Virus record (IMG/VR): IMGVR_UViG_3300030389_003077
Location: 1 to 61,182 of that record
Direction: 5' to 3' (one strand)
Length of the DNA: 61,182 nucleotides
DNA from: a virus
Part shown: piece by piece, positions 1 to 61,182 of the stretch
Position numbering within the stretch: position 1 is the stretch's first letter
How the letters are laid out: the number at the start of each line of letters is the position of its first letter
Made by a program: the position numbers and the translations under genes
The notes under the pieces: generated by a model
What the model saw: the letters and a program-made list of their open reading frames with translations, nothing else
What the model was told of the DNA's origin: nothing
Databases searched by the model: none

Positions 1-961
1 TTCCTTTGCTTCTGTACTGATTAGCGACACCTCGAACAATCTTATCTATGTTGTTCAAGATATACATATCTGTATTGAGCTTGTCAAAGTCCCAGTTACC
101 ACCTTCGTCTACATACTTGTCAAAGAAACTTTCTAGGTCTGAGTTGTAATCCTTGATTTCATTCCTTGCGGCATCATCAAGTTGATAAACAAACTCTTCA
201 CCCTGATCGTTCATAGCGAATGATATACCATCTAAGTCATCAACCTCAGCACTCATAGTACCGATCCATTCATCTCTATCTTCTTGAGATATGGAATAAT
301 CTTCTGACTCTGTAGGCATAGCATACTCTTCTTTAACCTCGTTAAAGTAGTCTCTAGCAGCTTTAGCGTCCTTCATAAGTTGAACCTTACCAGCGTTCAT
401 TTGTCTCTCGTTATATTCCTCCTTGTCCATTTTATACGTTGTAGCCATATAATCATTTAACTCAGCTTCAGTTAAATTAGGATTATCTAATCTTAGATAC
501 TCCTTTAGGACTGCATCGTCAGACACGTTGGATAAATCAACAGTTTGAGTGTTTAGGTAATCTTGAACTGAACGACCAGTGTTTTTAACATACTCATTGA
601 TAACTCGAAGCTGATCGCTAGCAAAGTCATTGCTTTCTGCTTGTTCACTTGTCATGTTAAGATCATCAAATGATGTTAGGTCTCGCCCAAGCTTTTCGCT
701 AAGGTATTGTAAGACAACTTCGTCATCACTGATTTCCTCACCCTCTTGCTGTTGACTAACTTGAGATTCATCAACGTTAGTCTCCTCAGTATTTAAAGAA
801 CTCTCTTGTGTTAAATCCACAACGTTGGAAGGCTCCTGCGTTGTAGGTTGAGATTCAACTGTTTGGTTTTCATCACCAGTTAAATCTACAATATTTTGTT
901 GGTTTTGTTGTTGAACAACTTCTCCACCAAGTTTATTTAATAAGTCTTCTCTTATATCCAT
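1..961 (-). CDS. Scaffold-like head assembly protein, N-terminal part (continues at 60982-61182)
   Basis: The ATG is at 961 and the frame runs off the window start, continuing from the right end to a TAA at 60982; the joined product is 357 residues. The N-terminal 80 residues are very rich in Gln, Glu and Asp and contain two similar VDLT segments. The rest is predominantly charged and helical, with no enzymatic motif. Position between portal and major capsid gene, an acidic helical composition and this length fit a phage scaffolding protein. That function is inferred from position and composition, not from a recognised domain. A consensus promoter lies directly upstream at 991-1021. Confidence 0.75.
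   Translation of the reverse strand, partial: MDIREDLLNKLGGEVVQQQNQQNIVDLTGDENQTVESQPTTQEPSNVVDLTQESSLNTEETNVDESQVSQQQEGEEISDDEVVLQYLSEKLGRDLTSFDDLNMTSEQAESNDFASDQLRVINEYVKNTGRSVQDYLNTQTVDLSNVSDDAVLKEYLRLDNPNLTEAELNDYMATTYKMDKEEYNERQMNAGKVQLMKDAKAARDYFNEVKEEYAMPTESEDYSISQEDRDEWIGTMSAEVDDLDGISFAMNDQGEEFVYQLDDAARNEIKDYNSDLESFFDKYVDEGGNWDFDKLNTDMYILNNIDKIVRGVANQYRSKG
3..88. repeat. Terminal direct repeat, left copy
   Basis: These 86 bases recur exactly at 61097-61182. The scaffold-like gene is open across the joined ends and stays in frame: 961 bases here plus 113 bases at 60982-61094 make 358 codons. This shows that the sequence closes into a circle, either as a circular assembly of a permuted genome or as an assembly overlap. 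Base 2 differs from its counterpart (T versus C at 61096), which may be an end-of-contig error. It does not show that the virion DNA has physical terminal repeats. Confidence 0.95.
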
Positions 962-990
962 TGTCTTAAATTTAATTTATGTTAATTTCG

Positions 991-1021
991 CAAATATACT
1001 TTTTTTTATTTTACTATCAAA
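991..1021 (-). promoter_or_regulatory. Bacteroidota-type promoter for scaffold and capsid genes
   Basis: Read on the minus strand, TTTG (1021-1018) is followed after exactly 19 bases by TATATTTG (998-991). This is the known Bacteroidetes primary sigma factor pattern (TTTG, about 19 bases, TAnnTTTG). It lies in the 60-base gap between portal and scaffold genes, so it would add transcription of the head genes within the late region. Confidence 0.75.
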
Positions 1022-3421
1022 TTATTGAGGAATATTTTGTTCTTCACCCAAAGGACCTCTACGGTCTTTTCTTTGTTCAATTAGTTGAGATTGATTCATG
1101 GCAGACTGTTGTTGAACAGCTTTACGAACCTCTCCTTGTATAGAGGCAGCACCTTCTTTACCAAGATTACCAAGTTCTATCTCTCTTAATCTTCGTTGAT
1201 GTTGAGCTTGCTCAAACTGTTCTTTTAGTTGAAACTCTAATTGTCTTAACTGCATCTCTGCTTGAGTTTTAGCTTGAATACGAGCCTGCTCTATTTGAAC
1301 CTCAGCCTGCATTTCTTGTTGTTTAAGTTGTGCAGCTTGTTGTGCTGATTGTTGTTGTAACATAGCGTTCTGCTGTGAAGCTTGCTGAGCTATAGACCTT
1401 TGCTCTTCTTGATACTTAGTTCTACGAAGAATAAGCATCTGATTAGCCATTTTAATATTTCTTATAGAACGTATCATTATAGCGTCTTCAAGTCTAAGTT
1501 CTTTCTGAGCTAAAGAAACTTGAATGTTTTGCTCCATCATCTGCTTTTCTTCTTCACTAGGTGCAACCTCTAAAGTTATACCAAACTCATGTATAGATAG
1601 TTTTTTCATCATATCTATACTGTGCATAGCAGTATCACCTATAACGTTACTATACATATTATGTAGACCTTTGTAGTTTAAAAGATCCTGCATTCTCATA
1701 GATATACACTGAGATACTCTTCTTGTAACGTTAAGATAAGCATCGTTTATATCTCTTGTAGCATTATTAGATGCTAGTAAAGCTAATTTTTGAACACCCA
1801 CAAGTGCTTCGCTAGATGGCTGAGAGGCATCACGTGCCTCGTTAACACCAGTTACATCACGAATCATTTGCAAGTTATGGTTGTAAACATTTATAAGAGT
1901 AACAAAATCTCTACCTATACCATTTTCTAATTCAGCTATAGGTACAGCACCTGTCATGTTACCCTCATCATCTATACGTCTATAGTATATATTACCAGTT
2001 TGATCATATATCTCTTGAAGCTCTAAAGGTGTAAAAGTCCCACCATCACCCTTAGATACGTTCTCTAAAGATCCTACCTCAAAGGCTGCACCTTTAGGTC
2101 TAGCCTTAGCAAGAACATGTTGTATTTTAAGGTGAGCTAACTGTATCTGATCAGCAAAAGGAATCATTCTATCAACCAAAGACTTACTCTTCATTTTATA
2201 TAGATTAGGTTGATATATAATATATGACAGGTTAGTCTCTGATAAGTTAGACTTAGGTCTAGGCATATCTTGCATCATACCGTAGTTAAATATATAATCC
2301 GTATTTATAATATATTTACCTGTATAAACAACCTTTACTGTTGATCCTATATTTTCTCTTTTGGTTTTTGATTTTTTAGGAGGCTTATAGTTAGATGCTT
2401 TTTTATTTACAGAAAAACCACCAAATTTATTTCCTTTTTTCTCGTAATTTAAAGAGTGACTTGTTATAAATTCAGCATCTAAAACATTAACACTAAACCT
2501 ATCGTAGTCGTAAGTCTCGTTACCATTATCATAATAAGCTCTATCACCATACGTCATAGGGTTATTATTTTTACCTGCATACTCTTTAGCTATCTTTTGA
2601 TAATCCTCTTCACTAAACTGATCTCCAGCTTGTTGTTTAAGATCAGCGATAGTCATAGAGTATATTTCACCTGCGTGCCTAACATTTTTATAATCAGGCT
2701 TTGAAGAGTAAGATGTTATAAGATTAGCAGGATCTACGTGTCTAATTACAACACCTCTAGATGGAGATAAATCAATCTTAGCAGAACATAGTCCTAAAAC
2801 AACTAAATCACGAATCATTAGTCTTTTAACTTCTTCGTAATCATTTATATCTAAAGTATAATCTATTGCTTTTTCTAAAGCTATTTCGACATTTTGCTTA
2901 TAGTTAAGTGCCATAAACATATCTATCTCCTCAGCGTTTTGAGCAACAAAACCTTTAGGTGCTAGAGGTATACCAGTTTGATCTTCAAGACCTTCTACAA
3001 AGTCTTTAGTGATCATATCAGCATACATTTCTTTTTTCTTATTTAACCTTTCTTCTGCAGCTATAGGGTCTATTGATTTTGCTTTTATATCGTACTCTTG
3101 GTTAACCATTCCGTTAACAATAACATCAACAAACTTTGGTATAATAGATACTGGAGTAAAATCTATATTAAGATATGAAGTGTCTCCTTGAACATCTAAT
3201 AGGTCTTTGTATTTACCTATATCTTGACTACCTTCAGAGTATGCTCTATTTCTAGAGTATCTTATTTTTGTATCCCTGTAGTATACATCTGAATTTTTGC
3301 TATAATCATAATACATAGCCTTAAAGTAATCAAGACCATATTTTATGTCAGCCTTCTCTTCATTTGTAGCTAAAGGAGAAGGGTAGCCATTTAATTTATC
3401 TTTTGTATTATTGTACATCAT
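1022..3421 (-). CDS. Portal protein
   Basis: This 799-residue protein is encoded directly after the large terminase and overlaps it at ATGATGA. It has a charged N-terminal domain, a central mixed region and a long Gln/Glu/Arg-rich coiled coil at about residues 665-760. That matches the length and architecture of P22-like and crAss-like portals, whose C-terminal helices form a barrel in the head. The terminase-portal-scaffold-capsid order supports the call. Portals form the dodecameric DNA gate at one capsid vertex. The family was assigned from position, size and general pattern rather than from a specific motif. Confidence 0.85.
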   Translation of the reverse strand: MMYNNTKDKLNGYPSPLATNEEKADIKYGLDYFKAMYYDYSKNSDVYYRDTKIRYSRNRAYSEGSQDIGKYKDLLDVQGDTSYLNIDFTPVSIIPKFVDVIVNGMVNQEYDIKAKSIDPIAAEERLNKKKEMYADMITKDFVEGLEDQTGIPLAPKGFVAQNAEEIDMFMALNYKQNVEIALEKAIDYTLDINDYEEVKRLMIRDLVVLGLCSAKIDLSPSRGVVIRHVDPANLITSYSSKPDYKNVRHAGEIYSMTIADLKQQAGDQFSEEDYQKIAKEYAGKNNNPMTYGDRAYYDNGNETYDYDRFSVNVLDAEFITSHSLNYEKKGNKFGGFSVNKKASNYKPPKKSKTKRENIGSTVKVVYTGKYIINTDYIFNYGMMQDMPRPKSNLSETNLSYIIYQPNLYKMKSKSLVDRMIPFADQIQLAHLKIQHVLAKARPKGAAFEVGSLENVSKGDGGTFTPLELQEIYDQTGNIYYRRIDDEGNMTGAVPIAELENGIGRDFVTLINVYNHNLQMIRDVTGVNEARDASQPSSEALVGVQKLALLASNNATRDINDAYLNVTRRVSQCISMRMQDLLNYKGLHNMYSNVIGDTAMHSIDMMKKLSIHEFGITLEVAPSEEEKQMMEQNIQVSLAQKELRLEDAIMIRSIRNIKMANQMLILRRTKYQEEQRSIAQQASQQNAMLQQQSAQQAAQLKQQEMQAEVQIEQARIQAKTQAEMQLRQLEFQLKEQFEQAQHQRRLREIELGNLGKEGAASIQGEVRKAVQQQSAMNQSQLIEQRKDRRGPLGEEQNIPQ

Positions 3422-5511
3422 GCCTTAATTCTTTTACTATACATCCCTTTATTAGTATATCTTTTAACAAAAGGTGACGAAACTTTTATTTCTTTTTTAG
3501 GTTTTATATATTTTTGTGATGCTAGAAGTGCCAATGATGACGATATACTAGCATCGTATTTAGTTCTATTATCTATCTCAAATCTACTCCAATCATCTAG
3601 AAGCGTGTTAAAATAACATCTACCAATCTCTCCTGTATCTGAGTTATACCCTACATGATCGTATATATAACTTGCTATAGCTTCTGCCTGAGCATTAATA
3701 ACTGCAGCACCTGATCCAGGTATACCTTTGGTCTTTTGTTTACCTCTACTCCATTCTGTATGAGTCATATCGGGTCTATCCATTAAGTATTCATAATATC
3801 CTCTGTTTTCAAAATACTTTAGTATACCCACTTTATTATTCTCCACTAATATTTGACAACCATAAAACACGCACATCTTAATCATGTCTTCGTAAAATAT
3901 CTCCGCCTTAGGAGGTCTATTAATATACTCACACACAAACTGCATAGACGCATCGCTTGCCATACTAAACTTATGGAATACATGAGCAGCAGCATCAGAC
4001 CTTCTACCATCCGTAGTGGTATCATGATCATAAGGGTCACATCCTGCAACCAAAGCATCTGATTTACCAGGGAACTTCTTGCTATACCTAGAGGAGATAA
4101 CATTTTGATTATGTATCTCTGGAACCCAAGTAATTTCCCATTTACCTTTTTTATGAGGTATCCACATGACTTCGCTGTCCTGTATGCCATTCTTCCAAAC
4201 AAACTCACCCCTAGTTGTAGGGGTATTATTAACTTCGTTGTAATCCATCTGTTGATAGATTCTTTCGACATCAAATATACAACTTTGTGTGTCATTTCTA
4301 AATGCCTCCTCTACAGTAAAAGGAAACTGTCTTTTAAACTCAGACAATGCTGTGGTATCATTCTTTAAAGCATCCCTTCTGTTCTGTATATAATCTCTAG
4401 CTCCAATATCAATCATCATGTCATCAATACCCATAACAGGCTTATCTGGTGTATCTATAACACTGTAACCATACTCATCTATAAACCCCTCTAGATTATC
4501 ATAAGCAGGTATAAACAATTTATACAAACCACTTTTAGTCCTACCATTAAGATCTTTTTCAGACAAATCAGAATCGTAAAATATATCTTTAAACTCTGCA
4601 CCACCATCTTGTTGTTTGTTAGCAGTGGATCCCATCATACACTTTCCCACAACCTTTCTACCTAAAAGTAAACAAGTTTGAGTTACACCCCAGTTCTTCT
4701 TTATAGAGTTTTGCCCTGTCCATTTACCAGCTTCGTCATGTACTAAAAGGTTAAGCTTCATACCGTCATAACTATTATCAGCAGTATTCTTCCAATCTAT
4801 AATAGAATTAAGTGCTTCAGATTTTTCTATATGCTTTTGATTTTTAGTAATCTTTTTAGCAGGCTCTCTAAAAGCAAGCTCCACACGAGGATTACTAGAA
4901 CCATCTTGTATAGGCTGAAAAAAGAACGGGTAATTTCTATATATACGAACTACCTTGTCTGTAAACATTGTTTTAGCATCAGCACCTGTTTTGGATAACA
5001 AACCAAAGTTGCTGTCATACACTTGTGTAGCTTGATTTACTATCTCACTACTTGCCATGTATGAAAAACCACTACGCCTGTTTTTAAGAAAACACATACC
5101 GTATGAGTTTTTGTCTTTTTTACACGCTTCCCAAAAAATAAAGAACGTTCTATTAGCATCCCTGTAATCAGGATAACCAATATCTATTTTGCTCCACTGA
5201 AGAAACATATAATGAGACCCAGTGATATAAGTTGGAACACCATTATTGTAAAACCATAAACCCTCTTTTCTTCTTCTAAATTCTTCATCTATATAGTCTA
5301 CATAATCTGTAGCATTCTCCCTTGTCAATCCTTTAGGTAGATCTTGCCTGGTCCACCTCTGCTGCTTCTTAGGTAAGTTATGATATAATATATCTTTTTT
5401 ATATCTAGGTTTTTTAGGGATAACTATGTTTAAATTATCAAACTCTAGTACATCACCCTCACTACCATCTATTAAATATACTTTATCATTTCTTTGCATA
5501 CCTTTCAGCAA
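3418..5511 (-). CDS. terL: Terminase large subunit
   Basis: This 697-residue ATPase-nuclease packages DNA through the portal. A divergent Walker A, KNRRSGFS, is at about residues 143-150; this Lys/Arg-Gly-Phe-Ser form is seen in terminases of Bacteroidetes podophages. Walker B, LNLLVHDEAGKW, is at about 253-264. The C-terminal RNase H-like nuclease shows VAGCDPYDH near Asp492 and ILVENN near Glu557. The gene overlaps its neighbours on both sides (26 bases with the upstream gene, 4 with portal), so it is probably translationally coupled. Confidence 0.95.
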   Translation of the reverse strand: MLKGMQRNDKVYLIDGSEGDVLEFDNLNIVIPKKPRYKKDILYHNLPKKQQRWTRQDLPKGLTRENATDYVDYIDEEFRRRKEGLWFYNNGVPTYITGSHYMFLQWSKIDIGYPDYRDANRTFFIFWEACKKDKNSYGMCFLKNRRSGFSYMASSEIVNQATQVYDSNFGLLSKTGADAKTMFTDKVVRIYRNYPFFFQPIQDGSSNPRVELAFREPAKKITKNQKHIEKSEALNSIIDWKNTADNSYDGMKLNLLVHDEAGKWTGQNSIKKNWGVTQTCLLLGRKVVGKCMMGSTANKQQDGGAEFKDIFYDSDLSEKDLNGRTKSGLYKLFIPAYDNLEGFIDEYGYSVIDTPDKPVMGIDDMMIDIGARDYIQNRRDALKNDTTALSEFKRQFPFTVEEAFRNDTQSCIFDVERIYQQMDYNEVNNTPTTRGEFVWKNGIQDSEVMWIPHKKGKWEITWVPEIHNQNVISSRYSKKFPGKSDALVAGCDPYDHDTTTDGRRSDAAAHVFHKFSMASDASMQFVCEYINRPPKAEIFYEDMIKMCVFYGCQILVENNKVGILKYFENRGYYEYLMDRPDMTHTEWSRGKQKTKGIPGSGAAVINAQAEAIASYIYDHVGYNSDTGEIGRCYFNTLLDDWSRFEIDNRTKYDASISSSLALLASQKYIKPKKEIKVSSPFVKRYTNKGMYSKRIKA

Positions 5512-5767
5512 AAGAACCCTTAAAGTCCTTTTTTTCTTCTATTAAATTTTCTCCTTCCTTAATTCTATCTTCTAAGTTTTTTATTCCTAAAAGAATCTCT
5601 TGACAATCTTCAAAACATTCTCTCTTTGCTTTTATAGCTTGTCTTCTCTTAGCATCATCTTCTTCTATCAAAGGTTTGCTTATCTCTTCTATAAGAAGAT
5701 CTATAGCTCCTTTGCTAGCTTCTATTAATCTCTCTAGAGTGTCAAGTGCATAGTTTTTATTCTTCAT
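5486..5767 (-). CDS. Small helical protein, possible small terminase
   Basis: The product is 93 residues starting at the ATG at 5767; a GTG two codons upstream is possible but less likely. It is almost entirely helical and charged, with a predicted coiled coil, and contains no metal or nucleotide motif. It overlaps the 3' end of the co-chaperonin gene and the 5' end of the large terminase gene. Position just upstream of the large terminase and the helical build suggest a small terminase subunit, but no helix-turn-helix is evident. The function is unproven. Confidence 0.75.
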   Translation of the reverse strand: MKNKNYALDTLERLIEASKGAIDLLIEEISKPLIEEDDAKRRQAIKAKRECFEDCQEILLGIKNLEDRIKEGENLIEEKKDFKGSFAERYAKK

Positions 5768-6320
5768 ATACACCTAGAATATCAAAGTTTCTCATTCTAA
5801 GAAGAGATTCTCCGTTTATATCCATATCATACTCAGAGTTCTCACTAAATAACACCCTGTCTCCTTTTCTAACTCCTTGGTCTTTCATCCAATCGTTTAT
5901 GTAAACGGCATGACCATGAAGTTCTACTTCAGAATCTGAAGTCTCTAAAAATATTCCTGACTCAGTTCTCTCTGCCTCTTTCATCTCTTGCTTAACAAAG
6001 TTCCAAACACCTATTGGTATCATCTCTCCATCCCTTTCAACTAAGTATATTTGATCTTTATTAGCTTGATAAATCTCTTTATCATCAATATACTTTATTT
6101 TGTTAGCATCTGTCGCAACAAAATGGTGAAACCAAACCTTATCACCTTTTTGTATGTTTAAATCATTATGTATAGGTGTCTCGTAAATAACTCCAAATTG
6201 TCTTGCTAACCTCATAGGGTCATAGGACGTATCTCTATACAATTCGATACCATTTAAATTAATAGTATCTTCAGTTTGCTTTACTACTTCTATCCAGTAA
6301 AGATCTTTAATTGGCTTCAT
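5757..6320 (-). CDS. Tandem GroES-like (Cpn10) co-chaperonin
   Basis: Both halves of this 187-residue protein look like Cpn10 folds. Residues about 5-95 contain ARQFGVIYETP, IQKGDKVWFHH and a closing DQIYLVE. Residues about 100-186 contain TESGIFLETSD, RKGDRVLFSENSEY and NFDILGVYEE, matching the mobile-loop region, the GDRVLF strand and the SDILAV-type end strand of GroES. GroES is normally about 97 residues, so this is a duplication or fusion. Phage co-chaperonins such as T4 gp31 help host GroEL fold the capsid protein, which fits the location beside head genes. The N-terminal repeat is the more divergent. Confidence 0.8.
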   Translation of the reverse strand: MKPIKDLYWIEVVKQTEDTINLNGIELYRDTSYDPMRLARQFGVIYETPIHNDLNIQKGDKVWFHHFVATDANKIKYIDDKEIYQANKDQIYLVERDGEMIPIGVWNFVKQEMKEAERTESGIFLETSDSEVELHGHAVYINDWMKDQGVRKGDRVLFSENSEYDMDINGESLLRMRNFDILGVYEE

Positions 6321-6337
6321 ATTTATTTGTTTTAAAT

Positions 6338-6616
6338 TTACTTAACTTCGTACTCTTCATCCAATACAGCAGTATTATACTCTATTGCTGTTGGCTGAGA
6401 GAAAAACCTTTTCCAAGGTCTAGAGAACTCCTCTCTATCTTTTTTTATATACACATCATATACTACTTGTTGATGCTTATACCACGCTGCCTCATCTTGT
6501 ATTATGGCAGTTACTTCTAGAGAACCTCCAAGCATCTTTTGACCTACCTGATAAGTCAAACCTTGCTTTAAGTCCCCTATTGTTATTTTTCTTATAATAG
6601 GATTTATTGTTTCCAT
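6338..6616 (-). CDS. Hypothetical late protein
   Basis: A 92-residue acidic protein of unknown function without signal peptide or membrane segment. It sits between the fibre gene and the co-chaperonin gene in the same orientation, with gaps of 15-17 bases, so it belongs to the late operon. It starts at an ATG with an A-rich leader. I do not recognise the family. Confidence 0.75.
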   Translation of the reverse strand: METINPIIRKITIGDLKQGLTYQVGQKMLGGSLEVTAIIQDEAAWYKHQQVVYDVYIKKDREEFSRPWKRFFSQPTAIEYNTAVLDEEYEVK

Positions 6617-6631
6617 ATTTCTTTAATTTAA

Positions 6632-8152
6632 TTATAAGCTAAGGGACCTTGAAAGTTTTATGTGTCCCACAGCTAAACCTTTAGTTGAAGTAGTTAATGT
6701 TCTAACTCCAACTACTGGTATTAAATCTATAGCATCTGTAAGTGCTAAAGATTTTATATTTGCATTACTTTGTGTTGATCCTCCAGACTGAGATAAAACA
6801 GCTAACCCTTTTTTAACGTTGTTAACAAATACTGTAACTCTTCTACTAGAGTCTATTGAAAATCTTAGATTATAAACAACATTTTCCTCTACCGTAATAC
6901 CTAAATTAGTAATATAATCAACACCAGATATACTGTAAATAAAATGAAGATTTGCATTTGTAGTTAATGATCCTAAATCATCATTACTTGAAGCTAAAAA
7001 ATAAGCCTGATCATTATCTGTAGCATAAACACCAGTTGTAGTTAGTTTCATTCCAGCAAAAAAAGCAGTATCACTAAAAGCTTGATTTAATATTAAAGAA
7101 GCAGAAAACTCTATTTCGTGATCTGTACCAAAATTTACAGATGACCAAGCAGATGAATCACTACTTCCAGGCAATTCAGTAGAACCATCTCTTGGAGATA
7201 ATATAACAGAATCGTTATCTGAGGTAAGGGTTTGTAGAGTAATTCCAGGAAGGTTAGGGCTTCTAGTAGCAACACCAACATTTGTCCCTGATATTGCAAA
7301 ATTTTGATTAGGAGTTATGTAAGGATCTACTATAAAGAATAATTTAAATACACCTGCCGCTATATCTGTGCCGTTAGTACCAATTCTAATCTTACAACTA
7401 CCGTCAGCTACATCGTGGACCATAACATTAACCATAGCATTATCAGCTATAGTTCCAGCTTCATTTATATTAACTAAAACTTGTGAGTTAGCTCCATATA
7501 TAATATTATTATTAAAGGTGAACTCAACAGTGTCTGTAGCGGCTAAATCATGAGACTGCATTGTAATTAATCCAAACTTAGCGTTTAATGTTACTGCAGT
7601 TGTTGCGTCAGTTGATTGAGACACAGATGGTAAAAGTTGAGATGGAACTTTTTCAAAATACTCTTCCAACTTATATCTATTCTCAGAACCATTTAAAGAT
7701 CCAGAAGTAGTTAAATTACCAGAACTATCTAATCTTAGTGATTCAGATCCATTTGTAAGTAAAATAAAAGAATCACTACTATGATCATAAGCTATTTTAC
7801 CAACGTCATTGTCATTTTCATCTCCAAAGCAAATACTACCAATAGAACTGGTGCCAGATAATATGGATATACCTGAACTAGAAGATCCTTCAAAAACACC
7901 TTCATCAGCTACAGCATTTGCTGAAACTGAACCAGCAGAAGTAGACATAACATGAAATACTCCATCTTGAGTACTTCCACCTGTCCCCACACCAACTGAT
8001 AAAAATTCAGCCCTACTTGTAGATAACTTCATAGCAGTAGATATTCCACCACCTGTTTGAACATCCCTTAAAGTTTCACTAGATATTTCACTTGGCGTTT
8101 GAAGTATTCTTTGATATGTTTTAGATATAGACTTACCTTTTAATGTACTCAT
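6632..8152 (-). CDS. Tail fibre-like structural protein
   Basis: This 506-residue protein is dominated by Ser, Thr, Gly, Asp and Asn. Short beta-repeat segments such as SLRLDSSGNLTTSG at about residues 138-152 are typical of trimeric phage fibres. The C-terminal half (about 300-506) has a jelly-roll-like composition with SSAWSSVNF and VVGVRTLT strands. It resembles the 717-residue fibre at 15426-17579 in style, so the phage probably carries two fibre types. Its position next to the lysis genes supports a late virion role. The receptor is unknown. Confidence 0.7.
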   Translation of the reverse strand: MSTLKGKSISKTYQRILQTPSEISSETLRDVQTGGGISTAMKLSTSRAEFLSVGVGTGGSTQDGVFHVMSTSAGSVSANAVADEGVFEGSSSSGISILSGTSSIGSICFGDENDNDVGKIAYDHSSDSFILLTNGSESLRLDSSGNLTTSGSLNGSENRYKLEEYFEKVPSQLLPSVSQSTDATTAVTLNAKFGLITMQSHDLAATDTVEFTFNNNIIYGANSQVLVNINEAGTIADNAMVNVMVHDVADGSCKIRIGTNGTDIAAGVFKLFFIVDPYITPNQNFAISGTNVGVATRSPNLPGITLQTLTSDNDSVILSPRDGSTELPGSSDSSAWSSVNFGTDHEIEFSASLILNQAFSDTAFFAGMKLTTTGVYATDNDQAYFLASSNDDLGSLTTNANLHFIYSISGVDYITNLGITVEENVVYNLRFSIDSSRRVTVFVNNVKKGLAVLSQSGGSTQSNANIKSLALTDAIDLIPVVGVRTLTTSTKGLAVGHIKLSRSLSL

Positions 8153-8153
8153 T

Positions 8154-8540
8154 TTATTTTTTCTTTATTTTCTCTATAGACCTACCAGCAAAGTAAGCTC
8201 CATACACTGTTATTAATAAGGTTTGATATATAGGAATATAATTCTCTTGTATAGTAAATCCTCCTACATTCCCATCAAACACTGACAAAATTACAAAAAT
8301 TGATGTTAAAAATATACATACTAGAGGTCTAATGTTTTTAGAAAGCCAATTATCAGACTTCATATCAGCCTCCCAACGCCTTGTAACTTGTTCCTGAGCT
8401 TGAGCTTCAGCTTTCACTAAAACCTCTTTCATAGCCTGTTTAGCAGCTAGACGTTCTTCTTCTGATGTAGATAAATTATCTACAACATTACCAAGCTTTT
8501 CAATTACTCCACCACCTAAAAAATTTAACAACTTACTCAT
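8154..8540 (-). CDS. Holin, 3TM/GTA-type
   Basis: The 128-residue protein has a helical cytoplasmic N-terminus (about 1-60), then WEADMKSDNWLSKNIRPL. This is the hallmark of the Holin_3TM family seen in phages and gene transfer agents. Membrane segments follow at about 71-89 and 102-119, with a basic tail. Its gene overlaps the endolysin gene by 4 bases, so holin and endolysin are made together. It would form the inner-membrane hole that releases the endolysin. Confidence 0.85.
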   Translation of the reverse strand: MSKLLNFLGGGVIEKLGNVVDNLSTSEEERLAAKQAMKEVLVKAEAQAQEQVTRRWEADMKSDNWLSKNIRPLVCIFLTSIFVILSVFDGNVGGFTIQENYIPIYQTLLITVYGAYFAGRSIEKIKKK

Positions 8541-8992
8541 ATCTCAGCAAATTTATATTTAGTTCTTCCTTTATCATCTTTGTAAGCCTCAAGAACTTCA
8601 CTTCTGTTATTATTTTTCTTTAGAGATATATGTATCCAAGAGAAGTCAAACTCATTTATCATTTGATCAAACTCTAAACCTGAATCTAAAATCCAATCAT
8701 AAATAATCTTATTGCTCATTTTTCCATTACTCCAGTATTGTAGATCCAAAGCTTGAGCCTTGCTATGTTGACTGCGAGATGATCCACCAATAGCTTTGTT
8801 GAGTTGTGGGCTGCGATAACCACTACTAATACGAATAGGACCGATACCGTCCCTAAGAGGTTGTATGAGATTGTCAATAAGGTTTTGCATATTTTCCAAA
8901 TGTTCCTGAGACATCTCATTTTTTATTCCTAATCTTTTAGCTGTGTTACTGTGCTCAATTTCTGCACGAGTAAAATTTTTGCTTAGTTTCAT
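8537..8992 (-). CDS. Peptidase M15 endolysin
   Basis: A 151-residue zinc peptidase of the M15 family (D-Ala-D-Ala carboxypeptidase-like), which cleaves peptidoglycan peptides at lysis. Visible motifs are RISSGYRSPQLNKAIGG at about 54-70, SQHSKAQALDL with His76 and Asp83 as metal ligands, and WIHIS with His121. The length matches single-domain phage M15 enzymes. There is no signal peptide, so export depends on the adjacent holin. Confidence 0.9.
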   Translation of the reverse strand: MKLSKNFTRAEIEHSNTAKRLGIKNEMSQEHLENMQNLIDNLIQPLRDGIGPIRISSGYRSPQLNKAIGGSSRSQHSKAQALDLQYWSNGKMSNKIIYDWILDSGLEFDQMINEFDFSWIHISLKKNNNRSEVLEAYKDDKGRTKYKFAEI

Positions 8993-9001
8993 AATTCATT
9001 T

Positions 9002-9340
9002 TTAAAATGCTTCCATGACTATTTCATCTATAGAGTTTTGTACATCACTCTTAGTAGCCTCCATAGTCATCATTATATTTGCTTGAAATCTTTTTACTTC
9101 TTCATTATTGTTAAATATAACAATAGTAGGCACAACTACTATCTTATACTCACTTGCCCATCTAGAATCAGATGTTATATCTACTCTTTCTGTTTCACAG
9201 TCTGTTAGTTTACTTAACCAAGTAACTTCGTTAGCTTTATTAAAACTAGCATTAAACTCAACAGCTACCATGCCATCAGAAAAATCTTGACTAAATGCTG
9301 TCGTTGATATTAGAAAAAGTATAATTAAAAAGTTTTTCAT
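9002..9340 (-). CDS. Secreted thioredoxin-like protein lacking the CxxC
   Basis: The 112-residue product begins with a clear Sec signal peptide ending in ISTTAFSQ. The mature part has a thioredoxin-like order: strand MVAVEFNASF (about 24-33), strand with an Asp (RVDITSD), then VVVPTIVIFNN with the cis-proline at about residue 71. The usual CxxC is replaced by ASFNKANE, so redox catalysis is unlikely and a binding or chaperone role in the periplasm is more plausible. It lies between a single-pass membrane protein and the endolysin in the late operon. Fold assignment is by pattern. Confidence 0.7.
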   Translation of the reverse strand: MKNFLIILFLISTTAFSQDFSDGMVAVEFNASFNKANEVTWLSKLTDCETERVDITSDSRWASEYKIVVVPTIVIFNNNEEVKRFQANIMMTMEATKSDVQNSIDEIVMEAF

Positions 9341-9344
9341 AACT

Positions 9345-9629
9345 TTATCTTAAGTTATCAATCTTCTCCTCCATCCTAATCATTTGGGTTTTTATTTCTT
9401 TTACGTCATCTTGTGTAGTCATAATAGTTTGACGTATAAGCTGATCCTTCATGTCATACTCCATACGAGTAATTTCTGGATCTGGAGGTTTAGGTAATTC
9501 TTTAGCATCTGCTATATCATTTTGTAGTGTAAACCACATTCCAACTAGTGTAAATATAAGTACAGCAATTCCTGCTAATGTTTTTAAGCTTACCTGTACT
9601 GCTGTTTCTTCACTTAATTCTTTTGCCAT
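9345..9629 (-). CDS. Single-pass membrane protein with coiled coil, spanin-like
   Basis: This 94-residue protein has one membrane segment at about 17-35, a Pro-rich linker (KELPKPPDPE), then a charged coiled coil to the end. The layout is that of an inner-membrane spanin subunit, and the gene is next to the lysis genes. No obvious lipoprotein partner with a lipobox is encoded nearby, so the spanin role is only a suggestion. Confidence 0.7.
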   Translation of the reverse strand: MAKELSEETAVQVSLKTLAGIAVLIFTLVGMWFTLQNDIADAKELPKPPDPEITRMEYDMKDQLIRQTIMTTQDDVKEIKTQMIRMEEKIDNLR

Positions 9630-9631
9630 TA

Positions 9632-10666
9632 TTAAAATATTACATAATTAATTCCTACGTTAAAGTTGTGCCAATCTCTATTCCAATATTTACTATATCT
9701 TCCTTCGATAAAGATACCTAAACTTTTGTTAAATCTATAACCGAATATTAAACCAGCAGAATAATCCATCCATTGACCATCATTATACTTGTGATAAGAG
9801 TATTTATTTTTAGTATCTAAATGGTAAGGCATAAGGTTTCCCCACGTGTGAAACCAAAAGTCTTTTGTAAAGTGGTAGTAGTCTAATCCTAACACAACAG
9901 AATATTCTAAAATACTAGATAAAGCACTTCTTTGCTTTTCTACATAATTATTTATAACTTGTGGTATCACAACCTCTTCCCAGACAGCTTGACTGTTTGC
10001 TACAACTTCTCCAGTTGGTGAAGAATATTCTCCATCTAGAGATATAGAGTAACCTTCTTGTATAGCTAAGTATGTATAATGAAGAGAACCATTATCTAAA
10101 ACCCAATCCTGAAGAGGATCAAATCCGTAAGGTTCGGCAAGTCTTTGCACTAAACCCCCGTTAAACGAAAGCTTGCCTTCCCTTACTTTTAACCTAAATC
10201 TTTCTGAAGCTTCAAAGTATTTTATATCTGCAAAACCATCTTCTAAATACTCTACCTTTCCAACCCACTTGTCTGCAACATATCTTACAAAGTGGTGTTG
10301 ATTAATGTAGTTTATTCCTAATCTTCTTAAAAAATCAGCCTCAAACAAATACTCAAAACCATCAACTCTACCAATAGTAGCAGCATCTGAGTAAGATCTT
10401 TCTGTACCATTATAAAAAGTGTTAGCTCTGTTCTCGTAGCCAAATCTTTTTATTTTTCTAATACCTATAGATAAATTATAATCAAAAGGAGTTTCTATTA
10501 CATCTTCTTGTAGTGTCCCAGATGTTATGGACCAAATTTGATTGTCACCTAGAGATGTACCACCATTTATAGCAGTGTAAATTGTAGAATATTTAAATAT
10601 ATTATGAAGACCTTGAGATAAACAGGTAGTTGATATAAATAACAATAAGAGTAATAGATTTCTCAT
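9632..10666 (-). CDS. Outer-membrane beta-barrel protein
   Basis: The 344-residue protein has a Sec signal peptide (about 1-18, Leu-rich then STTCLSQ). Beyond residue about 40 it is made of alternating aromatic/polar strands such as YSAGLIFGYRF and IFIEGRYSKYW. It ends NVGINYVIF, a terminal Phe after an alternating strand, which is the usual BAM recognition signal of outer-membrane barrels. Its ATG overlaps the stop of the T9SS-sorted gene (ATGA), so the two are coupled. Phage genomes rarely encode such proteins. Possible roles are superinfection exclusion, an anchor for the neighbouring secreted protein, or outer-membrane disruption at lysis. Confidence 0.75.
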   Translation of the reverse strand: MRNLLLLLLFISTTCLSQGLHNIFKYSTIYTAINGGTSLGDNQIWSITSGTLQEDVIETPFDYNLSIGIRKIKRFGYENRANTFYNGTERSYSDAATIGRVDGFEYLFEADFLRRLGINYINQHHFVRYVADKWVGKVEYLEDGFADIKYFEASERFRLKVREGKLSFNGGLVQRLAEPYGFDPLQDWVLDNGSLHYTYLAIQEGYSISLDGEYSSPTGEVVANSQAVWEEVVIPQVINNYVEKQRSALSSILEYSVVLGLDYYHFTKDFWFHTWGNLMPYHLDTKNKYSYHKYNDGQWMDYSAGLIFGYRFNKSLGIFIEGRYSKYWNRDWHNFNVGINYVIF

Positions 10667-12954
10667 TTTTTGACAAATTTTGCTTTATTAATGTTTCCAT
10701 TACAGCCTATGGTTATATTATAAATACCTGCAGGTAAATATGTAATATTTAATCTGTTTAACCCTGCTATTGTTTGTTTTCGTTTTACGTCTTTTACAAG
10801 CCTACCATTTATGTCATAAATCCTTATACTAACTTTAGTCTTTGTTAAAACATTTAAAAAGTTTTCAGTTGGATTTGGATATATAGCAATATCATTACTC
10901 CTCATTAGATCTCTAACATCTAACTCGCTATCTCCATAACAATGCCAGTATAACTGTTGACACTTTTCATCCCAATTTGTATTACAACAATAAGGATCTA
11001 CTAAAATAACCCAAGAATAACATGTGTCATTTAACCAGTATGGAATACCAGGACCATCAATACAACCTGCATCATATAGACAGTCATAGCTTTCTGTATT
11101 AGCAAACTCGTCATAATTATATGCTGTGTTATCCATACACCCTTCAACAACTTCTAAACAGTTATCGTTACTTGTATTAGCTAAAGAATCGTAATTAAAT
11201 GCTATAGAATCTAAGCAACCATATATAACTGGAACGCATGAAAAATCATTTGTATTTGCATCCTCATCGTAATTAAAAGCATCTGGATCGGTACATCCTA
11301 GTATAGTTGTAAAGCAACCTCCATTATCTACATTAGCATTAGGATCATAGTTGTCTGCTTCAGGATCCATGCAGCCAAAATATAAACAAGATTCGTCTGA
11401 TGTGTTGGCTAAAGAGTTATAATTCCAAGCCACCTCATCCATACATCCAACAATTACAGATATACAACCTTCATTGTCAACATTAGCTAGAGAGTCATAA
11501 TTAAAAGCTAACTCGTTTGTACAACCCTCAACTACAGGAATACAGTATCCATAATCTGTATTAGCTAAAGAGTCATAATTAAAAGCTTCAGGGTCCATAC
11601 ATCCCTCCACTACATCTATACAATAATCACCACAATATGGTAGAGCATTATATACATGCCAAAAAGGTGGCTCAAAGGGTTGTAGTGCACCTGCACCATT
11701 AAAAGCAAATGGATTAGATCCTCCTGATATTAGTAAATCTAAAGCATCGTTAAATAAAAAGAAAGAGTTATGCATAGTTTGAAACTCTAACTCTTCTTGT
11801 GGTACCTGTGGTGGTCCAATCTCAAAATATCTAATCTGAACAGACATATCTGTTCTTAAATAAATCCATTTAACTTCTTCATATATTCCAGGACCTAATG
11901 TGTACACACCAATTAAACTATCGCCTTGTGTTATAGCTAAGTGAGAGTCACCCCAACCGTCCCCTCCATTGTCATTAAGAACTAATTTATATTCACATAC
12001 AGGAACTATGTCATTTAATGTTGCTAAAGAATCGTAGTTATAAGCGTTCCAATCTATACAACCAACAATGTGTTCTGTTTCGCAACTACCATCATCTACT
12101 TGAGCAAAAGGATTAAACTCTATATAACTATTATCCATGCAGCCATATTCTATTGGAACATCACAGTGTTCTAGTTGTATTACTCCTGAGTAAGCTACAG
12201 ATCCAAAGTTCGGATCAGGAAGCTCCCATATAACATCAGGGCTACCACAAGGCTCTAAATCTCCAAGGATAACAAAACCACCATCGTCATTTTGATTAAT
12301 AAGAGATCCAGCCATACCATCACCATACGTATCACTTAGTATAAGTTCTACACCTGCTTCAGGTACACATAATTGATAAGGTATTGTTGTATTTGCTTGG
12401 TCGTAAGAATATTCTCCAGCTTGAACACTTTCAACTGGTTGACCAGTAGATATATCGGTAAGAATCCACCCTGTCTCTCCAGGATATTGGTCTAGTGTAA
12501 CTTCTAGTAGCATTTTAGCTTCACCATCGCTACACTCTATATTAGCACATCCTCCATTATCCACCTCAGCTAAAGGATTATAATTTATAGCTTCTGGATC
12601 AGTGCAACCTATTATTGGCATATCGCATGAACCATCATCTATGGTAGCTTCAGGAACAAAATTCCAAGCCATAAAATTCATGCAACCATATATAGTATCT
12701 AGCACAGGTAAAGGACAGTCGCCATTGTCAAAGTTAAACTCAGGGCAGTTAAAGTAAATATCGTTGCCATTCCAAGAGTAAGCACCATCATCACAGAACC
12801 CATCTCCTACCCAACCTAAAATACCAGATACGTCATTACCAATACAGTCTACAATACTATCTGGTATACTATCTGGGAGTAATGGTAGGGGTTGAGATTT
12901 AACATTTAGGGATATTAAAAATAATATCGGGATGATTTTTTTTAGCATTTCCAT
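10663..12954 (-). CDS. Secreted repeat protein with type IX secretion sorting domain
   Basis: A 763-residue protein with a signal peptide (about 1-21). A Notch/LNR-like cysteine module follows at about 37-80, containing GDGFCDDGAY and FDNGDC. Then come eleven units of about 22-45 residues of the form GCxDxxAxNYDxxAxxDxGxC, and a module with SDTYGDGMAGS. The last 76 residues (about 688-763) are a Por/T9SS C-terminal sorting domain: IYPNPTENFLNV, IYDINGRLV, LPAGIYNI, then a Lys-rich end. T9SS exists only in Bacteroidota and exports such proteins to the cell surface. The composition and Cys repeats look host-derived, yet the gene is embedded in the phage late operon with 4-13 base overlaps at both ends. 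Confidence 0.9.
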   Translation of the reverse strand: MEMLKKIIPILFLISLNVKSQPLPLLPDSIPDSIVDCIGNDVSGILGWVGDGFCDDGAYSWNGNDIYFNCPEFNFDNGDCPLPVLDTIYGCMNFMAWNFVPEATIDDGSCDMPIIGCTDPEAINYNPLAEVDNGGCANIECSDGEAKMLLEVTLDQYPGETGWILTDISTGQPVESVQAGEYSYDQANTTIPYQLCVPEAGVELILSDTYGDGMAGSLINQNDDGGFVILGDLEPCGSPDVIWELPDPNFGSVAYSGVIQLEHCDVPIEYGCMDNSYIEFNPFAQVDDGSCETEHIVGCIDWNAYNYDSLATLNDIVPVCEYKLVLNDNGGDGWGDSHLAITQGDSLIGVYTLGPGIYEEVKWIYLRTDMSVQIRYFEIGPPQVPQEELEFQTMHNSFFLFNDALDLLISGGSNPFAFNGAGALQPFEPPFWHVYNALPYCGDYCIDVVEGCMDPEAFNYDSLANTDYGYCIPVVEGCTNELAFNYDSLANVDNEGCISVIVGCMDEVAWNYNSLANTSDESCLYFGCMDPEADNYDPNANVDNGGCFTTILGCTDPDAFNYDEDANTNDFSCVPVIYGCLDSIAFNYDSLANTSNDNCLEVVEGCMDNTAYNYDEFANTESYDCLYDAGCIDGPGIPYWLNDTCYSWVILVDPYCCNTNWDEKCQQLYWHCYGDSELDVRDLMRSNDIAIYPNPTENFLNVLTKTKVSIRIYDINGRLVKDVKRKQTIAGLNRLNITYLPAGIYNITIGCNGNINKAKFVKK

Positions 12955-13481
12955 CGTCTTCGTGCTTGTCGGATTCTTGAGTTAGGGTTATTTCTTGTTT
13001 TTGCACTACTACGTTTTAACTGACCTAACGATCTAGCACAAAATGATTTTCTTCTTTTAGCTGCTTTACTACCAGGCTTTACTTTTCCAGTTACAGCAGT
13101 TTTAAGTTTACTGCCAGGATTAGCACGTCTATAAGCCATAACTCCCTTTCTAGTCATCCCCGCACCAGATTTAGTAGGTCTAAAGTTGCCAGACTTAACG
13201 CTAGTCTTTATACCCATACCTTTTTTAGCCTTCTTAACTGCTTTCACCTTTTTCTTTTTGTACCTAGATACTCTACCTTTAGTGTTCTTCTCTATTTGAG
13301 CTCTACGCTTTTCCGCAGGAGATAGTTCACTCCAAGTTGTAGGTGTATCTTTACTAACTCTTTTAGTAGGGCGAAAAGTATTTTCTCCGCCCTTATAATC
13401 TTTTTTACCTTTTGGTGTACGCCAGTCTTCTTTAAACCAGCGTTTCAGTCGTAAACCTGCTGCTGTTTTTCTAACTGCCAT
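12942..13481 (-). CDS. Highly basic conserved phage protein
   Basis: The 179-residue protein is exceptionally Lys/Arg-rich. Its C-terminal half shows MTRKGVMAYRRANPGSKL, VTGKVKPGSKAAKRRKSFCA and a final IRQARRRWKC. This order (PGSKAAKRRKSFCAR ... RKWxC) recurs in small basic proteins of many marine phages and is thought to be virion-associated. It could bind and condense packaged DNA; that function is inferred. It overlaps its neighbours by 1 and 13 bases. Confidence 0.8.
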   Translation of the reverse strand: MAVRKTAAGLRLKRWFKEDWRTPKGKKDYKGGENTFRPTKRVSKDTPTTWSELSPAEKRRAQIEKNTKGRVSRYKKKKVKAVKKAKKGMGIKTSVKSGNFRPTKSGAGMTRKGVMAYRRANPGSKLKTAVTGKVKPGSKAAKRRKSFCARSLGQLKRSSAKTRNNPNSRIRQARRRWKC

Positions 13482-13690
13482 TACCTTTTTTTCTTTTTGC
13501 CACCTTCACCCCAGTTGGCAGCACCTACTTTTCTACACTTAGCCATTGCACCACTTCTATAAGCTGAAGTCTTAGGTCCATATCTAGATACTACTTTGTA
13601 GTAGCAAGCATCTTTTACAGAACCACCTTTCTTCATGCTTTTAACTTTTTTCTTTCGCTTTACAGCTTTACAAGTACAACGTTTGTGCAT
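13481..13690 (-). CDS. Small basic conserved phage protein
   Basis: This 69-residue Lys-rich protein contains KDACYYKVVSRYG, AYRSGAMAKCRKVGAANWG and a basic tail. This ACYxKVxSRYxxxxSAYxSGAxxKCRKVGAxNWG core is common in marine phage genomes and has no proven function. Like its neighbour at 12942-13481 it may be a nucleic-acid-binding virion protein. It abuts genes on both sides with single-base overlaps. Confidence 0.8.
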   Translation of the reverse strand: MHKRCTCKAVKRKKKVKSMKKGGSVKDACYYKVVSRYGPKTSAYRSGAMAKCRKVGAANWGEGGKKKKR

Positions 13691-13902
13691 TATTTATTAG
13701 CAAATTTTTCTACGCCAGAAATGCCAAACGAGCCCAACACAACCCACACGAAGGAGTCGTATACAAACTCGTTTATTACTAGGTCTGATCCAACCCATCC
13801 TGTAACAAGGTCAGCTATCATTATAAGGCACATAATAGCAAAAGCTATAAAACCTACGATAGCCTTCTCATTCCAAGCGTTATCGTTTTTAAATATTTCC
13901 AT
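13690..13902 (-). CDS. Two-segment small membrane protein, holin-like
   Basis: A 70-residue protein with membrane segments at about 13-35 (IVGFIAFAIMCLIMIADLV) and 47-63 (VYDSFVWVVLGSFGISG) and few charged residues between them. Size and topology suit a small holin or antiholin. Another holin is encoded at 8154-8540, so this could modulate lysis timing. Assignment is by topology only. Confidence 0.75.
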   Translation of the reverse strand: MEIFKNDNAWNEKAIVGFIAFAIMCLIMIADLVTGWVGSDLVINEFVYDSFVWVVLGSFGISGVEKFANK

Positions 13903-13904
13903 TA

Positions 13905-14609
13905 TTAAGCAGCTTCAAATCCAAATATAAATACTAAAGGATTTATGCAGACTAATTCATCACCTGCACCTAAAGCATCAGTGTTTGCAGATTCTAAAGT
14001 AACTGATGATGCGGCAACAGATTTTACTGTTCCTATAGCAGCATTATCATTAGCTTGCAGTATATCTCCAACAGCTAAAGCTAATCTAGCGTCATTTAAA
14101 CCAGAATCTCCAATAGGTATTGTTGTTGCTGATCCTGCGTCATGAGCACCATTTGTTTTTATATTTGATCCAAAATCAAAAGCACCGCCAGTTACGCCTG
14201 CAACGTATATTGAGTCTCCACCTTCAGGAGTCATTATAAGGTCTACTTCTGTATGTATCATCTTAAAGGGAACAAGATCGCCTCCCTCAAGATCATTAGA
14301 ACCATTTACTAAAGCATAACCAAGCATATCTTTACTATATCCAGCCATAGATTCAGCACTGTTTACAGTACCTAAACTATACTCTGAAGAGTTTTTTGAA
14401 AAATATAACTTTACATCTTGTGTTGCCTGTGCAGCTCCATTTGTCCCTCTAATAATAGTAGTGATACTAACTAATCTAGATGAACCTCTATCAACTGGAA
14501 TCTCAGTCCAATTAAATAAAACATCATTTGCAGCAAAAGCACGTTGAGCTAATACACCAGTGGTTAGTGATGGTCTAACTGTTACTGAATAAAATTTTCT
14601 TCCAGCCAT
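13905..14609 (-). CDS. Probable structural protein at the head of the late operon
   Basis: The 234-residue protein starts MAGRKFYSVTVRPS and is rich in Ala, Gly, Ser and Asp, with beta-strand spacing (VSITTIIRG, VKLYFSKNSSEYSLG, DLIMTPEGGDSIYVAG). The style matches phage fibre, decoration or baseplate-type proteins. It is the first gene of the leftward late operon and lies 33 bases from a TACATTTG promoter element. I do not recognise a specific family. Confidence 0.7.
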   Translation of the reverse strand: MAGRKFYSVTVRPSLTTGVLAQRAFAANDVLFNWTEIPVDRGSSRLVSITTIIRGTNGAAQATQDVKLYFSKNSSEYSLGTVNSAESMAGYSKDMLGYALVNGSNDLEGGDLVPFKMIHTEVDLIMTPEGGDSIYVAGVTGGAFDFGSNIKTNGAHDAGSATTIPIGDSGLNDARLALAVGDILQANDNAAIGTVKSVAASSVTLESANTDALGAGDELVCINPLVFIFGFEAA

Positions 14610-14641
14610 TATTTTTTTATTTTAATTTTTTATTTTATACG

Positions 14642-14649
14642 CAAATGTA
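14642..14649 (-). promoter_or_regulatory. Leftward -7 promoter element (late operon)
   Basis: TACATTTG on the minus strand matches the Bacteroidota -7 consensus TAnnTTTG. It lies 33 bases upstream of the first late gene, in the 98-base gap between divergent operons. A -33 TTTG is not obvious. This may indicate activator dependence, fitting late expression. Confidence 0.6.
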
Positions 14650-14679
14650 ATGATAATTTTTTAATTATAATAAAATTAT

Positions 14680-14687
14680 TATCTTTG
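14680..14687 (+). promoter_or_regulatory. Rightward -7 promoter element (fibre operon)
   Basis: TATCTTTG matches TAnnTTTG and lies 20 bases before the ATG at 14708. It is back-to-back with the leftward element at 14642-14649, so the two promoters share about 100 bases of very AT-rich DNA. No clear -33 TTTG is seen. Confidence 0.6.
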
Positions 14688-14707
14688 ACCTAATTTAATC
14701 TAAGTCA

Positions 14708-15031
14708 ATGAGGAATTACTTGAAGTATCTTAGTGATACCATGTACTCCTTCCAAAGGAAATACAACCTTACAGAAAACCAGTTAAAGTTCCTGCTTTTC
14801 ATAAATGACGAAAAACAGTCTTTCACTAAAAGGTTTATAAGGGAAAATATGTACGTTAGCAAGAACTTTATGGATAGACTTTTACCTGCTCTTGTAAAAC
14901 GAGATTTTATTTTTATATTTGAAAAAAAATTTAGGGGAACAAAAGCTCCTAATAAATATAGAGTAACAAGTAAAACAAATAGATTAATAGAAAAATTTTA
15001 TAACGTCCTTGAAGGACAAGAAGCAATTTAA
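14708..15031 (+). CDS. Winged-helix DNA-binding protein, likely regulator
   Basis: The 107-residue protein has the helix order of a MarR-like winged helix: YNLTENQLKFLLFI (about 19-32), a recognition-helix region SKNFMDRLLPALVKRDFI (about 51-68), and a wing ending in KAPNKYRVT. It is the first gene of the rightward fibre operon, located at the divergent promoter pair. It is therefore a good candidate for controlling both the late and fibre operons. The regulatory target is inferred from position. Confidence 0.75.
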   Translation: MRNYLKYLSDTMYSFQRKYNLTENQLKFLLFINDEKQSFTKRFIRENMYVSKNFMDRLLPALVKRDFIFIFEKKFRGTKAPNKYRVTSKTNRLIEKFYNVLEGQEAI

Positions 15032-15032
15032 T

Positions 15033-15419
15033 ATGTATCATAAAGGAAAAAAAGCAATGTACGGTGCTAAAATGAAAAAAGCACTAGGTGGTGCCACAAT
15101 GAAAAAAATGAAGATGATGAAGAAGGGTGGTAAATTAAAAATGGTAAAAGGACCAGATGGTAAAATGGTTCCATTCTATGCTGCTGATGGAAAAGGGAAG
15201 ATGATGTATGGCGGATCCATGAAAAAGAAAATGACTATGGGTGGTCGTATGGGAAGTAAAGAGATGATGGAGAGTATGAAGAAGGACGATAAGATGCTAA
15301 AGCATGGTGGTAAGGTAATGATTGTTATGCCAATTAAAAAGTCTGGTAAAAAAGCTATGATGGGTGCCAAGATGAAAAGCATGAAAAAAGCCATGATGGG
15401 TGCTAAAATGAAAAAGTAA
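15033..15419 (+). CDS. Met/Lys/Gly-rich low-complexity protein
   Basis: The preferred start is the ATG at 15033, one base after the previous stop; an in-frame TTG at 15009 lies inside that gene. The 128-residue product is built almost wholly from Met, Lys and Gly, with repeated units such as MMGAKMKSMKKAMMGAKMKK and GGKLKMVKGPDGKMVPFYA. It has no membrane segment or catalytic motif. Similar Met/Gly/Lys-rich small proteins occur in marine Bacteroidota phages, usually near structural genes. A virion or nucleic-acid-binding role is possible but unproven. Confidence 0.75.
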   Translation: MYHKGKKAMYGAKMKKALGGATMKKMKMMKKGGKLKMVKGPDGKMVPFYAADGKGKMMYGGSMKKKMTMGGRMGSKEMMESMKKDDKMLKHGGKVMIVMPIKKSGKKAMMGAKMKSMKKAMMGAKMKK

Positions 15420-15425
15420 ATCTAA

Positions 15426-17579
15426 ATGAAATCACCAAAGAAAAATGGTATCGGTGAAGTAGTCACTGACTATGGTCGAAGGGTGATGAGAATTTTTAAG
15501 AAAGGGCTACTACAACGTAGCCTTTTTGATTTTTACGGGGATATTAAAGCTGATACTGTAAAAGTAAAAGAATCATCATCAGTGCCAAATACTCCAGTGG
15601 ATGGGGATGGTGGTGTAGTTTATGTTAAGTCTACTGACGGTAAGTTATACTTCAAGAGTAATGAAGTTTCAGAGGTAGAACTTAGCTCTCAAGGGACTAA
15701 CACAACATACTCTGTATCTTGCGTGGATGGAGATAATTCTGATGAAGAAAAGATTAGACTAACTGGTAGTGACTCTTCAACAGATGATGTAGTGTTAGAG
15801 GCTGGTACAGGTCTATCCATAGCTAGAGATGGTGATAAGATTACTTTTACTAATACAATAACAGACACAGATACTGTATTAACTACAGAACAAGTTCAAG
15901 ATATTGCAGGAGCATTAGTAGCAACAGGTGGCACTAAAACAGGTATCACAGTTACATACGATGACGTTAATAATAATATGGACTTCGTTGTTGGAACAGA
16001 TATAACTTTAACAACTGCAGCTCAACCTAATATAACATCTCTTGGAACTCTTACTTCTTTAAATGTTGATAATACAAATATAGATGGCTCAAGAATAACA
16101 CTTGTTGGTAGTACTGACGATGCCTGCGTTATAGACTGTAGTACACATGGTGCTACTACTATAACAACTACTGACGCTGCTGGAGCAGCAGCCGACTTAG
16201 GTTTTATTGCTGATGGAGCAATAACAGCTACATCAACTTCTTTTACAGCCACTACAGACGATTTTACCATAACTAGTGCAACAGCTAATAAACCAATAGT
16301 TTCAATAGTTAGCACTAACACAGGTAATAAACCACCATTACTAATATTTCAAAAAACTGATACAGGTGCTGCTCTTGATAGTCCAGGTATAATTGAGTTT
16401 AAAGCAGATGATGATGCTAACAATGAACACACTTATGCTAGTATACAATCTCAAATAGTTTCAGCAGCTAATAGTAGTGAAGCTGGTAAGCTAAGCATTG
16501 AAGTAGCAACAAGCGCTGGTAGTGGCACTAGTAATAAAAATGGTATTTTATTCACAGGTAGTGCAACTGCTAATGATGTTGATGTAACTATTGGAGCTGA
16601 AACAACATCACTAACAACTATATCTGGTAACCTTCAAGTTAATGGTAATGAAATAAAAGATGACGATGGCACAACTTGTTTAACATTTGATAGTAGTGGT
16701 AACGTTACAACAGGAGGTAATTTAACTTGTACAACATCTTCGTCATTAGCAGGATTAGCACTAACGTTAAATCATACATCTGCAACTGGTAGTCCTTTTA
16801 TAGCGTTTAGTCAAAATGGTACTAGAAGATCTTTTATTCAACATCACAATACAGATGATAAGTTTCGTTTTGCTTCTGAGTTTGGTGCTTTATCTTTAGA
16901 GGCAGCTTCTAGTGCTGGAACTGATTCTAATACAGCTTATCTAGTTATAGATCCAGGAGGAACGTTTACACTTGGAGCAGAAAACTCTGATGTTGTTCTT
17001 ACTACAGATGGTAATATGACTTTTAGAGTAGATGCTGATAATGACGAAACTAATGGATCTTTTATATTTCAACACAATGCTAGTACACAAATAGCATCAA
17101 TTACTGAAGATGGTACATTTAGTACTTCTGGAGCAGTTGTATCTACTTTAGGACATAAATACATTAAGACTGGTAATACAGATGGCACCTATCAAGGTGA
17201 CGTTGTATACTTTGGTGGCACAACATCTATGACAACTGGAAGAATATATTATTATAACTCAAGTGGAAACTGGATATTAGCAGACGCTGATTCTGCATCA
17301 ACTAGTAGCGGTTTATTAGGTGTAGCTTTAGGTGCAGCGTCAGATACTAATGGTGTTTTACTTAGAGGTATGGTAACCTTAAATCACGATCCAGGTGCAG
17401 TTGGAGATATATTATATTTAGCACCTGCTGGTGGAGTTCTAGCTAACGCTGGTATGGCTTCCTCTACAGCACCAAGTGGTAGTGGAGATATAATTAGAAT
17501 ACTTGGTTATTGTTTAGATGCTAGCAATGGTCAAATGTGGTTTAATCCTGATAGTACGTTTGTTGAGTATACAACTTAA
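15426..17579 (+). CDS. Tail fibre protein
   Basis: This 717-residue protein has a basic N-terminal stretch including LLQRSLFDFYGDIKADTVKV (about 29-48), probably the virion anchor. A very long Thr/Ser/Asp/Gly/Asn-rich beta region follows. The C-terminal domain (about 620-717) has SGLLGVALGAASDTNGVLLR, GDILYLAPAGG and a final WFNPDSTFVEYTT. This C-terminal arrangement is common in fibre proteins of marine phages. The gene abuts the LamG gene by 2 bases. The receptor is unknown. Confidence 0.8.
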   Translation: MKSPKKNGIGEVVTDYGRRVMRIFKKGLLQRSLFDFYGDIKADTVKVKESSSVPNTPVDGDGGVVYVKSTDGKLYFKSNEVSEVELSSQGTNTTYSVSCVDGDNSDEEKIRLTGSDSSTDDVVLEAGTGLSIARDGDKITFTNTITDTDTVLTTEQVQDIAGALVATGGTKTGITVTYDDVNNNMDFVVGTDITLTTAAQPNITSLGTLTSLNVDNTNIDGSRITLVGSTDDACVIDCSTHGATTITTTDAAGAAADLGFIADGAITATSTSFTATTDDFTITSATANKPIVSIVSTNTGNKPPLLIFQKTDTGAALDSPGIIEFKADDDANNEHTYASIQSQIVSAANSSEAGKLSIEVATSAGSGTSNKNGILFTGSATANDVDVTIGAETTSLTTISGNLQVNGNEIKDDDGTTCLTFDSSGNVTTGGNLTCTTSSSLAGLALTLNHTSATGSPFIAFSQNGTRRSFIQHHNTDDKFRFASEFGALSLEAASSAGTDSNTAYLVIDPGGTFTLGAENSDVVLTTDGNMTFRVDADNDETNGSFIFQHNASTQIASITEDGTFSTSGAVVSTLGHKYIKTGNTDGTYQGDVVYFGGTTSMTTGRIYYYNSSGNWILADADSASTSSGLLGVALGAASDTNGVLLRGMVTLNHDPGAVGDILYLAPAGGVLANAGMASSTAPSGSGDIIRILGYCLDASNGQMWFNPDSTFVEYTT
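15501..15526 (+). terminator. Terminator-like hairpin inside the fibre gene
   Basis: AAAGGGCTAC and GTAGCCTTTTT form a stem of up to 10 bp (one G-U pair) with loop TACAAC, followed by T5 and a second T-run. It has the form of an intrinsic terminator on the coding strand but lies about 75 bases into the fibre gene. It may act as an attenuator lowering fibre expression, or it may be chance from codon use. Confidence 0.3.
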
Positions 17580-17581
17580 AT

Positions 17582-18670
17582 ATGAGTGGTGTTTCTAAAA
17601 TAAACGGTATAGCTTTGGCTAACGTAGCTAAAGTTAATAATATAGCTAAAGCTAACTTAGGTAAAGTATCTGGCATAACAGTACCATCTGCTGCATACAG
17701 TAGTGCTAACTCTGTATTTTTTGATAATACAGATGACTATGGTATTATTAATGGTTGTGTATTACCAACAGACGAAGGTAGTGTTTCTTTTTGGCTTAAA
17801 CTTGGTCAAACAGAAGGTACAGATATTATATTTTTCTGGGGTGACAGTCTATCTACAGGTGGAAGTACTTCAAACGGTTTTATAGACGTAAGACTACAAA
17901 ATAACTCTGGTAATCCAGCAGCTAGAAATATAGTTTTTACTTATGCAGACGGTACATCTGGTCAAGCTCGAGCTTGTAGTATAAAATCGTCTAGTGCCGA
18001 TCATGGTACTGCATTTTCAAGATGGAAAGCTAATTATGATGGTGTATTTTCTTCTTTTTGGAATAAGTGGGAGTACAATGCTAATAAGCTTATCGAACCA
18101 GGTACACATAATTTTAGTCCAGCAGAAGGTAGTGAACATGGTTGGCATCACTTTGTTGTTACTTGGGATGTTAGTGAAACTTACGTTGGAAAGGATGGTC
18201 AATCAGCTCATACTTTTAGACCAAGATTCTCTCATGACGGCACAACAACAACACACACTGGTACTATGAGAATATATATGGATGGTGTTTTAAGAAACTT
18301 TGGACAATCAAGATACCCAAGTCATAATTATCAAAGGACTCCAATTGGTATGGACGAAATTTCAAGTAACAGTCTTAGTGAAATAGGTGTTATGGGTAGA
18401 CCAAATAACGCACTTCATACGGCAGGAAATATGGACGATTTAGCTTGCTTCAATTCGAAGCTTAGTGATGCAGAAGTTACAGCTATATATAATAGTGGTA
18501 CGCCTACAGATTTAACCTCTAACAGTGGAAATTACACTAGCTCTAGTAATCTAATCGGTTATTGGAAGTTTGACGAAAGTAGTGGAACAACTATAGCAGA
18601 TAGCTCTACTAACTCTAATGATATGACATTAATTAATGGTCCTACTTGGGATAATGGAGATGCTCCTTAG
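17582..18670 (+). CDS. LamG/concanavalin-like lectin-domain protein
   Basis: The 362-residue protein has an N-terminal repeat-like leader (KINGIALANVAKVNNIAKAN). A LamG-type jelly roll then spans about 35-310: SVSFWLKLGQ, GWHHFVVTWDVS, GTMRIYMDGV, then DDLACFNSKLSDAEVTAIYN. A final module follows (IGYWKFDESSGTTIADSS). LamG domains bind glycans or proteins, so this is probably the receptor-binding partner of the fibre encoded just upstream. There is no signal peptide. Confidence 0.85.
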   Translation: MSGVSKINGIALANVAKVNNIAKANLGKVSGITVPSAAYSSANSVFFDNTDDYGIINGCVLPTDEGSVSFWLKLGQTEGTDIIFFWGDSLSTGGSTSNGFIDVRLQNNSGNPAARNIVFTYADGTSGQARACSIKSSSADHGTAFSRWKANYDGVFSSFWNKWEYNANKLIEPGTHNFSPAEGSEHGWHHFVVTWDVSETYVGKDGQSAHTFRPRFSHDGTTTTHTGTMRIYMDGVLRNFGQSRYPSHNYQRTPIGMDEISSNSLSEIGVMGRPNNALHTAGNMDDLACFNSKLSDAEVTAIYNSGTPTDLTSNSGNYTSSSNLIGYWKFDESSGTTIADSSTNSNDMTLINGPTWDNGDAP

Positions 18671-18672
18671 AT

Positions 18673-18918
18673 ATGAAAAAGTTTATAATTATAAATAAAG
18701 ATCAAGTATCATCTGTAAATTTTGATGAAGTCATGGAGACTAGTGTTAATACTCTTAGATACAACTTGGATGGCACCCAAACATTTGTAAAATTTAATGG
18801 AGATACACCTTCATTTGTTACCAGTGAAACTATATATAGTGAAGATGAATTTAAAGAAATAATGAGTAACTATGATAATGGGTGGGAAATAGACCCTGAA
18901 ACTGAAGAAGAAATATAA
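18673..18918 (+). CDS. Hypothetical acidic protein of the fibre operon
   Basis: An 81-residue acidic protein of unknown family. It follows the lectin gene by 2 bases and so is co-translated with it. Its small size and position immediately after fibre genes would suit a fibre assembly chaperone, but nothing in the sequence proves this. Confidence 0.75.
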   Translation: MKKFIIINKDQVSSVNFDEVMETSVNTLRYNLDGTQTFVKFNGDTPSFVTSETIYSEDEFKEIMSNYDNGWEIDPETEEEI

Positions 18919-18939
18919 GTAATATTAATAGAATTTTTA

Positions 18940-18947
18940 TATATTTG
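18940..18947 (+). promoter_or_regulatory. Rightward -7 promoter element
   Basis: TATATTTG matches TAnnTTTG, 21 bases before the ATG at 18969, in the 50-base gap after the 81-residue gene. No -33 TTTG is apparent. It would give the following small structural gene its own transcript. Confidence 0.55.
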
Positions 18948-18968
18948 CAACTTAACAAGTAAAACAAA

Positions 18969-19364
18969 ATGGCAACAGTAACAACAAAATTAACAATATC
19001 AAGTTCAGACTTAACGTCTCAAGCTCTAAGTATTGCTGTATCTAAATCTATAACAGCTACACACACAAGTGGTCTTGCTCGTGCTGCTGTAACTTCTACA
19101 GCTCAAGGCACAGCATCTGGTCAGGTAACTTTATATACAGCTTCTGACTTTGTAGCTGGTTCTTATCTATATGTTAAGAATACAGATACTACAGCTACAG
19201 ACTATATATATGTTTATGCTGATGACTCAGCAGACTCTACAATACTAAGACTTGGTGGTGGTGAGTTTTCAATTATGCCTCTAAATGCAGGAGTTAGCTT
19301 TAAAGCTTTTACAGCTACTAGTGGGACTATAGTTGAGTTTATGGTATTTGGTACAGAGGCTTAA
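18969..19364 (+). CDS. Small structural/decoration-like protein
   Basis: The 131-residue Ala/Thr/Ser-rich protein has strands such as GQVTLYTASDFVAGSYLYVK and ILRLGGGEFSIMPL and a final VEFMVFGTEA. It resembles the beta-rich small virion proteins of this phage (compare 59041-59493). It has its own promoter element. Its stop codon overlaps the stop of the convergent HNH gene. Confidence 0.7.
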   Translation: MATVTTKLTISSSDLTSQALSIAVSKSITATHTSGLARAAVTSTAQGTASGQVTLYTASDFVAGSYLYVKNTDTTATDYIYVYADDSADSTILRLGGGEFSIMPLNAGVSFKAFTATSGTIVEFMVFGTEA

Positions 19365-19741
19365 GATTTGTCAGAATACTTCTTTTGATTCTCACTCTTT
19401 AGCCTTCTACACTCATCACATCGACACCCTTTTCTATAAGCTGTTAGTGAAGGACAAGGTTTACCCTGTCTATTCCTAGCAGCACTATAGTTGCAACTTT
19501 TGTGAGAGAAAGCAATATTATTAATATCAAAAAATAAACCCTTTGGATCTTCTGAATGAAGCCAAGGGGTTTTGTGTTCTATAGTGAAATCGTCACCACA
19601 ATCTATTTCTGCACCACACTGATAACACCAGTTTAAGTCCAGTCTTTTAGCAAACTCAAATAAAAGGTTTTTCTTAAGTCTGTTTGAAGCAGTACTAGGA
19701 TCCATTCCTAGCTGTTGTTTTTTAGTGTTTTTAATAGTCAT
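19361..19741 (-). CDS. HNH endonuclease
   Basis: A 126-residue HNH nuclease. CYQCGAEI (about 39-46) and HKSCN supply the zinc cysteines, FTIEHKTPW (about 52-60) holds the catalytic His, and INNIAFSHKSC completes the HNH fold. A C-terminal tail, YRKGCRCDECR, adds another Cys cluster. It ends the leftward small-gene chain and overlaps the convergent gene end. Possible roles are DNA cleavage in packaging or a homing-type activity; there is no intron around it. Confidence 0.9.
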   Translation of the reverse strand: MTIKNTKKQQLGMDPSTASNRLKKNLLFEFAKRLDLNWCYQCGAEIDCGDDFTIEHKTPWLHSEDPKGLFFDINNIAFSHKSCNYSAARNRQGKPCPSLTAYRKGCRCDECRRLKSENQKKYSDKS

Positions 19742-19853
19742 TGTTAGACGTTATACTTATAACGTTTCCTAAAGGATCTTGACAAACTACAATACATAAA
19801 TCCTCAACCCAAAAAACACTATATATCATATCTAATGCTTTGCTATAAATCAT
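19731..19853 (-). CDS. Tiny hypothetical protein
   Basis: This 40-codon frame starts at an ATG overlapping the previous stop (ATGA) and ends TAA 11 bases into the HNH gene. The product includes YSVFWVEDLCIVVC and LGNVISITSNNDY. The tight overlaps at both ends support translation, but the family is not recognised. Confidence 0.5.
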   Translation of the reverse strand: MIYSKALDMIYSVFWVEDLCIVVCQDPLGNVISITSNNDY

Positions 19854-19963
19854 TTCTTTAATTTATTTAACGTTCCATATACATAAGTATCTTGAAGCTT
19901 TTTATTTTTAGGAAACTTCTTCTTTGCTCTTTTGTATAACTTTTTCTTTAAAGCCTTAGGCAT
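19850..19963 (-). CDS. Tiny basic conserved phage protein
   Basis: A 37-residue Lys-rich product: MPKALKKKLYKRAKKKF, then YVYGTLNKLKK. The YVYGTLxK ending with a basic N-terminus is a common pattern of tiny phage proteins. The ATG lies inside the end of the preceding gene (ATGCCTAA overlap), and the stop overlaps the next ATG, so it is translationally coupled on both sides. Confidence 0.7.
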   Translation of the reverse strand: MPKALKKKLYKRAKKKFPKNKKLQDTYVYGTLNKLKK

Positions 19964-20249
19964 TTCTACTTCTTCTTATAGACTCTTTACCACGCTTAAA
20001 TATACTAGCAACCTCACTTTTACCCATAACTTTAGCACGCTGCTCACCTACAGTCAATATCTGTATCTTTCTAGCGTATGGTTTACTAATACGTTTTACT
20101 TTGGCTACAGTTGCTCTAGCGTCTGCAGGAGTTGCAAACTTAATACTAACAGTATCTTTAGGGTTTTCATCCGTATATAGTCGTCTACCAGAACCCTTAG
20201 GCTTTTTACCAGTACCAACCTTAGGATCTCTCTTTATTGCTTTAGGCAT
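19956..20249 (-). CDS. Small basic conserved phage protein
   Basis: The start chosen is the ATG at 20249, which overlaps the upstream stop as ATGCCTAA, giving 97 residues. It contains KVGTGKKPKGSGRRLYTDEN and PKDTVSIKF at the N-terminus, a well-conserved segment in marine phage proteins of unknown function, then a basic helical C-terminus. A longer frame upstream is not needed. A DNA- or virion-associated role is possible. Confidence 0.8.
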   Translation of the reverse strand: MPKAIKRDPKVGTGKKPKGSGRRLYTDENPKDTVSIKFATPADARATVAKVKRISKPYARKIQILTVGEQRAKVMGKSEVASIFKRGKESIRRSRNA

Positions 20250-20415
20250 CTCTATGTTGTTCTTGAATCTCGAACTTAGCTGTAAGACTAGCTCCAGCAT
20301 GAGGAACGAAAGCACCCTTGTGACGCATCAAAGTATATCTGTTTACACCTTTACGCATCCAGTGAAACCCCTGAGGAGCTCTAACACTTTTTGTTTTTCT
20401 AACTGATTTAGGCAT
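20242..20415 (-). CDS. Small basic conserved phage protein
   Basis: The 57-residue product from the ATG at 20415 contains SVRAPQGFHWMRKG, RYTLMRHKGAFVPH and GASLTAKFEIQ. This pattern recurs in marine phages and is of unknown function. The frame is open further upstream to 20583, but that part is GC-rich, structured DNA without the phage-like protein signature, so the shorter form is preferred. It leads the leftward chain of five overlapping genes. Confidence 0.8.
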   Translation of the reverse strand: MPKSVRKTKSVRAPQGFHWMRKGVNRYTLMRHKGAFVPHAGASLTAKFEIQEQHRDA

Positions 20416-20839
20416 ATTGTGATTTTTTGCTAAGATAAAAAAATTCTGAGAAGTAAAAAAGGTTGGGGTTATATATGTATGCAGGGGTCCACGCGCACAT
20501 GCCGAAACGCAAATCCAAAAACGGGGTACCCAAACCAAAATCGTATACATAAAATACAAATGTCGTTTTCTATTTCCGTCCATGAGACTAACTATCTCTG
20601 ACTATCTACTATAAACCTACGGACTAATCGAAACATTCTCTTATATAGTACCTAAGCCACCTTAAAGGAGACGTATCTCAGTTACTATTGTGAGCAAGTA
20701 CTAGGGAGGGAGGGCATAATATCCCACATTATACCACTATTCCCCACACCCTACAATTATGTATCAAAAAAGTTTACACCTTGAACTCCTTAATACAAGT
20801 CCGATTAAAGAACTACTTGTGACATTTGTTGTAAAAAAA
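20416..20839. other. Intergenic region between divergent operons with GC-rich island and inverted repeats
   Basis: I see no convincing gene. Bases about 20461-20540 are GC-rich in an AT-rich genome. GGTTGGGGT pairs with ACCCAAACC, and TATGTATGC pairs with GTATACATA; the pairs interleave like a pseudoknot. Bases 20702-20720 carry GGGAGGGAGGG, opposed by C-runs at 20732-20765. ATAAT/ATTAT and ACAAGT/ACTTGT hairpins follow. TATCTTAG on the minus strand, just upstream of 20415, is a near-match to the -7 consensus. The region may hold promoters, operators or a replication origin. Confidence 0.5.
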
Positions 20840-20872
20840 TTTGACACGTATTGTTTTTTATTCTTATCTTTG
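20840..20872 (+). promoter_or_regulatory. Strong Bacteroidota-type promoter for the large RNA
   Basis: TTTG at 20840-20843 (within TTTGACA) and TATCTTTG at 20865-20872 are separated by 21 bases. The -7 element matches TAnnTTTG exactly. The expected start of transcription is about 20878-20880, exactly where an 8-bp hairpin begins. No start codon with a plausible gene follows for more than 800 bases. Confidence 0.8.
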
Positions 20873-20877
20873 TTCCC

Positions 20878-21690
20878 AACAATGATTCAATATCGTTGTC
20901 GTTCTTTACATACTGATTCAGACTCGCTATAACGCAGGAAGCCGATACAAGAGCAGTTGAGAATATCCTCTCAAGTATCAATAGGTTAGTAAGCAAGAGT
21001 CTGACTACCAAGTTCCCACGAGAGATAGCATCAAAGGGTTGTTGAGGTAGCACATCAGAATAGACCTTTAGCTTGATTGAGGGTCGTGAGTCTTAGTAAC
21101 GATACATAGCAGTAGCATTGCCTACCCAAGTGTATTAGAGCAATAATTCAATCAGCGTTTGTCAGTAGCGAATCAACTGAACGGAAACCACTGCCGACAA
21201 CTAGGTGGACTTGGATAGACCAATAGGCTATCATCAAGTTAGGTAAAGCACCATAGGGCAATCCAATAAGATTGCATACCGATTAATATGGGAAGTCTAT
21301 CAGAGGGGACACCGATGATATGTACTGAGTAATGTAGCAGTATGTTGATAGGTGTGAGAGTTAGTGACAGATACTCTGAAGTAAGATAGACACCACGCCA
21401 ATGGTTTGTTAGACAGACCAAGTAGGGCGTGTTTAATACTACTAAAAAACTAACTGATTTGATGGGACAATGCAAGGGCTACTCGCAGTAGCTTAATATG
21501 GTGGTGCTTGAGCCTACCTTGCAGAATCTCTTTACGGGAATGTACTGGTTGCCCAAATAAATATGATAGGGGCGTACATGTTTGAACGAGAGTAATCGGT
21601 TGTTAATCCTTATGTTCAGGTATGAGACGACTAACGCTGCAGATGAGCAGGAAGTTAACATAGTGGTTCGATTCCACTAATTCCCACTAA
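20878..21690 (+). ncRNA. Large ornate structured non-coding RNA (GOLLD/ROOL-like or new class)
   Basis: About 810 bases without a credible gene on either strand, richer in G+C (42-47% on two counted lines) than the surrounding genes and preceded by a consensus promoter. Perfect helices include 20879-86/20892-99, 20918-25/20997-21004, 20944-48/20975-79, 20957-62/20969-74, 21209-18/21228-39 (2-base bulge), 21258-63/21270-75, 21297-302/21346-51, 21394-99/21426-31, 21471-77/21517-23 and 21478-83/21487-92. Bases 21013-17 and 21021-26 pair with 21536-40 and 21526-31, closing a domain of about 530 bases. TGATTGA (21074-80) with TCAATCA (21148-54) crosses another helix, implying a pseudoknot. The 3' end (21661-21685) is a T-arm-like hairpin followed by an acceptor-like strand. 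Family assignment is not possible without a covariance search. Confidence 0.8.
21536..21689 (+). ncRNA. tRNA-like 3' domain of the large RNA
   Basis: GGGAAT at 21536-41 pairs with ATTCCC at 21680-85. The hairpin TAGTGG-TTCGATT-CCACTA at 21661-79 has a canonical T-loop (TTCRANY), placed exactly as in a tRNA between T stem and acceptor strand. The following bases are A then CTA rather than ACCA. D and anticodon arms are replaced by about 118 bases with hairpins at 21540-79 and 21637-50. It is therefore tRNA-like and not a normal tRNA. Confidence 0.6.
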
Positions 21691-21705
21691 CTAAACAATT
21701 ACATT

Positions 21706-21873
21706 ATGTTGATTTTACCAATGTACACAGAGCAAGAAAGAGAAGAAATGAAGCCATATCTTGACCAATTAATCCAATGGTTAGATAAAAACGAACACTT
21801 AAAGGATACTGAAGAATACAAGCTTAAATATTCAGAAGCAGAAGGTGTTTATGAAACAATTTACGATTTGTAA
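21706..21873 (+). CDS. Small hypothetical early protein
   Basis: A 55-residue acidic, helical protein (MYTEQEREEMKPYLDQLIQW, then LKDTEEYKLKYSEAEGVYE). It is the first gene after the large RNA, 16 bases beyond its structured end, so it is probably on the same transcript. An inner ATG at 21720 is an alternative start. The function is unknown. Confidence 0.7.
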   Translation: MLILPMYTEQEREEMKPYLDQLIQWLDKNEHLKDTEEYKLKYSEAEGVYETIYDL

Positions 21874-21909
21874 ACCCAAACAAATAGAAACTCTTAAAAT
21901 TATATAACA

Positions 21910-22107
21910 ATGGCAAAGAAAGAAGAAGACTACTTTTATAATGAGTATGGCGAAAGGGTAAGCTTCAATGATTCCCTAAAACCTTATCTTGAGAAAGCAA
22001 GAAAAAGACAACAAGAGGAAGACTCTTGGAATAGGTTTGTAAGAAAACAAGATGAGAAAGAAAAAAATAGAAAGCGTAAACTAAACAATACGAAGAATAA
22101 AGGTTAA
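21910..22107 (+). CDS. Small hypothetical early protein ending in a ribozyme
   Basis: The 65-residue, very charged protein begins MAKKEEDYFYNEYGERVSF and ends in a Lys/Arg/Asn-rich tail. Its stop codon (22105-22107) lies in stem I of the hammerhead ribozyme, so a terminating ribosome would cover the ribozyme. The leader contains the shared TAGAAACT motif at 21884 but with an insertion before the ATG. The family is not recognised. Confidence 0.75.
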   Translation: MAKKEEDYFYNEYGERVSFNDSLKPYLEKARKRQQEEDSWNRFVRKQDEKEKNRKRKLNNTKNKG

Positions 22108-22157
22108 CTGATGAGGATTTAATATCCGAAACCTTGTCTTAGGGCAAGGTCTTAACC
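22102..22157 (+). ncRNA. Type I hammerhead ribozyme
   Basis: All invariant parts are present in order. Stem I 5' strand is GGTTAA (22102-07) and the core is CTGATGA (22108-14). Stem II is GGAT/ATCC (22115-18/22124-27) with loop TTAAT, followed by GAAA (22128-31). Stem III is CCTTGTC/GGCAAGG (22132-38/22143-49, one G-U) with loop TTAG. The A15.1-U16.1 pair (22131-22150), cleavage nucleotide C (22151) and stem I 3' strand TTAACC (22152-57) complete it. Cleavage would fall between 22151 and 22152, leaving 20 bases before the ATG at 22172. The open stem I defines type I. Confidence 0.92.
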
Positions 22158-22171
22158 AAACATTAGAAATT

Positions 22172-22432
22172 ATGAAATCAAAAAACAAATTAGAGTTACT
22201 AAAAGAATTAATAGAGGCTACTGAAGTTTATTCTAAAAAAGTAGAAAGTTTAATTAATACAAAAGAACAAGTCGGTAGTGAGTTTGATGACATCATCTTA
22301 CAACCAAATCAAGACAGACGTTATCAAACCAGCATGAGAATAGAGTTAATGTTTTTACTTAAAAGATTAAAAGTTCAAAATTGGGATTTCATTAATAGTC
22401 AGATGATGATTGAAATAGAAAATGCTAAATAA
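22172..22432 (+). CDS. Hypothetical early protein
   Basis: An 86-residue helical protein (KLELLKELIEATEVYSKKVE) without recognised family. It is the first gene downstream of the hammerhead cleavage site, with a 20-base leader ending in the shared ATTAGAAATTATG start motif. Its expression may depend on the ribozyme-generated 5' end. Confidence 0.8.
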   Translation: MKSKNKLELLKELIEATEVYSKKVESLINTKEQVGSEFDDIILQPNQDRRYQTSMRIELMFLLKRLKVQNWDFINSQMMIEIENAK

Positions 22433-22445
22433 AAAAATAGAAACT

Positions 22446-22823
22446 ATGGAAACTATGTTTAAACAAGAGAAACAACTAAGAGTACTAGCCAAGTGGCTAA
22501 AAGAATCAGATGACGGCATAGATGCTTATACTGACGGAGATATGGAAAGAGCAGTTAAGTATGGTGTACAAGAATGTATGCATAAAATAGGCGACTACCT
22601 TGAAGAAATATTAGATATGAATGATGAACAATTAATTAAAGAGATGGAAACAACTAACAAACAATCAAAATATATCGTTTGGGTAGGTGGTATACCTAAT
22701 CACTTTGACAACTTATTAGATGCCCAAGTACATAAAAAAGAATGGGAAGATGAGGGCTATGATGATGTAGTAATTGAAGCAATATTTAAAGTTAATGGTA
22801 ACGAACATCATTTATTCTGTTAA
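22446..22823 (+). CDS. Hypothetical early protein
   Basis: The start chosen is the ATG at 22446, preceded by ATAGAAACT, the leader shared by neighbours; an upstream in-frame ATG at 22422 lies in the previous gene. The product is 125 residues. The first half is acidic and helical. The second half starts KYIVWVGGIPNHFDNLLDA, a pattern found in small Bacteroidota phage proteins of unknown function. Confidence 0.8.
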   Translation: METMFKQEKQLRVLAKWLKESDDGIDAYTDGDMERAVKYGVQECMHKIGDYLEEILDMNDEQLIKEMETTNKQSKYIVWVGGIPNHFDNLLDAQVHKKEWEDEGYDDVVIEAIFKVNGNEHHLFC

Positions 22824-22848
22824 ACTCTAACATTTTACACTAGAAACT

Positions 22849-23055
22849 ATGGAAATAAAATTTGAAAAGTACAGACAAAACTTAACACAAGTAGGTAACA
22901 ACATTTATAGCTACGATACAAGAGTAGCTAGTATAAATGGTAAACAATTAATCCAATATAAAAATCCACTTAGAATAAATGGTCGTTGGTCAACTACAAC
23001 ACAAAAGCATATCAATTATGTGGCTAACTACTACAACCTTAACCTTAAAAAATAG
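22849..23055 (+). CDS. Small conserved phage protein (WSTTTxKHINYV family)
   Basis: The 68-residue protein has SYDTRVASINGKQL and GRWSTTTQKHINYVAN. This SYxTxVAxI ... W[SY]xTTxKHINYVA arrangement recurs in many phage small proteins of unknown function. It starts directly at the TAGAAACTATG leader and is 5 bases from the next gene. Confidence 0.8.
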   Translation: MEIKFEKYRQNLTQVGNNIYSYDTRVASINGKQLIQYKNPLRINGRWSTTTQKHINYVANYYNLNLKK

Positions 23056-23060
23056 AAACT

Positions 23061-23315
23061 ATGAATTATAAAAAACAAATAGCAGAAGAAATGTACAACG
23101 AGATATGGGATATATTCAATAATTATGGTGGGTATGACTACAACGATACCATGTGGTGTCAAGCACAAGGCTCATCTGACGCTTTTGAACAAACAATAGA
23201 AGATGGAAATTGGGAGGCGTTAGTTAGAGAGTACGAGTCTGTCTTAAAATACATGAGACACATTAAGAAGATATTAATATTACAAAATAGTATACCACCA
23301 CAAGTATATTGCTAA
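23061..23315 (+). CDS. Hypothetical early protein
   Basis: An 84-residue acidic helical protein containing NNYGGYDYNDTMWCQA. No domain or family is recognised. The ATG follows the shared AATAGAAACT leader, and the gene sits in a tightly packed early operon. Confidence 0.75.
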   Translation: MNYKKQIAEEMYNEIWDIFNNYGGYDYNDTMWCQAQGSSDAFEQTIEDGNWEALVREYESVLKYMRHIKKILILQNSIPPQVYC

Positions 23316-23340
23316 ACATTAACCTAAACAATTAGAAACT

Positions 23341-23553
23341 ATGGGAAGTTACACTACAATAGGCTACTTGCAATCTAAGATGATTCGTATGCCTTTAAAC
23401 CTTAATCAAACTTGGAATGAAGATATAAACAACTGCCAAACATCTCAAGAGATTATGGACTACATTAAATTATTTGGTACTAAAGATGAGTATTGGAGAC
23501 TACTCCATGCTATTGGTACAATGGAAATACTAAACTTAGAACTAAACAAATAG
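23341..23553 (+). CDS. Hypothetical early protein
   Basis: A 70-residue protein without recognised domains, starting MGSYTTIGYLQSKMI. It begins at an ATTAGAAACTATG leader, and its stop lies in the AATAGAAACTATG leader of the next gene, so the repeat motif spans the junction. Confidence 0.75.
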   Translation: MGSYTTIGYLQSKMIRMPLNLNQTWNEDINNCQTSQEIMDYIKLFGTKDEYWRLLHAIGTMEILNLELNK

Positions 23554-23558
23554 AAACT

Positions 23559-23816
23559 ATGGAAAAAATTACAAACTTTCAAAAATTAAATAGATTATCT
23601 TGCAAATTCGACATGTATTGCAATGCTACTTTAGACGATACTTGTAACAATCTTTTCAGAAAAGAATATACTGAGATAATGTTAATACGAGATACTAAGT
23701 CAAATGAATTAATCCCAAATACAAATCCATCAGATGAACAAGTGAAACGTATGCAAGATATAAACAAAGTATGTAAAGCAATAGTTCAACAAGTTAAATA
23801 CAATCTAAACAAATAG
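23559..23816 (+). CDS. Hypothetical early protein
   Basis: The start at 23559 follows the shared TAGAAACT leader; an upstream in-frame ATG inside the previous gene is less likely. The product is 85 residues, mostly helical, with SCKFDMYCNATLDDTCNN near the N-terminus. No family is recognised. Confidence 0.75.
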   Translation: MEKITNFQKLNRLSCKFDMYCNATLDDTCNNLFRKEYTEIMLIRDTKSNELIPNTNPSDEQVKRMQDINKVCKAIVQQVKYNLNK

Positions 23817-23821
23817 AAACT

Positions 23822-24088
23822 ATGGAAATAAACGAAGAAAAATTATTTAGCGTAATGGAAGATATTACAAGAGAGCAGTACGATAACCTTTCAGATGGCG
23901 AGACATTAAAACTATCTGAGGAAGTCTCAATGTACAAATACGACCACAACTATGAAACTATGAGTGTGTATGATGATGATGAAGATGATGCACCAACACA
24001 TTGTGTAATACAATACAATGGAGAGGATATATTCGTAGTGCAAACTAACGAAGATTCACTTGAGTTTACAGATATATACGGACTATAA
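23822..24088 (+). CDS. Strongly acidic early protein
   Basis: An 88-residue protein with 25 Asp/Glu and only about 4 Lys/Arg, including YDDDEDDAP. Such acidity in a small early phage protein is typical of DNA mimics that inhibit host DNA-binding enzymes, but no inhibitor family is recognised. It starts at the AATAGAAACTATG leader. Confidence 0.75.
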   Translation: MEINEEKLFSVMEDITREQYDNLSDGETLKLSEEVSMYKYDHNYETMSVYDDDEDDAPTHCVIQYNGEDIFVVQTNEDSLEFTDIYGL

Positions 24089-24099
24089 AAACTAAAACT

Positions 24100-24309
24100 A
24101 TGTTAGTAGAATTATCGAATGATGAAATTAGAGGGATTCTTTATGCTATTGAGAAATCAGAAGCAAAAGAATTAATTAGTAAACTAAACCTTTGCAACAA
24201 TTCTGTATCAAAAGGATTATATAGTGCAGAGTATAAGTTAAGAAAACTAAGAACAAAATTAAACAAAGAAGAATATCACGCTAAAAACAATCCAAACTAT
24301 ATTTTATAA
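24100..24309 (+). CDS. Hypothetical early protein
   Basis: The 69-residue helical protein has ELSNDEIRGILYAIEKSEAK near the start and a basic C-terminus. No family is recognised. It begins after an ACTAAAACTATG leader and is followed 4 bases later by another small gene. Confidence 0.75.
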   Translation: MLVELSNDEIRGILYAIEKSEAKELISKLNLCNNSVSKGLYSAEYKLRKLRTKLNKEEYHAKNNPNYIL

Positions 24310-24313
24310 AACT

Positions 24314-24466
24314 ATGAGACAACAACCATTAGATAATCAAACAGAAATTCTACTACCTCACTACGAGGTGGTAGAGATTCCACTATCATATATCAAATCA
24401 GAATTGCTGGTAGATTTTTGTGGGTACGAAACACTATTAGAAAACTTTTTAACTAACTTAAACTAA
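24314..24466 (+). CDS. Tiny hypothetical early protein
   Basis: The 50-residue product begins MRQQPLDNQTEILLPHYEVV and continues with a hydrophobic, acidic C-terminal half. The ATAAAACTATG leader and the position filling a gap in the operon support it being real. The function is unknown. Confidence 0.65.
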   Translation: MRQQPLDNQTEILLPHYEVVEIPLSYIKSELLVDFCGYETLLENFLTNLN

Positions 24467-24478
24467 ACTAATAAAATT

Positions 24479-24847
24479 ATGGACTATCAAAAAGAAGCAC
24501 ACAATAAACTTGTTCAACTTTACCAAGACAAAGCCATAGAATGCGACAGACTTGAATCAGAAATGAAGCAATTGAAGAACAAGTCAAGAAATATGAGTGT
24601 TGAATTGAAATTGTACAAAGCACTTGCAACTGATGGTGCAATCTATGTCAATTCATGGTCAATTGATTGTGATGGTGTTGAATCTTATTCTTCAGGTATT
24701 TACAATTCAATTGAAGAATATTATCAAGGAGAAAAAGAATTTGCTGAATCTGTTGAAGGCTCTTGTTCTTGGGAAATTGTTTCAAAAGAAGATGCAAGAC
24801 CACAAGAAGAATGTGGTACTTACGGACAAGGGTGGGGAATAAAATAA
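24479..24847 (+). CDS. Coiled-coil early protein
   Basis: The 122-residue protein has an N-terminal coiled coil (about 1-45) followed by a globular part with AIYVNSWSIDCDGVESY and a Gly-rich end (CGTYGQGWGIK). No family is recognised. It is followed by a 260-base segment with a long RNA hairpin. Confidence 0.75.
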   Translation: MDYQKEAHNKLVQLYQDKAIECDRLESEMKQLKNKSRNMSVELKLYKALATDGAIYVNSWSIDCDGVESYSSGIYNSIEEYYQGEKEFAESVEGSCSWEIVSKEDARPQEECGTYGQGWGIK

Positions 24848-24855
24848 AGCATAGT

Positions 24856-24999
24856 ATGGGCGTAACACAAAAGATTGTAACAAAGCGATTCTTGTATCCT
24901 TTAAGATGCCATCGACATCGAGTCTACCAAAACATGAGGTCTACATACGACTGCGATGCGATTAGGCATGGATTGATTTTTTATAAATGTTTTCTTTGA
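24856..24999 (+). CDS. Doubtful small basic ORF over a structured RNA segment
   Basis: A 47-codon frame starting MGVTQKIVTKRFLYPLRCHR, rich in Arg, His and Cys. Most of it coincides with an 18-bp imperfect hairpin at 24906-24969, and it lacks the usual A-rich leader, so it may not be translated. Confidence 0.3.
   Translation: MGVTQKIVTKRFLYPLRCHRHRVYQNMRSTYDCDAIRHGLIFYKCFL
24906..24969 (+). ncRNA. Long imperfect hairpin, probable structured RNA element
   Basis: ATGCC/GGCAT (24906-10/24965-69), ATCG/CGAT (24911-14/24959-62), CATCG/CGATG (24916-20/24954-58) and AGTC/GACT (24921-24/24949-52) stack into an 18-bp stem with small bulges; a small ACC/GGT hairpin lies in the loop. T6 starts about 7 bases downstream. 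It could be a terminator, a processing site or an independent RNA in the early operon. Confidence 0.6.
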
Positions 25000-25107
25000 A
25001 AACGTTTGTAAACAAATGAATCTTGCTACAAGTAGAATTGCGAAGTTACAAGAAATATTTTATTAAATCAAGTAATTAGAAAAAATTAACAATTAAAGAA
25101 TAAAACT

Positions 25108-25449
25108 ATGGCAAATCAAACACACATTAATCTATTAAAGATGCACTCTAAGTATGTTAAAGAACAAGAAACATACAAAGAAGAAGCCGAAAAAAAGATT
25201 GAAAAATTAGAAAAAGAAATAAATAATTTAGAGGCTAGTAATTGGAGTTTAATTCAACAAAAGGGTACTTGGCAAAGACAATTTGAAGACCTTGAGTTAT
25301 ATCTTGTAAGTAAACATGGGTATGATGAGGTTGAGAAAATGACTGATGAAGCCTATGAATTAACGAGACAAAATCAGGATATAAGATATAAAATGGGTAT
25401 GCCACATTACAAGATAGTATATGTGCCACGAAAAACAACTAAAAAATAA
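25108..25449 (+). CDS. Coiled-coil early protein
   Basis: The 113-residue protein has a long N-terminal coiled coil (about 12-50, many Glu/Lys heptads), then SLIQQKGTWQRQFEDLE and a basic C-terminus. No catalytic motif is present. It starts at an ATAAAACTATG leader. Confidence 0.75.
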   Translation: MANQTHINLLKMHSKYVKEQETYKEEAEKKIEKLEKEINNLEASNWSLIQQKGTWQRQFEDLELYLVSKHGYDEVEKMTDEAYELTRQNQDIRYKMGMPHYKIVYVPRKTTKK

Positions 25450-25454
25450 AAATT

Positions 25455-25706
25455 ATGAAATTAGATCAGATTAGATTTTGGATAAAAGATAAGTCTTGTG
25501 GTGGGTACATCAAAGTAGACTGCGTTAAAAGAGATGAGGGTGGTTATGAGATTACATATTGGTCTAACAATATGATAGATAGAAGTAACGCTACCTTCAT
25601 ATACCCTAAAGCACATTACATGAGTCCGACTACAATAATTAGAATTATTAAGTGGGATGAGCCTCTTTACAACCGACTGAAAGGTGTGCCAGAAAAAGTA
25701 TTGTAA
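25455..25706 (+). CDS. Hypothetical early protein
   Basis: An 83-residue protein with alternating strands (KLDQIRFWIKD, GGYIKVDCVKRDEGGYEITY) and no recognised family. It lies 5 bases after the coiled-coil gene, with an AAAATTATG leader, and is the last gene before an internal promoter. Confidence 0.75.
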   Translation: MKLDQIRFWIKDKSCGGYIKVDCVKRDEGGYEITYWSNNMIDRSNATFIYPKAHYMSPTTIIRIIKWDEPLYNRLKGVPEKVL

Positions 25707-25712
25707 AATAAA

Positions 25713-25744
25713 TTTGCACATGTAAAATATTTTTACTATACTTG
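25713..25744 (+). promoter_or_regulatory. Internal early promoter
   Basis: TTTG (25713-16) and TATACTTG (25737-44) are separated by 20 bases. The -7 box has one mismatch to TAnnTTTG. The segment AAATATTTTTACTATAYTTGCAA also occurs at the promoter at 29470, so these two early promoters share more than the core boxes. Confidence 0.65.
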
Positions 25745-25780
25745 CAAAGTGAAATGTTAATAACCATTAAACTAAAAGCT

Positions 25781-26014
25781 ATGGTAAAGTATTTAAGTCA
25801 AGAAGAAATGAAAAGATTAACTCCATCTCAAATAAAACGTTATGAGCTTAGTATTCGTTGGAACTCGCACCCTCAAATAGAGAAGTATTGGGTAGATGAA
25901 AATGGTTTTATTATAATAAAAACATATAGATATTATAGTCAAATTGGTAGAAGAGGTGGAGAAACTCATTTAAGATTTACCGAAGAATATTTAAAAGAAG
26001 TTAAAAATAAATAA
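25781..26014 (+). CDS. Hypothetical early protein
   Basis: The start is set at the ATG at 25781. An in-frame TTG at 25742 lies inside the promoter -7 box and cannot be on the transcript. The 77-residue product contains EEMKRLTPSQIKRYELSIRW and RRGGETHLRFTEEYL. The function is unknown. Confidence 0.75.
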   Translation: MVKYLSQEEMKRLTPSQIKRYELSIRWNSHPQIEKYWVDENGFIIIKTYRYYSQIGRRGGETHLRFTEEYLKEVKNK

Positions 26015-26031
26015 TCTAAAATATTTAAGCT

Positions 26032-26310
26032 ATGAAAAGTGAATTGACTGAAAGATTAATGAATCATCTTGACAATATGCAAGAGTGTAATATGAAAATA
26101 TCAGATATAAACAATCTGATCGAAAAGAATGGGTACACAAAAAAGTATGTAGATTTACTGGTGGACTTTAATGTTATCAAGACAAAGATACAATTTCAAA
26201 TAGAGGATACTCAAAGAGGCTTAGAGATAATAAATAAAAGCATAGAGCATAGGTTTGAATTAACAGAAGAATCTATAAAAGATATTACTGAAGTAATTAG
26301 GGAGTCATAA
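26032..26310 (+). CDS. Helical early protein
   Basis: This 92-residue protein is helical throughout and probably a coiled coil, with a repeated spacing of Ile/Leu and charged residues. No family is recognised. Its leader ends AAGCTATG. Confidence 0.7.
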   Translation: MKSELTERLMNHLDNMQECNMKISDINNLIEKNGYTKKYVDLLVDFNVIKTKIQFQIEDTQRGLEIINKSIEHRFELTEESIKDITEVIRES

Positions 26311-26351
26311 TTTCCCGTCCGAACTTAAATAACAACCATTAAACTAAAACT

Positions 26352-26564
26352 ATGAATACACAAACAACTCTACAAGAGGGTAAAGACTACGAGGTAGTAG
26401 TTGATGCCTACGTTACTAACGAAGATTTAGAAGTTAATAGTATAATGTATCATTGCAGAAAGACAATGAGTGCAGTAGACATTACTGACTTTATGTATGA
26501 ATATCTAAATACAGAATCTGTAAACGACATGGAACAAACTATCATTAACAACGCAAAAGACTAA
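26352..26564 (+). CDS. Hypothetical early protein
   Basis: A 70-residue acidic protein (EGKDYEVVVDAYVTNEDLEV). It is preceded by AACCATTAAACTAAAA, a 16-base leader repeated exactly before the genes at 25781 and 31362. The function is unknown. Confidence 0.75.
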   Translation: MNTQTTLQEGKDYEVVVDAYVTNEDLEVNSIMYHCRKTMSAVDITDFMYEYLNTESVNDMEQTIINNAKD

Positions 26565-26568
26565 CACT

Positions 26569-26754
26569 ATGATTACTATTGGTGGTAAAAAAGAAATGGA
26601 ATTAAGAATACAAGTAACAAAAATGAGTAAGTCAGAAATGATTGAATTAAGAGATGAATTAGAAAATAATTGGAATGAATCTCTTAGACCTTTAATGGAT
26701 GTTTTATCATTAGGCTGTTGGAGAAAATTTAAAACAGCATTAAGTAAACTATAA
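26569..26754 (+). CDS. Hypothetical early protein
   Basis: A 61-residue product with MELRIQVTKMSKSEMIELRD and a basic C-terminal helix, starting 4 bases after the preceding stop. No family is recognised. Confidence 0.7.
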   Translation: MITIGGKKEMELRIQVTKMSKSEMIELRDELENNWNESLRPLMDVLSLGCWRKFKTALSKL

Positions 26755-26767
26755 ACAACTAAAAACA

Positions 26768-27040
26768 ATGAAAGAAAATAACAAACTTATAGCAGAATTT
26801 ATGGACTTAAGGTCTACAGGTCTGAGTATTTACAAACCAAGTGAATATAAATACCACACCTCTTGGGATTGGCTTATGCCTGTAATAGAGAAGTGTTTAG
26901 TAGGGGAAGCAGAACAAAGTGAAGAAATATCTAACACTACAATTAAAAATATTTACGAGGGTATATGTAATCAAGACATATCATTTGCGTACAAATCAGT
27001 AGTAGAATTTATTAAAGATTATAACAATGGGGAAAACTAA
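26768..27040 (+). CDS. NKLIAEFM-family paralog 1
   Basis: The 90-residue protein has NNKLIAEFM at the start, a central YHTSWDWLMPVIEK and an end SVVEFIKDYN. The same three blocks occur in the products of 27175-27525 and 27509-27799, so this is one of three tandem paralogs. The family occurs in phages and genomes of Bacteroidota; no function is known to me. Confidence 0.85.
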   Translation: MKENNKLIAEFMDLRSTGLSIYKPSEYKYHTSWDWLMPVIEKCLVGEAEQSEEISNTTIKNIYEGICNQDISFAYKSVVEFIKDYNNGEN

Positions 27041-27191
27041 AGAACTATTTATGCAGATGGCTCAAGGCTTTATGGAGGGTATAAACATAGAGAGAGAGTT
27101 AAGGGGTAGAATGGCTGATGATGAATATCAGCACACCATATATAAAAAGAATATAAATAATAAAACTAAAAGCAATGGAAAAGAACAATAA
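27027..27191 (+). CDS. Small helical protein
   Basis: A 54-residue product starting MGKTKELFMQMAQGFMEGIN and overlapping the paralog genes on both sides. The KTKELFMQM start is seen in small flavobacterial proteins of unknown function. It fills the gap between paralogs 1 and 2. Confidence 0.65.
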   Translation: MGKTKELFMQMAQGFMEGINIERELRGRMADDEYQHTIYKKNINNKTKSNGKEQ

Positions 27192-27525
27192 ACTTATAGC
27201 AGAATTTATGAATTATCCTAAATGTTCTGATTATTGGAACGATGGCAGATTTTTAGAAGAAGATTACAAAGACTATTATTATGTTCGTGGTCAATATGAT
27301 GCATGTTATAATAGCAGTAATTTTCATGTTAATGATATGAAGTTTGGCTTATCTTGGGATTGGCTCATACCTGTTATAGAAAAGATACAAGATAATTACA
27401 TTGAGAATCCCGAATTAGATTATAAGTATATAGATGAAATTAGATTAGCAGTACCTAACATACAAGAAGTACATTATTTAATAGTAGAATTTATTAAAGA
27501 TTATAACGATGGAAAAGACAAATAA
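27175..27525 (+). CDS. NKLIAEFM-family paralog 2
   Basis: The 116-residue paralog has NNKLIAEFMNY, FGLSWDWLIPVIEK and IVEFIKDYN. It carries an extra Tyr-rich insertion (about 20-50) compared with its relatives and overlaps the next paralog by 17 bases. Confidence 0.85.
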   Translation: MEKNNKLIAEFMNYPKCSDYWNDGRFLEEDYKDYYYVRGQYDACYNSSNFHVNDMKFGLSWDWLIPVIEKIQDNYIENPELDYKYIDEIRLAVPNIQEVHYLIVEFIKDYNDGKDK

Positions 27526-27799
27526 ACTTATAGCAGAATTTATGCAGAAAGGCTCAGAAGGATTTGGATTGTATGACTATAATGGTAAGCATTATAAATT
27601 ATATGAACTTAAATTCCACACCTCTTGGGATTGGATAATGCCAGTAGTCCAAAAGATAGGCGATGAATATCTTAACACACCATTTGATGAGACATACTCA
27701 CACCTTACAGAGCAGTATGAAAACATTTGGACATTGGAAGATACATATAACGCAGTAGTAGAATTTATTAAAGACCAAAACACTATAAAAAACAATTAG
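27509..27799 (+). CDS. NKLIAEFM-family paralog 3
   Basis: The 96-residue paralog has TNKLIAEFMQKG, FHTSWDWIMPVVQKI and AVVEFIKDQN. It is the last of three tandem copies, which probably arose by local duplication. Confidence 0.85.
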   Translation: MEKTNKLIAEFMQKGSEGFGLYDYNGKHYKLYELKFHTSWDWIMPVVQKIGDEYLNTPFDETYSHLTEQYENIWTLEDTYNAVVEFIKDQNTIKNN

Positions 27800-27804
27800 A
27801 AATT

Positions 27805-28188
27805 ATGGGATATAGAAGTGAAGTGTACATAGCAGTACCAAAAAAAGCAGAAAAAGAAATGGACGCAGTAATGAATAATCATAACTTATTTAAAAAAGAC
27901 ATGCATGGCGATTCACCATTTGAAAAGTACGATCACAAGCAAACTTACACGCAGTTCAATGCTGATGGTAAGTGGTTTGAAAAATCAAGGGAAATTGTAA
28001 TATACGAAGGTAATTATCTTAAGTGGTACGAGGAGTATGATGATGTTCAAGGAATAACAAGTATAGTAGAGGAGTACGAGCCAAGTGGTGCGTGTATGGT
28101 ATGTGTTGGAGAAGATAGTGCAGTACATTCAGATATGGGAGAATATCATGAAGTGTTTAATGTTTACACTACAGTAGAATTAACTTAA
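27805..28188 (+). CDS. Conserved hypothetical phage protein (MGYRSEV type)
   Basis: This 127-residue protein starts MGYRSEVYIAVPKK, a start shared by small phage proteins of unknown function, and has an alpha/beta layout with EPSGACMVCVGED near the end. It follows an ATTAGAAATTATG leader. Confidence 0.75.
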   Translation: MGYRSEVYIAVPKKAEKEMDAVMNNHNLFKKDMHGDSPFEKYDHKQTYTQFNADGKWFEKSREIVIYEGNYLKWYEEYDDVQGITSIVEEYEPSGACMVCVGEDSAVHSDMGEYHEVFNVYTTVELT

Positions 28189-28205
28189 ACTTAAATTAAA
28201 TAAAA

Positions 28206-28655
28206 ATGGAAAACAACACAATTGAATGGGGATGGGAAGAAGGTAAACCATCTAACATGAGAAGTGAGGAACATCAAAAATTCCTTATAGAACAATACAA
28301 TCGCAATAGACCGATTGATAAACAAGTAAAAGATATGGCTGAACTTAACAGAGCATTGTTAGATAACGACATACAATACCTTGGTATGCGTAGCGTTACA
28401 ATCACTGAACGTAGAGTGTATCATAAAGTATCTAAGATAACTATCGAACTACCTAAAGACTTACCATTAGAAGATACTGAGGAATGGTTAGATAATAATA
28501 AAGGTAAGTGGGAACAATCCTTAGACAATGAGTTTAATGATGCCACAATTCAATATGGTACTGGAGTCTTAGAATGTAAAGGTATGTCATATGAAAGTGC
28601 AGACAGAGAAACAAGGTATGATGTGAATGGGGAAAATTATGGAGGGCATGTGTAA
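28206..28655 (+). CDS. Hypothetical protein
   Basis: A 149-residue protein with a central VTITERRVYHKVSKITIELP strand region and an acidic helical flank (LPLEDTEEWLDNN). No family is recognised. Its last base overlaps the next start (TAATG). Confidence 0.75.
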   Translation: MENNTIEWGWEEGKPSNMRSEEHQKFLIEQYNRNRPIDKQVKDMAELNRALLDNDIQYLGMRSVTITERRVYHKVSKITIELPKDLPLEDTEEWLDNNKGKWEQSLDNEFNDATIQYGTGVLECKGMSYESADRETRYDVNGENYGGHV

Positions 28656-28918
28656 TGGCTAAGATATATATAGATAATTCAAAGTACATGGAGTTTATAG
28701 ATGATATAGCTACACAGATGACAGAGATAGCTTATATAGATACTGATGGAAGTTGTATCGCTTACAAAGAAATTCAAGATGGTTTATCAGATAATACTTG
28801 TATTGTATTTACTGATGAAGCACAAGATTACTATAACGAGAAGTACGATGAAGTAGAAACCATGTTAAACAAAACTCTAAACATACATAGTAATAACGAA
28901 TTACCAAATAAAAATTAA
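28655..28918 (+). CDS. Hypothetical acidic protein
   Basis: An 87-residue acidic protein (EFIDDIATQMTEIAYIDTDG), translated from an ATG overlapping the upstream stop. The function is unknown. Confidence 0.75.
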   Translation: MAKIYIDNSKYMEFIDDIATQMTEIAYIDTDGSCIAYKEIQDGLSDNTCIVFTDEAQDYYNEKYDEVETMLNKTLNIHSNNELPNKN

Positions 28919-28920
28919 TT

Positions 28921-29124
28921 ATGAAAATAGATATGCAAAGAGTAACTAATCAAATGAGGTTTTATATATCTGAAATAAAGTCTTTACAAGATGAAAATAA
29001 GGATTTAAAAAACACCATAAAATTAGATTCAGAGAGATACAGAGGTATAATAACAGAGTTAGAAGTAGAACTGGATAAATTTAAAGATTATGAAAAGTGT
29101 ACAGAATCAAGTAAAAACAATTAA
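28921..29124 (+). CDS. Small coiled-coil protein
   Basis: A 67-residue protein forming almost a single coiled coil (SEIKSLQDENKDLKNTIKL type heptads). Its 3' end overlaps the next gene by 35 bases in another frame. The function is unknown. Confidence 0.7.
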   Translation: MKIDMQRVTNQMRFYISEIKSLQDENKDLKNTIKLDSERYRGIITELEVELDKFKDYEKCTESSKNN

Positions 29125-29458
29125 TGTTGATGAGATATGGATGACTGGGGAGAAAGATCCTTGCTCTAAATATGTTATATATTCTAAGGTTAGTAAAATG
29201 TATATAAATCCAATTATTAACGATATAAAAAACATATCCAAGCAACTTAGAGGTAAGCGTATGTTTAATTCAAGTTCTTACCTAAACGCTATGAAGATAC
29301 AAACACTTATGGATACTATAGATAAATCATTTAGCGTTAAAGAACTACAAGAACTACTTGATAACAAGATGTCCCTTACTCAGTTTATATACAAAGCTTT
29401 CGAGATAAAAAGAAGAAACATTGTAAAAAATAATGACAAGAAAAGTAATATTAAGTAA
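29090..29458 (+). CDS. Hypothetical protein
   Basis: A 122-residue basic helical protein with KDPCSKYVIYSKVSKMYI near the N-terminus. It overlaps the coiled-coil gene and is the last gene before the recombination operon promoter. No family is recognised. Confidence 0.7.
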   Translation: MKSVQNQVKTINVDEIWMTGEKDPCSKYVIYSKVSKMYINPIINDIKNISKQLRGKRMFNSSSYLNAMKIQTLMDTIDKSFSVKELQELLDNKMSLTQFIYKAFEIKRRNIVKNNDKKSNIK

Positions 29459-29469
29459 AATATTTTTAC

Positions 29470-29477
29470 TATATTTG
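29470..29477 (+). promoter_or_regulatory. Promoter element for the recombination and replication operon
   Basis: TATATTTG fits TAnnTTTG, 33 bases before the ATG at 29510. It lies in AAAATATTTTTACTATATTT, which matches the promoter at 25737 almost exactly. A -33 TTTG is not evident. Confidence 0.6.
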
Positions 29478-29509
29478 CAACAGAAAGTTAATTTAATTTA
29501 AAAACCATT

Positions 29510-30082
29510 ATGGAAAAATCAGAAACTATTGGCAAGTTAACTCTTGCCTTATCGAAGGTGCAGTCTCAATTAAGACCTGCAAAAGAAAACTCAAAGAATC
29601 CTTTCTTTAAATCAAGCTATGCTGATCTTGGATCGGTTTGGGATTCAGTTCGTAAACTATTATCAGATAATGAACTAGCTATTGTACAAATGCCTACAGA
29701 TGTAGGTGGTGTAACAACAATCCTGTCACATTCAAGTGGAGAGTTTATATCTTCTACGATGTATATTCCTTCAAAGGAAGATGCACATGGTGTTGGATCT
29801 GCTATATCTTACGCTAGAAGATACGCCCTAGCATCATTCGTAGGTGTAGTTACTGGAGATGATGACGATGGCAACATGGCTGTTAAAGGTAATCGTTTAT
29901 CTTCAAGTAAAAAATCTGCACCTAAACCTAAGCTAACTGACTCTCAATACAAGAGTATGATGAAGGCTATTGAGGATGGTAAGGGTAATGTTGTAGAGCA
30001 AAAGATGGCTGGGTACACCATGACTAAAACTCAACAAGATAACCTTAATAAAATTCTTAAGCTATCTAAAACTTTAGCGTAA
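29510..30082 (+). CDS. erf: ERF-family single-strand annealing protein
   Basis: The 190-residue protein has the ERF superfamily pattern: an N-terminal helix (TIGKLTLALSKVQSQL), NPFFKSSYADLGSVWD (about 26-41), strands LAIVQMP and VTTILSH, and VGSAISYARRYAL (about 92-104) followed by an acidic linker DDDDGN. ERF proteins anneal complementary single strands during phage recombination. The next gene, overlapping by one base, is a RecE-like exonuclease, the expected partner. Confidence 0.92.
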   Translation: MEKSETIGKLTLALSKVQSQLRPAKENSKNPFFKSSYADLGSVWDSVRKLLSDNELAIVQMPTDVGGVTTILSHSSGEFISSTMYIPSKEDAHGVGSAISYARRYALASFVGVVTGDDDDGNMAVKGNRLSSSKKSAPKPKLTDSQYKSMMKAIEDGKGNVVEQKMAGYTMTKTQQDNLNKILKLSKTLA

Positions 30083-30849
30083 TGAGTTTAGATAATTTTA
30101 TAAAGAAGTTAATTGATGACTCTTTTTATTACTCTGACTACGAGTTTGTAACGAACTCGCAGTTAGGGTTGATAAAGAAAGATGTCAGAACTTATAAGAT
30201 GATGAGGGACAATCCCGAACTCAACAAAGAAACTTTACCTATGATCTTTGGTAGAGCATATCATGTAGCTATGTTAGAGCCTAACGAGTTTCATAATAAA
30301 GTTTTAGTATTCGACTCAGCTACAAGAACTACTAAAGGGTATAAAGAATTTGCGTTGGCTAACCCTAACGCATCTACAATAATACTCCAGAAAGAACACG
30401 ATAAGATTATGTACATGTGTGATGTCTTGTTTGGACATTCTGAGGTTAGGGATCTCCTTCAGGTAGAGGGTAAGAGGGAGATCGCTAACGCTTGGAAAGA
30501 TCAGGATACTGATGTCTATTGTAAAGGTAAAGCAGATTATATAAATGGCAAAACCCTTATAGATTTAAAGACAACATCTGATGGTAGCTTCTATGGTTTC
30601 TCTAACTCTTGCAAGAAGTATGGATACGATAGACAATCAGCATTCTATATGGATGGCTTTGGTTGTGATGAGTTTGTGTTTATAACTCAGGAAAAAGAAA
30701 GACCTTACAACGTTTCTATATTCTATGCTAGTGATGAGTTTATAGAGAGGGGTAGACAAGAGTACAAATACTTGTTAGATGTCTATAAGAAGTTCTTTAT
30801 AACCAACGAAGAATCTATAAGTGAACACTTAATTATGGAGACACTATGA
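30082..30849 (+). CDS. RecE-like PD-(D/E)XK exonuclease
   Basis: This 255-residue nuclease has FGRAYHVAML with His61, Glu133 in KREIANAW, CKGKADYI with Asp152, LIDLKTT with Asp161 and Lys163, and YDRQSAFY with Gln185. This is the order of motifs in exodeoxyribonuclease VIII/YqaJ-type enzymes. It would resect double-strand ends to provide ssDNA for the ERF protein. The overlapping genes form a two-component recombination module. Confidence 0.9.
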   Translation: MSLDNFIKKLIDDSFYYSDYEFVTNSQLGLIKKDVRTYKMMRDNPELNKETLPMIFGRAYHVAMLEPNEFHNKVLVFDSATRTTKGYKEFALANPNASTIILQKEHDKIMYMCDVLFGHSEVRDLLQVEGKREIANAWKDQDTDVYCKGKADYINGKTLIDLKTTSDGSFYGFSNSCKKYGYDRQSAFYMDGFGCDEFVFITQEKERPYNVSIFYASDEFIERGRQEYKYLLDVYKKFFITNEESISEHLIMETL

Positions 30850-31052
30850 CATTAAAAGAAAAATTAGCAAAAAAAGAGATCTCAGTATTGTGGCTCTCTG
30901 AAAGAATAGGGTTAAGCAGACCTACCCTAACTAAGTACATTGAAAAACCTGACGAGTTTAAAGTTAAGCACGCCAAGAGAATAGCAAAGTATTTAGGAGT
31001 AACAGAAAGGTACGCATTAGTTAATTATTTTAAATCTGAAAGTTATGAGTAA
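30846..31052 (+). CDS. Cro/CI-type helix-turn-helix protein
   Basis: A 68-residue HTH protein: VLWLSERIGLSRPTLTKYIE (about 14-33) is the helix-turn-helix, followed by a four-helix core (KHAKRIAKYLGV). It overlaps its neighbours by 4 and 8 bases in the recombination operon. It is probably a transcriptional regulator of early genes; its operator is unknown. Confidence 0.85.
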   Translation: MTLKEKLAKKEISVLWLSERIGLSRPTLTKYIEKPDEFKVKHAKRIAKYLGVTERYALVNYFKSESYE

Positions 31053-31311
31053 CACAGAAAAAATTTATGTAGGTAACGGAGTAGAAAAATTTGATGGAGA
31101 CTTAGTAGAGTTTTCTCTTAACCTAACTAAGTTAAAGTCTGATGCTGGTAGCCACATATTTGATGGCACCAACGGAGACAAGTACATTAGATTAAAGGTT
31201 GTAAGGAAGCGTAATGGTGCTGATGATTATGGAAAGACTCATTACGTTGAGGTAAACACCTTTAAGCCTGAGCCTAAAAAAGAGGCAGTGGCTAACGACT
31301 TACCATTTTAG
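31045..31311 (+). CDS. SSB-like protein with acidic interaction tip
   Basis: The 88-residue protein is rich in beta strands (FSLNLTKLKSD, KYIRLKVVRKR, THYVEVNTF) and ends NDLPF, like the DDLPF tip by which bacterial SSB recruits repair proteins. It lies between recombination and helicase genes. It is shorter than typical SSB (about 110 residues or more), so it may be a reduced OB-fold ssDNA-binding protein. Confidence 0.6.
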   Translation: MSNTEKIYVGNGVEKFDGDLVEFSLNLTKLKSDAGSHIFDGTNGDKYIRLKVVRKRNGADDYGKTHYVEVNTFKPEPKKEAVANDLPF

Positions 31312-31315
31312 TAAT

Positions 31316-31339
31316 GGAGGGGGCTATCCCCCTCCTTTT
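31316..31339 (+). terminator. Intrinsic terminator or attenuator
   Basis: GGAGGGGG-CTAT-CCCCCTCC is a perfect 8-bp GC stem followed by TTTTC. It lies 5 bases after the SSB-like gene and directly before a conserved leader (AACCATTAAACTAAAA). Replication genes follow without an obvious new promoter, so some read-through is expected. Confidence 0.75.
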
Positions 31340-31361
31340 CTAAACCATTAAACTAAAAACT

Positions 31362-31856
31362 ATGAAGTATAGAATTTCAGATACAGATATTATAGATCTT
31401 CAAAAGGTAGACTTTATCGAAGTTGATGGTAGATCTATAAATTTTCACATAAATTCAAACGTACATCAATCTGTTTACAATAACGATTTAGAGTCTACAT
31501 ACGTATTCAACAACATAGTAAGTCACTTTGATGTAGTGGATCTAAGATTTCAATCTAAAGAGAAGAAGGTGACCATTAATAGTAGAAAAGAGAAAGGCTT
31601 TGAGATGTTTTGGAATCTTTACGACAAGAGAGTAGATAAGATTAAGGCTAAGAAGTCTTGGATGAATCTAACTTTAAATGAGATGGGAGATGCCATAAAA
31701 GCTGTTAAGACTTATGTTGAATCTACTCCAGACAAGCAGTACAGAAGAATGCCAGCAACTTGGATTAATAATAAAAGCTGGAAGAACGATATTAAATTAA
31801 ATAACAAGAAAACTAACCGATACGTTAAACCTCAATACATCCAAGATGAAAGATAA
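31362..31856 (+). CDS. DnaT-like helicase loader/replisome organiser
   Basis: The 164-residue protein has a variable N-terminal half and a C-terminal domain with GFEMFWNLYDKRVDKIKAKK (about 78-97), a helical core and YRRMPATWINNKSW. This FWxLYP-K-AxxxW ... PATWLNxxxW layout is typical of phage primosomal proteins that load the replicative helicase. The next gene, overlapping by 11 bases, is that helicase. Confidence 0.8.
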   Translation: MKYRISDTDIIDLQKVDFIEVDGRSINFHINSNVHQSVYNNDLESTYVFNNIVSHFDVVDLRFQSKEKKVTINSRKEKGFEMFWNLYDKRVDKIKAKKSWMNLTLNEMGDAIKAVKTYVESTPDKQYRRMPATWINNKSWKNDIKLNNKKTNRYVKPQYIQDER

Positions 31857-33168
31857 TATTGACATGGAAAATAGACTTATCGGTAAGATAATGTCCAATC
31901 CTAAAGATTACTATGATTGTCATAGTCTAATATCAGAAAATATATTTAAGGATCCTTTAAATAAAAGGATATACAAGGTTATTTCTAGTAAGTTGGATTC
32001 AGGATTGAAGGCTGATATGATGGACATATCTTCAAGTATTAAAGATCCTTTGGTTGATCTTAGGGTTGCTGAATGTATTAGCTCCGATCATTATGGATAC
32101 ATCACAAAGAAAATTGTTCTTTACTTGTCTCAAGAAGAAAAGAAGGGTAAGTTAAAAAGTCTTGTCGAGAGTACGTCTAAAAAGATAGATAGTGGGGACG
32201 ATCTATTTAACATATTAGAGTTTGTAGAAGAACAATTAAAGAGTATATCTGAAGTTAGAGGTAGTGATATACCTGACATAAAAAAGCAGTTAAAAAAGCT
32301 ACATGATGATATTAACAGAAGAATTAATTCTGAAGATATGATTGGTATAGCTACTGGGTTTCAATCTGTAGATAAGTTTACTGGTGGTTGGCAAGAGACC
32401 GATCTAATAGTTATAGGTGGTGCATCATCTATGGGTAAGACATCTCTTGGGTTAGCATTCTCTTATAATTGTGCAAAGATGGACATACCTACTGCTATAT
32501 TCTCTTACGAGATGGGAGATACTCAGCTTTTACAAAGGTTAGTTTCTTTAGAGAGTGAGGTAAATAATAGGTATATAATGAAGGGGACCATAGAGAATAA
32601 CGAGCTTATGAGGATTCATAAAGCTATTGGTAAGCTAGAAAATACAACTCTTTTTATAGACGAATGTAAGAACTCTTCACTCAAATACCTTTTAAATAAA
32701 ATACGTCAGTATGTAATAACTAAGGATGTCAAGTTCTTCTTGGTAGACTACCTTCAGTTAGTTAAAGCAACTGGGTCCTCAAGAGAACAAGAGGTAGCTG
32801 TTGTGGCTCGTGAACTTAAGAACATAGCTAAAGAACTTAACGTTACTGTTGTAGCTTTGTCACAACTTAGTAGAGGTGTTGAACGTAGAGATGGTTGTAG
32901 ACCTACCTTATCTGATCTTCGTGAGAGTGGAGAGATAGAGCAGGCTTCTGATATTGTTATGCTTGTATATAGACCAGAATACTATGGCATTATGAATGAT
33001 GATAGTGGAAGTTCTACCCAAGGTCTTGTTGACCTTATATTTGCTAAAGGTAGAAACATAGGTACTGGAACTTTGCCTTTACACTTTAAAAAGGAGTATA
33101 CTAAGTTTATTGATCCCCAGGATTATACTGAGAAGTTTACAACTGCAGAACCTTCAGAATCATTTTAG
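31846..33168 (+). CDS. dnaB: DnaB-like replicative helicase
   Basis: A 440-residue DnaB-family helicase. The N-terminal helical domain (about 7-100) is followed by a RecA-like domain with IGIATGFQSVDKFTGGW (about 166-182), Walker A GGASSMGKTS (191-200), Walker B FFLVDYLQLV (about 297-306), VVALSQLSRGVERR and DLRESGEIEQASD. It unwinds DNA at the replication fork. A start at the internal Met (MENRLIGK) would overlap the loader gene less. Confidence 0.95.
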   Translation: MKDNIDMENRLIGKIMSNPKDYYDCHSLISENIFKDPLNKRIYKVISSKLDSGLKADMMDISSSIKDPLVDLRVAECISSDHYGYITKKIVLYLSQEEKKGKLKSLVESTSKKIDSGDDLFNILEFVEEQLKSISEVRGSDIPDIKKQLKKLHDDINRRINSEDMIGIATGFQSVDKFTGGWQETDLIVIGGASSMGKTSLGLAFSYNCAKMDIPTAIFSYEMGDTQLLQRLVSLESEVNNRYIMKGTIENNELMRIHKAIGKLENTTLFIDECKNSSLKYLLNKIRQYVITKDVKFFLVDYLQLVKATGSSREQEVAVVARELKNIAKELNVTVVALSQLSRGVERRDGCRPTLSDLRESGEIEQASDIVMLVYRPEYYGIMNDDSGSSTQGLVDLIFAKGRNIGTGTLPLHFKKEYTKFIDPQDYTEKFTTAEPSESF

Positions 33169-33170
33169 TT

Positions 33171-33263
33171 ATGGATTTAGATATAGAATCGTTAATTAAT
33201 TTAATTATAGGGTTATTATTTGTAATCACTATGATTAAAAGAATAATAGATAGGTTTGTATGA
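33171..33263 (+). CDS. Tiny single-pass membrane protein
   Basis: A 30-residue product: an acidic start MDLDIESLI, one hydrophobic helix (NLIIGLLFVITMI) and a basic tail. It fits exactly between the helicase and DnaA-like genes, with an ATGA overlap to the latter. The function is unknown. Confidence 0.6.
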   Translation: MDLDIESLINLIIGLLFVITMIKRIIDRFV

Positions 33264-33679
33264 AAAATAATAAAGAAATATTTGAAGAGTCTTTAGATCT
33301 TGTTTGTAAAATTACAAGATTAGATAAGACAGATATACTTAGTAAATGTAGAGTTAGATCTATTGTTAACGCAAGAAAAACACTTGTATATTATATGAAA
33401 TCTAACTATGATTTAAGATGGGTAGATATGGCTAATATGCTAAATCTAAACCATGCTACAATAATACATTATTACAAATGTATTAATGATAATTATATGT
33501 ACGATAGAGATATTCGTAGTTTAAAATTTAGGATTGACTTAATTGATGATACTGGTAGAATTAATTTAAGAAAAAAAATACTTGGTATACTTAATCACAG
33601 ACCTTATCTTAAGACTTATAAAAAAGTAAACGCTTTACTGGATTTAATAGAATATGAAAAAGAAAATATATCACGCTAA
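33260..33679 (+). CDS. DnaA domain IV-like DNA-binding protein
   Basis: The 139-residue protein matches the DNA-binding domain IV of DnaA. RVRSIVNARKTLVYYMK at about 31-47 matches the R-R-IV-AR signature, and LNLNHATIIHYYK at about 61-73 corresponds to the DHTTV recognition motif. DnaA domains I-III with the ATPase are absent. It could recognise DnaA-box-like sites at the phage origin or compete with host DnaA. Confidence 0.8.
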   Translation: MKNNKEIFEESLDLVCKITRLDKTDILSKCRVRSIVNARKTLVYYMKSNYDLRWVDMANMLNLNHATIIHYYKCINDNYMYDRDIRSLKFRIDLIDDTGRINLRKKILGILNHRPYLKTYKKVNALLDLIEYEKENISR

Positions 33680-33917
33680 AGTACACTACAAGTGGAGAGT
33701 TGTAAGATTTGTAAAAGGTGTAGAAAAACCAGCTAAGAAGTGGAACAAATCAAATCACACAACTTGTGTTGTAGAGAGTGAGCCTGAAGAGCTTCAGAAG
33801 TCAAATTACTTTATAAGGAGCCTTAAGTTAAGACACAAATCTACAAACGACATAGAAATAAAAATAGAAAAAATTGAGATTATAGATTTTATATGTCTGT
33901 CTCATGATGTTTATTAA
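33654..33917 (+). CDS. Hypothetical basic protein
   Basis: An 87-residue protein with a basic N-terminal half (HYKWRVVRFVKGVEKPAKKW) and a strand-rich C-terminal half. It overlaps the preceding gene by 26 bases. No family is recognised. Confidence 0.7.
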   Translation: MKKKIYHAKVHYKWRVVRFVKGVEKPAKKWNKSNHTTCVVESEPEELQKSNYFIRSLKLRHKSTNDIEIKIEKIEIIDFICLSHDVY

Positions 33918-33934
33918 CTTTAAAATAAATTAAT

Positions 33935-34033
33935 ATGAAAAATGCTTTAATAATTATTTGTTTGATGTTATCATACATAACTTGGGAAATTATTAAACAC
34001 AATAAAGAAGAAAAAAATGCAAGAAAAGATTAA
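33935..34033 (+). CDS. Tiny membrane protein
   Basis: A 32-residue product with one N-terminal hydrophobic helix (ALIIICLMLSYITWEII) and a charged tail, overlapping the next gene by 17 bases. Frame and leader are plausible; the function is unknown. Confidence 0.55.
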   Translation: MKNALIIICLMLSYITWEIIKHNKEEKNARKD

Positions 34034-34349
34034 AGAAAAATGTAACGAAATAAGAGATCTTTTAATAGAGAAGAATAACTCTTATGGTAACTCTGTATTC
34101 GATAAAGGAGTATTGTTTGAGGTTGATCCTATGTATGCTATACAGGCTAGGATAAATGACAAACTAAACCGAATCAAAAGTAAAGAAACTTACATGAGTG
34201 ATAACGACCTCATGGACCTAACTGGATACCTGATACTTTTACAAGTATATAAGGATCATAAAGAGAAGCGTGCTTCTGATATTTTAAATCAGATACACAA
34301 AGATTTTGGCATAGATAAAAAGTCTGATAATGGTAAGGAAGGAGCCTAG
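34017..34349 (+). CDS. Nucleotide-modification-associated/MazG-like protein
   Basis: The 110-residue protein has IEKNNSYGNSVFDKGVLF (about 17-34), IQARINDKLNRIKS and NDLMDLTGYLILLQVY. This SYG ... RxxDKLxR ... DLxGYLIL arrangement is that of the DUF1599/Nmad1 all-alpha family, related to MazG-type pyrophosphohydrolases and found in phages with nucleotide metabolism or modification. No modification enzyme was recognised nearby. Confidence 0.75.
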   Translation: MQEKIKEKCNEIRDLLIEKNNSYGNSVFDKGVLFEVDPMYAIQARINDKLNRIKSKETYMSDNDLMDLTGYLILLQVYKDHKEKRASDILNQIHKDFGIDKKSDNGKEGA

Positions 34350-34776
34350 GTTTGAGAGCCAGGAAGATAGAGAAAGAGAAGCTGAAACCCTTCGTATACT
34401 ACTTGAGGGTAAAGACTTAACCTTTGATCAGTTAGGAAAGTATGCTCCAGTTGATGCTGAGATTATAGATAATAAGTCCATGAAGGTTGTATCTCTTTGT
34501 GAGGTAAAGACTATGAGTCTCAATATGGAAGACATACAAAGAGTTAGGACATCCCTAAGGAAGATATATCATTGTCAGAAAGAAGCTCTACACAGAGAGT
34601 TGCCTTTATGTATAGCCTGGAGATTTCTAGATGGAATTGGTTATATTTGGATGCACGAAATAACACAAGCCACAGTCGAGTGGGGTGGCATGAAAAACCC
34701 ACGACCAGGATCTATATGGGATAGAGAGTTATTATTTTATATAGATCTAAATTTACTAACAATAATTAAATTTTAG
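34330..34776 (+). CDS. PD-(D/E)XK-like nuclease
   Basis: A 148-residue protein with a nuclease-like core: helix around Glu12-19, DAEIID with Asp42, then SLCEVKTM with Glu58 and Lys60. These form the D ... ExK motif. A long helix with DIQRVRTSLRKIYHCQKEA follows. The type is small phage restriction-fold nucleases; the substrate is unknown. It overlaps the preceding gene by 20 bases. Confidence 0.65.
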   Translation: MVRKEPRFESQEDREREAETLRILLEGKDLTFDQLGKYAPVDAEIIDNKSMKVVSLCEVKTMSLNMEDIQRVRTSLRKIYHCQKEALHRELPLCIAWRFLDGIGYIWMHEITQATVEWGGMKNPRPGSIWDRELLFYIDLNLLTIIKF

Positions 34777-34778
34777 AA

Positions 34779-34970
34779 ATGAACAAGCAACAAAAAGATC
34801 GAGAAGAAAAGTACAAGTACTTGAAGTTTGACTGTGAGATGAGAGCAGAATCAGTCAAAATAGCATCGTGCTTATCAACAAGTAAGAACGTTAAGTCTTT
34901 ATTAGAAAACTCAGAAAAAATATCTAAGTATATTTTTGGTATACCTGAGCCTAAGAAAGAAAAGAAATAA
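34779..34970 (+). CDS. Small hypothetical protein
   Basis: A 63-residue charged helical protein (REEKYKYLKFDCEMRAESVK) with a Lys/Pro tail. It starts 2 bases after the nuclease gene. No family is recognised. Confidence 0.7.
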   Translation: MNKQQKDREEKYKYLKFDCEMRAESVKIASCLSTSKNVKSLLENSEKISKYIFGIPEPKKEKK

Positions 34971-35000
34971 TTCGTATCTTGCAGGCTACAATAATATAGC

Positions 35001-35240
35001 ATGACAAGTAAAAGCACTAAGCATTATAAAAAGAATAAGGAGTCGTATGAAAAGAAAAAAAAGTACGACTCCAAATATTCTTCTTCAGAGAAAAGAAAAA
35101 AGTATCGTGTCAAACTAAACCTATTCAATAGAAAAAAAGGTAAAAAAGGTGATGGTATGGATGCGTCTCACACTAAAGAAGGTGGCTTGATATTAGAGTC
35201 ACAATCTAAAAATAGAGCAAGGAATAGAGGAAAGAAATAA
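35001..35240 (+). CDS. Small basic conserved phage protein
   Basis: The 79-residue, Lys-rich protein has KHYKKNKESYEKKKKYDSKY, RKKYRVKLNLFNRKKG, MDASHTKEGG and a final SKNRARNRGKK. This is a recurrent marine phage family with an HNH-like spacing (D-x-S-H ... N-R-x-R-N-R), but its activity is unknown. Confidence 0.8.
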   Translation: MTSKSTKHYKKNKESYEKKKKYDSKYSSSEKRKKYRVKLNLFNRKKGKKGDGMDASHTKEGGLILESQSKNRARNRGKK

Positions 35241-35261
35241 TTATTTTCGTACCTTGGCTTA

Positions 35262-35735
35262 ATGCGATTTAAAAGAAGAAGGGGAAGGCAGATAACTAAA
35301 GCTAAAAAGCATGTCGCAGATGGAATTACATTTGCCTCAGGACTAGAGTTATACTGTTACAGAGCCCTTAAAAAAGCAAAAATCCCTAATCAATACGAAG
35401 GAAAAACTTTTGAACTTACAGAAAAATTTAAGTTCAATGGTATTCTTATGGATAAGGGAAAAACAAAAGGTAAGACCACATTTAAAGTTAAGCCTGGCAA
35501 CATAAGGAATATATCTTACACGCCAGATTTTATTAATTTAGATATGGGTTTTATAATAGAAACTAAAGGAATGAGAACCCCTGAGTTTAAGATGCGATTC
35601 AAGCTGTTTTTAAAGTATCTGTACGATACCGATCAAAAATTAGACGTATATGTCCCATCAAATCAAAAGGAGGTCGATATTACAGTCGATACCATCTTAG
35701 GTCGGGGTTCTTTTAAAAAAGTTAATCCCAAATAA
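35262..35735 (+). CDS. DUF1064-type PD-(D/E)XK endonuclease
   Basis: A 157-residue nuclease-fold protein. GITFASGLELYCYRALKKAK (Glu29), YTPDFI (Asp89) and FIIETKG (Glu100, Lys102) give the E ... D ... ExK motif of DUF1064 phage endonucleases, thought to act as Holliday junction resolvase-like enzymes. It is the last rightward gene and overlaps the end of a small leftward frame by 14 bases. Confidence 0.85.
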   Translation: MRFKRRRGRQITKAKKHVADGITFASGLELYCYRALKKAKIPNQYEGKTFELTEKFKFNGILMDKGKTKGKTTFKVKPGNIRNISYTPDFINLDMGFIIETKGMRTPEFKMRFKLFLKYLYDTDQKLDVYVPSNQKEVDITVDTILGRGSFKKVNPK

Positions 35736-35853
35736 TATAGAAACATATGGGTCCAGTAAATATCTGGATCTCGTTATATGGCATGACTTCTGTTGGGTGA
35801 AACAATCTAAGCCCAAATACAAATCCGTTTACTAATTGTATTCCTATTTCCAT
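35722..35853 (-). CDS. Tiny hypothetical leftward protein
   Basis: A 43-residue product: MEIGIQLVNGFVFGLRLFHP, then YNEIQIFTGPICFYIIWD. The hydrophobic/Gly pattern resembles small phage proteins of unknown function. It follows a terminator, with TATCTTAG just 9 bases upstream of the ATG, so a transcript from there would be almost leaderless. Confidence 0.45.
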   Translation of the reverse strand: MEIGIQLVNGFVFGLRLFHPTEVMPYNEIQIFTGPICFYIIWD

Positions 35854-35867
35854 TTGACTAAGATAAT

Positions 35868-35892
35868 AAAAAAGGAGGGAACCACCCCTCCT
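35868..35892 (-). terminator. Terminator of the leftward late operon
   Basis: On the minus strand AGGAGGG-loop-CCCTCCT forms a 7-bp GC stem followed by T6. It lies about 90 bases beyond the last late gene (35979-43304) and separates it from convergent early genes. On the plus strand the hairpin lacks a T-tract. Confidence 0.75.
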
Positions 35893-35912
35893 CTTAACCA
35901 TTATATAAAACT

Positions 35913-35948
35913 ATGAAAGTTTTGAAGTACTACAAAGTTAATGATTAA
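35913..35948 (+). other. Orphan start leader with 11-codon micro-ORF
   Basis: A hairpin (35873-92) is followed by AACCATTATATAAAACTATG and eleven codons to TAA. The arrangement copies the hairpin plus leader before 31362. No gene follows on this strand. It may be a decayed gene start or a leader peptide. Confidence 0.35.
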
Positions 35949-35978
35949 ATGTTTAATTTAAATAGTATTATTAAATTT

Positions 35979-38900
35979 TTATTCGTCTTTTAATATATTT
36001 ATGTTATCCTGATGATAACGATCAATACCTCTTTCTTCAGCTATAGATATTAAAAGATTACTCATACCAGCCTTTCTTAATATATCTCTTATGTCTTCAC
36101 CTGTTATGTTATTTAACCTAGCAGCACTAATTATATCAGCAAATTTATTCAATACTTCGTCTGCTCTAGAGTCATAATCTTCAGATCCCTTGGTTATAAA
36201 TCCTCTTAGCTTACTCTCATCTTTCATAACATCTTTACCTACTATATCAATAAGTTCTTGTTTTGCATATCTAGATTTAAAGTAAGTATTCTTGTTTAAA
36301 TTTATCCTGTTTATTCTAAGTCCAAATAATGCTAATATTTCGTAAACTGGAACAAGTTCAGAGTCCTCTTCAAATATTGATTTAGCTATTCTAACGCCAG
36401 ATCTAAGAGTACCTGGTGCTATTCCTTTACCTACAAATTCTATACTTTTAAAAAGCTTTGTTAAGTTATCATCACTTTGATTATAAACTTTACCACCTTT
36501 ATTATTGTAAGCATTCTGCACTAAAGTTAAGGTCATTTCTTCACTAAGGAATGGCTCATAAACAGCCTTTAAAACTCTCATAAAACTTTCTTCACCAGGT
36601 TCTGTTTTAATATCTGTAAAAGCTAATCTAAATAAGTCCTTTATGTAGCCCACACCAGATACCCTGGAGAAGTTTATATAATCTATATATCTGTCCTTGT
36701 ATTTTTGACCTTTAGAATATCTAGATTCTAACTCACCTTTTCCAGTATAGGATAACAACCCTTTAGCATCCCAGCTTGGTAAAACAGTTCTTATCTTTCT
36801 AGTTTCAATTTGCTCATCATCCTCGTCCTCTCCAAAGAAAGACTCCATAAAGAACTTAGCTGTATACAACTGCATGCTTTGAAGAAGAGTAAAAGTAGCT
36901 AGAGTACCAGATAGCCTTGCTACTCCAGATTTTCTTAGAACTGGGTTATCACTAGATATTTCTTTTAATCCAAGAAGTATTGCGTTTTTAGAGTTACGAA
37001 CAGACTCAGCCTGGAAAGCAACAAAAGAACCAACAATAGGAGATCTACCTATTGTTCTTATTATTCTAGGTATCTCGTTATAATTAGGATACAAGTTTCT
37101 TACGTTTTTAGCTGCAGTGGCTTCAGCCTCTTCAACAGAGAATCCAGCTTCCAAGTATCTAGCTTTTTCAGACAAGAATCCGTAAGCTTTCCAAACGTTA
37201 TCCTCAGCCTGATAAGTCTCTGTAGCCCAGTTATCAACTTTTTTAGCGTATTTATTTATAGTTCCTATGACACCTTTATCTGTAAAGTCTTTATTCTTAA
37301 CATATTCAGATATACTAAAATTACTATTTCTAACTTGCTCAGATATAGATTGTATCTCACTAAGTGTTGCTGAGTTATCTATAACTCTAAGCTTTATTAG
37401 CTTTTCTCTAAACTCTTTTACCTGAGGATCAGTCATATTACTTACAGACTTTATAGCTTCTTTAGCAAAGTACTTAGAATCTTTAAAGCTAACGTGACCA
37501 TTCATTAAAGCAAAAGAAGTGTTACCAACTAGGTTAATAAAGTGAGTAGGTAAGTTCCAAACTGTTGCTGCTTTTTTGTTAAGAAGTATAGCCTCCATGT
37601 AAATACTTAGCCACCAAGGGTAACTAACCTTTTCTTGGAATCTATTTAACACGTTAAACATTTCATTGTCTACACGCTTACCTTCTAGTAATCCAAACTT
37701 TTTACCCTCTAATATATTTTCTGCAACATCAGGGACAGTTTGATCAAATATAAATTTATCTTGACCAATTTCTAAAAGATCTTTATACATTCTTTCAGCA
37801 CCTATAGTTCTTGCTATTTTAGATACTGTGTTATGATAATTAAATACAGGATTATCTATCTCACCCCACAAATCTCTTATCTCTTGAGGAACTACTTTTC
37901 TTTGTTTAAATATAGATGTAACTCTGTTTAAACCATCTAAAGAAAAAGAACCAGATGAGAATCTAGCAAAATCTCCTTTTGTAATAAGTTCGTTGTAAGC
38001 ATCAGTTACTTTACTCTGTATTTCAGATTCTGATAAGTCAGTATTTTCTCCTGCAATTTCTTGATATAAAAAGTCTTTAGCTCTTTGTTGTATATCAGTA
38101 TCTGTTTGTTTCCAGTTTTTACTTTCAAACTGCTTGTAAGATCTAGTAATATAAAAACCTCCATTAGCCTCTACAGCAAAAGATGCTTGACCTCTTATTA
38201 ATCCCTCGTCTATAAGTGTTCTACTAAGTGAGTCAATGTGTCTTCTCATCTCCATTAGTATACCTTTCATGTTGCTTTTATCAGACTCCATGGCTTTTAT
38301 TTTATTCACGTCACCAAGAAGCTCATTCAATTCAGAGTCAGACATCTGATACTCTTTATTGACATCAGCAAACCTTTTCATTATCTCATTAGCTCTGTAA
38401 AGCTCTAAAGCTACATCACCCTTTCTAAGAGTCATTAACTCTTTTATTTCTTTATCTGTGTGAGTTCCCTTAGGCTTTAATAGTAATGTAGAAAGTCTAG
38501 CGTCTATTTCCTTTTGACCTGTTAGTGTAGTGTACCCAGGAATATTTTGAAGCCAACCTCCAAGCTTGTAATCTAAATCTATAACAGATTGAGATACATC
38601 AAATATTAAATTACCTAATCCTGAAGTGTATACCACAGTCTCATCTTCTGGTTTAGCAACCTGTTCCCTTAAAGAATAACTTGAGTCTTCTACAAAATCG
38701 TTTACTAAATTGCTATTGTTTGAAGCAACGTAACCTTTAAAGTTACCAGAGCTCCAATACTCTCTAACATTCTTAAAGTTGTCTTTTAGTATGTTTATCA
38801 TACTAGACTCTGTAATCATATTAGACTCCATACCCTCAGCAGCATCACCTTCTTTATTTAAAACCCTTTTCTTTTTATTGGCTAATTCTTCTTTTGTAAA

Positions 38901-41900
38901 ATACTTCTCTTTATATCTGTCTTTTACCTCTTCATTACTTTCGTAATTTTCTGTAAACAACTTTTCTTCAACAATTAATAAACCATCCTTACCTAAAAGA
39001 TTATCTTTAATATATTTTATTTGAGGTGCTCTATTGTCGTTTATAAACTGAAATACCATTGATTCATGTACAACGTCAAACTTTTTATCAGGATTGTAAG
39101 CCTTAATGTTATCATAACCCTCCATAAAAGCCTCTGGTATATATTCATTTCCATCAACGGAACTTTTCTTGTCAGAGAATTTTTTCATCTCTGGATTAGG
39201 GTCTAACGTTGTTGTTTTTATTTTACCATCACTAACTCCAGAAATAGCCTTAGCCCAGGAGTTTTCAGATCCACCAATATCTAAAACAGAAGCTTTTTTA
39301 TTTTTAAATAAATTCGTTATAGTAGTACCAGTTATAACTTGTATCTCTTTATGTCCAGGTATACTCTTAGCTATATGATCATCGAAGTTACCTCTGTGCT
39401 TGACGTATTCCTCTATGAACTTTATTCTATCTTCTCTTTTTATATCTATATAGGGCTCGTACTTAACGTTAGAGAATCCGTATCTACCAGCAGTAACGTC
39501 AGAGAAAAATTGCTCAAAAGCTTTTCCAGTTTTTTTAGAAGGCTGAATTGATTGCTCTCTTATAGTTTCATCTCCTTCTTTTATTTCAGTTTCACCTACT
39601 TCAAATTGAACTCCACCAACATTAATCTTTCTACCATTTACTAAAGCACCAGATAAGTTATCAGCCAAGTCTTTTAGAGACATTTGTTGTAAGTCTATAG
39701 ACTCAACATTTTCTACTGGAGATACTATATTTAGTCTCTCTAGTATAGCCCTTATAACTTCTCTAATCTTTGTTAGCTTAGACTGTTTATTTACAAAGTG
39801 ACCATAGGCAGCGTCAGCCATCATCTCAGCAAAAGCCTCTTCTATTTGACCCTCTCTAGAAAGATTAGAATAAGCTGGATTCGATTTAACCCAATCAAGA
39901 TAAGACCCCTTCACTCTTCGACCATCCTTTATAACACGTCTTTTCATGTTGCTCTGTTCAACCTCAGATTCTATTCTTTTATATAAAGCAGGGTCAGTCT
40001 TCTTTATAAAGTCAACCATAGGATGAATAATCTCATGGAACAAAGTGTTTCCACGAACAGTCTCAAGGTTTACATATATGGTCTTGTCAGAACCTCTAAA
40101 AAAAGATGACCTTCTTTTAGAAGGATCTTGACCTATGGATTTTAATTGTTCAGCCATTGCGTTACTATTTTTAACAATAGTAACATTAAGATTACCTATA
40201 GAGTTAAGTAGCTTAAGTGCAAAGCCTAAAGCTTCTTTTCTTGCCTCACTAACACCTTCAAATAAATCTGAATCATATTTAGGATTACTCTCATCAAGTT
40301 TATGTACATTATCTGAATTGAAGTTTTTACCATAACTAGTTTTTTCAAAGTTCAACCCTGAATGTATTGATGCTTTTCTTCCGTTTACATTTATAATTGT
40401 TAAAGCATCTTGCTTTCTAGCGTCAGGACCTTTTGTATCTTTTTTAGGATCTAAAGGCACAACTCTACCATCGCCATACATAAGACCAGTCTTAGAGGAA
40501 AAAACAGATTCTTGTTGAAACTGGTTACCTATATTTAAAGCTGAAGCATCATTTAAGCCTGTAACCAAAAGACTTTCCTCTGAAACGTTATTATAAACAC
40601 CCTGAACGGTATAGTATGTAGCACCAGCCTCATCCAATACAGCTTTAAGGTTTTCCATTCTATCTGCCTTCTCACCATCAGTTACACCCTCTCTTTCTGA
40701 TGTTAGTATATGATAATCATTGGCATCTAAAACATCTTGAGGGATCTGGTCAAGGTTGTCTTTAGGTGTTTTTATAAATAATTTATTGTTAGCCTTAAAT
40801 AAGTCCTCTTTGTTTACACCCTCAGACATTTTAGCTTCGTAATCTTTTAATGCGTTTCTAGCCTCAGATACGTTCTTAAACTTAGCAGTGGTTATGTTAG
40901 AAGTTTCAGCTTTATTATTATTAAATATAATACCAGACTTATCTTGTGATGTTACTATTACTGGCTTTCTCTTACCTTTATCTATTTGACTTTTAACACT
41001 ATCGTACTGCTCTTGAGTGGTTATCTCTGTAGCTTCTACAGATTCAGTTATGTTAGATCCACTAGTAACTTGATCAGTCATAGGATTTATAACCTGGATA
41101 CCTTTATCATTTAAAACAGCTCCAAGTCTTTCTCTTATACTTTCAGTTCTATCTGTGACGTTGTATTTAGATTTTTTACCCTCAGCTTCCATCTGATTAA
41201 CAGCATCATTTAAAGCTGATATTTCATCTATAGATATGTTTGATTTTTTCTTTGAATCTAAAACGTTTAACATATCATTAACAACCTTCTCTTTCTCCTG
41301 CATTAATCCTCTAGCCTCAGCAGCGTCAGGTGCGTAGAACCCAAATACAAGTTCATCTAGTAAAGATTGAGCTTCAGCATTCATGGAGGCATCCATCCTT
41401 ATCTTTCCATCTCTAATTTGTTGGGATATACCTTCAGTCTTAACAAATCTTAAAGCTTCAGCTCTATTCATTTGCTTGGTAGACTTATCCTCCATTATAA
41501 AGTTAACAACTATATTATTGTTAAGCTTTTTATAATCTGCATCTGTGAAGGCTTTACCTAAATATCCTACACTATGTATACCACCACCCATGGCAAAACC
41601 AATAAGGAAAGAGTCAGATAATCTAACTAAAACTTCCTCTGGTTTTATTTTTGTTCTTTTACCAGTTTTAGGATCAATAGTAGTGGAGGTTCCAGTTATC
41701 ATATTTGTTATGGTGTTAGATACCTCAGTTTTAAACTCAGAACCACCCTCTCGTATACCTTTAGCAAAGAAACCATCTGTAATGTTTTCTGCTATTTCTT
41801 TAGCACTTTGCTTTACTTTTCCTCTACCGATTAGTGCTCTAGCATCATTAACTATATCTAACGTGGTTTTTTCAAAGACAGCTTCAGCAGCACCAGTTAA

Positions 41901-43304
41901 AGCAGCGTTAAGATATAAACCAAAATTCCCGACATCTATCTCGCCCTTCATTCTTTGTTCTTTCAAACTTAAAGATTGAACCCCAGCAGTTGATAGACCT
42001 ATAGCTCCTAAAGATATATTTTGAGCAGCCTTTGGTCCAAACCTTGTAGCTAAAGCAGGACCAGATGCGTACATACTAAATATTAAAGGCATAGTCTCTG
42101 ATATAGCATTACCACCTTGCTTAAAAGCATCAAGAAAGTTTCCTTTTAGTATAGAGCTTGTCATACTATCTTCCTGATACAATCTAGTTCTTTCTCTTAT
42201 TTTATCTGCAGCTTTTTTAACTTTACTTGAAAGAACACCACCTCTTATATTATACATAACCCTCTCGTAATTACTGTTAGCACCACCTATTAGTAACCCC
42301 TCAACTACTTCAAGAGGACCTGCTACTAACAAATCTAAAGCACCAGCAACAAAACTTTCTGCCCAGTCACCAATAAAACCACCAGATTCTACTTGTCTAT
42401 CATATAAGTCTTGAAGAGTTTGCAAACCTTCATCATTGTCAGGGTTATCAATAGTAACAGTAGTTTTACCATCAACAACATCATCTATAAACTCTTTATT
42501 AAATAAGTTTTTTTGAAGTTCGTTAACACTTACACTTTCGTTGTTAACCTTTATATTATCTACAGGCATATAAGATAAATCAATACCTCTAGCTTCTATC
42601 TGCTCCATTCTAGATTCTGGAGCAATGTTATCCATAACGTCTTTTATTTGTGCGTTATGAAATTGTTTCTCAGCCTCGAATATTTTGTCTGAGTTTTTGG
42701 CTAAATAACTATCAACTACATTAGAGTATTCTGTATATAACGAAGGATCTTTTATGTAATCTTCTCTTTTTCTATCGTAATCAGTTATTTTCTTATATAT
42801 GGAACCGAAAAAACCAAGATCTTCATCATCTTTCTCAGTGTATTTTTCTCTTTGTTTTTGTAACTCTTTCTTTATAAACTCAGCATCAAGGACTTTATTT
42901 ATATCAACACCTTGACCTTCGTAAAAAGGTCTTTTTGATTCTCTCTCTAAGTCTAGTGCGTCTTGACCTTGCTCTGAAGATAGTCGTCTTTTTCTTATAC
43001 TCTCATTTAGAGATTCTATGTAATCCGAAGAAGAAGTTGAAGGCTCCGATTCCAATACAGAATCCTCTGTAGTCTTTTGAGAAATTGCGTTTTGAAATGC
43101 TGAAGAATCTTTTTTTTTTACATCACCCCAAGCTGACTGAAAAGTATTAAGGTCTGTTGTTTCAAACAAACCTTTACTTTTTCCTAAGTCGTAAAGTTTA
43201 CTTTGTATGTCAACATCAGACTCTTTAAACTGGTCTAAAGTTGTTTTTGATGTTAATATACCTTTATCTACATAAAGATTATAAAGTTGTTCTAACCTAT
43301 CCAT
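35979..43304 (-). CDS. Giant polyvalent ejected protein with metallopeptidase and methyltransferase-like domains
   Basis: A 2441-residue protein, the longest in the genome. A zinc peptidase motif LFHEIIHPMVDF lies at about 1087-1098 (HEIIH at 1090-1094). A Rossmann-like SAM methyltransferase module follows: ASVLDIGGSENSWAKA (Asp at about 1342), then DVVHESMVFQFI and DGLLIVEEKLF. The N-terminal part is helical and charged, with a hydrophobic Gly/Ala-rich patch around 310-480; the C-terminal part (about 1900-2441) is helical. Multi-domain proteins of this kind are known as phage polyvalent proteins and are injected with the DNA. It follows two presumed internal virion proteins. Confidence 0.85.
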   Translation of the reverse strand: MDRLEQLYNLYVDKGILTSKTTLDQFKESDVDIQSKLYDLGKSKGLFETTDLNTFQSAWGDVKKKDSSAFQNAISQKTTEDSVLESEPSTSSSDYIESLNESIRKRRLSSEQGQDALDLERESKRPFYEGQGVDINKVLDAEFIKKELQKQREKYTEKDDEDLGFFGSIYKKITDYDRKREDYIKDPSLYTEYSNVVDSYLAKNSDKIFEAEKQFHNAQIKDVMDNIAPESRMEQIEARGIDLSYMPVDNIKVNNESVSVNELQKNLFNKEFIDDVVDGKTTVTIDNPDNDEGLQTLQDLYDRQVESGGFIGDWAESFVAGALDLLVAGPLEVVEGLLIGGANSNYERVMYNIRGGVLSSKVKKAADKIRERTRLYQEDSMTSSILKGNFLDAFKQGGNAISETMPLIFSMYASGPALATRFGPKAAQNISLGAIGLSTAGVQSLSLKEQRMKGEIDVGNFGLYLNAALTGAAEAVFEKTTLDIVNDARALIGRGKVKQSAKEIAENITDGFFAKGIREGGSEFKTEVSNTITNMITGTSTTIDPKTGKRTKIKPEEVLVRLSDSFLIGFAMGGGIHSVGYLGKAFTDADYKKLNNNIVVNFIMEDKSTKQMNRAEALRFVKTEGISQQIRDGKIRMDASMNAEAQSLLDELVFGFYAPDAAEARGLMQEKEKVVNDMLNVLDSKKKSNISIDEISALNDAVNQMEAEGKKSKYNVTDRTESIRERLGAVLNDKGIQVINPMTDQVTSGSNITESVEATEITTQEQYDSVKSQIDKGKRKPVIVTSQDKSGIIFNNNKAETSNITTAKFKNVSEARNALKDYEAKMSEGVNKEDLFKANNKLFIKTPKDNLDQIPQDVLDANDYHILTSEREGVTDGEKADRMENLKAVLDEAGATYYTVQGVYNNVSEESLLVTGLNDASALNIGNQFQQESVFSSKTGLMYGDGRVVPLDPKKDTKGPDARKQDALTIINVNGRKASIHSGLNFEKTSYGKNFNSDNVHKLDESNPKYDSDLFEGVSEARKEALGFALKLLNSIGNLNVTIVKNSNAMAEQLKSIGQDPSKRRSSFFRGSDKTIYVNLETVRGNTLFHEIIHPMVDFIKKTDPALYKRIESEVEQSNMKRRVIKDGRRVKGSYLDWVKSNPAYSNLSREGQIEEAFAEMMADAAYGHFVNKQSKLTKIREVIRAILERLNIVSPVENVESIDLQQMSLKDLADNLSGALVNGRKINVGGVQFEVGETEIKEGDETIREQSIQPSKKTGKAFEQFFSDVTAGRYGFSNVKYEPYIDIKREDRIKFIEEYVKHRGNFDDHIAKSIPGHKEIQVITGTTITNLFKNKKASVLDIGGSENSWAKAISGVSDGKIKTTTLDPNPEMKKFSDKKSSVDGNEYIPEAFMEGYDNIKAYNPDKKFDVVHESMVFQFINDNRAPQIKYIKDNLLGKDGLLIVEEKLFTENYESNEEVKDRYKEKYFTKEELANKKKRVLNKEGDAAEGMESNMITESSMINILKDNFKNVREYWSSGNFKGYVASNNSNLVNDFVEDSSYSLREQVAKPEDETVVYTSGLGNLIFDVSQSVIDLDYKLGGWLQNIPGYTTLTGQKEIDARLSTLLLKPKGTHTDKEIKELMTLRKGDVALELYRANEIMKRFADVNKEYQMSDSELNELLGDVNKIKAMESDKSNMKGILMEMRRHIDSLSRTLIDEGLIRGQASFAVEANGGFYITRSYKQFESKNWKQTDTDIQQRAKDFLYQEIAGENTDLSESEIQSKVTDAYNELITKGDFARFSSGSFSLDGLNRVTSIFKQRKVVPQEIRDLWGEIDNPVFNYHNTVSKIARTIGAERMYKDLLEIGQDKFIFDQTVPDVAENILEGKKFGLLEGKRVDNEMFNVLNRFQEKVSYPWWLSIYMEAILLNKKAATVWNLPTHFINLVGNTSFALMNGHVSFKDSKYFAKEAIKSVSNMTDPQVKEFREKLIKLRVIDNSATLSEIQSISEQVRNSNFSISEYVKNKDFTDKGVIGTINKYAKKVDNWATETYQAEDNVWKAYGFLSEKARYLEAGFSVEEAEATAAKNVRNLYPNYNEIPRIIRTIGRSPIVGSFVAFQAESVRNSKNAILLGLKEISSDNPVLRKSGVARLSGTLATFTLLQSMQLYTAKFFMESFFGEDEDDEQIETRKIRTVLPSWDAKGLLSYTGKGELESRYSKGQKYKDRYIDYINFSRVSGVGYIKDLFRLAFTDIKTEPGEESFMRVLKAVYEPFLSEEMTLTLVQNAYNNKGGKVYNQSDDNLTKLFKSIEFVGKGIAPGTLRSGVRIAKSIFEEDSELVPVYEILALFGLRINRINLNKNTYFKSRYAKQELIDIVGKDVMKDESKLRGFITKGSEDYDSRADEVLNKFADIISAARLNNITGEDIRDILRKAGMSNLLISIAEERGIDRYHQDNINILKDE

Positions 43305-43322
43305 TAGATGTAAATTTTATTT

Positions 43323-44858
43323 TTAATTGAATAAAGCGTCTCCCTCTGCAGGTGATTTACCTTTATCAGCATCATCCCTTTCTAGAATCTCATTCTTATA
43401 AAACTCTCTAGAGTATTGTATTAACTTAGATCCTTCAGTTCCTTTTTTAAATTTCTTTTCAAGCTCTGAATGCAACAAATATAAAGGAACTAAAATCCTC
43501 TTATCATTATGATTTACCTCAGCTACAGGTGTGGAGTTTGCATCGTTTAGTACACCGATCTGTGTAAGATTAGCTTTAAAAGATTCAGATTCAGGATCAT
43601 AGTAATTTAAGTTAGCTATAACAGATTTTGGTTCCATTAAACTTCCTAGCTGTTGTCCCTCTACAGCTTTAAGATCATTAAGGGTTAGTGTAATATCTTT
43701 AACTGAAATTTTTTGAACTTGATTAGCATCAAGCTTTAATTCTAAACCGTTAATTGGATCAGTGTTTTTTGGTTCAGCAGTTATTAAAGATAAATCTTTT
43801 TCAGTAAGGGTTTCGCCTTGTTCTCCAGATCTTTCAGTTGTACTTACTTGTGCTGGATTTCTAAGTTTTTGTTTTTTCTTCTGTTCACTAATAAAAAACT
43901 CTACATATTTATTGTAAAGATCTTGATCAAAATTTTCCGTATCCTTAGGGTCTAGTTTTTTTAAGTAAGTTGGCTCAACATTACCAACCTTGCTGTCACC
44001 ACCATTTTGTTCATCTGTATTAGCAAAAGCTATCCTAGCATCCATAGAGGAACCGTCAGCAAAAATCATAGGTTGTTGACCTTGTAGTAATGCTCCAAGT
44101 TCTATGACATCATAATTACCATTTTTATCTAACTTAAGGTTCTCTCTTAATATTATATCAAATTGATTTAAAGCAGCATCTGTAGCGAAAGTTGTAGTAG
44201 TTGTGATTTTACCATCTTTCGTTACTTTGTTAATCTGAGGTTTGATTTCATCCTTTGCTAATATATCATCGAACAAACCATTACCAGGGTCTATAAAGTC
44301 AACAACATCTATAACGTCATTATACTCTAAAGAGAAGTTACTCATAAGGCTATCTAAAGATTCACCACCACTATAACCATTTACTATGTTGTCAAAGTTT
44401 TCTTCAAAAATAAACCTACCTGTCTCTGGATTTGTCAATATCTTTGAAGTGTCAATTTCTCCAGCAGCTATTTTGTCTTTTAGAGTTTTATAATCTGCAG
44501 ATATTTTTTTTAATTTTGCTCCATCTGTGACAAGATTGGACTCAAAATTACCTCTTTTTTGAACAGCGTCAGGAACTAAATTGTAAACATCTAAAGAATT
44601 TTGATCCATGAACAACTTATACTTATCATAATTAGCTCTATAAGGATCTTGAAGCCTTGCGTCTATATCTTGACCAGAGTAAGACATTGCTTTACTACCC
44701 TCTTCCCTTTCTTTTCTCCTTCTAGCAGCAGCCTCATCCTGTTGTAGTTTAAGCTGATCTCTTTCAATTTGCAAAGCATCACGAGTGGCTTGCTCTTTAA
44801 TTAAATCACGATTATTCTTTAGAACAACTCCAGTAAAAAATAAACCTTCTCCAGCCAT
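43323..44858 (-). CDS. Internal virion/ejection protein
   Basis: The 511-residue protein has a coiled-coil N-terminus (about 15-55, RDALQIERDQLKLQQDEAAA), then SGQDIDARLQDPYRANYDKY and a mixed domain. It has no enzymatic motif. Its place between two other large late proteins at the end of the structural operon suggests a capsid-internal protein ejected during infection, comparable in position to T7 gp15. Confidence 0.7.
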   Translation of the reverse strand: MAGEGLFFTGVVLKNNRDLIKEQATRDALQIERDQLKLQQDEAAARRRKEREEGSKAMSYSGQDIDARLQDPYRANYDKYKLFMDQNSLDVYNLVPDAVQKRGNFESNLVTDGAKLKKISADYKTLKDKIAAGEIDTSKILTNPETGRFIFEENFDNIVNGYSGGESLDSLMSNFSLEYNDVIDVVDFIDPGNGLFDDILAKDEIKPQINKVTKDGKITTTTTFATDAALNQFDIILRENLKLDKNGNYDVIELGALLQGQQPMIFADGSSMDARIAFANTDEQNGGDSKVGNVEPTYLKKLDPKDTENFDQDLYNKYVEFFISEQKKKQKLRNPAQVSTTERSGEQGETLTEKDLSLITAEPKNTDPINGLELKLDANQVQKISVKDITLTLNDLKAVEGQQLGSLMEPKSVIANLNYYDPESESFKANLTQIGVLNDANSTPVAEVNHNDKRILVPLYLLHSELEKKFKKGTEGSKLIQYSREFYKNEILERDDADKGKSPAEGDALFN

Positions 44859-44861
44859 GTT

Positions 44862-46145
44862 TTACATTTTTGATTTTATGTAAGAACCCATTCTAGCTTT
44901 TACTTTAGATAAGTAGCCACCAGACATCATCTTAGTTTGAGGTGCGTCCACTCTTCCTTTTTCTTTTATTAAGAAGTCTCTATAGTTTTTTATAAACTCT
45001 ATCTCAGCAATACTATTTGAATCTAAATCAAATGAAAGCTTATCTCCAATATACTTAACAAGTCCTGCAGGGTTTGTTGGGTCCTTATCAAAAGGTAGTT
45101 CTCCTACGTTTCTAACCTCGTCAGAGTTCTCTTTCATTATCTTTACAATTTCTTGAGCTCTATCTTGATTTAAAGGTGGTACAGTAGGCTCTTGAACTTT
45201 AGCACCTTCCTGTGCTTCACTATCATCATCATCACCTATAACGTTACTATCGTATTTAGCAACCAACTTCTCCATAAGCTCAAAGGCAGAATCTTTATCT
45301 CCTTTGTCTAAAGCCATTCTAATTTCTCTAACATCGTCAGGAGGTAGTACAAGTTCACCACCTGTAGCCTCACCAATCTTCTCACCATCTTGCACCATGT
45401 CAATAGGGTTTGTGTTGTGGTCAAACTCTCCTGGTGTAACACCACCGTCTTTATCTATCTTACCACCTTTTTCGGTAACTTTAATACCAGCACCCTTTGT
45501 GTTTCTACCTGTTAGATTATCCTTTTTAGGGAGCCCTGATCCAAATGCAGAAATACTACTACCTATGTCTTCGAGACCACCAAATATGTTTTGTTGAGCT
45601 GCAGCTTTTTCAGATTTTATTCCTTCTAATTCTGCTTCAGCAACTTTTAATCTTTGGTCTTCAACAGCTCTCTGTTCACTAGCTAAGTTCTGCATAGCCG
45701 CTGTCTTAGCATCCTGTTGCATACCTAAAAGATCTGTACGTTGTTTTCTACCACTACTTTCTAGGGCTTGCACCCCAGCTAAAACGTTTCTAGGGTCTTT
45801 AGATAAAGCACCCATAGCAGAAGCTCTATCAGCTCCTTGTTGTTGTTGTAGTCTCTCTATATAGGATTGATCTATTGGCTGATCAGCCATCTTTTGAGTA
45901 GCTTTACTAACACCTCTTTCTAGTCTGCCTTCATCAAAAGCTTCTTCAGCTTTTTTAGCTCTTCTTCTTTGTGCTAGACCAGAAAAAGTTTTTAAAGCAC
46001 CAAGACCAACCTGAGCACCTAGCATATAAGGATTACCCTGCGTAAGACCAGTCTTAAATATTTCACCAATCTTAGATCCATCTTGAGCTTTAGATATTTT
46101 TTTTCCTTTTTTATATTTTATTTTGGGTTTGACTCTTCGTGCCAT
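44862..46145 (-). CDS. Internal virion protein, gp14-like
   Basis: A 427-residue protein with a basic start (ARRVKPKIKYKKGKKIS) and a Gly/Ala-rich helical patch (YMLGAQVGLGALKTFSGLA, about 40-58). An Ala/Gln coiled coil follows at about 95-190, then an acidic GGELVLPPDDVREI region. This resembles small ejection proteins of short-tailed phages that insert in membranes, and proteins of Bacteroidota podophages. It abuts the next gene by 3 bases. Confidence 0.65.
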   Translation of the reverse strand: MARRVKPKIKYKKGKKISKAQDGSKIGEIFKTGLTQGNPYMLGAQVGLGALKTFSGLAQRRRAKKAEEAFDEGRLERGVSKATQKMADQPIDQSYIERLQQQQGADRASAMGALSKDPRNVLAGVQALESSGRKQRTDLLGMQQDAKTAAMQNLASEQRAVEDQRLKVAEAELEGIKSEKAAAQQNIFGGLEDIGSSISAFGSGLPKKDNLTGRNTKGAGIKVTEKGGKIDKDGGVTPGEFDHNTNPIDMVQDGEKIGEATGGELVLPPDDVREIRMALDKGDKDSAFELMEKLVAKYDSNVIGDDDDSEAQEGAKVQEPTVPPLNQDRAQEIVKIMKENSDEVRNVGELPFDKDPTNPAGLVKYIGDKLSFDLDSNSIAEIEFIKNYRDFLIKEKGRVDAPQTKMMSGGYLSKVKARMGSYIKSKM

Positions 46146-46160
46146 AATTTTGAATTTTTA

Positions 46161-46168
46161 CAAATATA
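46161..46168 (-). promoter_or_regulatory. Leftward -7 promoter element for ejection genes
   Basis: TATATTTG on the minus strand matches TAnnTTTG. It lies 15 bases before the ATG of the 427-residue protein, in a 31-base gap. No -33 TTTG is visible. Confidence 0.55.
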
Positions 46169-46176
46169 ATATTTTT

Positions 46177-49100
46177 TTATTTATTCCCACTAAGTTCGCT
46201 AACATCAACGTCTGCATTGGCAGCGTAAAGATTAAACTTGTATTTAGAGAAGTACATGTTTTTATCTTCTGGTTCAGAGGATAAGGTTGTCATCATATAT
46301 TGACCTTTTATTCTCTCACCTTCTATATTGCCTTTTTGAACTATAAATAAGAAACCTTGACTTGGAAGAGACTGACTGTCAAGCTCTTTGTTTTTTACAA
46401 AATTAACAATATTACTAGATACAGAATAAGGGTATCCAAGGAATAACGTTGTACCATCATCTTTTTGAATGTATAACCTATTATCTGTGCTAATAACACT
46501 TGATGTAGTTTCAGGAGCAGATCTTTCACAAATAAAAACATCTCCAACATTTGTAGAACTAGCTTCAACGCTTACGGAACTTAAATCAAACACAGGATCT
46601 TGCTCACTTATATATCTAATAACATACTCAGCACCAACAACCATGTCTTCAGTTCTTATTTGAGCATTAGTTTTTGCTGATTCTTTATCAAATGTTCCAT
46701 TATATGATAAAATAAATCCAGTGCTATTATTAATATTTTTAGCAAAACCTAAACCTAAAATCTCAGAACCATCACCATGATCAACATTATCATCATAAGT
46801 ACTATCCACATCAACATCAGATTTAGAAAAAGGTATATTAGAATAATGTATTCCTTCTTTTGTTTTAAAGTCTATAACCTCCATGTGATTGCCATCCAAA
46901 GCCATGCTAACATGACTTGTTAACTTAAGAATAGTATTTGATAGTATAGCTTTAACTATTTTATACTTGTAAATATATTTAGCCTCTCCCTGTATATTTC
47001 CATGGGCGTCTATTTTATCTGCACTATATCCATATATTTTAACAAAGTCTCCAACCTTGACATCTTTAAAAAATTTAGTATCAACACCTCTTATTAAGGT
47101 TTCAAAACCACTAGGCTGTTGATAATTTTCAATTTTACCATCCACCCTTTTAAACTGTATACTTGTTTTTATAGTAGAATCGTAGCCATTTTTAAGTTGA
47201 GGACCATAAAGCGTTTGACCCATGTTGGTTGTCATAGAAGCAAACAATTTAGAGTCACCCTCTAGTGATAAAGCGTTGTAAGTTTTTACTGTTGATGGTT
47301 CTAAATTAAATGGGAACTGTATTAAAGATCCATATTGATTATCATGAAAATAATTAAACCTGTTTTGGTATCTAGTGCTTTCTGTACCATAACTTGTATA
47401 ATCATCCATGTTATAATCATAAACCTTTTGATAGTTTCTATCGGTAGTATTGTGCTTAAATAGCTTACCATTTTTAAAAGATATAAACTGCTTGCCAACA
47501 CTAGCATAATAATCAGGATAGTAATCATAAAAAGATGTCCACTTATTTATATCCTCATTAAAAGCTATTGTTTTACTTTCAAAAATTATTTCTGTTCTCA
47601 AGTTTTGATAAGAGGCATACTCGCCATCCCAAACGTTAATATCAGACTGCCAAGATCCACCCTCTTCGGCTTCAATACTTGGAAAGGTTACTATGTACTC
47701 GTTATACTTATGATCGTATCCCGCTACTAAATTAAAGCTGATAAAACTTTTATTTTCTGGGTCGTATATAACGTACATCTCACCAAGGTCTCTGAAGTAA
47801 TCTTTCATGCCGTTATCAGATATAACAGTAAGACCATCAGCAGAAAGTCTAAGAACAGCACCTCTTTTAACGTCTACAAAGTAAAACTTATTACCAGCCT
47901 TAACAACACTTTCTGGTTGCACGCAACAACCAAAGTCTCCAGCATAAAGTTGAACGTAGTTATCTATAATATTATTTGATAAAGATACTAGACCGTCACC
48001 TGAAGCTGTATTAAGTATGTCTTTACCCACTAAAACTCTACCAACTTTATTCTCATGAAATATCATTAAATCGTCATTCCTAGTGCTTAAAAACTGTATA
48101 GAACCAAAATCCTTATTGTAATCAAAGTAAGGTACGTTTGCTAAATTAAAATTAGACAAACCATTTACAGACCCCGTACTAGAGTAAGCTTCTGAATAAA
48201 ATACAGAGGATTCTAATCTTCTCTCTGAAGCTTTATTATTTATAACATTTATTCTACCTCTATTGTAGTGATTCGTGTTATGAAAGTCATTTAAATAATA
48301 ATCCTCTGCAAAAAAAACAATATCATTAGATCCATCGCTAGATGTTGGCATTGTTCTAGGCTTAACGTAAACATCCCCAGCAGGTAGAGTATTTAACAGA
48401 GAAGGGGAGTCTGTAAGTTTATCACCTGTGTTTGACGAAACAAAAAATCCTAATATATTTTTAGCCTCACCAACCGATCTTTCTAAGTTTAATTCAGTAT
48501 CAAAATAAAATTCAGAAGTTTGATCTTTCTCGTTACCTGAGTGTCTTCTAGATTCCGTACCAGCAGCTATTATTGGTTGCTTGTCTCCAATCTCATAATA
48601 CACGTTGAGTTCTTCACTAGCCTCTTTTTTTGGTCTATATATTTCTACAAATAAACCTTCATATCCAGTGCCAGAAACTGACGATGAAAGTGAGCTTTGG
48701 TGAGCAATGCTTACAGTATTTCCAACCTCATCTTCAACTGCAGTTGCTTCAGGATTTGGAACTCTAATGTAAAAACCTGAATCATCACCATTTGGAGTAA
48801 CAGTTATTGACTCTTCATCATCTCCAATATAAAGATCAGATCCAGATATTTCCAAGTCTATGTACTCTATAAACCTTAAAGGCTCTGCCGAAGTATTAGG
48901 CTTATAGCTAATGAATCTAACTCTATCTCCAGGGACAAATTGATAATCTATTAAAGAATTTGAAACCTCGTTATAACTAAAATCTCGACCTTTTAATGAT
49001 TGTAATCCTAGATAAACTTGAGTATCTTCACCAGTACCTGGCTTAACATTTATGATACTAATCTGTATAAACTCATCCACAGTATTATTACCTGTGTAGC

Positions 49101-51489
49101 ATAATTGATAGCTAGTAGCCCAAATAGGAGGTCTATTAAATATGGAATAACTAAAACTTGTTGTTCTATTTAAGCCTATAGCATCTATACCTTCTGTATA
49201 AAATTTATTGTAAGCTCTAGAGCCATTAATATTTTCGCTATATTTTGGAGCTACATTTACAAAAGAACATCTATTTGTTTCGTCAAAATAAGATATTCCA
49301 AAACTATGAAAAGCACCAGTTTTGAAAGTGCTTCTACCAGCGTTACCAGATATAAACTGAGAATTGTTAGTTATTTTTGGCTGGTCTTTTGAAAAATTTA
49401 TACCACTAAAAAGAAATCCAGCATTGTCATTTGCGTATTGAAACACAACTTTTAGTCTTTTTGTGTTAGAATCGTAATTAGCAGAAACTGTTCCACTAGT
49501 GCTACCACCAGAAAATTCAGACACACCAACACCACTATCTATAAGAGATTCTAGAATTTCACCTACCTGATCTATAGTTGTAACATTTGTAACATCAGCA
49601 GATATGTTAAAAGCACCATTCCTTGTTATGTCACCACCAAGTCTTTTCCTTTTATAAGACCAAGAATAATTTAACTCAATAGTTTGTTGAACATTATCTT
49701 GTAGATCTATAGAGGATAAATCAAAAAACTGTCTATGTTTTGTTTTACCACCAGTACCCCCTAAATGTTGTTGAAAAAAAGGCTCACCATCATTATCGGT
49801 AGACGTATTTATTATTGGTATATCATCAAAAGATGAGGTTAGAGCAGAATTAACGGGTATAAAAGTAGAACCCATAATCATACTGGTATTATCATAACCC
49901 TCAACAACATTACCGTAAGCAAGTCTATTGTTAGACAATAATGTTTGAGCTTTAGCTAATTTTGGAACTGCGTCAAAAAGTTTATTAGAATCTTGCTTGT
50001 CTATAAATGGATATGTTCCGTCATTAAAAAAATCAATACTAGATACAATGTTAGAATAATTGTAAGATTCATCGTTAATTAAATCATTTTTTAATTTTTT
50101 AAGATGATTTATGAAGTTGTTAGGTATTGTATCTACTAAAAAAAACTCTCCATCGTTTCCTTTTCTACCTACAATTTCTATATTTTTTACATCAGAGACA
50201 GTATCCTTATAGGTGATTTCCAAAACATTGTCTATATTTTGATAATCTAAAACACTAACAACAGAGTTTAAAGCAAAGTTATTATCTAAGCTTATATCAG
50301 ATATACCACTATAAGAGCTAAATCCATCATCTTGGTGGAGGTATCTATACTTAAACTGAAACATGTTGTCAAGTATATTATTTGTAGAAACAGTACTATC
50401 TTTTTTTGATTCAACTGAAGGTCTAGTTTCTGGTTGAATTTTCACAACATCAAAGTAAGGATTTTTTTGCTCTATATTTCCAAAACTTATTAAAGGCGAA
50501 TAAGCGTCATGTGGATTCGCTTCAATCAATATTCCCTTTAAAGCAGCAGAGCTTCCAGCCCAAGGACAATCTGTAACAACCCCTGAAACATACTCATCAT
50601 CAAGTAGTAATCCTACTGTTAAACCGCTACCACCTTGCTCTCCATTGTCGTTATCAGAGTCACTACCACTAATATTACCATAGGTAGGATCAATACCTAC
50701 AACATTAGTTTCAAAATTTACATCAGTAACCTGATAAATATAAGGGAAAGGATTCCCAACTTCATTAGTTCCGTAAATAGGTAAAAAATCACCAGTTCTA
50801 AGGTCAGGTATTGTTTCAGAAAGACTGTTAATAGTAATGACATTTCCTTGAAGGGATGTTGATCCAGAAACCGTAGTAAATCCTTCTCGTGGTATAACTT
50901 TTGGTATTACACCCTCAACTTCAGCGTAACCATTAAATCCAGGAAATGATGGGTCAGTAGAAGCGTATACATAATCGCCTTTTTTAAACTTATCGTCTGG
51001 ATCCCTATGTTCACCTATAAAAATTGTACTAGTATTATTTCTGTAATAAGTATCTCTAAATTGAAATTTAGGGTTTTTTATATTTAACTCGTTTTTTTTA
51101 GCTAACTCTACATTTATTTTTCTAGGTCTATTAAGATTATCAGTCCAGTATAAAACATCATCAACCTTTGTTATACCTGTTATTAAATGATTTTGATCAT
51201 AGTTTAAAACAGAACTATACTGTCCAGAGCTGGATGGTCTACCATCTTGATATATAGTTTTTATAGAATCCAACATTAAGTCATACTCAAGTATAGCATC
51301 ATATTTTGATGAATTTGCTATATCATGAATAAAGTAATAAACTCTATTTTTTGGCTTATCCTCATAAGAACCTATACAAACATAAGAAGGATCTATGGAC
51401 GGAGTTTCAGTAGGTCTTACTATTGCATTTAGCTGTTCTAAATCAAATTCTGGACGTCTATTTTGATATAATTTTGAAGAATCTGCCAT
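46177..51489 (-). CDS. Large tail structural protein
   Basis: This 1770-residue protein is rich in Asn, Asp, Ser and Tyr, with repeated beta-strand motifs. Early segments (KNRVYYFIHDIANSSKYDAI; LITGITKVDDVLYWTDNLNR) resemble large tail proteins of crAss-like and other Bacteroidota podophages, where they form tail knob or hub structures. No tape-measure-like helical region or enzymatic motif is seen. It is 2 bases from the 1523-residue gene, so the two giants are probably assembled together. Confidence 0.8.
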   Translation of the reverse strand: MADSSKLYQNRRPEFDLEQLNAIVRPTETPSIDPSYVCIGSYEDKPKNRVYYFIHDIANSSKYDAILEYDLMLDSIKTIYQDGRPSSSGQYSSVLNYDQNHLITGITKVDDVLYWTDNLNRPRKINVELAKKNELNIKNPKFQFRDTYYRNNTSTIFIGEHRDPDDKFKKGDYVYASTDPSFPGFNGYAEVEGVIPKVIPREGFTTVSGSTSLQGNVITINSLSETIPDLRTGDFLPIYGTNEVGNPFPYIYQVTDVNFETNVVGIDPTYGNISGSDSDNDNGEQGGSGLTVGLLLDDEYVSGVVTDCPWAGSSAALKGILIEANPHDAYSPLISFGNIEQKNPYFDVVKIQPETRPSVESKKDSTVSTNNILDNMFQFKYRYLHQDDGFSSYSGISDISLDNNFALNSVVSVLDYQNIDNVLEITYKDTVSDVKNIEIVGRKGNDGEFFLVDTIPNNFINHLKKLKNDLINDESYNYSNIVSSIDFFNDGTYPFIDKQDSNKLFDAVPKLAKAQTLLSNNRLAYGNVVEGYDNTSMIMGSTFIPVNSALTSSFDDIPIINTSTDNDGEPFFQQHLGGTGGKTKHRQFFDLSSIDLQDNVQQTIELNYSWSYKRKRLGGDITRNGAFNISADVTNVTTIDQVGEILESLIDSGVGVSEFSGGSTSGTVSANYDSNTKRLKVVFQYANDNAGFLFSGINFSKDQPKITNNSQFISGNAGRSTFKTGAFHSFGISYFDETNRCSFVNVAPKYSENINGSRAYNKFYTEGIDAIGLNRTTSFSYSIFNRPPIWATSYQLCYTGNNTVDEFIQISIINVKPGTGEDTQVYLGLQSLKGRDFSYNEVSNSLIDYQFVPGDRVRFISYKPNTSAEPLRFIEYIDLEISGSDLYIGDDEESITVTPNGDDSGFYIRVPNPEATAVEDEVGNTVSIAHQSSLSSSVSGTGYEGLFVEIYRPKKEASEELNVYYEIGDKQPIIAAGTESRRHSGNEKDQTSEFYFDTELNLERSVGEAKNILGFFVSSNTGDKLTDSPSLLNTLPAGDVYVKPRTMPTSSDGSNDIVFFAEDYYLNDFHNTNHYNRGRINVINNKASERRLESSVFYSEAYSSTGSVNGLSNFNLANVPYFDYNKDFGSIQFLSTRNDDLMIFHENKVGRVLVGKDILNTASGDGLVSLSNNIIDNYVQLYAGDFGCCVQPESVVKAGNKFYFVDVKRGAVLRLSADGLTVISDNGMKDYFRDLGEMYVIYDPENKSFISFNLVAGYDHKYNEYIVTFPSIEAEEGGSWQSDINVWDGEYASYQNLRTEIIFESKTIAFNEDINKWTSFYDYYPDYYASVGKQFISFKNGKLFKHNTTDRNYQKVYDYNMDDYTSYGTESTRYQNRFNYFHDNQYGSLIQFPFNLEPSTVKTYNALSLEGDSKLFASMTTNMGQTLYGPQLKNGYDSTIKTSIQFKRVDGKIENYQQPSGFETLIRGVDTKFFKDVKVGDFVKIYGYSADKIDAHGNIQGEAKYIYKYKIVKAILSNTILKLTSHVSMALDGNHMEVIDFKTKEGIHYSNIPFSKSDVDVDSTYDDNVDHGDGSEILGLGFAKNINNSTGFILSYNGTFDKESAKTNAQIRTEDMVVGAEYVIRYISEQDPVFDLSSVSVEASSTNVGDVFICERSAPETTSSVISTDNRLYIQKDDGTTLFLGYPYSVSSNIVNFVKNKELDSQSLPSQGFLFIVQKGNIEGERIKGQYMMTTLSSEPEDKNMYFSKYKFNLYAANADVDVSELSGNK

Positions 51490-51491
51490 TT

Positions 51492-54400
51492 TTATATAAT
51501 TTTTGTCATTCTTAATGGAGCTCCTGAGTAAATTTTAGCCACAGATGAAGCGTAACTATCTCCTTGTTCGTTAGAAGATATTTTTTCTCCTATTAGTTTT
51601 ATGTTTATAGGGTTTTCATTCATCCACTCATTATTAGAAGTTAAGTTGTAATCACTTAAAATTAAATTATTAATAATTGACCACTCTTTGCTTGGCGTAC
51701 TATCATTTAAAATAACATTAGATCCGTATTGATTAACAGCAAATTCCCAACCTCTAGATGGACCTCCCTGAACTGTAATTTCAAACTGTAAACCAGATGA
51801 TATATCTGTGCTGATTGATGGTCTAAGTAATTCTGATAAAGCAGGAGACTGATCATCAAAAGTAGTATTTGAATCAAAATTAAGTATTTTGAATAAAAAA
51901 GTTATATATCCATGATCTTCAGTTAGAAAACTATAACGATGAGTGTGAGGTATTTGAGAAACATTAGAATCATGATTAGAACCAAAATCTGAATTAGAAC
52001 AATGTGCTATAAATACACTTGGAGTTGTAATTGTTGATGGGGTAAGAAGATTTGATTTTGAAAATAAACTAACATTGAGCTTGTTAGGTGCAAAAATAGT
52101 TGTTACCTCTTCCTCAGAAAATTCTGAAAACTCTGGTATTAAAGTGTTTCTAAACAATAGATTTAAATGTCCTGCATCAAAACTAAAAATATTTCTTCCT
52201 TGTTTATCTAAATTAAAAAGGTCTGCTCCAATACCTGAACCTAAAATATCTCCACCAGTTAGGGTAAATCTATAAGTAGAACTTAAAGGGTCATCTATAA
52301 TTGTTTCACTATTTGAAAGCAAGTCTAACTGATTTTCTAAATTTTTTATTGTATTTTGTTGAGATAATAATTTTTGTTGTAGCTCTGTGGTGTCATTATT
52401 AAATTTAGAAACTAACTTATTTAAAGTATCTTGATTTTGACTAGAATGAAAGGTTAAATCTTCTATTATAAGTGGGTCATCATCTGAAAGAATAGCTCTC
52501 ATAGAACTAGTTATCAAATCAAAAAGACCTAAAAAGTTAACAACATCTCTTTCTAATTCCTCATTTTGTTGTTTTAAAAATTCTATTTCTAAAGCTTGAC
52601 TTATGTCAATGTTTAAATCACCTACATCTAAAGAAATTTCTGACCCAGAATCTATAAAATTATTAAAAGTTGATGTAGATATATTAACATTAGTTGGCTT
52701 ATTAAATAAACCAATATTAGAAATAGATGCTCTTGTTGGGAAAGAAAGAACATTATTACTAGATATAGACTGATCAACACTTTGAATTAATTCTCCCTTA
52801 GGGCTTATAACTAAGGTTAAATCCTGACCTACTAAGCTTGGTTCCTGCTCTACTCTAAGTAATACTAAAAATTCACCTTCAGTCCTACCAAAAATTATAG
52901 AACCATCAACTAAAACAGACCCTCCTTTTGAATCTAAAATTTCAAGATTAAAACCACCATCACCTTGTTTTGAAATAACTGAGGCTTTAAAAATATAATC
53001 TCCATCGGTAAGGTTAGAACCCAAATTTTGATTAACCGTAGAAGTTGATGTAGGGTTACTAAATGGTGCTATTTCAATACTATCACCTTTAGCACCTGAA
53101 AGACCTACTCCAAAGTTTAAGGGTTCTGAAGAAGTCCAATTATTTGATCCGTCAGTAAAGTCTCCATTTACAACTAAGTTAGTTAAAACATTTACATTTT
53201 GAAGTTTTGTAATTTGATTATTAAGATCTGCATTAATTGATTGTAGTTCTGCAATCTTATCTATCATATTATTTACATCGTCTTGCGTAATCCCTTGAAT
53301 TTGATTTGCCAAAGCTTCTTCAAGTTTGTCTCGAGTAACCTTAATTCCTTGAGATACCTCAGATATTTTTTGATTAACAAAGGTTAATTCAACACCATAT
53401 TCAGTTAAATCTCCAGCAGTAATGTTAATCGCCTCACTTGATATTGTATTAAGGGCTGTTTCAAACTGTTTAGTTAAACTATTGACACCTGCTATAATTT
53501 TATTTTTTTCTTCAGTCAATTCAAAAGCTAACTTATTTTTATCTTCAATATCTTGTTCTAAAGATAAAATTAAATTTTCTTTTTCCTCTAAATCTATTTT
53601 TAGATTATCTACTCTAATTTTCAGTTCCTGCTCTTGTAATTCAGCTTCCTGTAAATCTTGAAGATATTGGTCGTTTTGACTAGTTAATTCTGTTAATTGA
53701 TCCCTAAGGGTTTTAACGCCATTAGTTAAAGTTTCTGTAGTAAATCCTAAATCACTAATAACAGTATTTGCCTGTTCAAATTCTTGTTCTGTTATAGTTA
53801 ATTCAGCTTGTATTTCATCAATATCTTCTTGTGTAGGAGCATTTTGTAAATCATTCTTCAGTTTCTCAATTTGATTAATTATATTTGAATAACCTGTATA
53901 ATCTAGTGTTGATCCGTCAGGTAAATTTAAAAAAGTACCTAATTTATCTTGAGCCTCACTGAGTGCATCACTTGCTTGATTGAGTTGATTAGTTAAATTT
54001 TGTTTATCTTGTTTTAGGTTTTGTATGCTAGCTACTATATTATCAACTGTAGCACTTGATAGACCAAGAGCGTTATTAATTTTTTGCAACTCTTGTTGGT
54101 GTTTTTCTTCTAAAGTATTAATATCATCTTGCAACTTTTGAATCTGACCTTGTAAATCTTCATTTTGAATTTCAAGTTCAGCTATAGTTACTCCTTCATT
54201 AAAATTATTAACTGTTGAAGATGTTTGTCTTATTTCTATAGATACACCACTAACATAATCAAGCTTAGAATTAGTTGACTCTCCAGCTTCAAGTTTTTGT
54301 CTAACCTCTTCTTCACTAGTTCCTAAGCATAAATTAAAAGATACTGGGCTTTGAATAGAAAATTCTATTTTATTTGTAGAGGCTTTAAGTTCAGATAATC

Positions 54401-56063
54401 TAAGATTTCTAGGTGAAAAAGAATCAGTATCTGTTATAGCCTCTAAATGAAAAAAGTTGTAGTTATTATCTGCTATAAAAGACCAACCATTAGACCCTAA
54501 AAATGCTGTATCATTGCTTTTGGGTATAGGAAACTCATTAGTACCAGATACAAATTTTAAGCTTCCAGTTCTAAGAGACATAAACTGTTCATTTCTCCAT
54601 TCAACTAAATATCTTTGACCTTTAACTATATTTGCTGGAAAAGAAACTCTTTCTTCAGAGGTCATACTCCCTATAGTAAGTTGAGATCCAACATCAAAAG
54701 CTCCAGGCTGTGAGTTACCATCAAATAAATGAGTTATAGAAGATCCTGATATAGCAAAAGGACTATTTGCTGTTGGTCTACCATCTTCGTTTAAAAAAAT
54801 ACTCTCAGAGTCGTAACTTTCTAATAAAAAATAATCACCAGAGTTTACTGATTCAGTAATTAAATTTGCAGCTCTACTACCTCTTAGCTGGGTAGATGTT
54901 GTAAACTCAGTAGTAACACCTTTAGAAATACCAGATGTTGATATTATTACAGGGTTTGCAAAACCAGGGGATAATACTTTACCTTTAAAGTCAGTAAATT
55001 GTTCTATAAGATAAGTAGGTATACTATTTTGACCACTGTCAAACTCATAGGGATCTCCAGTATTAAATTTATCAGTTGCACTTATATCTACAAACAAAGA
55101 AACATCATGATGAGTACCTATATCTTGATGACTAAATAGTTTTACAGGTTGACCATCTTGAGCAGATATGGGTTCAACACCCTCAACAGTAATAACATAT
55201 TGAGTTTGGTCTTCTGATTGCTCTATTATTCCAATAGGAGAATCACTATCTATTACAGGGTCTATTGGAGAAATATTTTCATAATTAGGTTCACTAGATA
55301 TTGTGAAATCTACAGTGGATCCTATAACTAAATCACCATTTGCTTGTATATGTAATTGACCATTACTAGGATTATCTTGTACAGTAGAAGACCATGGAAT
55401 ATCAGGCTCTTGAGAAAGTTCACTTTTAAAGTCTAACCTAAATTGTATGTTTGGTTCATCTGCAGTTATAGTAATTATAATTTGACCAGGATTTGGGGAG
55501 TTAGGGTGAAGGTCAACAAGAGGCACATCCTCATTAACACTTTCAGGTTCAAAACTTATAGAAGAACTAGCTGTACTAGTAGCACCAGTGTAAATATCTA
55601 TAATAGGTATACCTGAACTAAGAGTCCCATCAAAAGAATTAAATCTTTCATATAAAAAAAGAGCCGTTTGAGTTGCAGGATTACCCCCAAACCAAGTAAG
55701 ATTTTCTTCCTGGTAGAGTGGTATTAAATTGTTTTGAGCATCTTGAGAGTATATACTAAAATTGTGTCTCTGACCTTTAACTTCGTATCCACTAAAAATT
55801 ATTCTTTGCACATAAACAATTTCTTCAGGTTCAGGAAAATTAACACCGTTATCATCTATTATTTGAACTAGAGATACATTTTCGTTATAAAAAGGGTATA
55901 CAACCTCAGTGGTTCCCTCTATGTTTTCTAAAGACCCAGAGGTGCCATCAGAAGAAGCTACATTTCTTATGTTGACTGCATGTCTATAATCACCATTTTC
56001 TATATACCTAGGGTCTAAATCTTTATTCATACCCCCTGTAAATATTCTCTTGTCTTGTGCCAT
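51492..56063 (-). CDS. Large tail protein with long coiled coil
   Basis: The 1523-residue protein starts RIFTGGMNKDLDPRYIENGD, then DYRHAVNIRN, a start common in tail stabilisation proteins of crAss-like phages. Beta-rich domains run to about 600. A very long coiled coil spans about 625-957 and a second one about 1155-1245; between them (about 960-1100) lies a carbohydrate-binding-like domain with NLVVNGDFTDGSNNWTSSEP. The C-terminus is globular. The coiled coil may form an extended appendage or tail shaft. Confidence 0.8.
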   Translation of the reverse strand: MAQDKRIFTGGMNKDLDPRYIENGDYRHAVNIRNVASSDGTSGSLENIEGTTEVVYPFYNENVSLVQIIDDNGVNFPEPEEIVYVQRIIFSGYEVKGQRHNFSIYSQDAQNNLIPLYQEENLTWFGGNPATQTALFLYERFNSFDGTLSSGIPIIDIYTGATSTASSSISFEPESVNEDVPLVDLHPNSPNPGQIIITITADEPNIQFRLDFKSELSQEPDIPWSSTVQDNPSNGQLHIQANGDLVIGSTVDFTISSEPNYENISPIDPVIDSDSPIGIIEQSEDQTQYVITVEGVEPISAQDGQPVKLFSHQDIGTHHDVSLFVDISATDKFNTGDPYEFDSGQNSIPTYLIEQFTDFKGKVLSPGFANPVIISTSGISKGVTTEFTTSTQLRGSRAANLITESVNSGDYFLLESYDSESIFLNEDGRPTANSPFAISGSSITHLFDGNSQPGAFDVGSQLTIGSMTSEERVSFPANIVKGQRYLVEWRNEQFMSLRTGSLKFVSGTNEFPIPKSNDTAFLGSNGWSFIADNNYNFFHLEAITDTDSFSPRNLRLSELKASTNKIEFSIQSPVSFNLCLGTSEEEVRQKLEAGESTNSKLDYVSGVSIEIRQTSSTVNNFNEGVTIAELEIQNEDLQGQIQKLQDDINTLEEKHQQELQKINNALGLSSATVDNIVASIQNLKQDKQNLTNQLNQASDALSEAQDKLGTFLNLPDGSTLDYTGYSNIINQIEKLKNDLQNAPTQEDIDEIQAELTITEQEFEQANTVISDLGFTTETLTNGVKTLRDQLTELTSQNDQYLQDLQEAELQEQELKIRVDNLKIDLEEKENLILSLEQDIEDKNKLAFELTEEKNKIIAGVNSLTKQFETALNTISSEAINITAGDLTEYGVELTFVNQKISEVSQGIKVTRDKLEEALANQIQGITQDDVNNMIDKIAELQSINADLNNQITKLQNVNVLTNLVVNGDFTDGSNNWTSSEPLNFGVGLSGAKGDSIEIAPFSNPTSTSTVNQNLGSNLTDGDYIFKASVISKQGDGGFNLEILDSKGGSVLVDGSIIFGRTEGEFLVLLRVEQEPSLVGQDLTLVISPKGELIQSVDQSISSNNVLSFPTRASISNIGLFNKPTNVNISTSTFNNFIDSGSEISLDVGDLNIDISQALEIEFLKQQNEELERDVVNFLGLFDLITSSMRAILSDDDPLIIEDLTFHSSQNQDTLNKLVSKFNNDTTELQQKLLSQQNTIKNLENQLDLLSNSETIIDDPLSSTYRFTLTGGDILGSGIGADLFNLDKQGRNIFSFDAGHLNLLFRNTLIPEFSEFSEEEVTTIFAPNKLNVSLFSKSNLLTPSTITTPSVFIAHCSNSDFGSNHDSNVSQIPHTHRYSFLTEDHGYITFLFKILNFDSNTTFDDQSPALSELLRPSISTDISSGLQFEITVQGGPSRGWEFAVNQYGSNVILNDSTPSKEWSIINNLILSDYNLTSNNEWMNENPINIKLIGEKISSNEQGDSYASSVAKIYSGAPLRMTKII

Positions 56064-56065
56064 TA

Positions 56066-57247
56066 TTACATTTTAGGAGATTGCTTGAATGCTTTTCTAG
56101 ATACAGCCATTGCTGTTTCTTTATTAAAACTCATCATTCTAGCTCTTGCTAATCTTTTCTCGTTATAGTAGGCTCTTTTAGCCATTTGTTTTTCGTTGGC
56201 AGGAATGCCACGTTTTCTTTGTACATACTTATAATATATATAACAACGTAAAGCCTCTTCACAAAACTTATGTACTTTAGGTCCATCACCAACAACACCT
56301 AGTTGTAATAACTCCTGATTAGTTAACACTATTTTTTCTACTGTGCTAGCACCTACAGTTTGACTTTTATTCGTATCAAAACTACTATTATTAAGAGCTA
56401 AAGGCACTGCAGTTAAGTCACTGTATGCTAAAGTTACAAATCTGGATTTTGTGGCTTGAGAAGCTTTTATTTTAGTATCAATAGGAGATATTCTAAGATC
56501 AGGATAACCCTCGTTTATTAAAGTAGAAAACTTTTCTGCTATTGTTCCTGAATTATCATTTGTTTCAAACTGTATTTGTAAGTTAGTAGTTGGAGTGTCA
56601 GTTATAAAAGTAAACGTATGAAACTCTGTTGAGCTACTTGATTTTGGTATTTTTAACGTACAATTAGTATCAATTTGATCTGACTCGTCTCCATCAGCTC
56701 CATTAAAAGTAAACCTTATTACATGATTTTTAGCCTGAACATTGCTTATACCGTCAGATATATACTCCATAAATACGGTTTTACCAGCAATATCTGAAGA
56801 GAAGTTTATAGTGTTATCATTTCTATTTAGCATGTAATATCCTAAATTATTTTTTCCTCCACCCACGCCATACTTTCTACCCATATCAACATGATAATAA
56901 GGGTTGTTCTCGTCATAAGGATCGTCATTTACTTGTGCTGTTACTGTAGCATCTAAAGCTAAGTCAGACTTATAACCTAAAGGGTGAAACTCATCATCAT
57001 CACCCCTGTAACCAATACGCAAAAGTTTAACATAGTCATTTGGTAAAGTAACCTGAAGTGTTGTTGAATCTACAGTCATTTCAGTTGTTTTAACCTCTTG
57101 TTCTGCGTCAAACTTAAGCTCTCTTAATCCTTGTAGAGCTAATAATCTTAATTGATAAATTTGTGCGTCTTTGTCGTAAGACGTATCATCTATCATTAAC
57201 TGAAAGTCATTTACGACTTCATCTATACTTGTATAATCTATTGCCAT
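56066..57247 (-). CDS. Head-tail connector/ring protein
   Basis: A 393-residue protein with a helical start (VNDFQLMIDDTSYDKDAQIY, then LRLLALQGLRELKFDAEQEV), a beta core containing TLPNDYVKLLRIGYRGDD, and a basic C-terminal helical tail. This helix-then-LPxDYxKLLRIG order is typical of ring or tail-tube-like proteins downstream of the capsid gene in Bacteroidota podophages. Its position supports a connector role. Confidence 0.75.
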   Translation of the reverse strand: MAIDYTSIDEVVNDFQLMIDDTSYDKDAQIYQLRLLALQGLRELKFDAEQEVKTTEMTVDSTTLQVTLPNDYVKLLRIGYRGDDDEFHPLGYKSDLALDATVTAQVNDDPYDENNPYYHVDMGRKYGVGGGKNNLGYYMLNRNDNTINFSSDIAGKTVFMEYISDGISNVQAKNHVIRFTFNGADGDESDQIDTNCTLKIPKSSSSTEFHTFTFITDTPTTNLQIQFETNDNSGTIAEKFSTLINEGYPDLRISPIDTKIKASQATKSRFVTLAYSDLTAVPLALNNSSFDTNKSQTVGASTVEKIVLTNQELLQLGVVGDGPKVHKFCEEALRCYIYYKYVQRKRGIPANEKQMAKRAYYNEKRLARARMMSFNKETAMAVSRKAFKQSPKM

Positions 57248-57249
57248 AA

Positions 57250-57975
57250 TTAACTATCTGCTTTTAGTTCACTAGCCTGTGCATATTGAACAACATCAGC
57301 CTCTCTAATGCTAACACCTAAATATTCTAATATTTTAATAACTAACTCACCATGAACTCGTGATGAAATTTGAAAACTTGTAGAGTTAGCAGCATCATGA
57401 ACAGGTTTTCCTGCTATTGTAACGTAGTTCCAATTTGGTGTATTTTCGTACAAATAATAATAAACATTAATTGTTTTTATATTCTCAGGGAAGATACTTA
57501 AAACTTTTCTTGAATCACTTGCAGGTCCAATTAAAGCTACAGGGTATTCCATAGATGGCTTTACTAGACTGCTTCTAAGAATTTGATTTATATCTTTTGG
57601 CTCTATAATATCTATAGGTACATTAGTACTAATACTATGCTCCTCATCTATAGATGTAAATATAGATTCTATGTAATCAGCATTTATAACCGCAGTGCCT
57701 CCAACATTAGGACTATCACTATTTGTAATATTAGCTACTCCATTTTTTAAAAACGCAGCTATATCTTGTCTTGCTAACTCTGGAGATAAGCTCTCTCCAT
57801 ATATTCCTTGAGACCTTCTTGTAGGGGTTTTTTCCTTTACTATAGATAGTCTTTTATTGTATAATTCTAACTCAGCTTGCTTTGATAATAAGTTAAACTC
57901 AGATGGCGTTATAAAACCTCTCTGGTCTTTACTAGCAAAGGTTTGCACTAATCTATATACTTCATCAATCGTCAT
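57250..57975 (-). CDS. Head-tail adaptor/ring protein
   Basis: A 241-residue protein: N-terminal helices (TIDEVYRLVQTFASKDQRGF; FNLLSKQAELELYNKRLSIV), a beta-rich middle with SRKVLSIFPENIKTINVYYY, and a helical C-terminus with VHGELVIKILEYLGVSIREA. Pattern and position fit the ring/adaptor proteins that cap the portal in crAss-like and related podophages. It has its own promoter (57998-58027). Confidence 0.75.
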   Translation of the reverse strand: MTIDEVYRLVQTFASKDQRGFITPSEFNLLSKQAELELYNKRLSIVKEKTPTRRSQGIYGESLSPELARQDIAAFLKNGVANITNSDSPNVGGTAVINADYIESIFTSIDEEHSISTNVPIDIIEPKDINQILRSSLVKPSMEYPVALIGPASDSRKVLSIFPENIKTINVYYYLYENTPNWNYVTIAGKPVHDAANSTSFQISSRVHGELVIKILEYLGVSIREADVVQYAQASELKADS

Positions 57976-57997
57976 TGTTGTATTATTTATTCCCTAG

Positions 57998-58027
57998 CAA
58001 AAGTACAAAATAAATCCGTATATCAAA
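57998..58027 (-). promoter_or_regulatory. Promoter for connector and tail genes
   Basis: On the minus strand TTTG (58027-58024) is followed after 18 bases by TACTTTTG (58005-57998), fitting TAnnTTTG. The TTTG box is the end of the T-tract of the terminator just upstream, so one transcript ends and the next begins within about 50 bases. Confidence 0.75.
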
Positions 58028-58053
58028 AAAAAGGGAGACCCTTAAGTCTCCCT
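58024..58053 (-). terminator. Intrinsic terminator after the 292-residue gene
   Basis: On the minus strand AGGGAGAC-TTAAGG-GTCTCCCT forms a perfect 8-bp stem followed by T8. It separates the 292-residue protein gene from the connector genes. Confidence 0.85.
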
Positions 58054-58076
58054 CTTACATATATAGCATTAATGTA

Positions 58077-58955
58077 TTATCCATTAATCGCCTGCAGTCG
58101 TCTTTCTATCTCAGCGTACACTTGCTCTCCTTCACCTTGAGAGCAGTAATCTACCATCTTATCTAAAGGCTTTATACCAACTGGTGGTATACATATTGTG
58201 TTACCTGATGCAGACCATGTAACGCTTTTACCTTTCATAGATATAATTCCAGACTCTTCAGCCATTAGTAATACTTGCTTCATCTCTGTTCTAGGATCGT
58301 TCATGCCAGCTAAGAAACCTTTAGGGTTCTTCTCTGCTTGTATTTTCATATCCCAACGAACCTCATCAACACTTCTATCAATCTTTATACCTAATACCTT
58401 AGCATACCCCATAAGCTCATTTACAGGCATTTTAAGAGCACTTTGTACTGCTTCCATAGTATTACCTACTTCTTCTATTTTTTGCTGTGCAGACTTCTCA
58501 TCATCTTTAACAGTAAATATAATAGACTTAGACTTTATCCTATGTGGATTACTACCATTAGCGTTACACAAGCTCAAATACTTTTTTAGAGTAGGATTAG
58601 TATGATTAACAAAAAGATAACCATTATTAAAAGCAATAGGCTCTCTCATTTTTGCGTTCTCAGATTGCTCGTCAGCAAATATAGATGTCTCTCCAGGAAT
58701 GTATCTAATTTTTTTGTTTTCACCTGTCTCAGGATCAAATATAATATCCTCAGCTTTAATTAAAGAAACTATAGGATACTGTGGCATACCATTTTTCTTT
58801 TTAGATCTAACTACAAGTTGGTATACTGTTGGTTTAAAGTTGTTTTGTTTATTTGAAAAGTTCGGAACAAACTTTTTCTCTACTACGGGAGCTTTAGCTT
58901 CGACCTTAGTATTCGTAGGAGGCGTAACAGCCTTACGAGTTTTTGTTGGTGTCAT
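58077..58955 (-). CDS. Virion-associated protein of unknown function
   Basis: A 292-residue protein. The N-terminal 45 residues are Pro/Thr/Lys-rich and probably disordered. A domain with TVYQLVVRSKKKNGMPQYPI and RYIPGETSIFADEQSENAKM follows, and then a helical C-terminus. It lies between decoration and connector genes and is bounded by terminators on both sides, so it forms its own transcription unit. I do not recognise a characterised family. Confidence 0.75.
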   Translation of the reverse strand: MTPTKTRKAVTPPTNTKVEAKAPVVEKKFVPNFSNKQNNFKPTVYQLVVRSKKKNGMPQYPIVSLIKAEDIIFDPETGENKKIRYIPGETSIFADEQSENAKMREPIAFNNGYLFVNHTNPTLKKYLSLCNANGSNPHRIKSKSIIFTVKDDEKSAQQKIEEVGNTMEAVQSALKMPVNELMGYAKVLGIKIDRSVDEVRWDMKIQAEKNPKGFLAGMNDPRTEMKQVLLMAEESGIISMKGKSVTWSASGNTICIPPVGIKPLDKMVDYCSQGEGEQVYAEIERRLQAING

Positions 58956-58993
58956 AATAATTATTTTCTAAAATTAAATTAAAGTTTTATAAA

Positions 58994-59013
58994 GGAGGGG
59001 ATTGCTCCCCTCC
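58994..59013 (-). terminator. Intrinsic terminator after the capsid operon
   Basis: On the minus strand GGAGGGG-AGCAAT-CCCCTCC with a following TTTATAAAACTTT. The 7-bp GC stem lies 27 bases after the small virion protein gene. The GGAGGGG core is shared with the terminators at 31316 and 35868. Confidence 0.75.
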
Positions 59014-59040
59014 AATAATATAATCAACTTCTATTATCTA

Positions 59041-59493
59041 TTAAGAGTCAGAAGCTGTTGTTATTGTAGTAACGTGTCGTCTAACTTGTGCTGCAGTTAC
59101 ATTATCAACAGGTTGAGAGTAACCACTAGTTACAAAATCAAATTTTATAACTGGTCCAGCAGAAACTGAGTTCATAGCAGCCCAAAGGTCTTCTATAACT
59201 GCAGCTTCTTTTCCAGAAGTACAAGTAAGTCTAACAAAAGCTTGTTCTACACCTTCACCTGCAGTACCTGCAGAAGTAGTACCAAAAATAGAACCAGCCT
59301 CATATTTTGTTCCACCTTGAAAGTAGATATAAATTAATCCACTACCATTGTTTTCTGCTGCGATTGAACTAATGTTTTTAGCAGGAAATGCTGCCAAATC
59401 TAAATTAGCTCCATTATCAGCATTAGCAACAGAGTCTGAATCTACTGCAGAAACGTGAAACATTAACAATTTATCTCCAAAAATTTGTGCCAT
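59041..59493 (-). CDS. Small virion protein, possible decoration protein
   Basis: A 150-residue Ala/Ser/Gly-rich protein with strands (SGLIYIYFQGGTKYEAGSIF; EQAFVRLTCTSGKEAAVIED) and an end VRRHVTTITTAS. It follows the major capsid gene by 26 bases and precedes a terminator, so it should be expressed at a similar level. That fits a capsid decoration or accessory protein. Confidence 0.75.
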   Translation of the reverse strand: MAQIFGDKLLMFHVSAVDSDSVANADNGANLDLAAFPAKNISSIAAENNGSGLIYIYFQGGTKYEAGSIFGTTSAGTAGEGVEQAFVRLTCTSGKEAAVIEDLWAAMNSVSAGPVIKFDFVTSGYSQPVDNVTAAQVRRHVTTITTASDS

Positions 59494-59519
59494 TTTCTTA
59501 TGTTTTTAAATATTAATAA

Positions 59520-60944
59520 TTATGATTTTTTGAACAATAAGAAACGGTTAGGAGCAAATCCTTCAAAACCACGTTCAGTACGGTAGTGAGATCGCAACTC
59601 GTCTTTCTCGTTAGTTCTATTTTGTAGAACTGCAGATCCAGTTAACCAGTGCTCCATCTCACGAGAGTAACCATTCGCAGCTTTGTATCGCATACGTAAA
59701 GAAGGAATACTTTCTCCTGATCGTGGGTCTCTTTGATTATCCATAGGGATACACATACCGAAACCATTGAATTTAAATCCATCGCCACCTAACAAATCAG
59801 GACGGTTAAATAGGTCATAAGTTTTCTTGTGGAAAGTGTAACCACCACGAGAGAACGAGTTGAAACCTAAGTTCAACGCCATGTCTTTGCTGTTAGCAAA
59901 AGTACCATAGTTAGCACCACCAGCAGCGTAAGCTCCTTGTGCAGCTAACAAGTCGTCAATATCTAAAGATAAGTTAATACCAGCGTAAAGAGCCATCTCT
60001 TTAGCACCTCTAAATTTATCTAAAGATTTTACAGCAGCATCAAAGTCAGCCATTGTAATTGCAGAAGAACCAAGGTCCATAGTTTGACCTTTGTTTTCCA
60101 TAAATTTCAATAAACCTTCTGTTGTTTTAATTCCTGTAACTGCTGAAGAACCATCTGTGTCAGTATCAGCACTAGATAGAGTGCCATCACCAGATTCACC
60201 TACAATCATTGCAAGCTCACAGTAATCCATAAATCTTTGGTAAGTATCAGCTTCACCTTGCAAGTACCATAAGTATCCAGAACCAAACTCTTGGTTGTTT
60301 ACTTTTACATAGATAGCATTAGTTGCCTCAGAGCCTGAAACAGAAAAAGATTCTTTAATAATCTGACATTGGTTAGAGTACTGAATTACACGTGGTGTAA
60401 TACCCTCACCTGGCTGGTCAGTTCTTTCTGCGTAAGCGTTACCTACAATAGCGTAAGCTTGATTTCCTTTTGCGTTAACAACAGCACCATTCATATCTTT
60501 TACGGTAAAGTCATTACCTGCTAATGCTGCTGTTACATATAACATAGATCCATCAGCACCTAAAATAAGATCACCATCACGAAGAGCTGAATTACCAGTG
60601 TCATCTGAAGATCCTGAATCAGTAAAAGCATTATCTACTAATAACTCATCTGAAGTTATAGTTGCAGTAAAGTGATTATGAAGAAAAGTTTCTTCATAGT
60701 GCTCAAACTTGTTAGCTGTTGTTTCTTTTTTTGTTCCTAATAATTCCATAAGACCAGTAATCCCTTGATCACCGTATCTTTTTACTAGTTGCTCGTCTAC
60801 ATCACGCTTAGTTAATAAGTTACTACCGTCAGATGCTGCTGCTAAAAGAGTAGCACTGTTTACGTAGTTTGATGTAGTTGCAACTGCCACATTTGAAGGA
60901 GTCGGGTTCATTGCTGGACTCGATCCTAAACTTACTGTTGCCAT
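59520..60944 (-). CDS. Major capsid protein
   Basis: The 474-residue protein has the composition and length expected for HK97-fold capsids of P22-like and crAss-like phages. An N-terminal helical region contains LVKRYGDQGITGLMELLGTK. Middle domains include SNQCQIIKESFSVSGSEATN, and the C-terminal region ends EMEHWLTGSAVLQNRTNEKD, then GFEGFAPNRFLLFKKS. It lies directly after the scaffold-like gene and before accessory and connector genes. Confidence 0.85.
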   Translation of the reverse strand: MATVSLGSSPAMNPTPSNVAVATTSNYVNSATLLAAASDGSNLLTKRDVDEQLVKRYGDQGITGLMELLGTKKETTANKFEHYEETFLHNHFTATITSDELLVDNAFTDSGSSDDTGNSALRDGDLILGADGSMLYVTAALAGNDFTVKDMNGAVVNAKGNQAYAIVGNAYAERTDQPGEGITPRVIQYSNQCQIIKESFSVSGSEATNAIYVKVNNQEFGSGYLWYLQGEADTYQRFMDYCELAMIVGESGDGTLSSADTDTDGSSAVTGIKTTEGLLKFMENKGQTMDLGSSAITMADFDAAVKSLDKFRGAKEMALYAGINLSLDIDDLLAAQGAYAAGGANYGTFANSKDMALNLGFNSFSRGGYTFHKKTYDLFNRPDLLGGDGFKFNGFGMCIPMDNQRDPRSGESIPSLRMRYKAANGYSREMEHWLTGSAVLQNRTNEKDELRSHYRTERGFEGFAPNRFLLFKKS

Positions 60945-60981
60945 TTTTTTATATTTTTAAAATAATAATTAATTTTCGTTT

Positions 60982-61182
60982 TTAACCTAAAATTTGTTTT
61001 CTCAACATATCAAGAGTTGTTTGTTGCTTCTGAGGTGCATCTTGCTTGTCTTGTGCAAATGATGGGTTCTTAATCTCATTAATTACGCTTTCTGTCCCTT
61101 TGCTTCTGTACTGATTAGCGACACCTCGAACAATCTTATCTATGTTGTTCAAGATATACATATCTGTATTGAGCTTGTCAAA
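60982..61182 (-). CDS. Scaffold-like head assembly protein, C-terminal part
   Basis: This is the C-terminal end of the gene beginning at 961. Its last residues read TTLDMLRKQILG before TAA at 60982-84. The frame joins through the terminal repeat without interruption. Scaffold C-termini usually bind the capsid protein, and this one is basic and helical, in contrast to the acidic N-terminus. Confidence 0.75.
   Translation of the reverse strand, partial: FDKLNTDMYILNNIDKIVRGVANQYRSKGTESVINEIKNPSFAQDKQDAPQKQQTTLDMLRKQILG
61097..61182. repeat. Terminal direct repeat, right copy
   Basis: Identical to bases 3-88. See the left copy for its meaning; the genome should be treated as closed here. Confidence 0.95.

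What the first reader, a model, noticed from the sequence alone, without database searches (positions are those of the whole stretch)
22102..22157. Complete type I hammerhead ribozyme inside a phage early operon
Seen: every invariant base (CTGATGA, GAAA, A-U pair before the cleavage C) and all three stems pair perfectly apart from one G-U. Known: hammerheads occur in some phage and bacterial genomes, but their roles are mostly unclear. Here cleavage between 22151 and 22152 leaves a 20-base 5'-OH leader for the gene at 22172. It also gives the upstream RNA, which includes the giant structured RNA, a defined 3' end.
Basis: partly seen in the sequence, partly recalled or inferred. Interest (0 to 1): 0.93.

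Follow-up and report, generated by a model that had tools for sequence, protein, structure and literature searches.

The report
Self-cutting RNA between phage genes
A 56-letter stretch between two genes of a marine Bacteroidetes-type phage is an intact self-cutting RNA (hammerhead ribozyme), one of a large set placed in the same way between stop and start codons in many phages, where it probably cuts the early gene transcript into separate messages.

Summary
Window 22102-22157 (+) is a canonical type I hammerhead: invariant core, stems of 6, 4 and 8 bp, one G-U, cleavage after C22151. Chance is excluded: 0 hits in 120 shuffles. Rfam misses it (25.8 bits, cut-off 56.3). A sister phage (L003) and a more distant relative (L186) keep it at the same place, with compensatory changes in L186. 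It belongs to a large phage set: a core-only scan of IMG/VR gave 101 stretches, and 92 of 97 distinct matches have the whole type I architecture. Anatomy is fixed: upstream stop codon touching or overlapping stem I or the core, cleavage, next ATG about 20-27 nt on. Some records carry 10-14. Cultivated Elemovirus phages have a homologue whose stem II differs by a two-pair compensatory swap, plus natural variants with stem II unpaired. Best explanation: co-transcriptional intercistronic processing, giving a hairpin-ended upstream RNA and a short 5'-OH leader downstream. The claim that it defines the giant leader RNA's 3' end is weak: two ORFs intervene, and close relatives keep the leader without the ribozyme. 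Clustered hammerheads around phage genes were reported in 2011, so this is a new member of a known kind. Cleavage is inferred, not measured.

The parts
22102..22157 (+). Type I hammerhead ribozyme (stems I/II/III 6/4/8 bp; core CTGATGA...GAAA)
   Evidence: orthologues L003:760-815 and L186:2264-2319; model R1 71.0 bits, E 1.2e-14 (the window copy is one of the 55 sequences behind the model)
22151..22152 (+). Predicted scissile bond, after GUC (C17 = 22151)
   Evidence: Position of H17 in the hammerhead consensus; GTC in 152 of 197 catalogued type I elements. Cleavage not measured.
22105..22107 (+). TAA stop of the upstream ORF, inside the 5' strand of stem I
   Evidence: offset +6 is the commonest in the set (33 of 162)
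22152..22171 (+). 20-nt 5'-OH leader left on the downstream mRNA, with TAGAAATT just before the ATG
   Evidence: cleavage-to-ATG 15-32 nt in 147 of 164 elements; TAGAAA.TATG motif 8 times on the + strand of the window
21910..22107 (+). Upstream small ORF, 65 aa, unknown function (a different ORF stands here in L003 and L186)
22172..22432 (+). Downstream small ORF, 86 aa, no relatives found (absent in L003, where the 22449 gene follows the ribozyme directly)
22449..22823 (+). Next early gene, 124 aa; preceded by the ribozyme in L003 and by a plain leader in L082
20840..20872 (+). Bacteroidetes-type promoter (TTTG-N21-TATCTTTG) of the leader RNA and early operon
   Evidence: same motif with changed spacer in L006:104 and L021:372; the pattern alone is not rarer than chance in the window
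20878..21700 (+). Large structured leader RNA upstream in the same predicted transcript (not part of the ribozyme)
   Evidence: conserved in 5 relatives; 33 of 141 predicted pairs show a both-side change

Best explanation
It is an active cis-cleaving type I hammerhead used as an intercistronic processing element. Early transcription starts near 20880 and runs through the leader RNA and small ORFs. Once 22102-22157 is transcribed and no ribosome sits on the stop codon in stem I, the RNA folds and cuts itself after C22151. The upstream RNA then ends in the stem III hairpin with a 2',3'-cyclic phosphate. The downstream mRNA starts with a 20-nt 5'-OH leader, UUAACCAAACAUUAGAAAUU, and its start region is freed from upstream structure. 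The likely benefit is to separate and differently stabilise upstream and downstream messages. Steps shown: structure, conservation, placement, same-strand operon context. Steps inferred: cleavage in cells, the end chemistry (from the known hammerhead mechanism), translation gating, effect on stability or translation.
For: Intact core and stems with chance excluded. Orthologues at the same place: L003 (one loop change) and L186, where stem II goes from GGAT/ATCC to GGGT/ACCC and stem III also changes while pairing is kept. Test not biased by pairing: of 97 distinct matches to a pattern that fixes only core and stem II, 92 have the full type I architecture and 2 type III; a core planted at random positions gives 62 of 20,000. 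All 6 stem I pairs vary on both sides across 55 sequences (rows were chosen by a pairing descriptor). Placement: upstream stop ends within -10..+13 of the stem I start in 148 of 162, next ATG at 15-32 nt in 147 of 164; random places satisfy both in 28 of 2985. Repeated use: up to 14 per record, all on one strand in each multi-copy record. Elemovirus phages: stem II GGTT/AACC against GACT/AGTC in otherwise nearly identical sequence. Published support: tandem phage or prophage hammerheads cleaved in vitro, some in E. coli; in haloviruses HF1/HF2 a hammerhead lies 13 nt before a start codon and the mapped mRNA 5' end is within 3 nt of the cleavage site (PMC3088659).
Against: No RNA data exist for this phage, so cleavage and its consequence are not shown. 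The element is facultative: most close relatives lack it, and L082 keeps neighbouring genes without it. The window has one copy in an early operon of some 30 or more ORFs, so it cannot turn the whole operon into single-gene mRNAs. In elemoD and elemoF stem II is unpaired, so loss is tolerated. In the L186 context the full structure is not the most stable predicted fold (probability about 0.02).
Confidence: 0.68

Rival explanations
1. Active ribozyme whose selected product is the upstream RNA: it gives the leader RNA plus small ORFs a defined, protected 3' end.
For: In window, L003 and L186 the ribozyme lies soon after the leader RNA. In Elemovirus and in L189 a type III hammerhead lies directly after a long non-coding stretch and before the first early gene.
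Against: One or two ORFs lie between leader RNA and ribozyme in window, L003 and L186; relatives keep the leader RNA without a hammerhead. Most elements in the set lie between two protein genes.
Confidence: 0.14
2. Regulated switch: translation of the upstream ORF decides cleavage, because a ribosome ending on the stop codon in stem I or the core covers the ribozyme.
For: The stop codon ends inside the hammerhead in 88 of 162 cases, most often at +6 (33) and +10 (19); the window offset is +6.
Against: Many elements have the stop just before stem I, so overlap is not required; compact packing would also give this. No functional data.
Confidence: 0.1
3. Neutral or decaying ribozyme carried along with gene cassettes; no present function.
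For: Patchy presence; plain G6/C6 hairpins at comparable places in L082 and L006; stem II unpaired in elemoD and elemoF.
Against: Core intact and stems covarying over large distances; fixed placement between stop and start.
Confidence: 0.07
4. Chance hammerhead-like fold in AT-rich DNA.
For: Rfam models do not reach their cut-offs.
Against: 0 in 120 shuffles, orthologues with compensatory change, 92 of 97 core matches complete.
Confidence: 0.01

Closest known systems
Phage and prophage hammerhead clusters of Perreault et al. 2011 (PMC3088659)
   Same: Hammerheads near each other flank single small genes of phages; the authors already suggested processing of long phage transcripts; some cleaved in vitro and in E. 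coli.
   Different: Here a mostly type I set with stem I of 6 bp and stem II of 4 bp, in mostly uncultivated phages, with a measured stop-ribozyme-start geometry.
HHphage of haloviruses HF1/HF2 (PMC3088659)
   Same: Hammerhead 13 nt upstream of an early gene start codon; mapped mRNA 5' end within 3 nt of the cleavage site.
   Different: Archaeal virus, insertions in the core, before the first gene of a polycistronic transcript, not between two cistrons.
Rfam RF00163 Hammerhead_1 and RF03152 RAGATH-1-hammerhead
   Same: Same core; one of 74 catalogued elements in 16 loci passes RF00163; RAGATH-1 is the best sub-threshold match for the window.
   Different: The window element fails both cut-offs; the 5' hairpin of the RAGATH-1 model is not convincingly present.
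Theta ribozymes of gut phages (PMC10879173, abstract only)
   Same: Self-cleaving RNA used inside phage genomes.
   Different: HDV-like fold, tied by its authors to tRNA-based recoding; not a hammerhead.

Membership tests
Hammerhead ribozyme class (core criteria of PMC3088659) | Core C3 U4 G5 A6 N7 G8 A9, G12 A13 A14, A15.1-U16.1, H17 | tested here: met
   CTGATGA, GAA, A22131-T22150, C22151
Hammerhead ribozyme class (core criteria of PMC3088659) | Pairs next to the core in stems I, II and III are intact | tested here: met
   A22107-T22152, G22115-C22127, A22131-T22150
Hammerhead ribozyme class (core criteria of PMC3088659) | Structure kept by compensatory change in relatives | tested here: met
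   L186, Elemovirus stem II swap, set-wide covariation
Hammerhead ribozyme class (core criteria of PMC3088659) | Stem I / stem II tertiary contact | tested here: inconclusive
   Loop II mostly TNNNT, A at -1 in 163 of 178 and A at +1 in 167 of 176 suggest a contact; not modelled
Hammerhead ribozyme class (core criteria of PMC3088659) | Self-cleavage at H17 | not testable with these tools
   Needs in vitro transcription
Type I hammerhead (open stem I) | Stems II and III closed by loops, stem I open | tested here: met
Rfam RF00163 Hammerhead_1 | Score at or above gathering (34 bits) | tested here: not met
   No match at gathering or at E up to 10 in a narrow scan
Rfam RF03152 RAGATH-1-hammerhead | Score at or above gathering (56.3 bits), including the 5' hairpin | tested here: not met
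   25.8 bits

The most novel reading that the evidence does not exclude
A phage-wide, database-invisible class of intercistronic hammerhead cassettes (stop codon in stem I or core, cut, about 20-27-nt 5'-OH leader, start codon). In the densest phages it may cut early operons into single-gene mRNAs, possibly gated by the ribosome that ends on the built-in stop codon.
Probability: 0.35. Interest if true: 0.82.

Novelty: new member of a known kind. Interest (0 to 1): 0.64.

Why it matters
What phage hammerheads are for has been open since they were found. The fixed stop-ribozyme-start geometry, 10-14 copies in some records and the near-invisibility to Rfam argue for a common way of processing phage mRNA that annotation overlooks. 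The cultivated Elemovirus phages, which differ naturally in whether stem II pairs, make the question testable in one host.

Tried and rejected
Relatives of the 22172 gene: none in IMG/VR. DNA match in named phages to 21600-23400: none. Most short blastn hits (for example enterobacterial phages) were not followed; the Elemovirus hit was, and is real. RNA ligases that could rejoin the ends: no RtcB or RNA_ligase match in the window (the record may be a fragment). Intrinsic terminator reading of stem III: no T run follows. Retroelement or circular-RNA role: single copy in the window and no sign of it in the genes checked; not pursued. Decayed hammerheads in close relatives: none convincing with filters off in L006, L014, L021, L028, L082. 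Weak descriptor hits with abnormal stems or core in L012, L021, L058, L065-L067 were discarded. The first TerL scan failed on the handle limit and was repeated. Literature searches found no newer paper on this phage set, in a library that lacks most subscription papers.

Full report
What is there. The sequence at 22102-22157 (+) reads GGTTAA CTGATGA GGAT TTAAT ATCC GAA ACCTTGTC TTAG GGCAAGGT C TTAACC: a type I hammerhead with every invariant base, stems of 6, 4 and 8 bp and one G-U. Its predicted minimum-energy fold is exactly this, and it stays favoured in the native context. The core+GTC pattern occurs once in 61 kb, with 0.05 expected, and a full descriptor finds none in 120 shuffles. Rfam does not call it; the nearest model is RAGATH-1-hammerhead at 25.8 bits against 56.3.

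Where it lies. The record is a 61-kb IMG/VR phage contig. Terminase and portal belong to PHROGs families, and the terminase is 37-39% identical to that of cultivated Flavobacterium phages of the genus Elemovirus. A Bacteroidetes-type promoter at 20840-20872, kept in L006 and L021 with a changed spacer, is followed by a large structured leader RNA, two small ORFs, the ribozyme and the early genes. Pattern matches to that promoter are not rarer than chance in the window as a whole, so its support is the conservation. The upstream stop codon (22105-22107) lies in stem I and the next ATG is 20 nt after the cleavage site.

Close relatives. L003 (a sister contig, 96% in the exonuclease) keeps the ribozyme with one loop change, although the upstream ORF is replaced and the downstream gene is absent, so the ribozyme stands directly before the 22449 gene. 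L186 (exonuclease 81% identical) has it at the same place with compensatory changes in stem II and further paired changes in stem III. Most other close relatives have none. L082 keeps both the small ORF that precedes the ribozyme in L003 and L186 (91%) and the 22449 gene (95%); after that small ORF it has a G6-CTTG-C6 hairpin followed by TTAACC where the ribozyme would be, and L006 has a similar hairpin. So the element looks selected where present, but it is facultative.

A large phage set. A pattern that fixes only core and stem II gave 101 stretches in IMG/VR and only 8 in 84,980 bacterial and archaeal species genomes. Of 97 distinct matches in the fetched loci, 92 have the full type I architecture and 2 type III; planting the core at random places gives 62 of 20,000. 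The catalogue holds 197 distinct type I elements, 12 type III and 4 type II. At the earlier count of 226 type I hits, stem I was exactly 6 bp in 203; loop II is mostly TNNNT and an A flanks stem I on both sides. An alignment of 55 of them shows all 6 stem I pairs varying on both sides; those rows were chosen by a descriptor that demands pairing, so one search is the fairer test. Rfam gathering finds 1 of 74 elements in 16 loci.

Placement. Of type I elements with enough flank, the upstream ORF ends within -10..+13 of the stem I start in 148 of 162, most often with the stop at the end of the stem I strand (+6), in the core (+10) or just before stem I (0). The next ATG follows cleavage by 15-32 nt in 147 of 164. 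Random positions satisfy both in 28 of 2985. Records carry up to 14 copies, all on one strand in each multi-copy record. Terminase relatives at about 50% identity carry 1-8; many other carriers show no match to this terminase.

A cultivated test bed. All 68 Elemovirus records hold the stretch with a type III hammerhead before the first early gene and the stretch with a type I element between two early genes. One record of each of six species was read for the type I element: stem II is GGTT/AACC in elemoB and elemoC, GACT/AGTC in elemoA and elemoE (two pairs exchanged), and GACT/AACC, unpaired, in elemoD and elemoF. This is compensatory change between near-identical phages of one host, and a natural mutant set.

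How it most likely works. After transcription the ribozyme cuts after C22151, giving an upstream RNA with a hairpin and 2',3'-cyclic phosphate at its 3' end and a downstream mRNA with a short 5'-OH leader. The end chemistry is that known for hammerheads; cleavage here is not measured. Published support for the architecture: tandem phage hammerheads cleaved in vitro and in E. coli, and in haloviruses HF1/HF2 the mapped mRNA 5' end lies within 3 nt of a hammerhead site (PMC3088659). The built-in stop codon makes translation gating possible but untested. The reading that it serves to define the leader RNA's 3' end is weaker, as ORFs intervene and relatives keep the leader without the ribozyme, though the type III elements of Elemovirus and L189 would fit it.

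Verdict. A genuine type I hammerhead and a new member of a known kind: phage hammerheads around small genes were described in 2011. The added value is the fixed intercistronic geometry, the scale, the near-absence from Rfam calls, and a cultivated system that can decide the function.

Noticed in passing
20878-21700: Large structured leader RNA with no Rfam match, conserved in L006, L014, L021, L084 and L186; 33 of 141 predicted pairs show a change on both sides across 6 sequences; its 3' part in window and L003 holds a tRNA T-arm-like hairpin (GTGGTTCGATTCCAC).
   Followed up: partly
24848-25107: 260-nt gap between early ORFs, 97.6% identical to L003 while neighbouring genes differ more; part of it (25041-25095) is kept in several relatives. 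Possibly another structured RNA.
   Followed up: no
22164-23824 and 27797: TAGAAA.TATG leader motif directly before start codons of early genes (8 on + strand, 1 on -), sometimes with the upstream stop TAG as its first three bases.
   Followed up: partly
25709-25738: Promoter-like stretch (TTTG...TATACTTG) between early ORFs; the 37 nt at 25702-25738 are identical in L011.
   Followed up: no
L082:7011-7026, L006:1149-1166, L021:1842: Plain G6-loop-C6 hairpins followed by TTAACC or TTTAACC before a start codon, at places comparable to where relatives have a hammerhead; the ribozyme's own stem I 3' strand is TTAACC.
   Followed up: partly
L195:534-4571: Eight type I hammerheads within about 4 kb on a short contig binned as Aliivibrio; probably a phage contig.
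   Followed up: no
L202:4188-4242 and L189:3975-4027: Type III hammerhead directly after a long non-coding stretch and just before the first early gene.
   Followed up: partly
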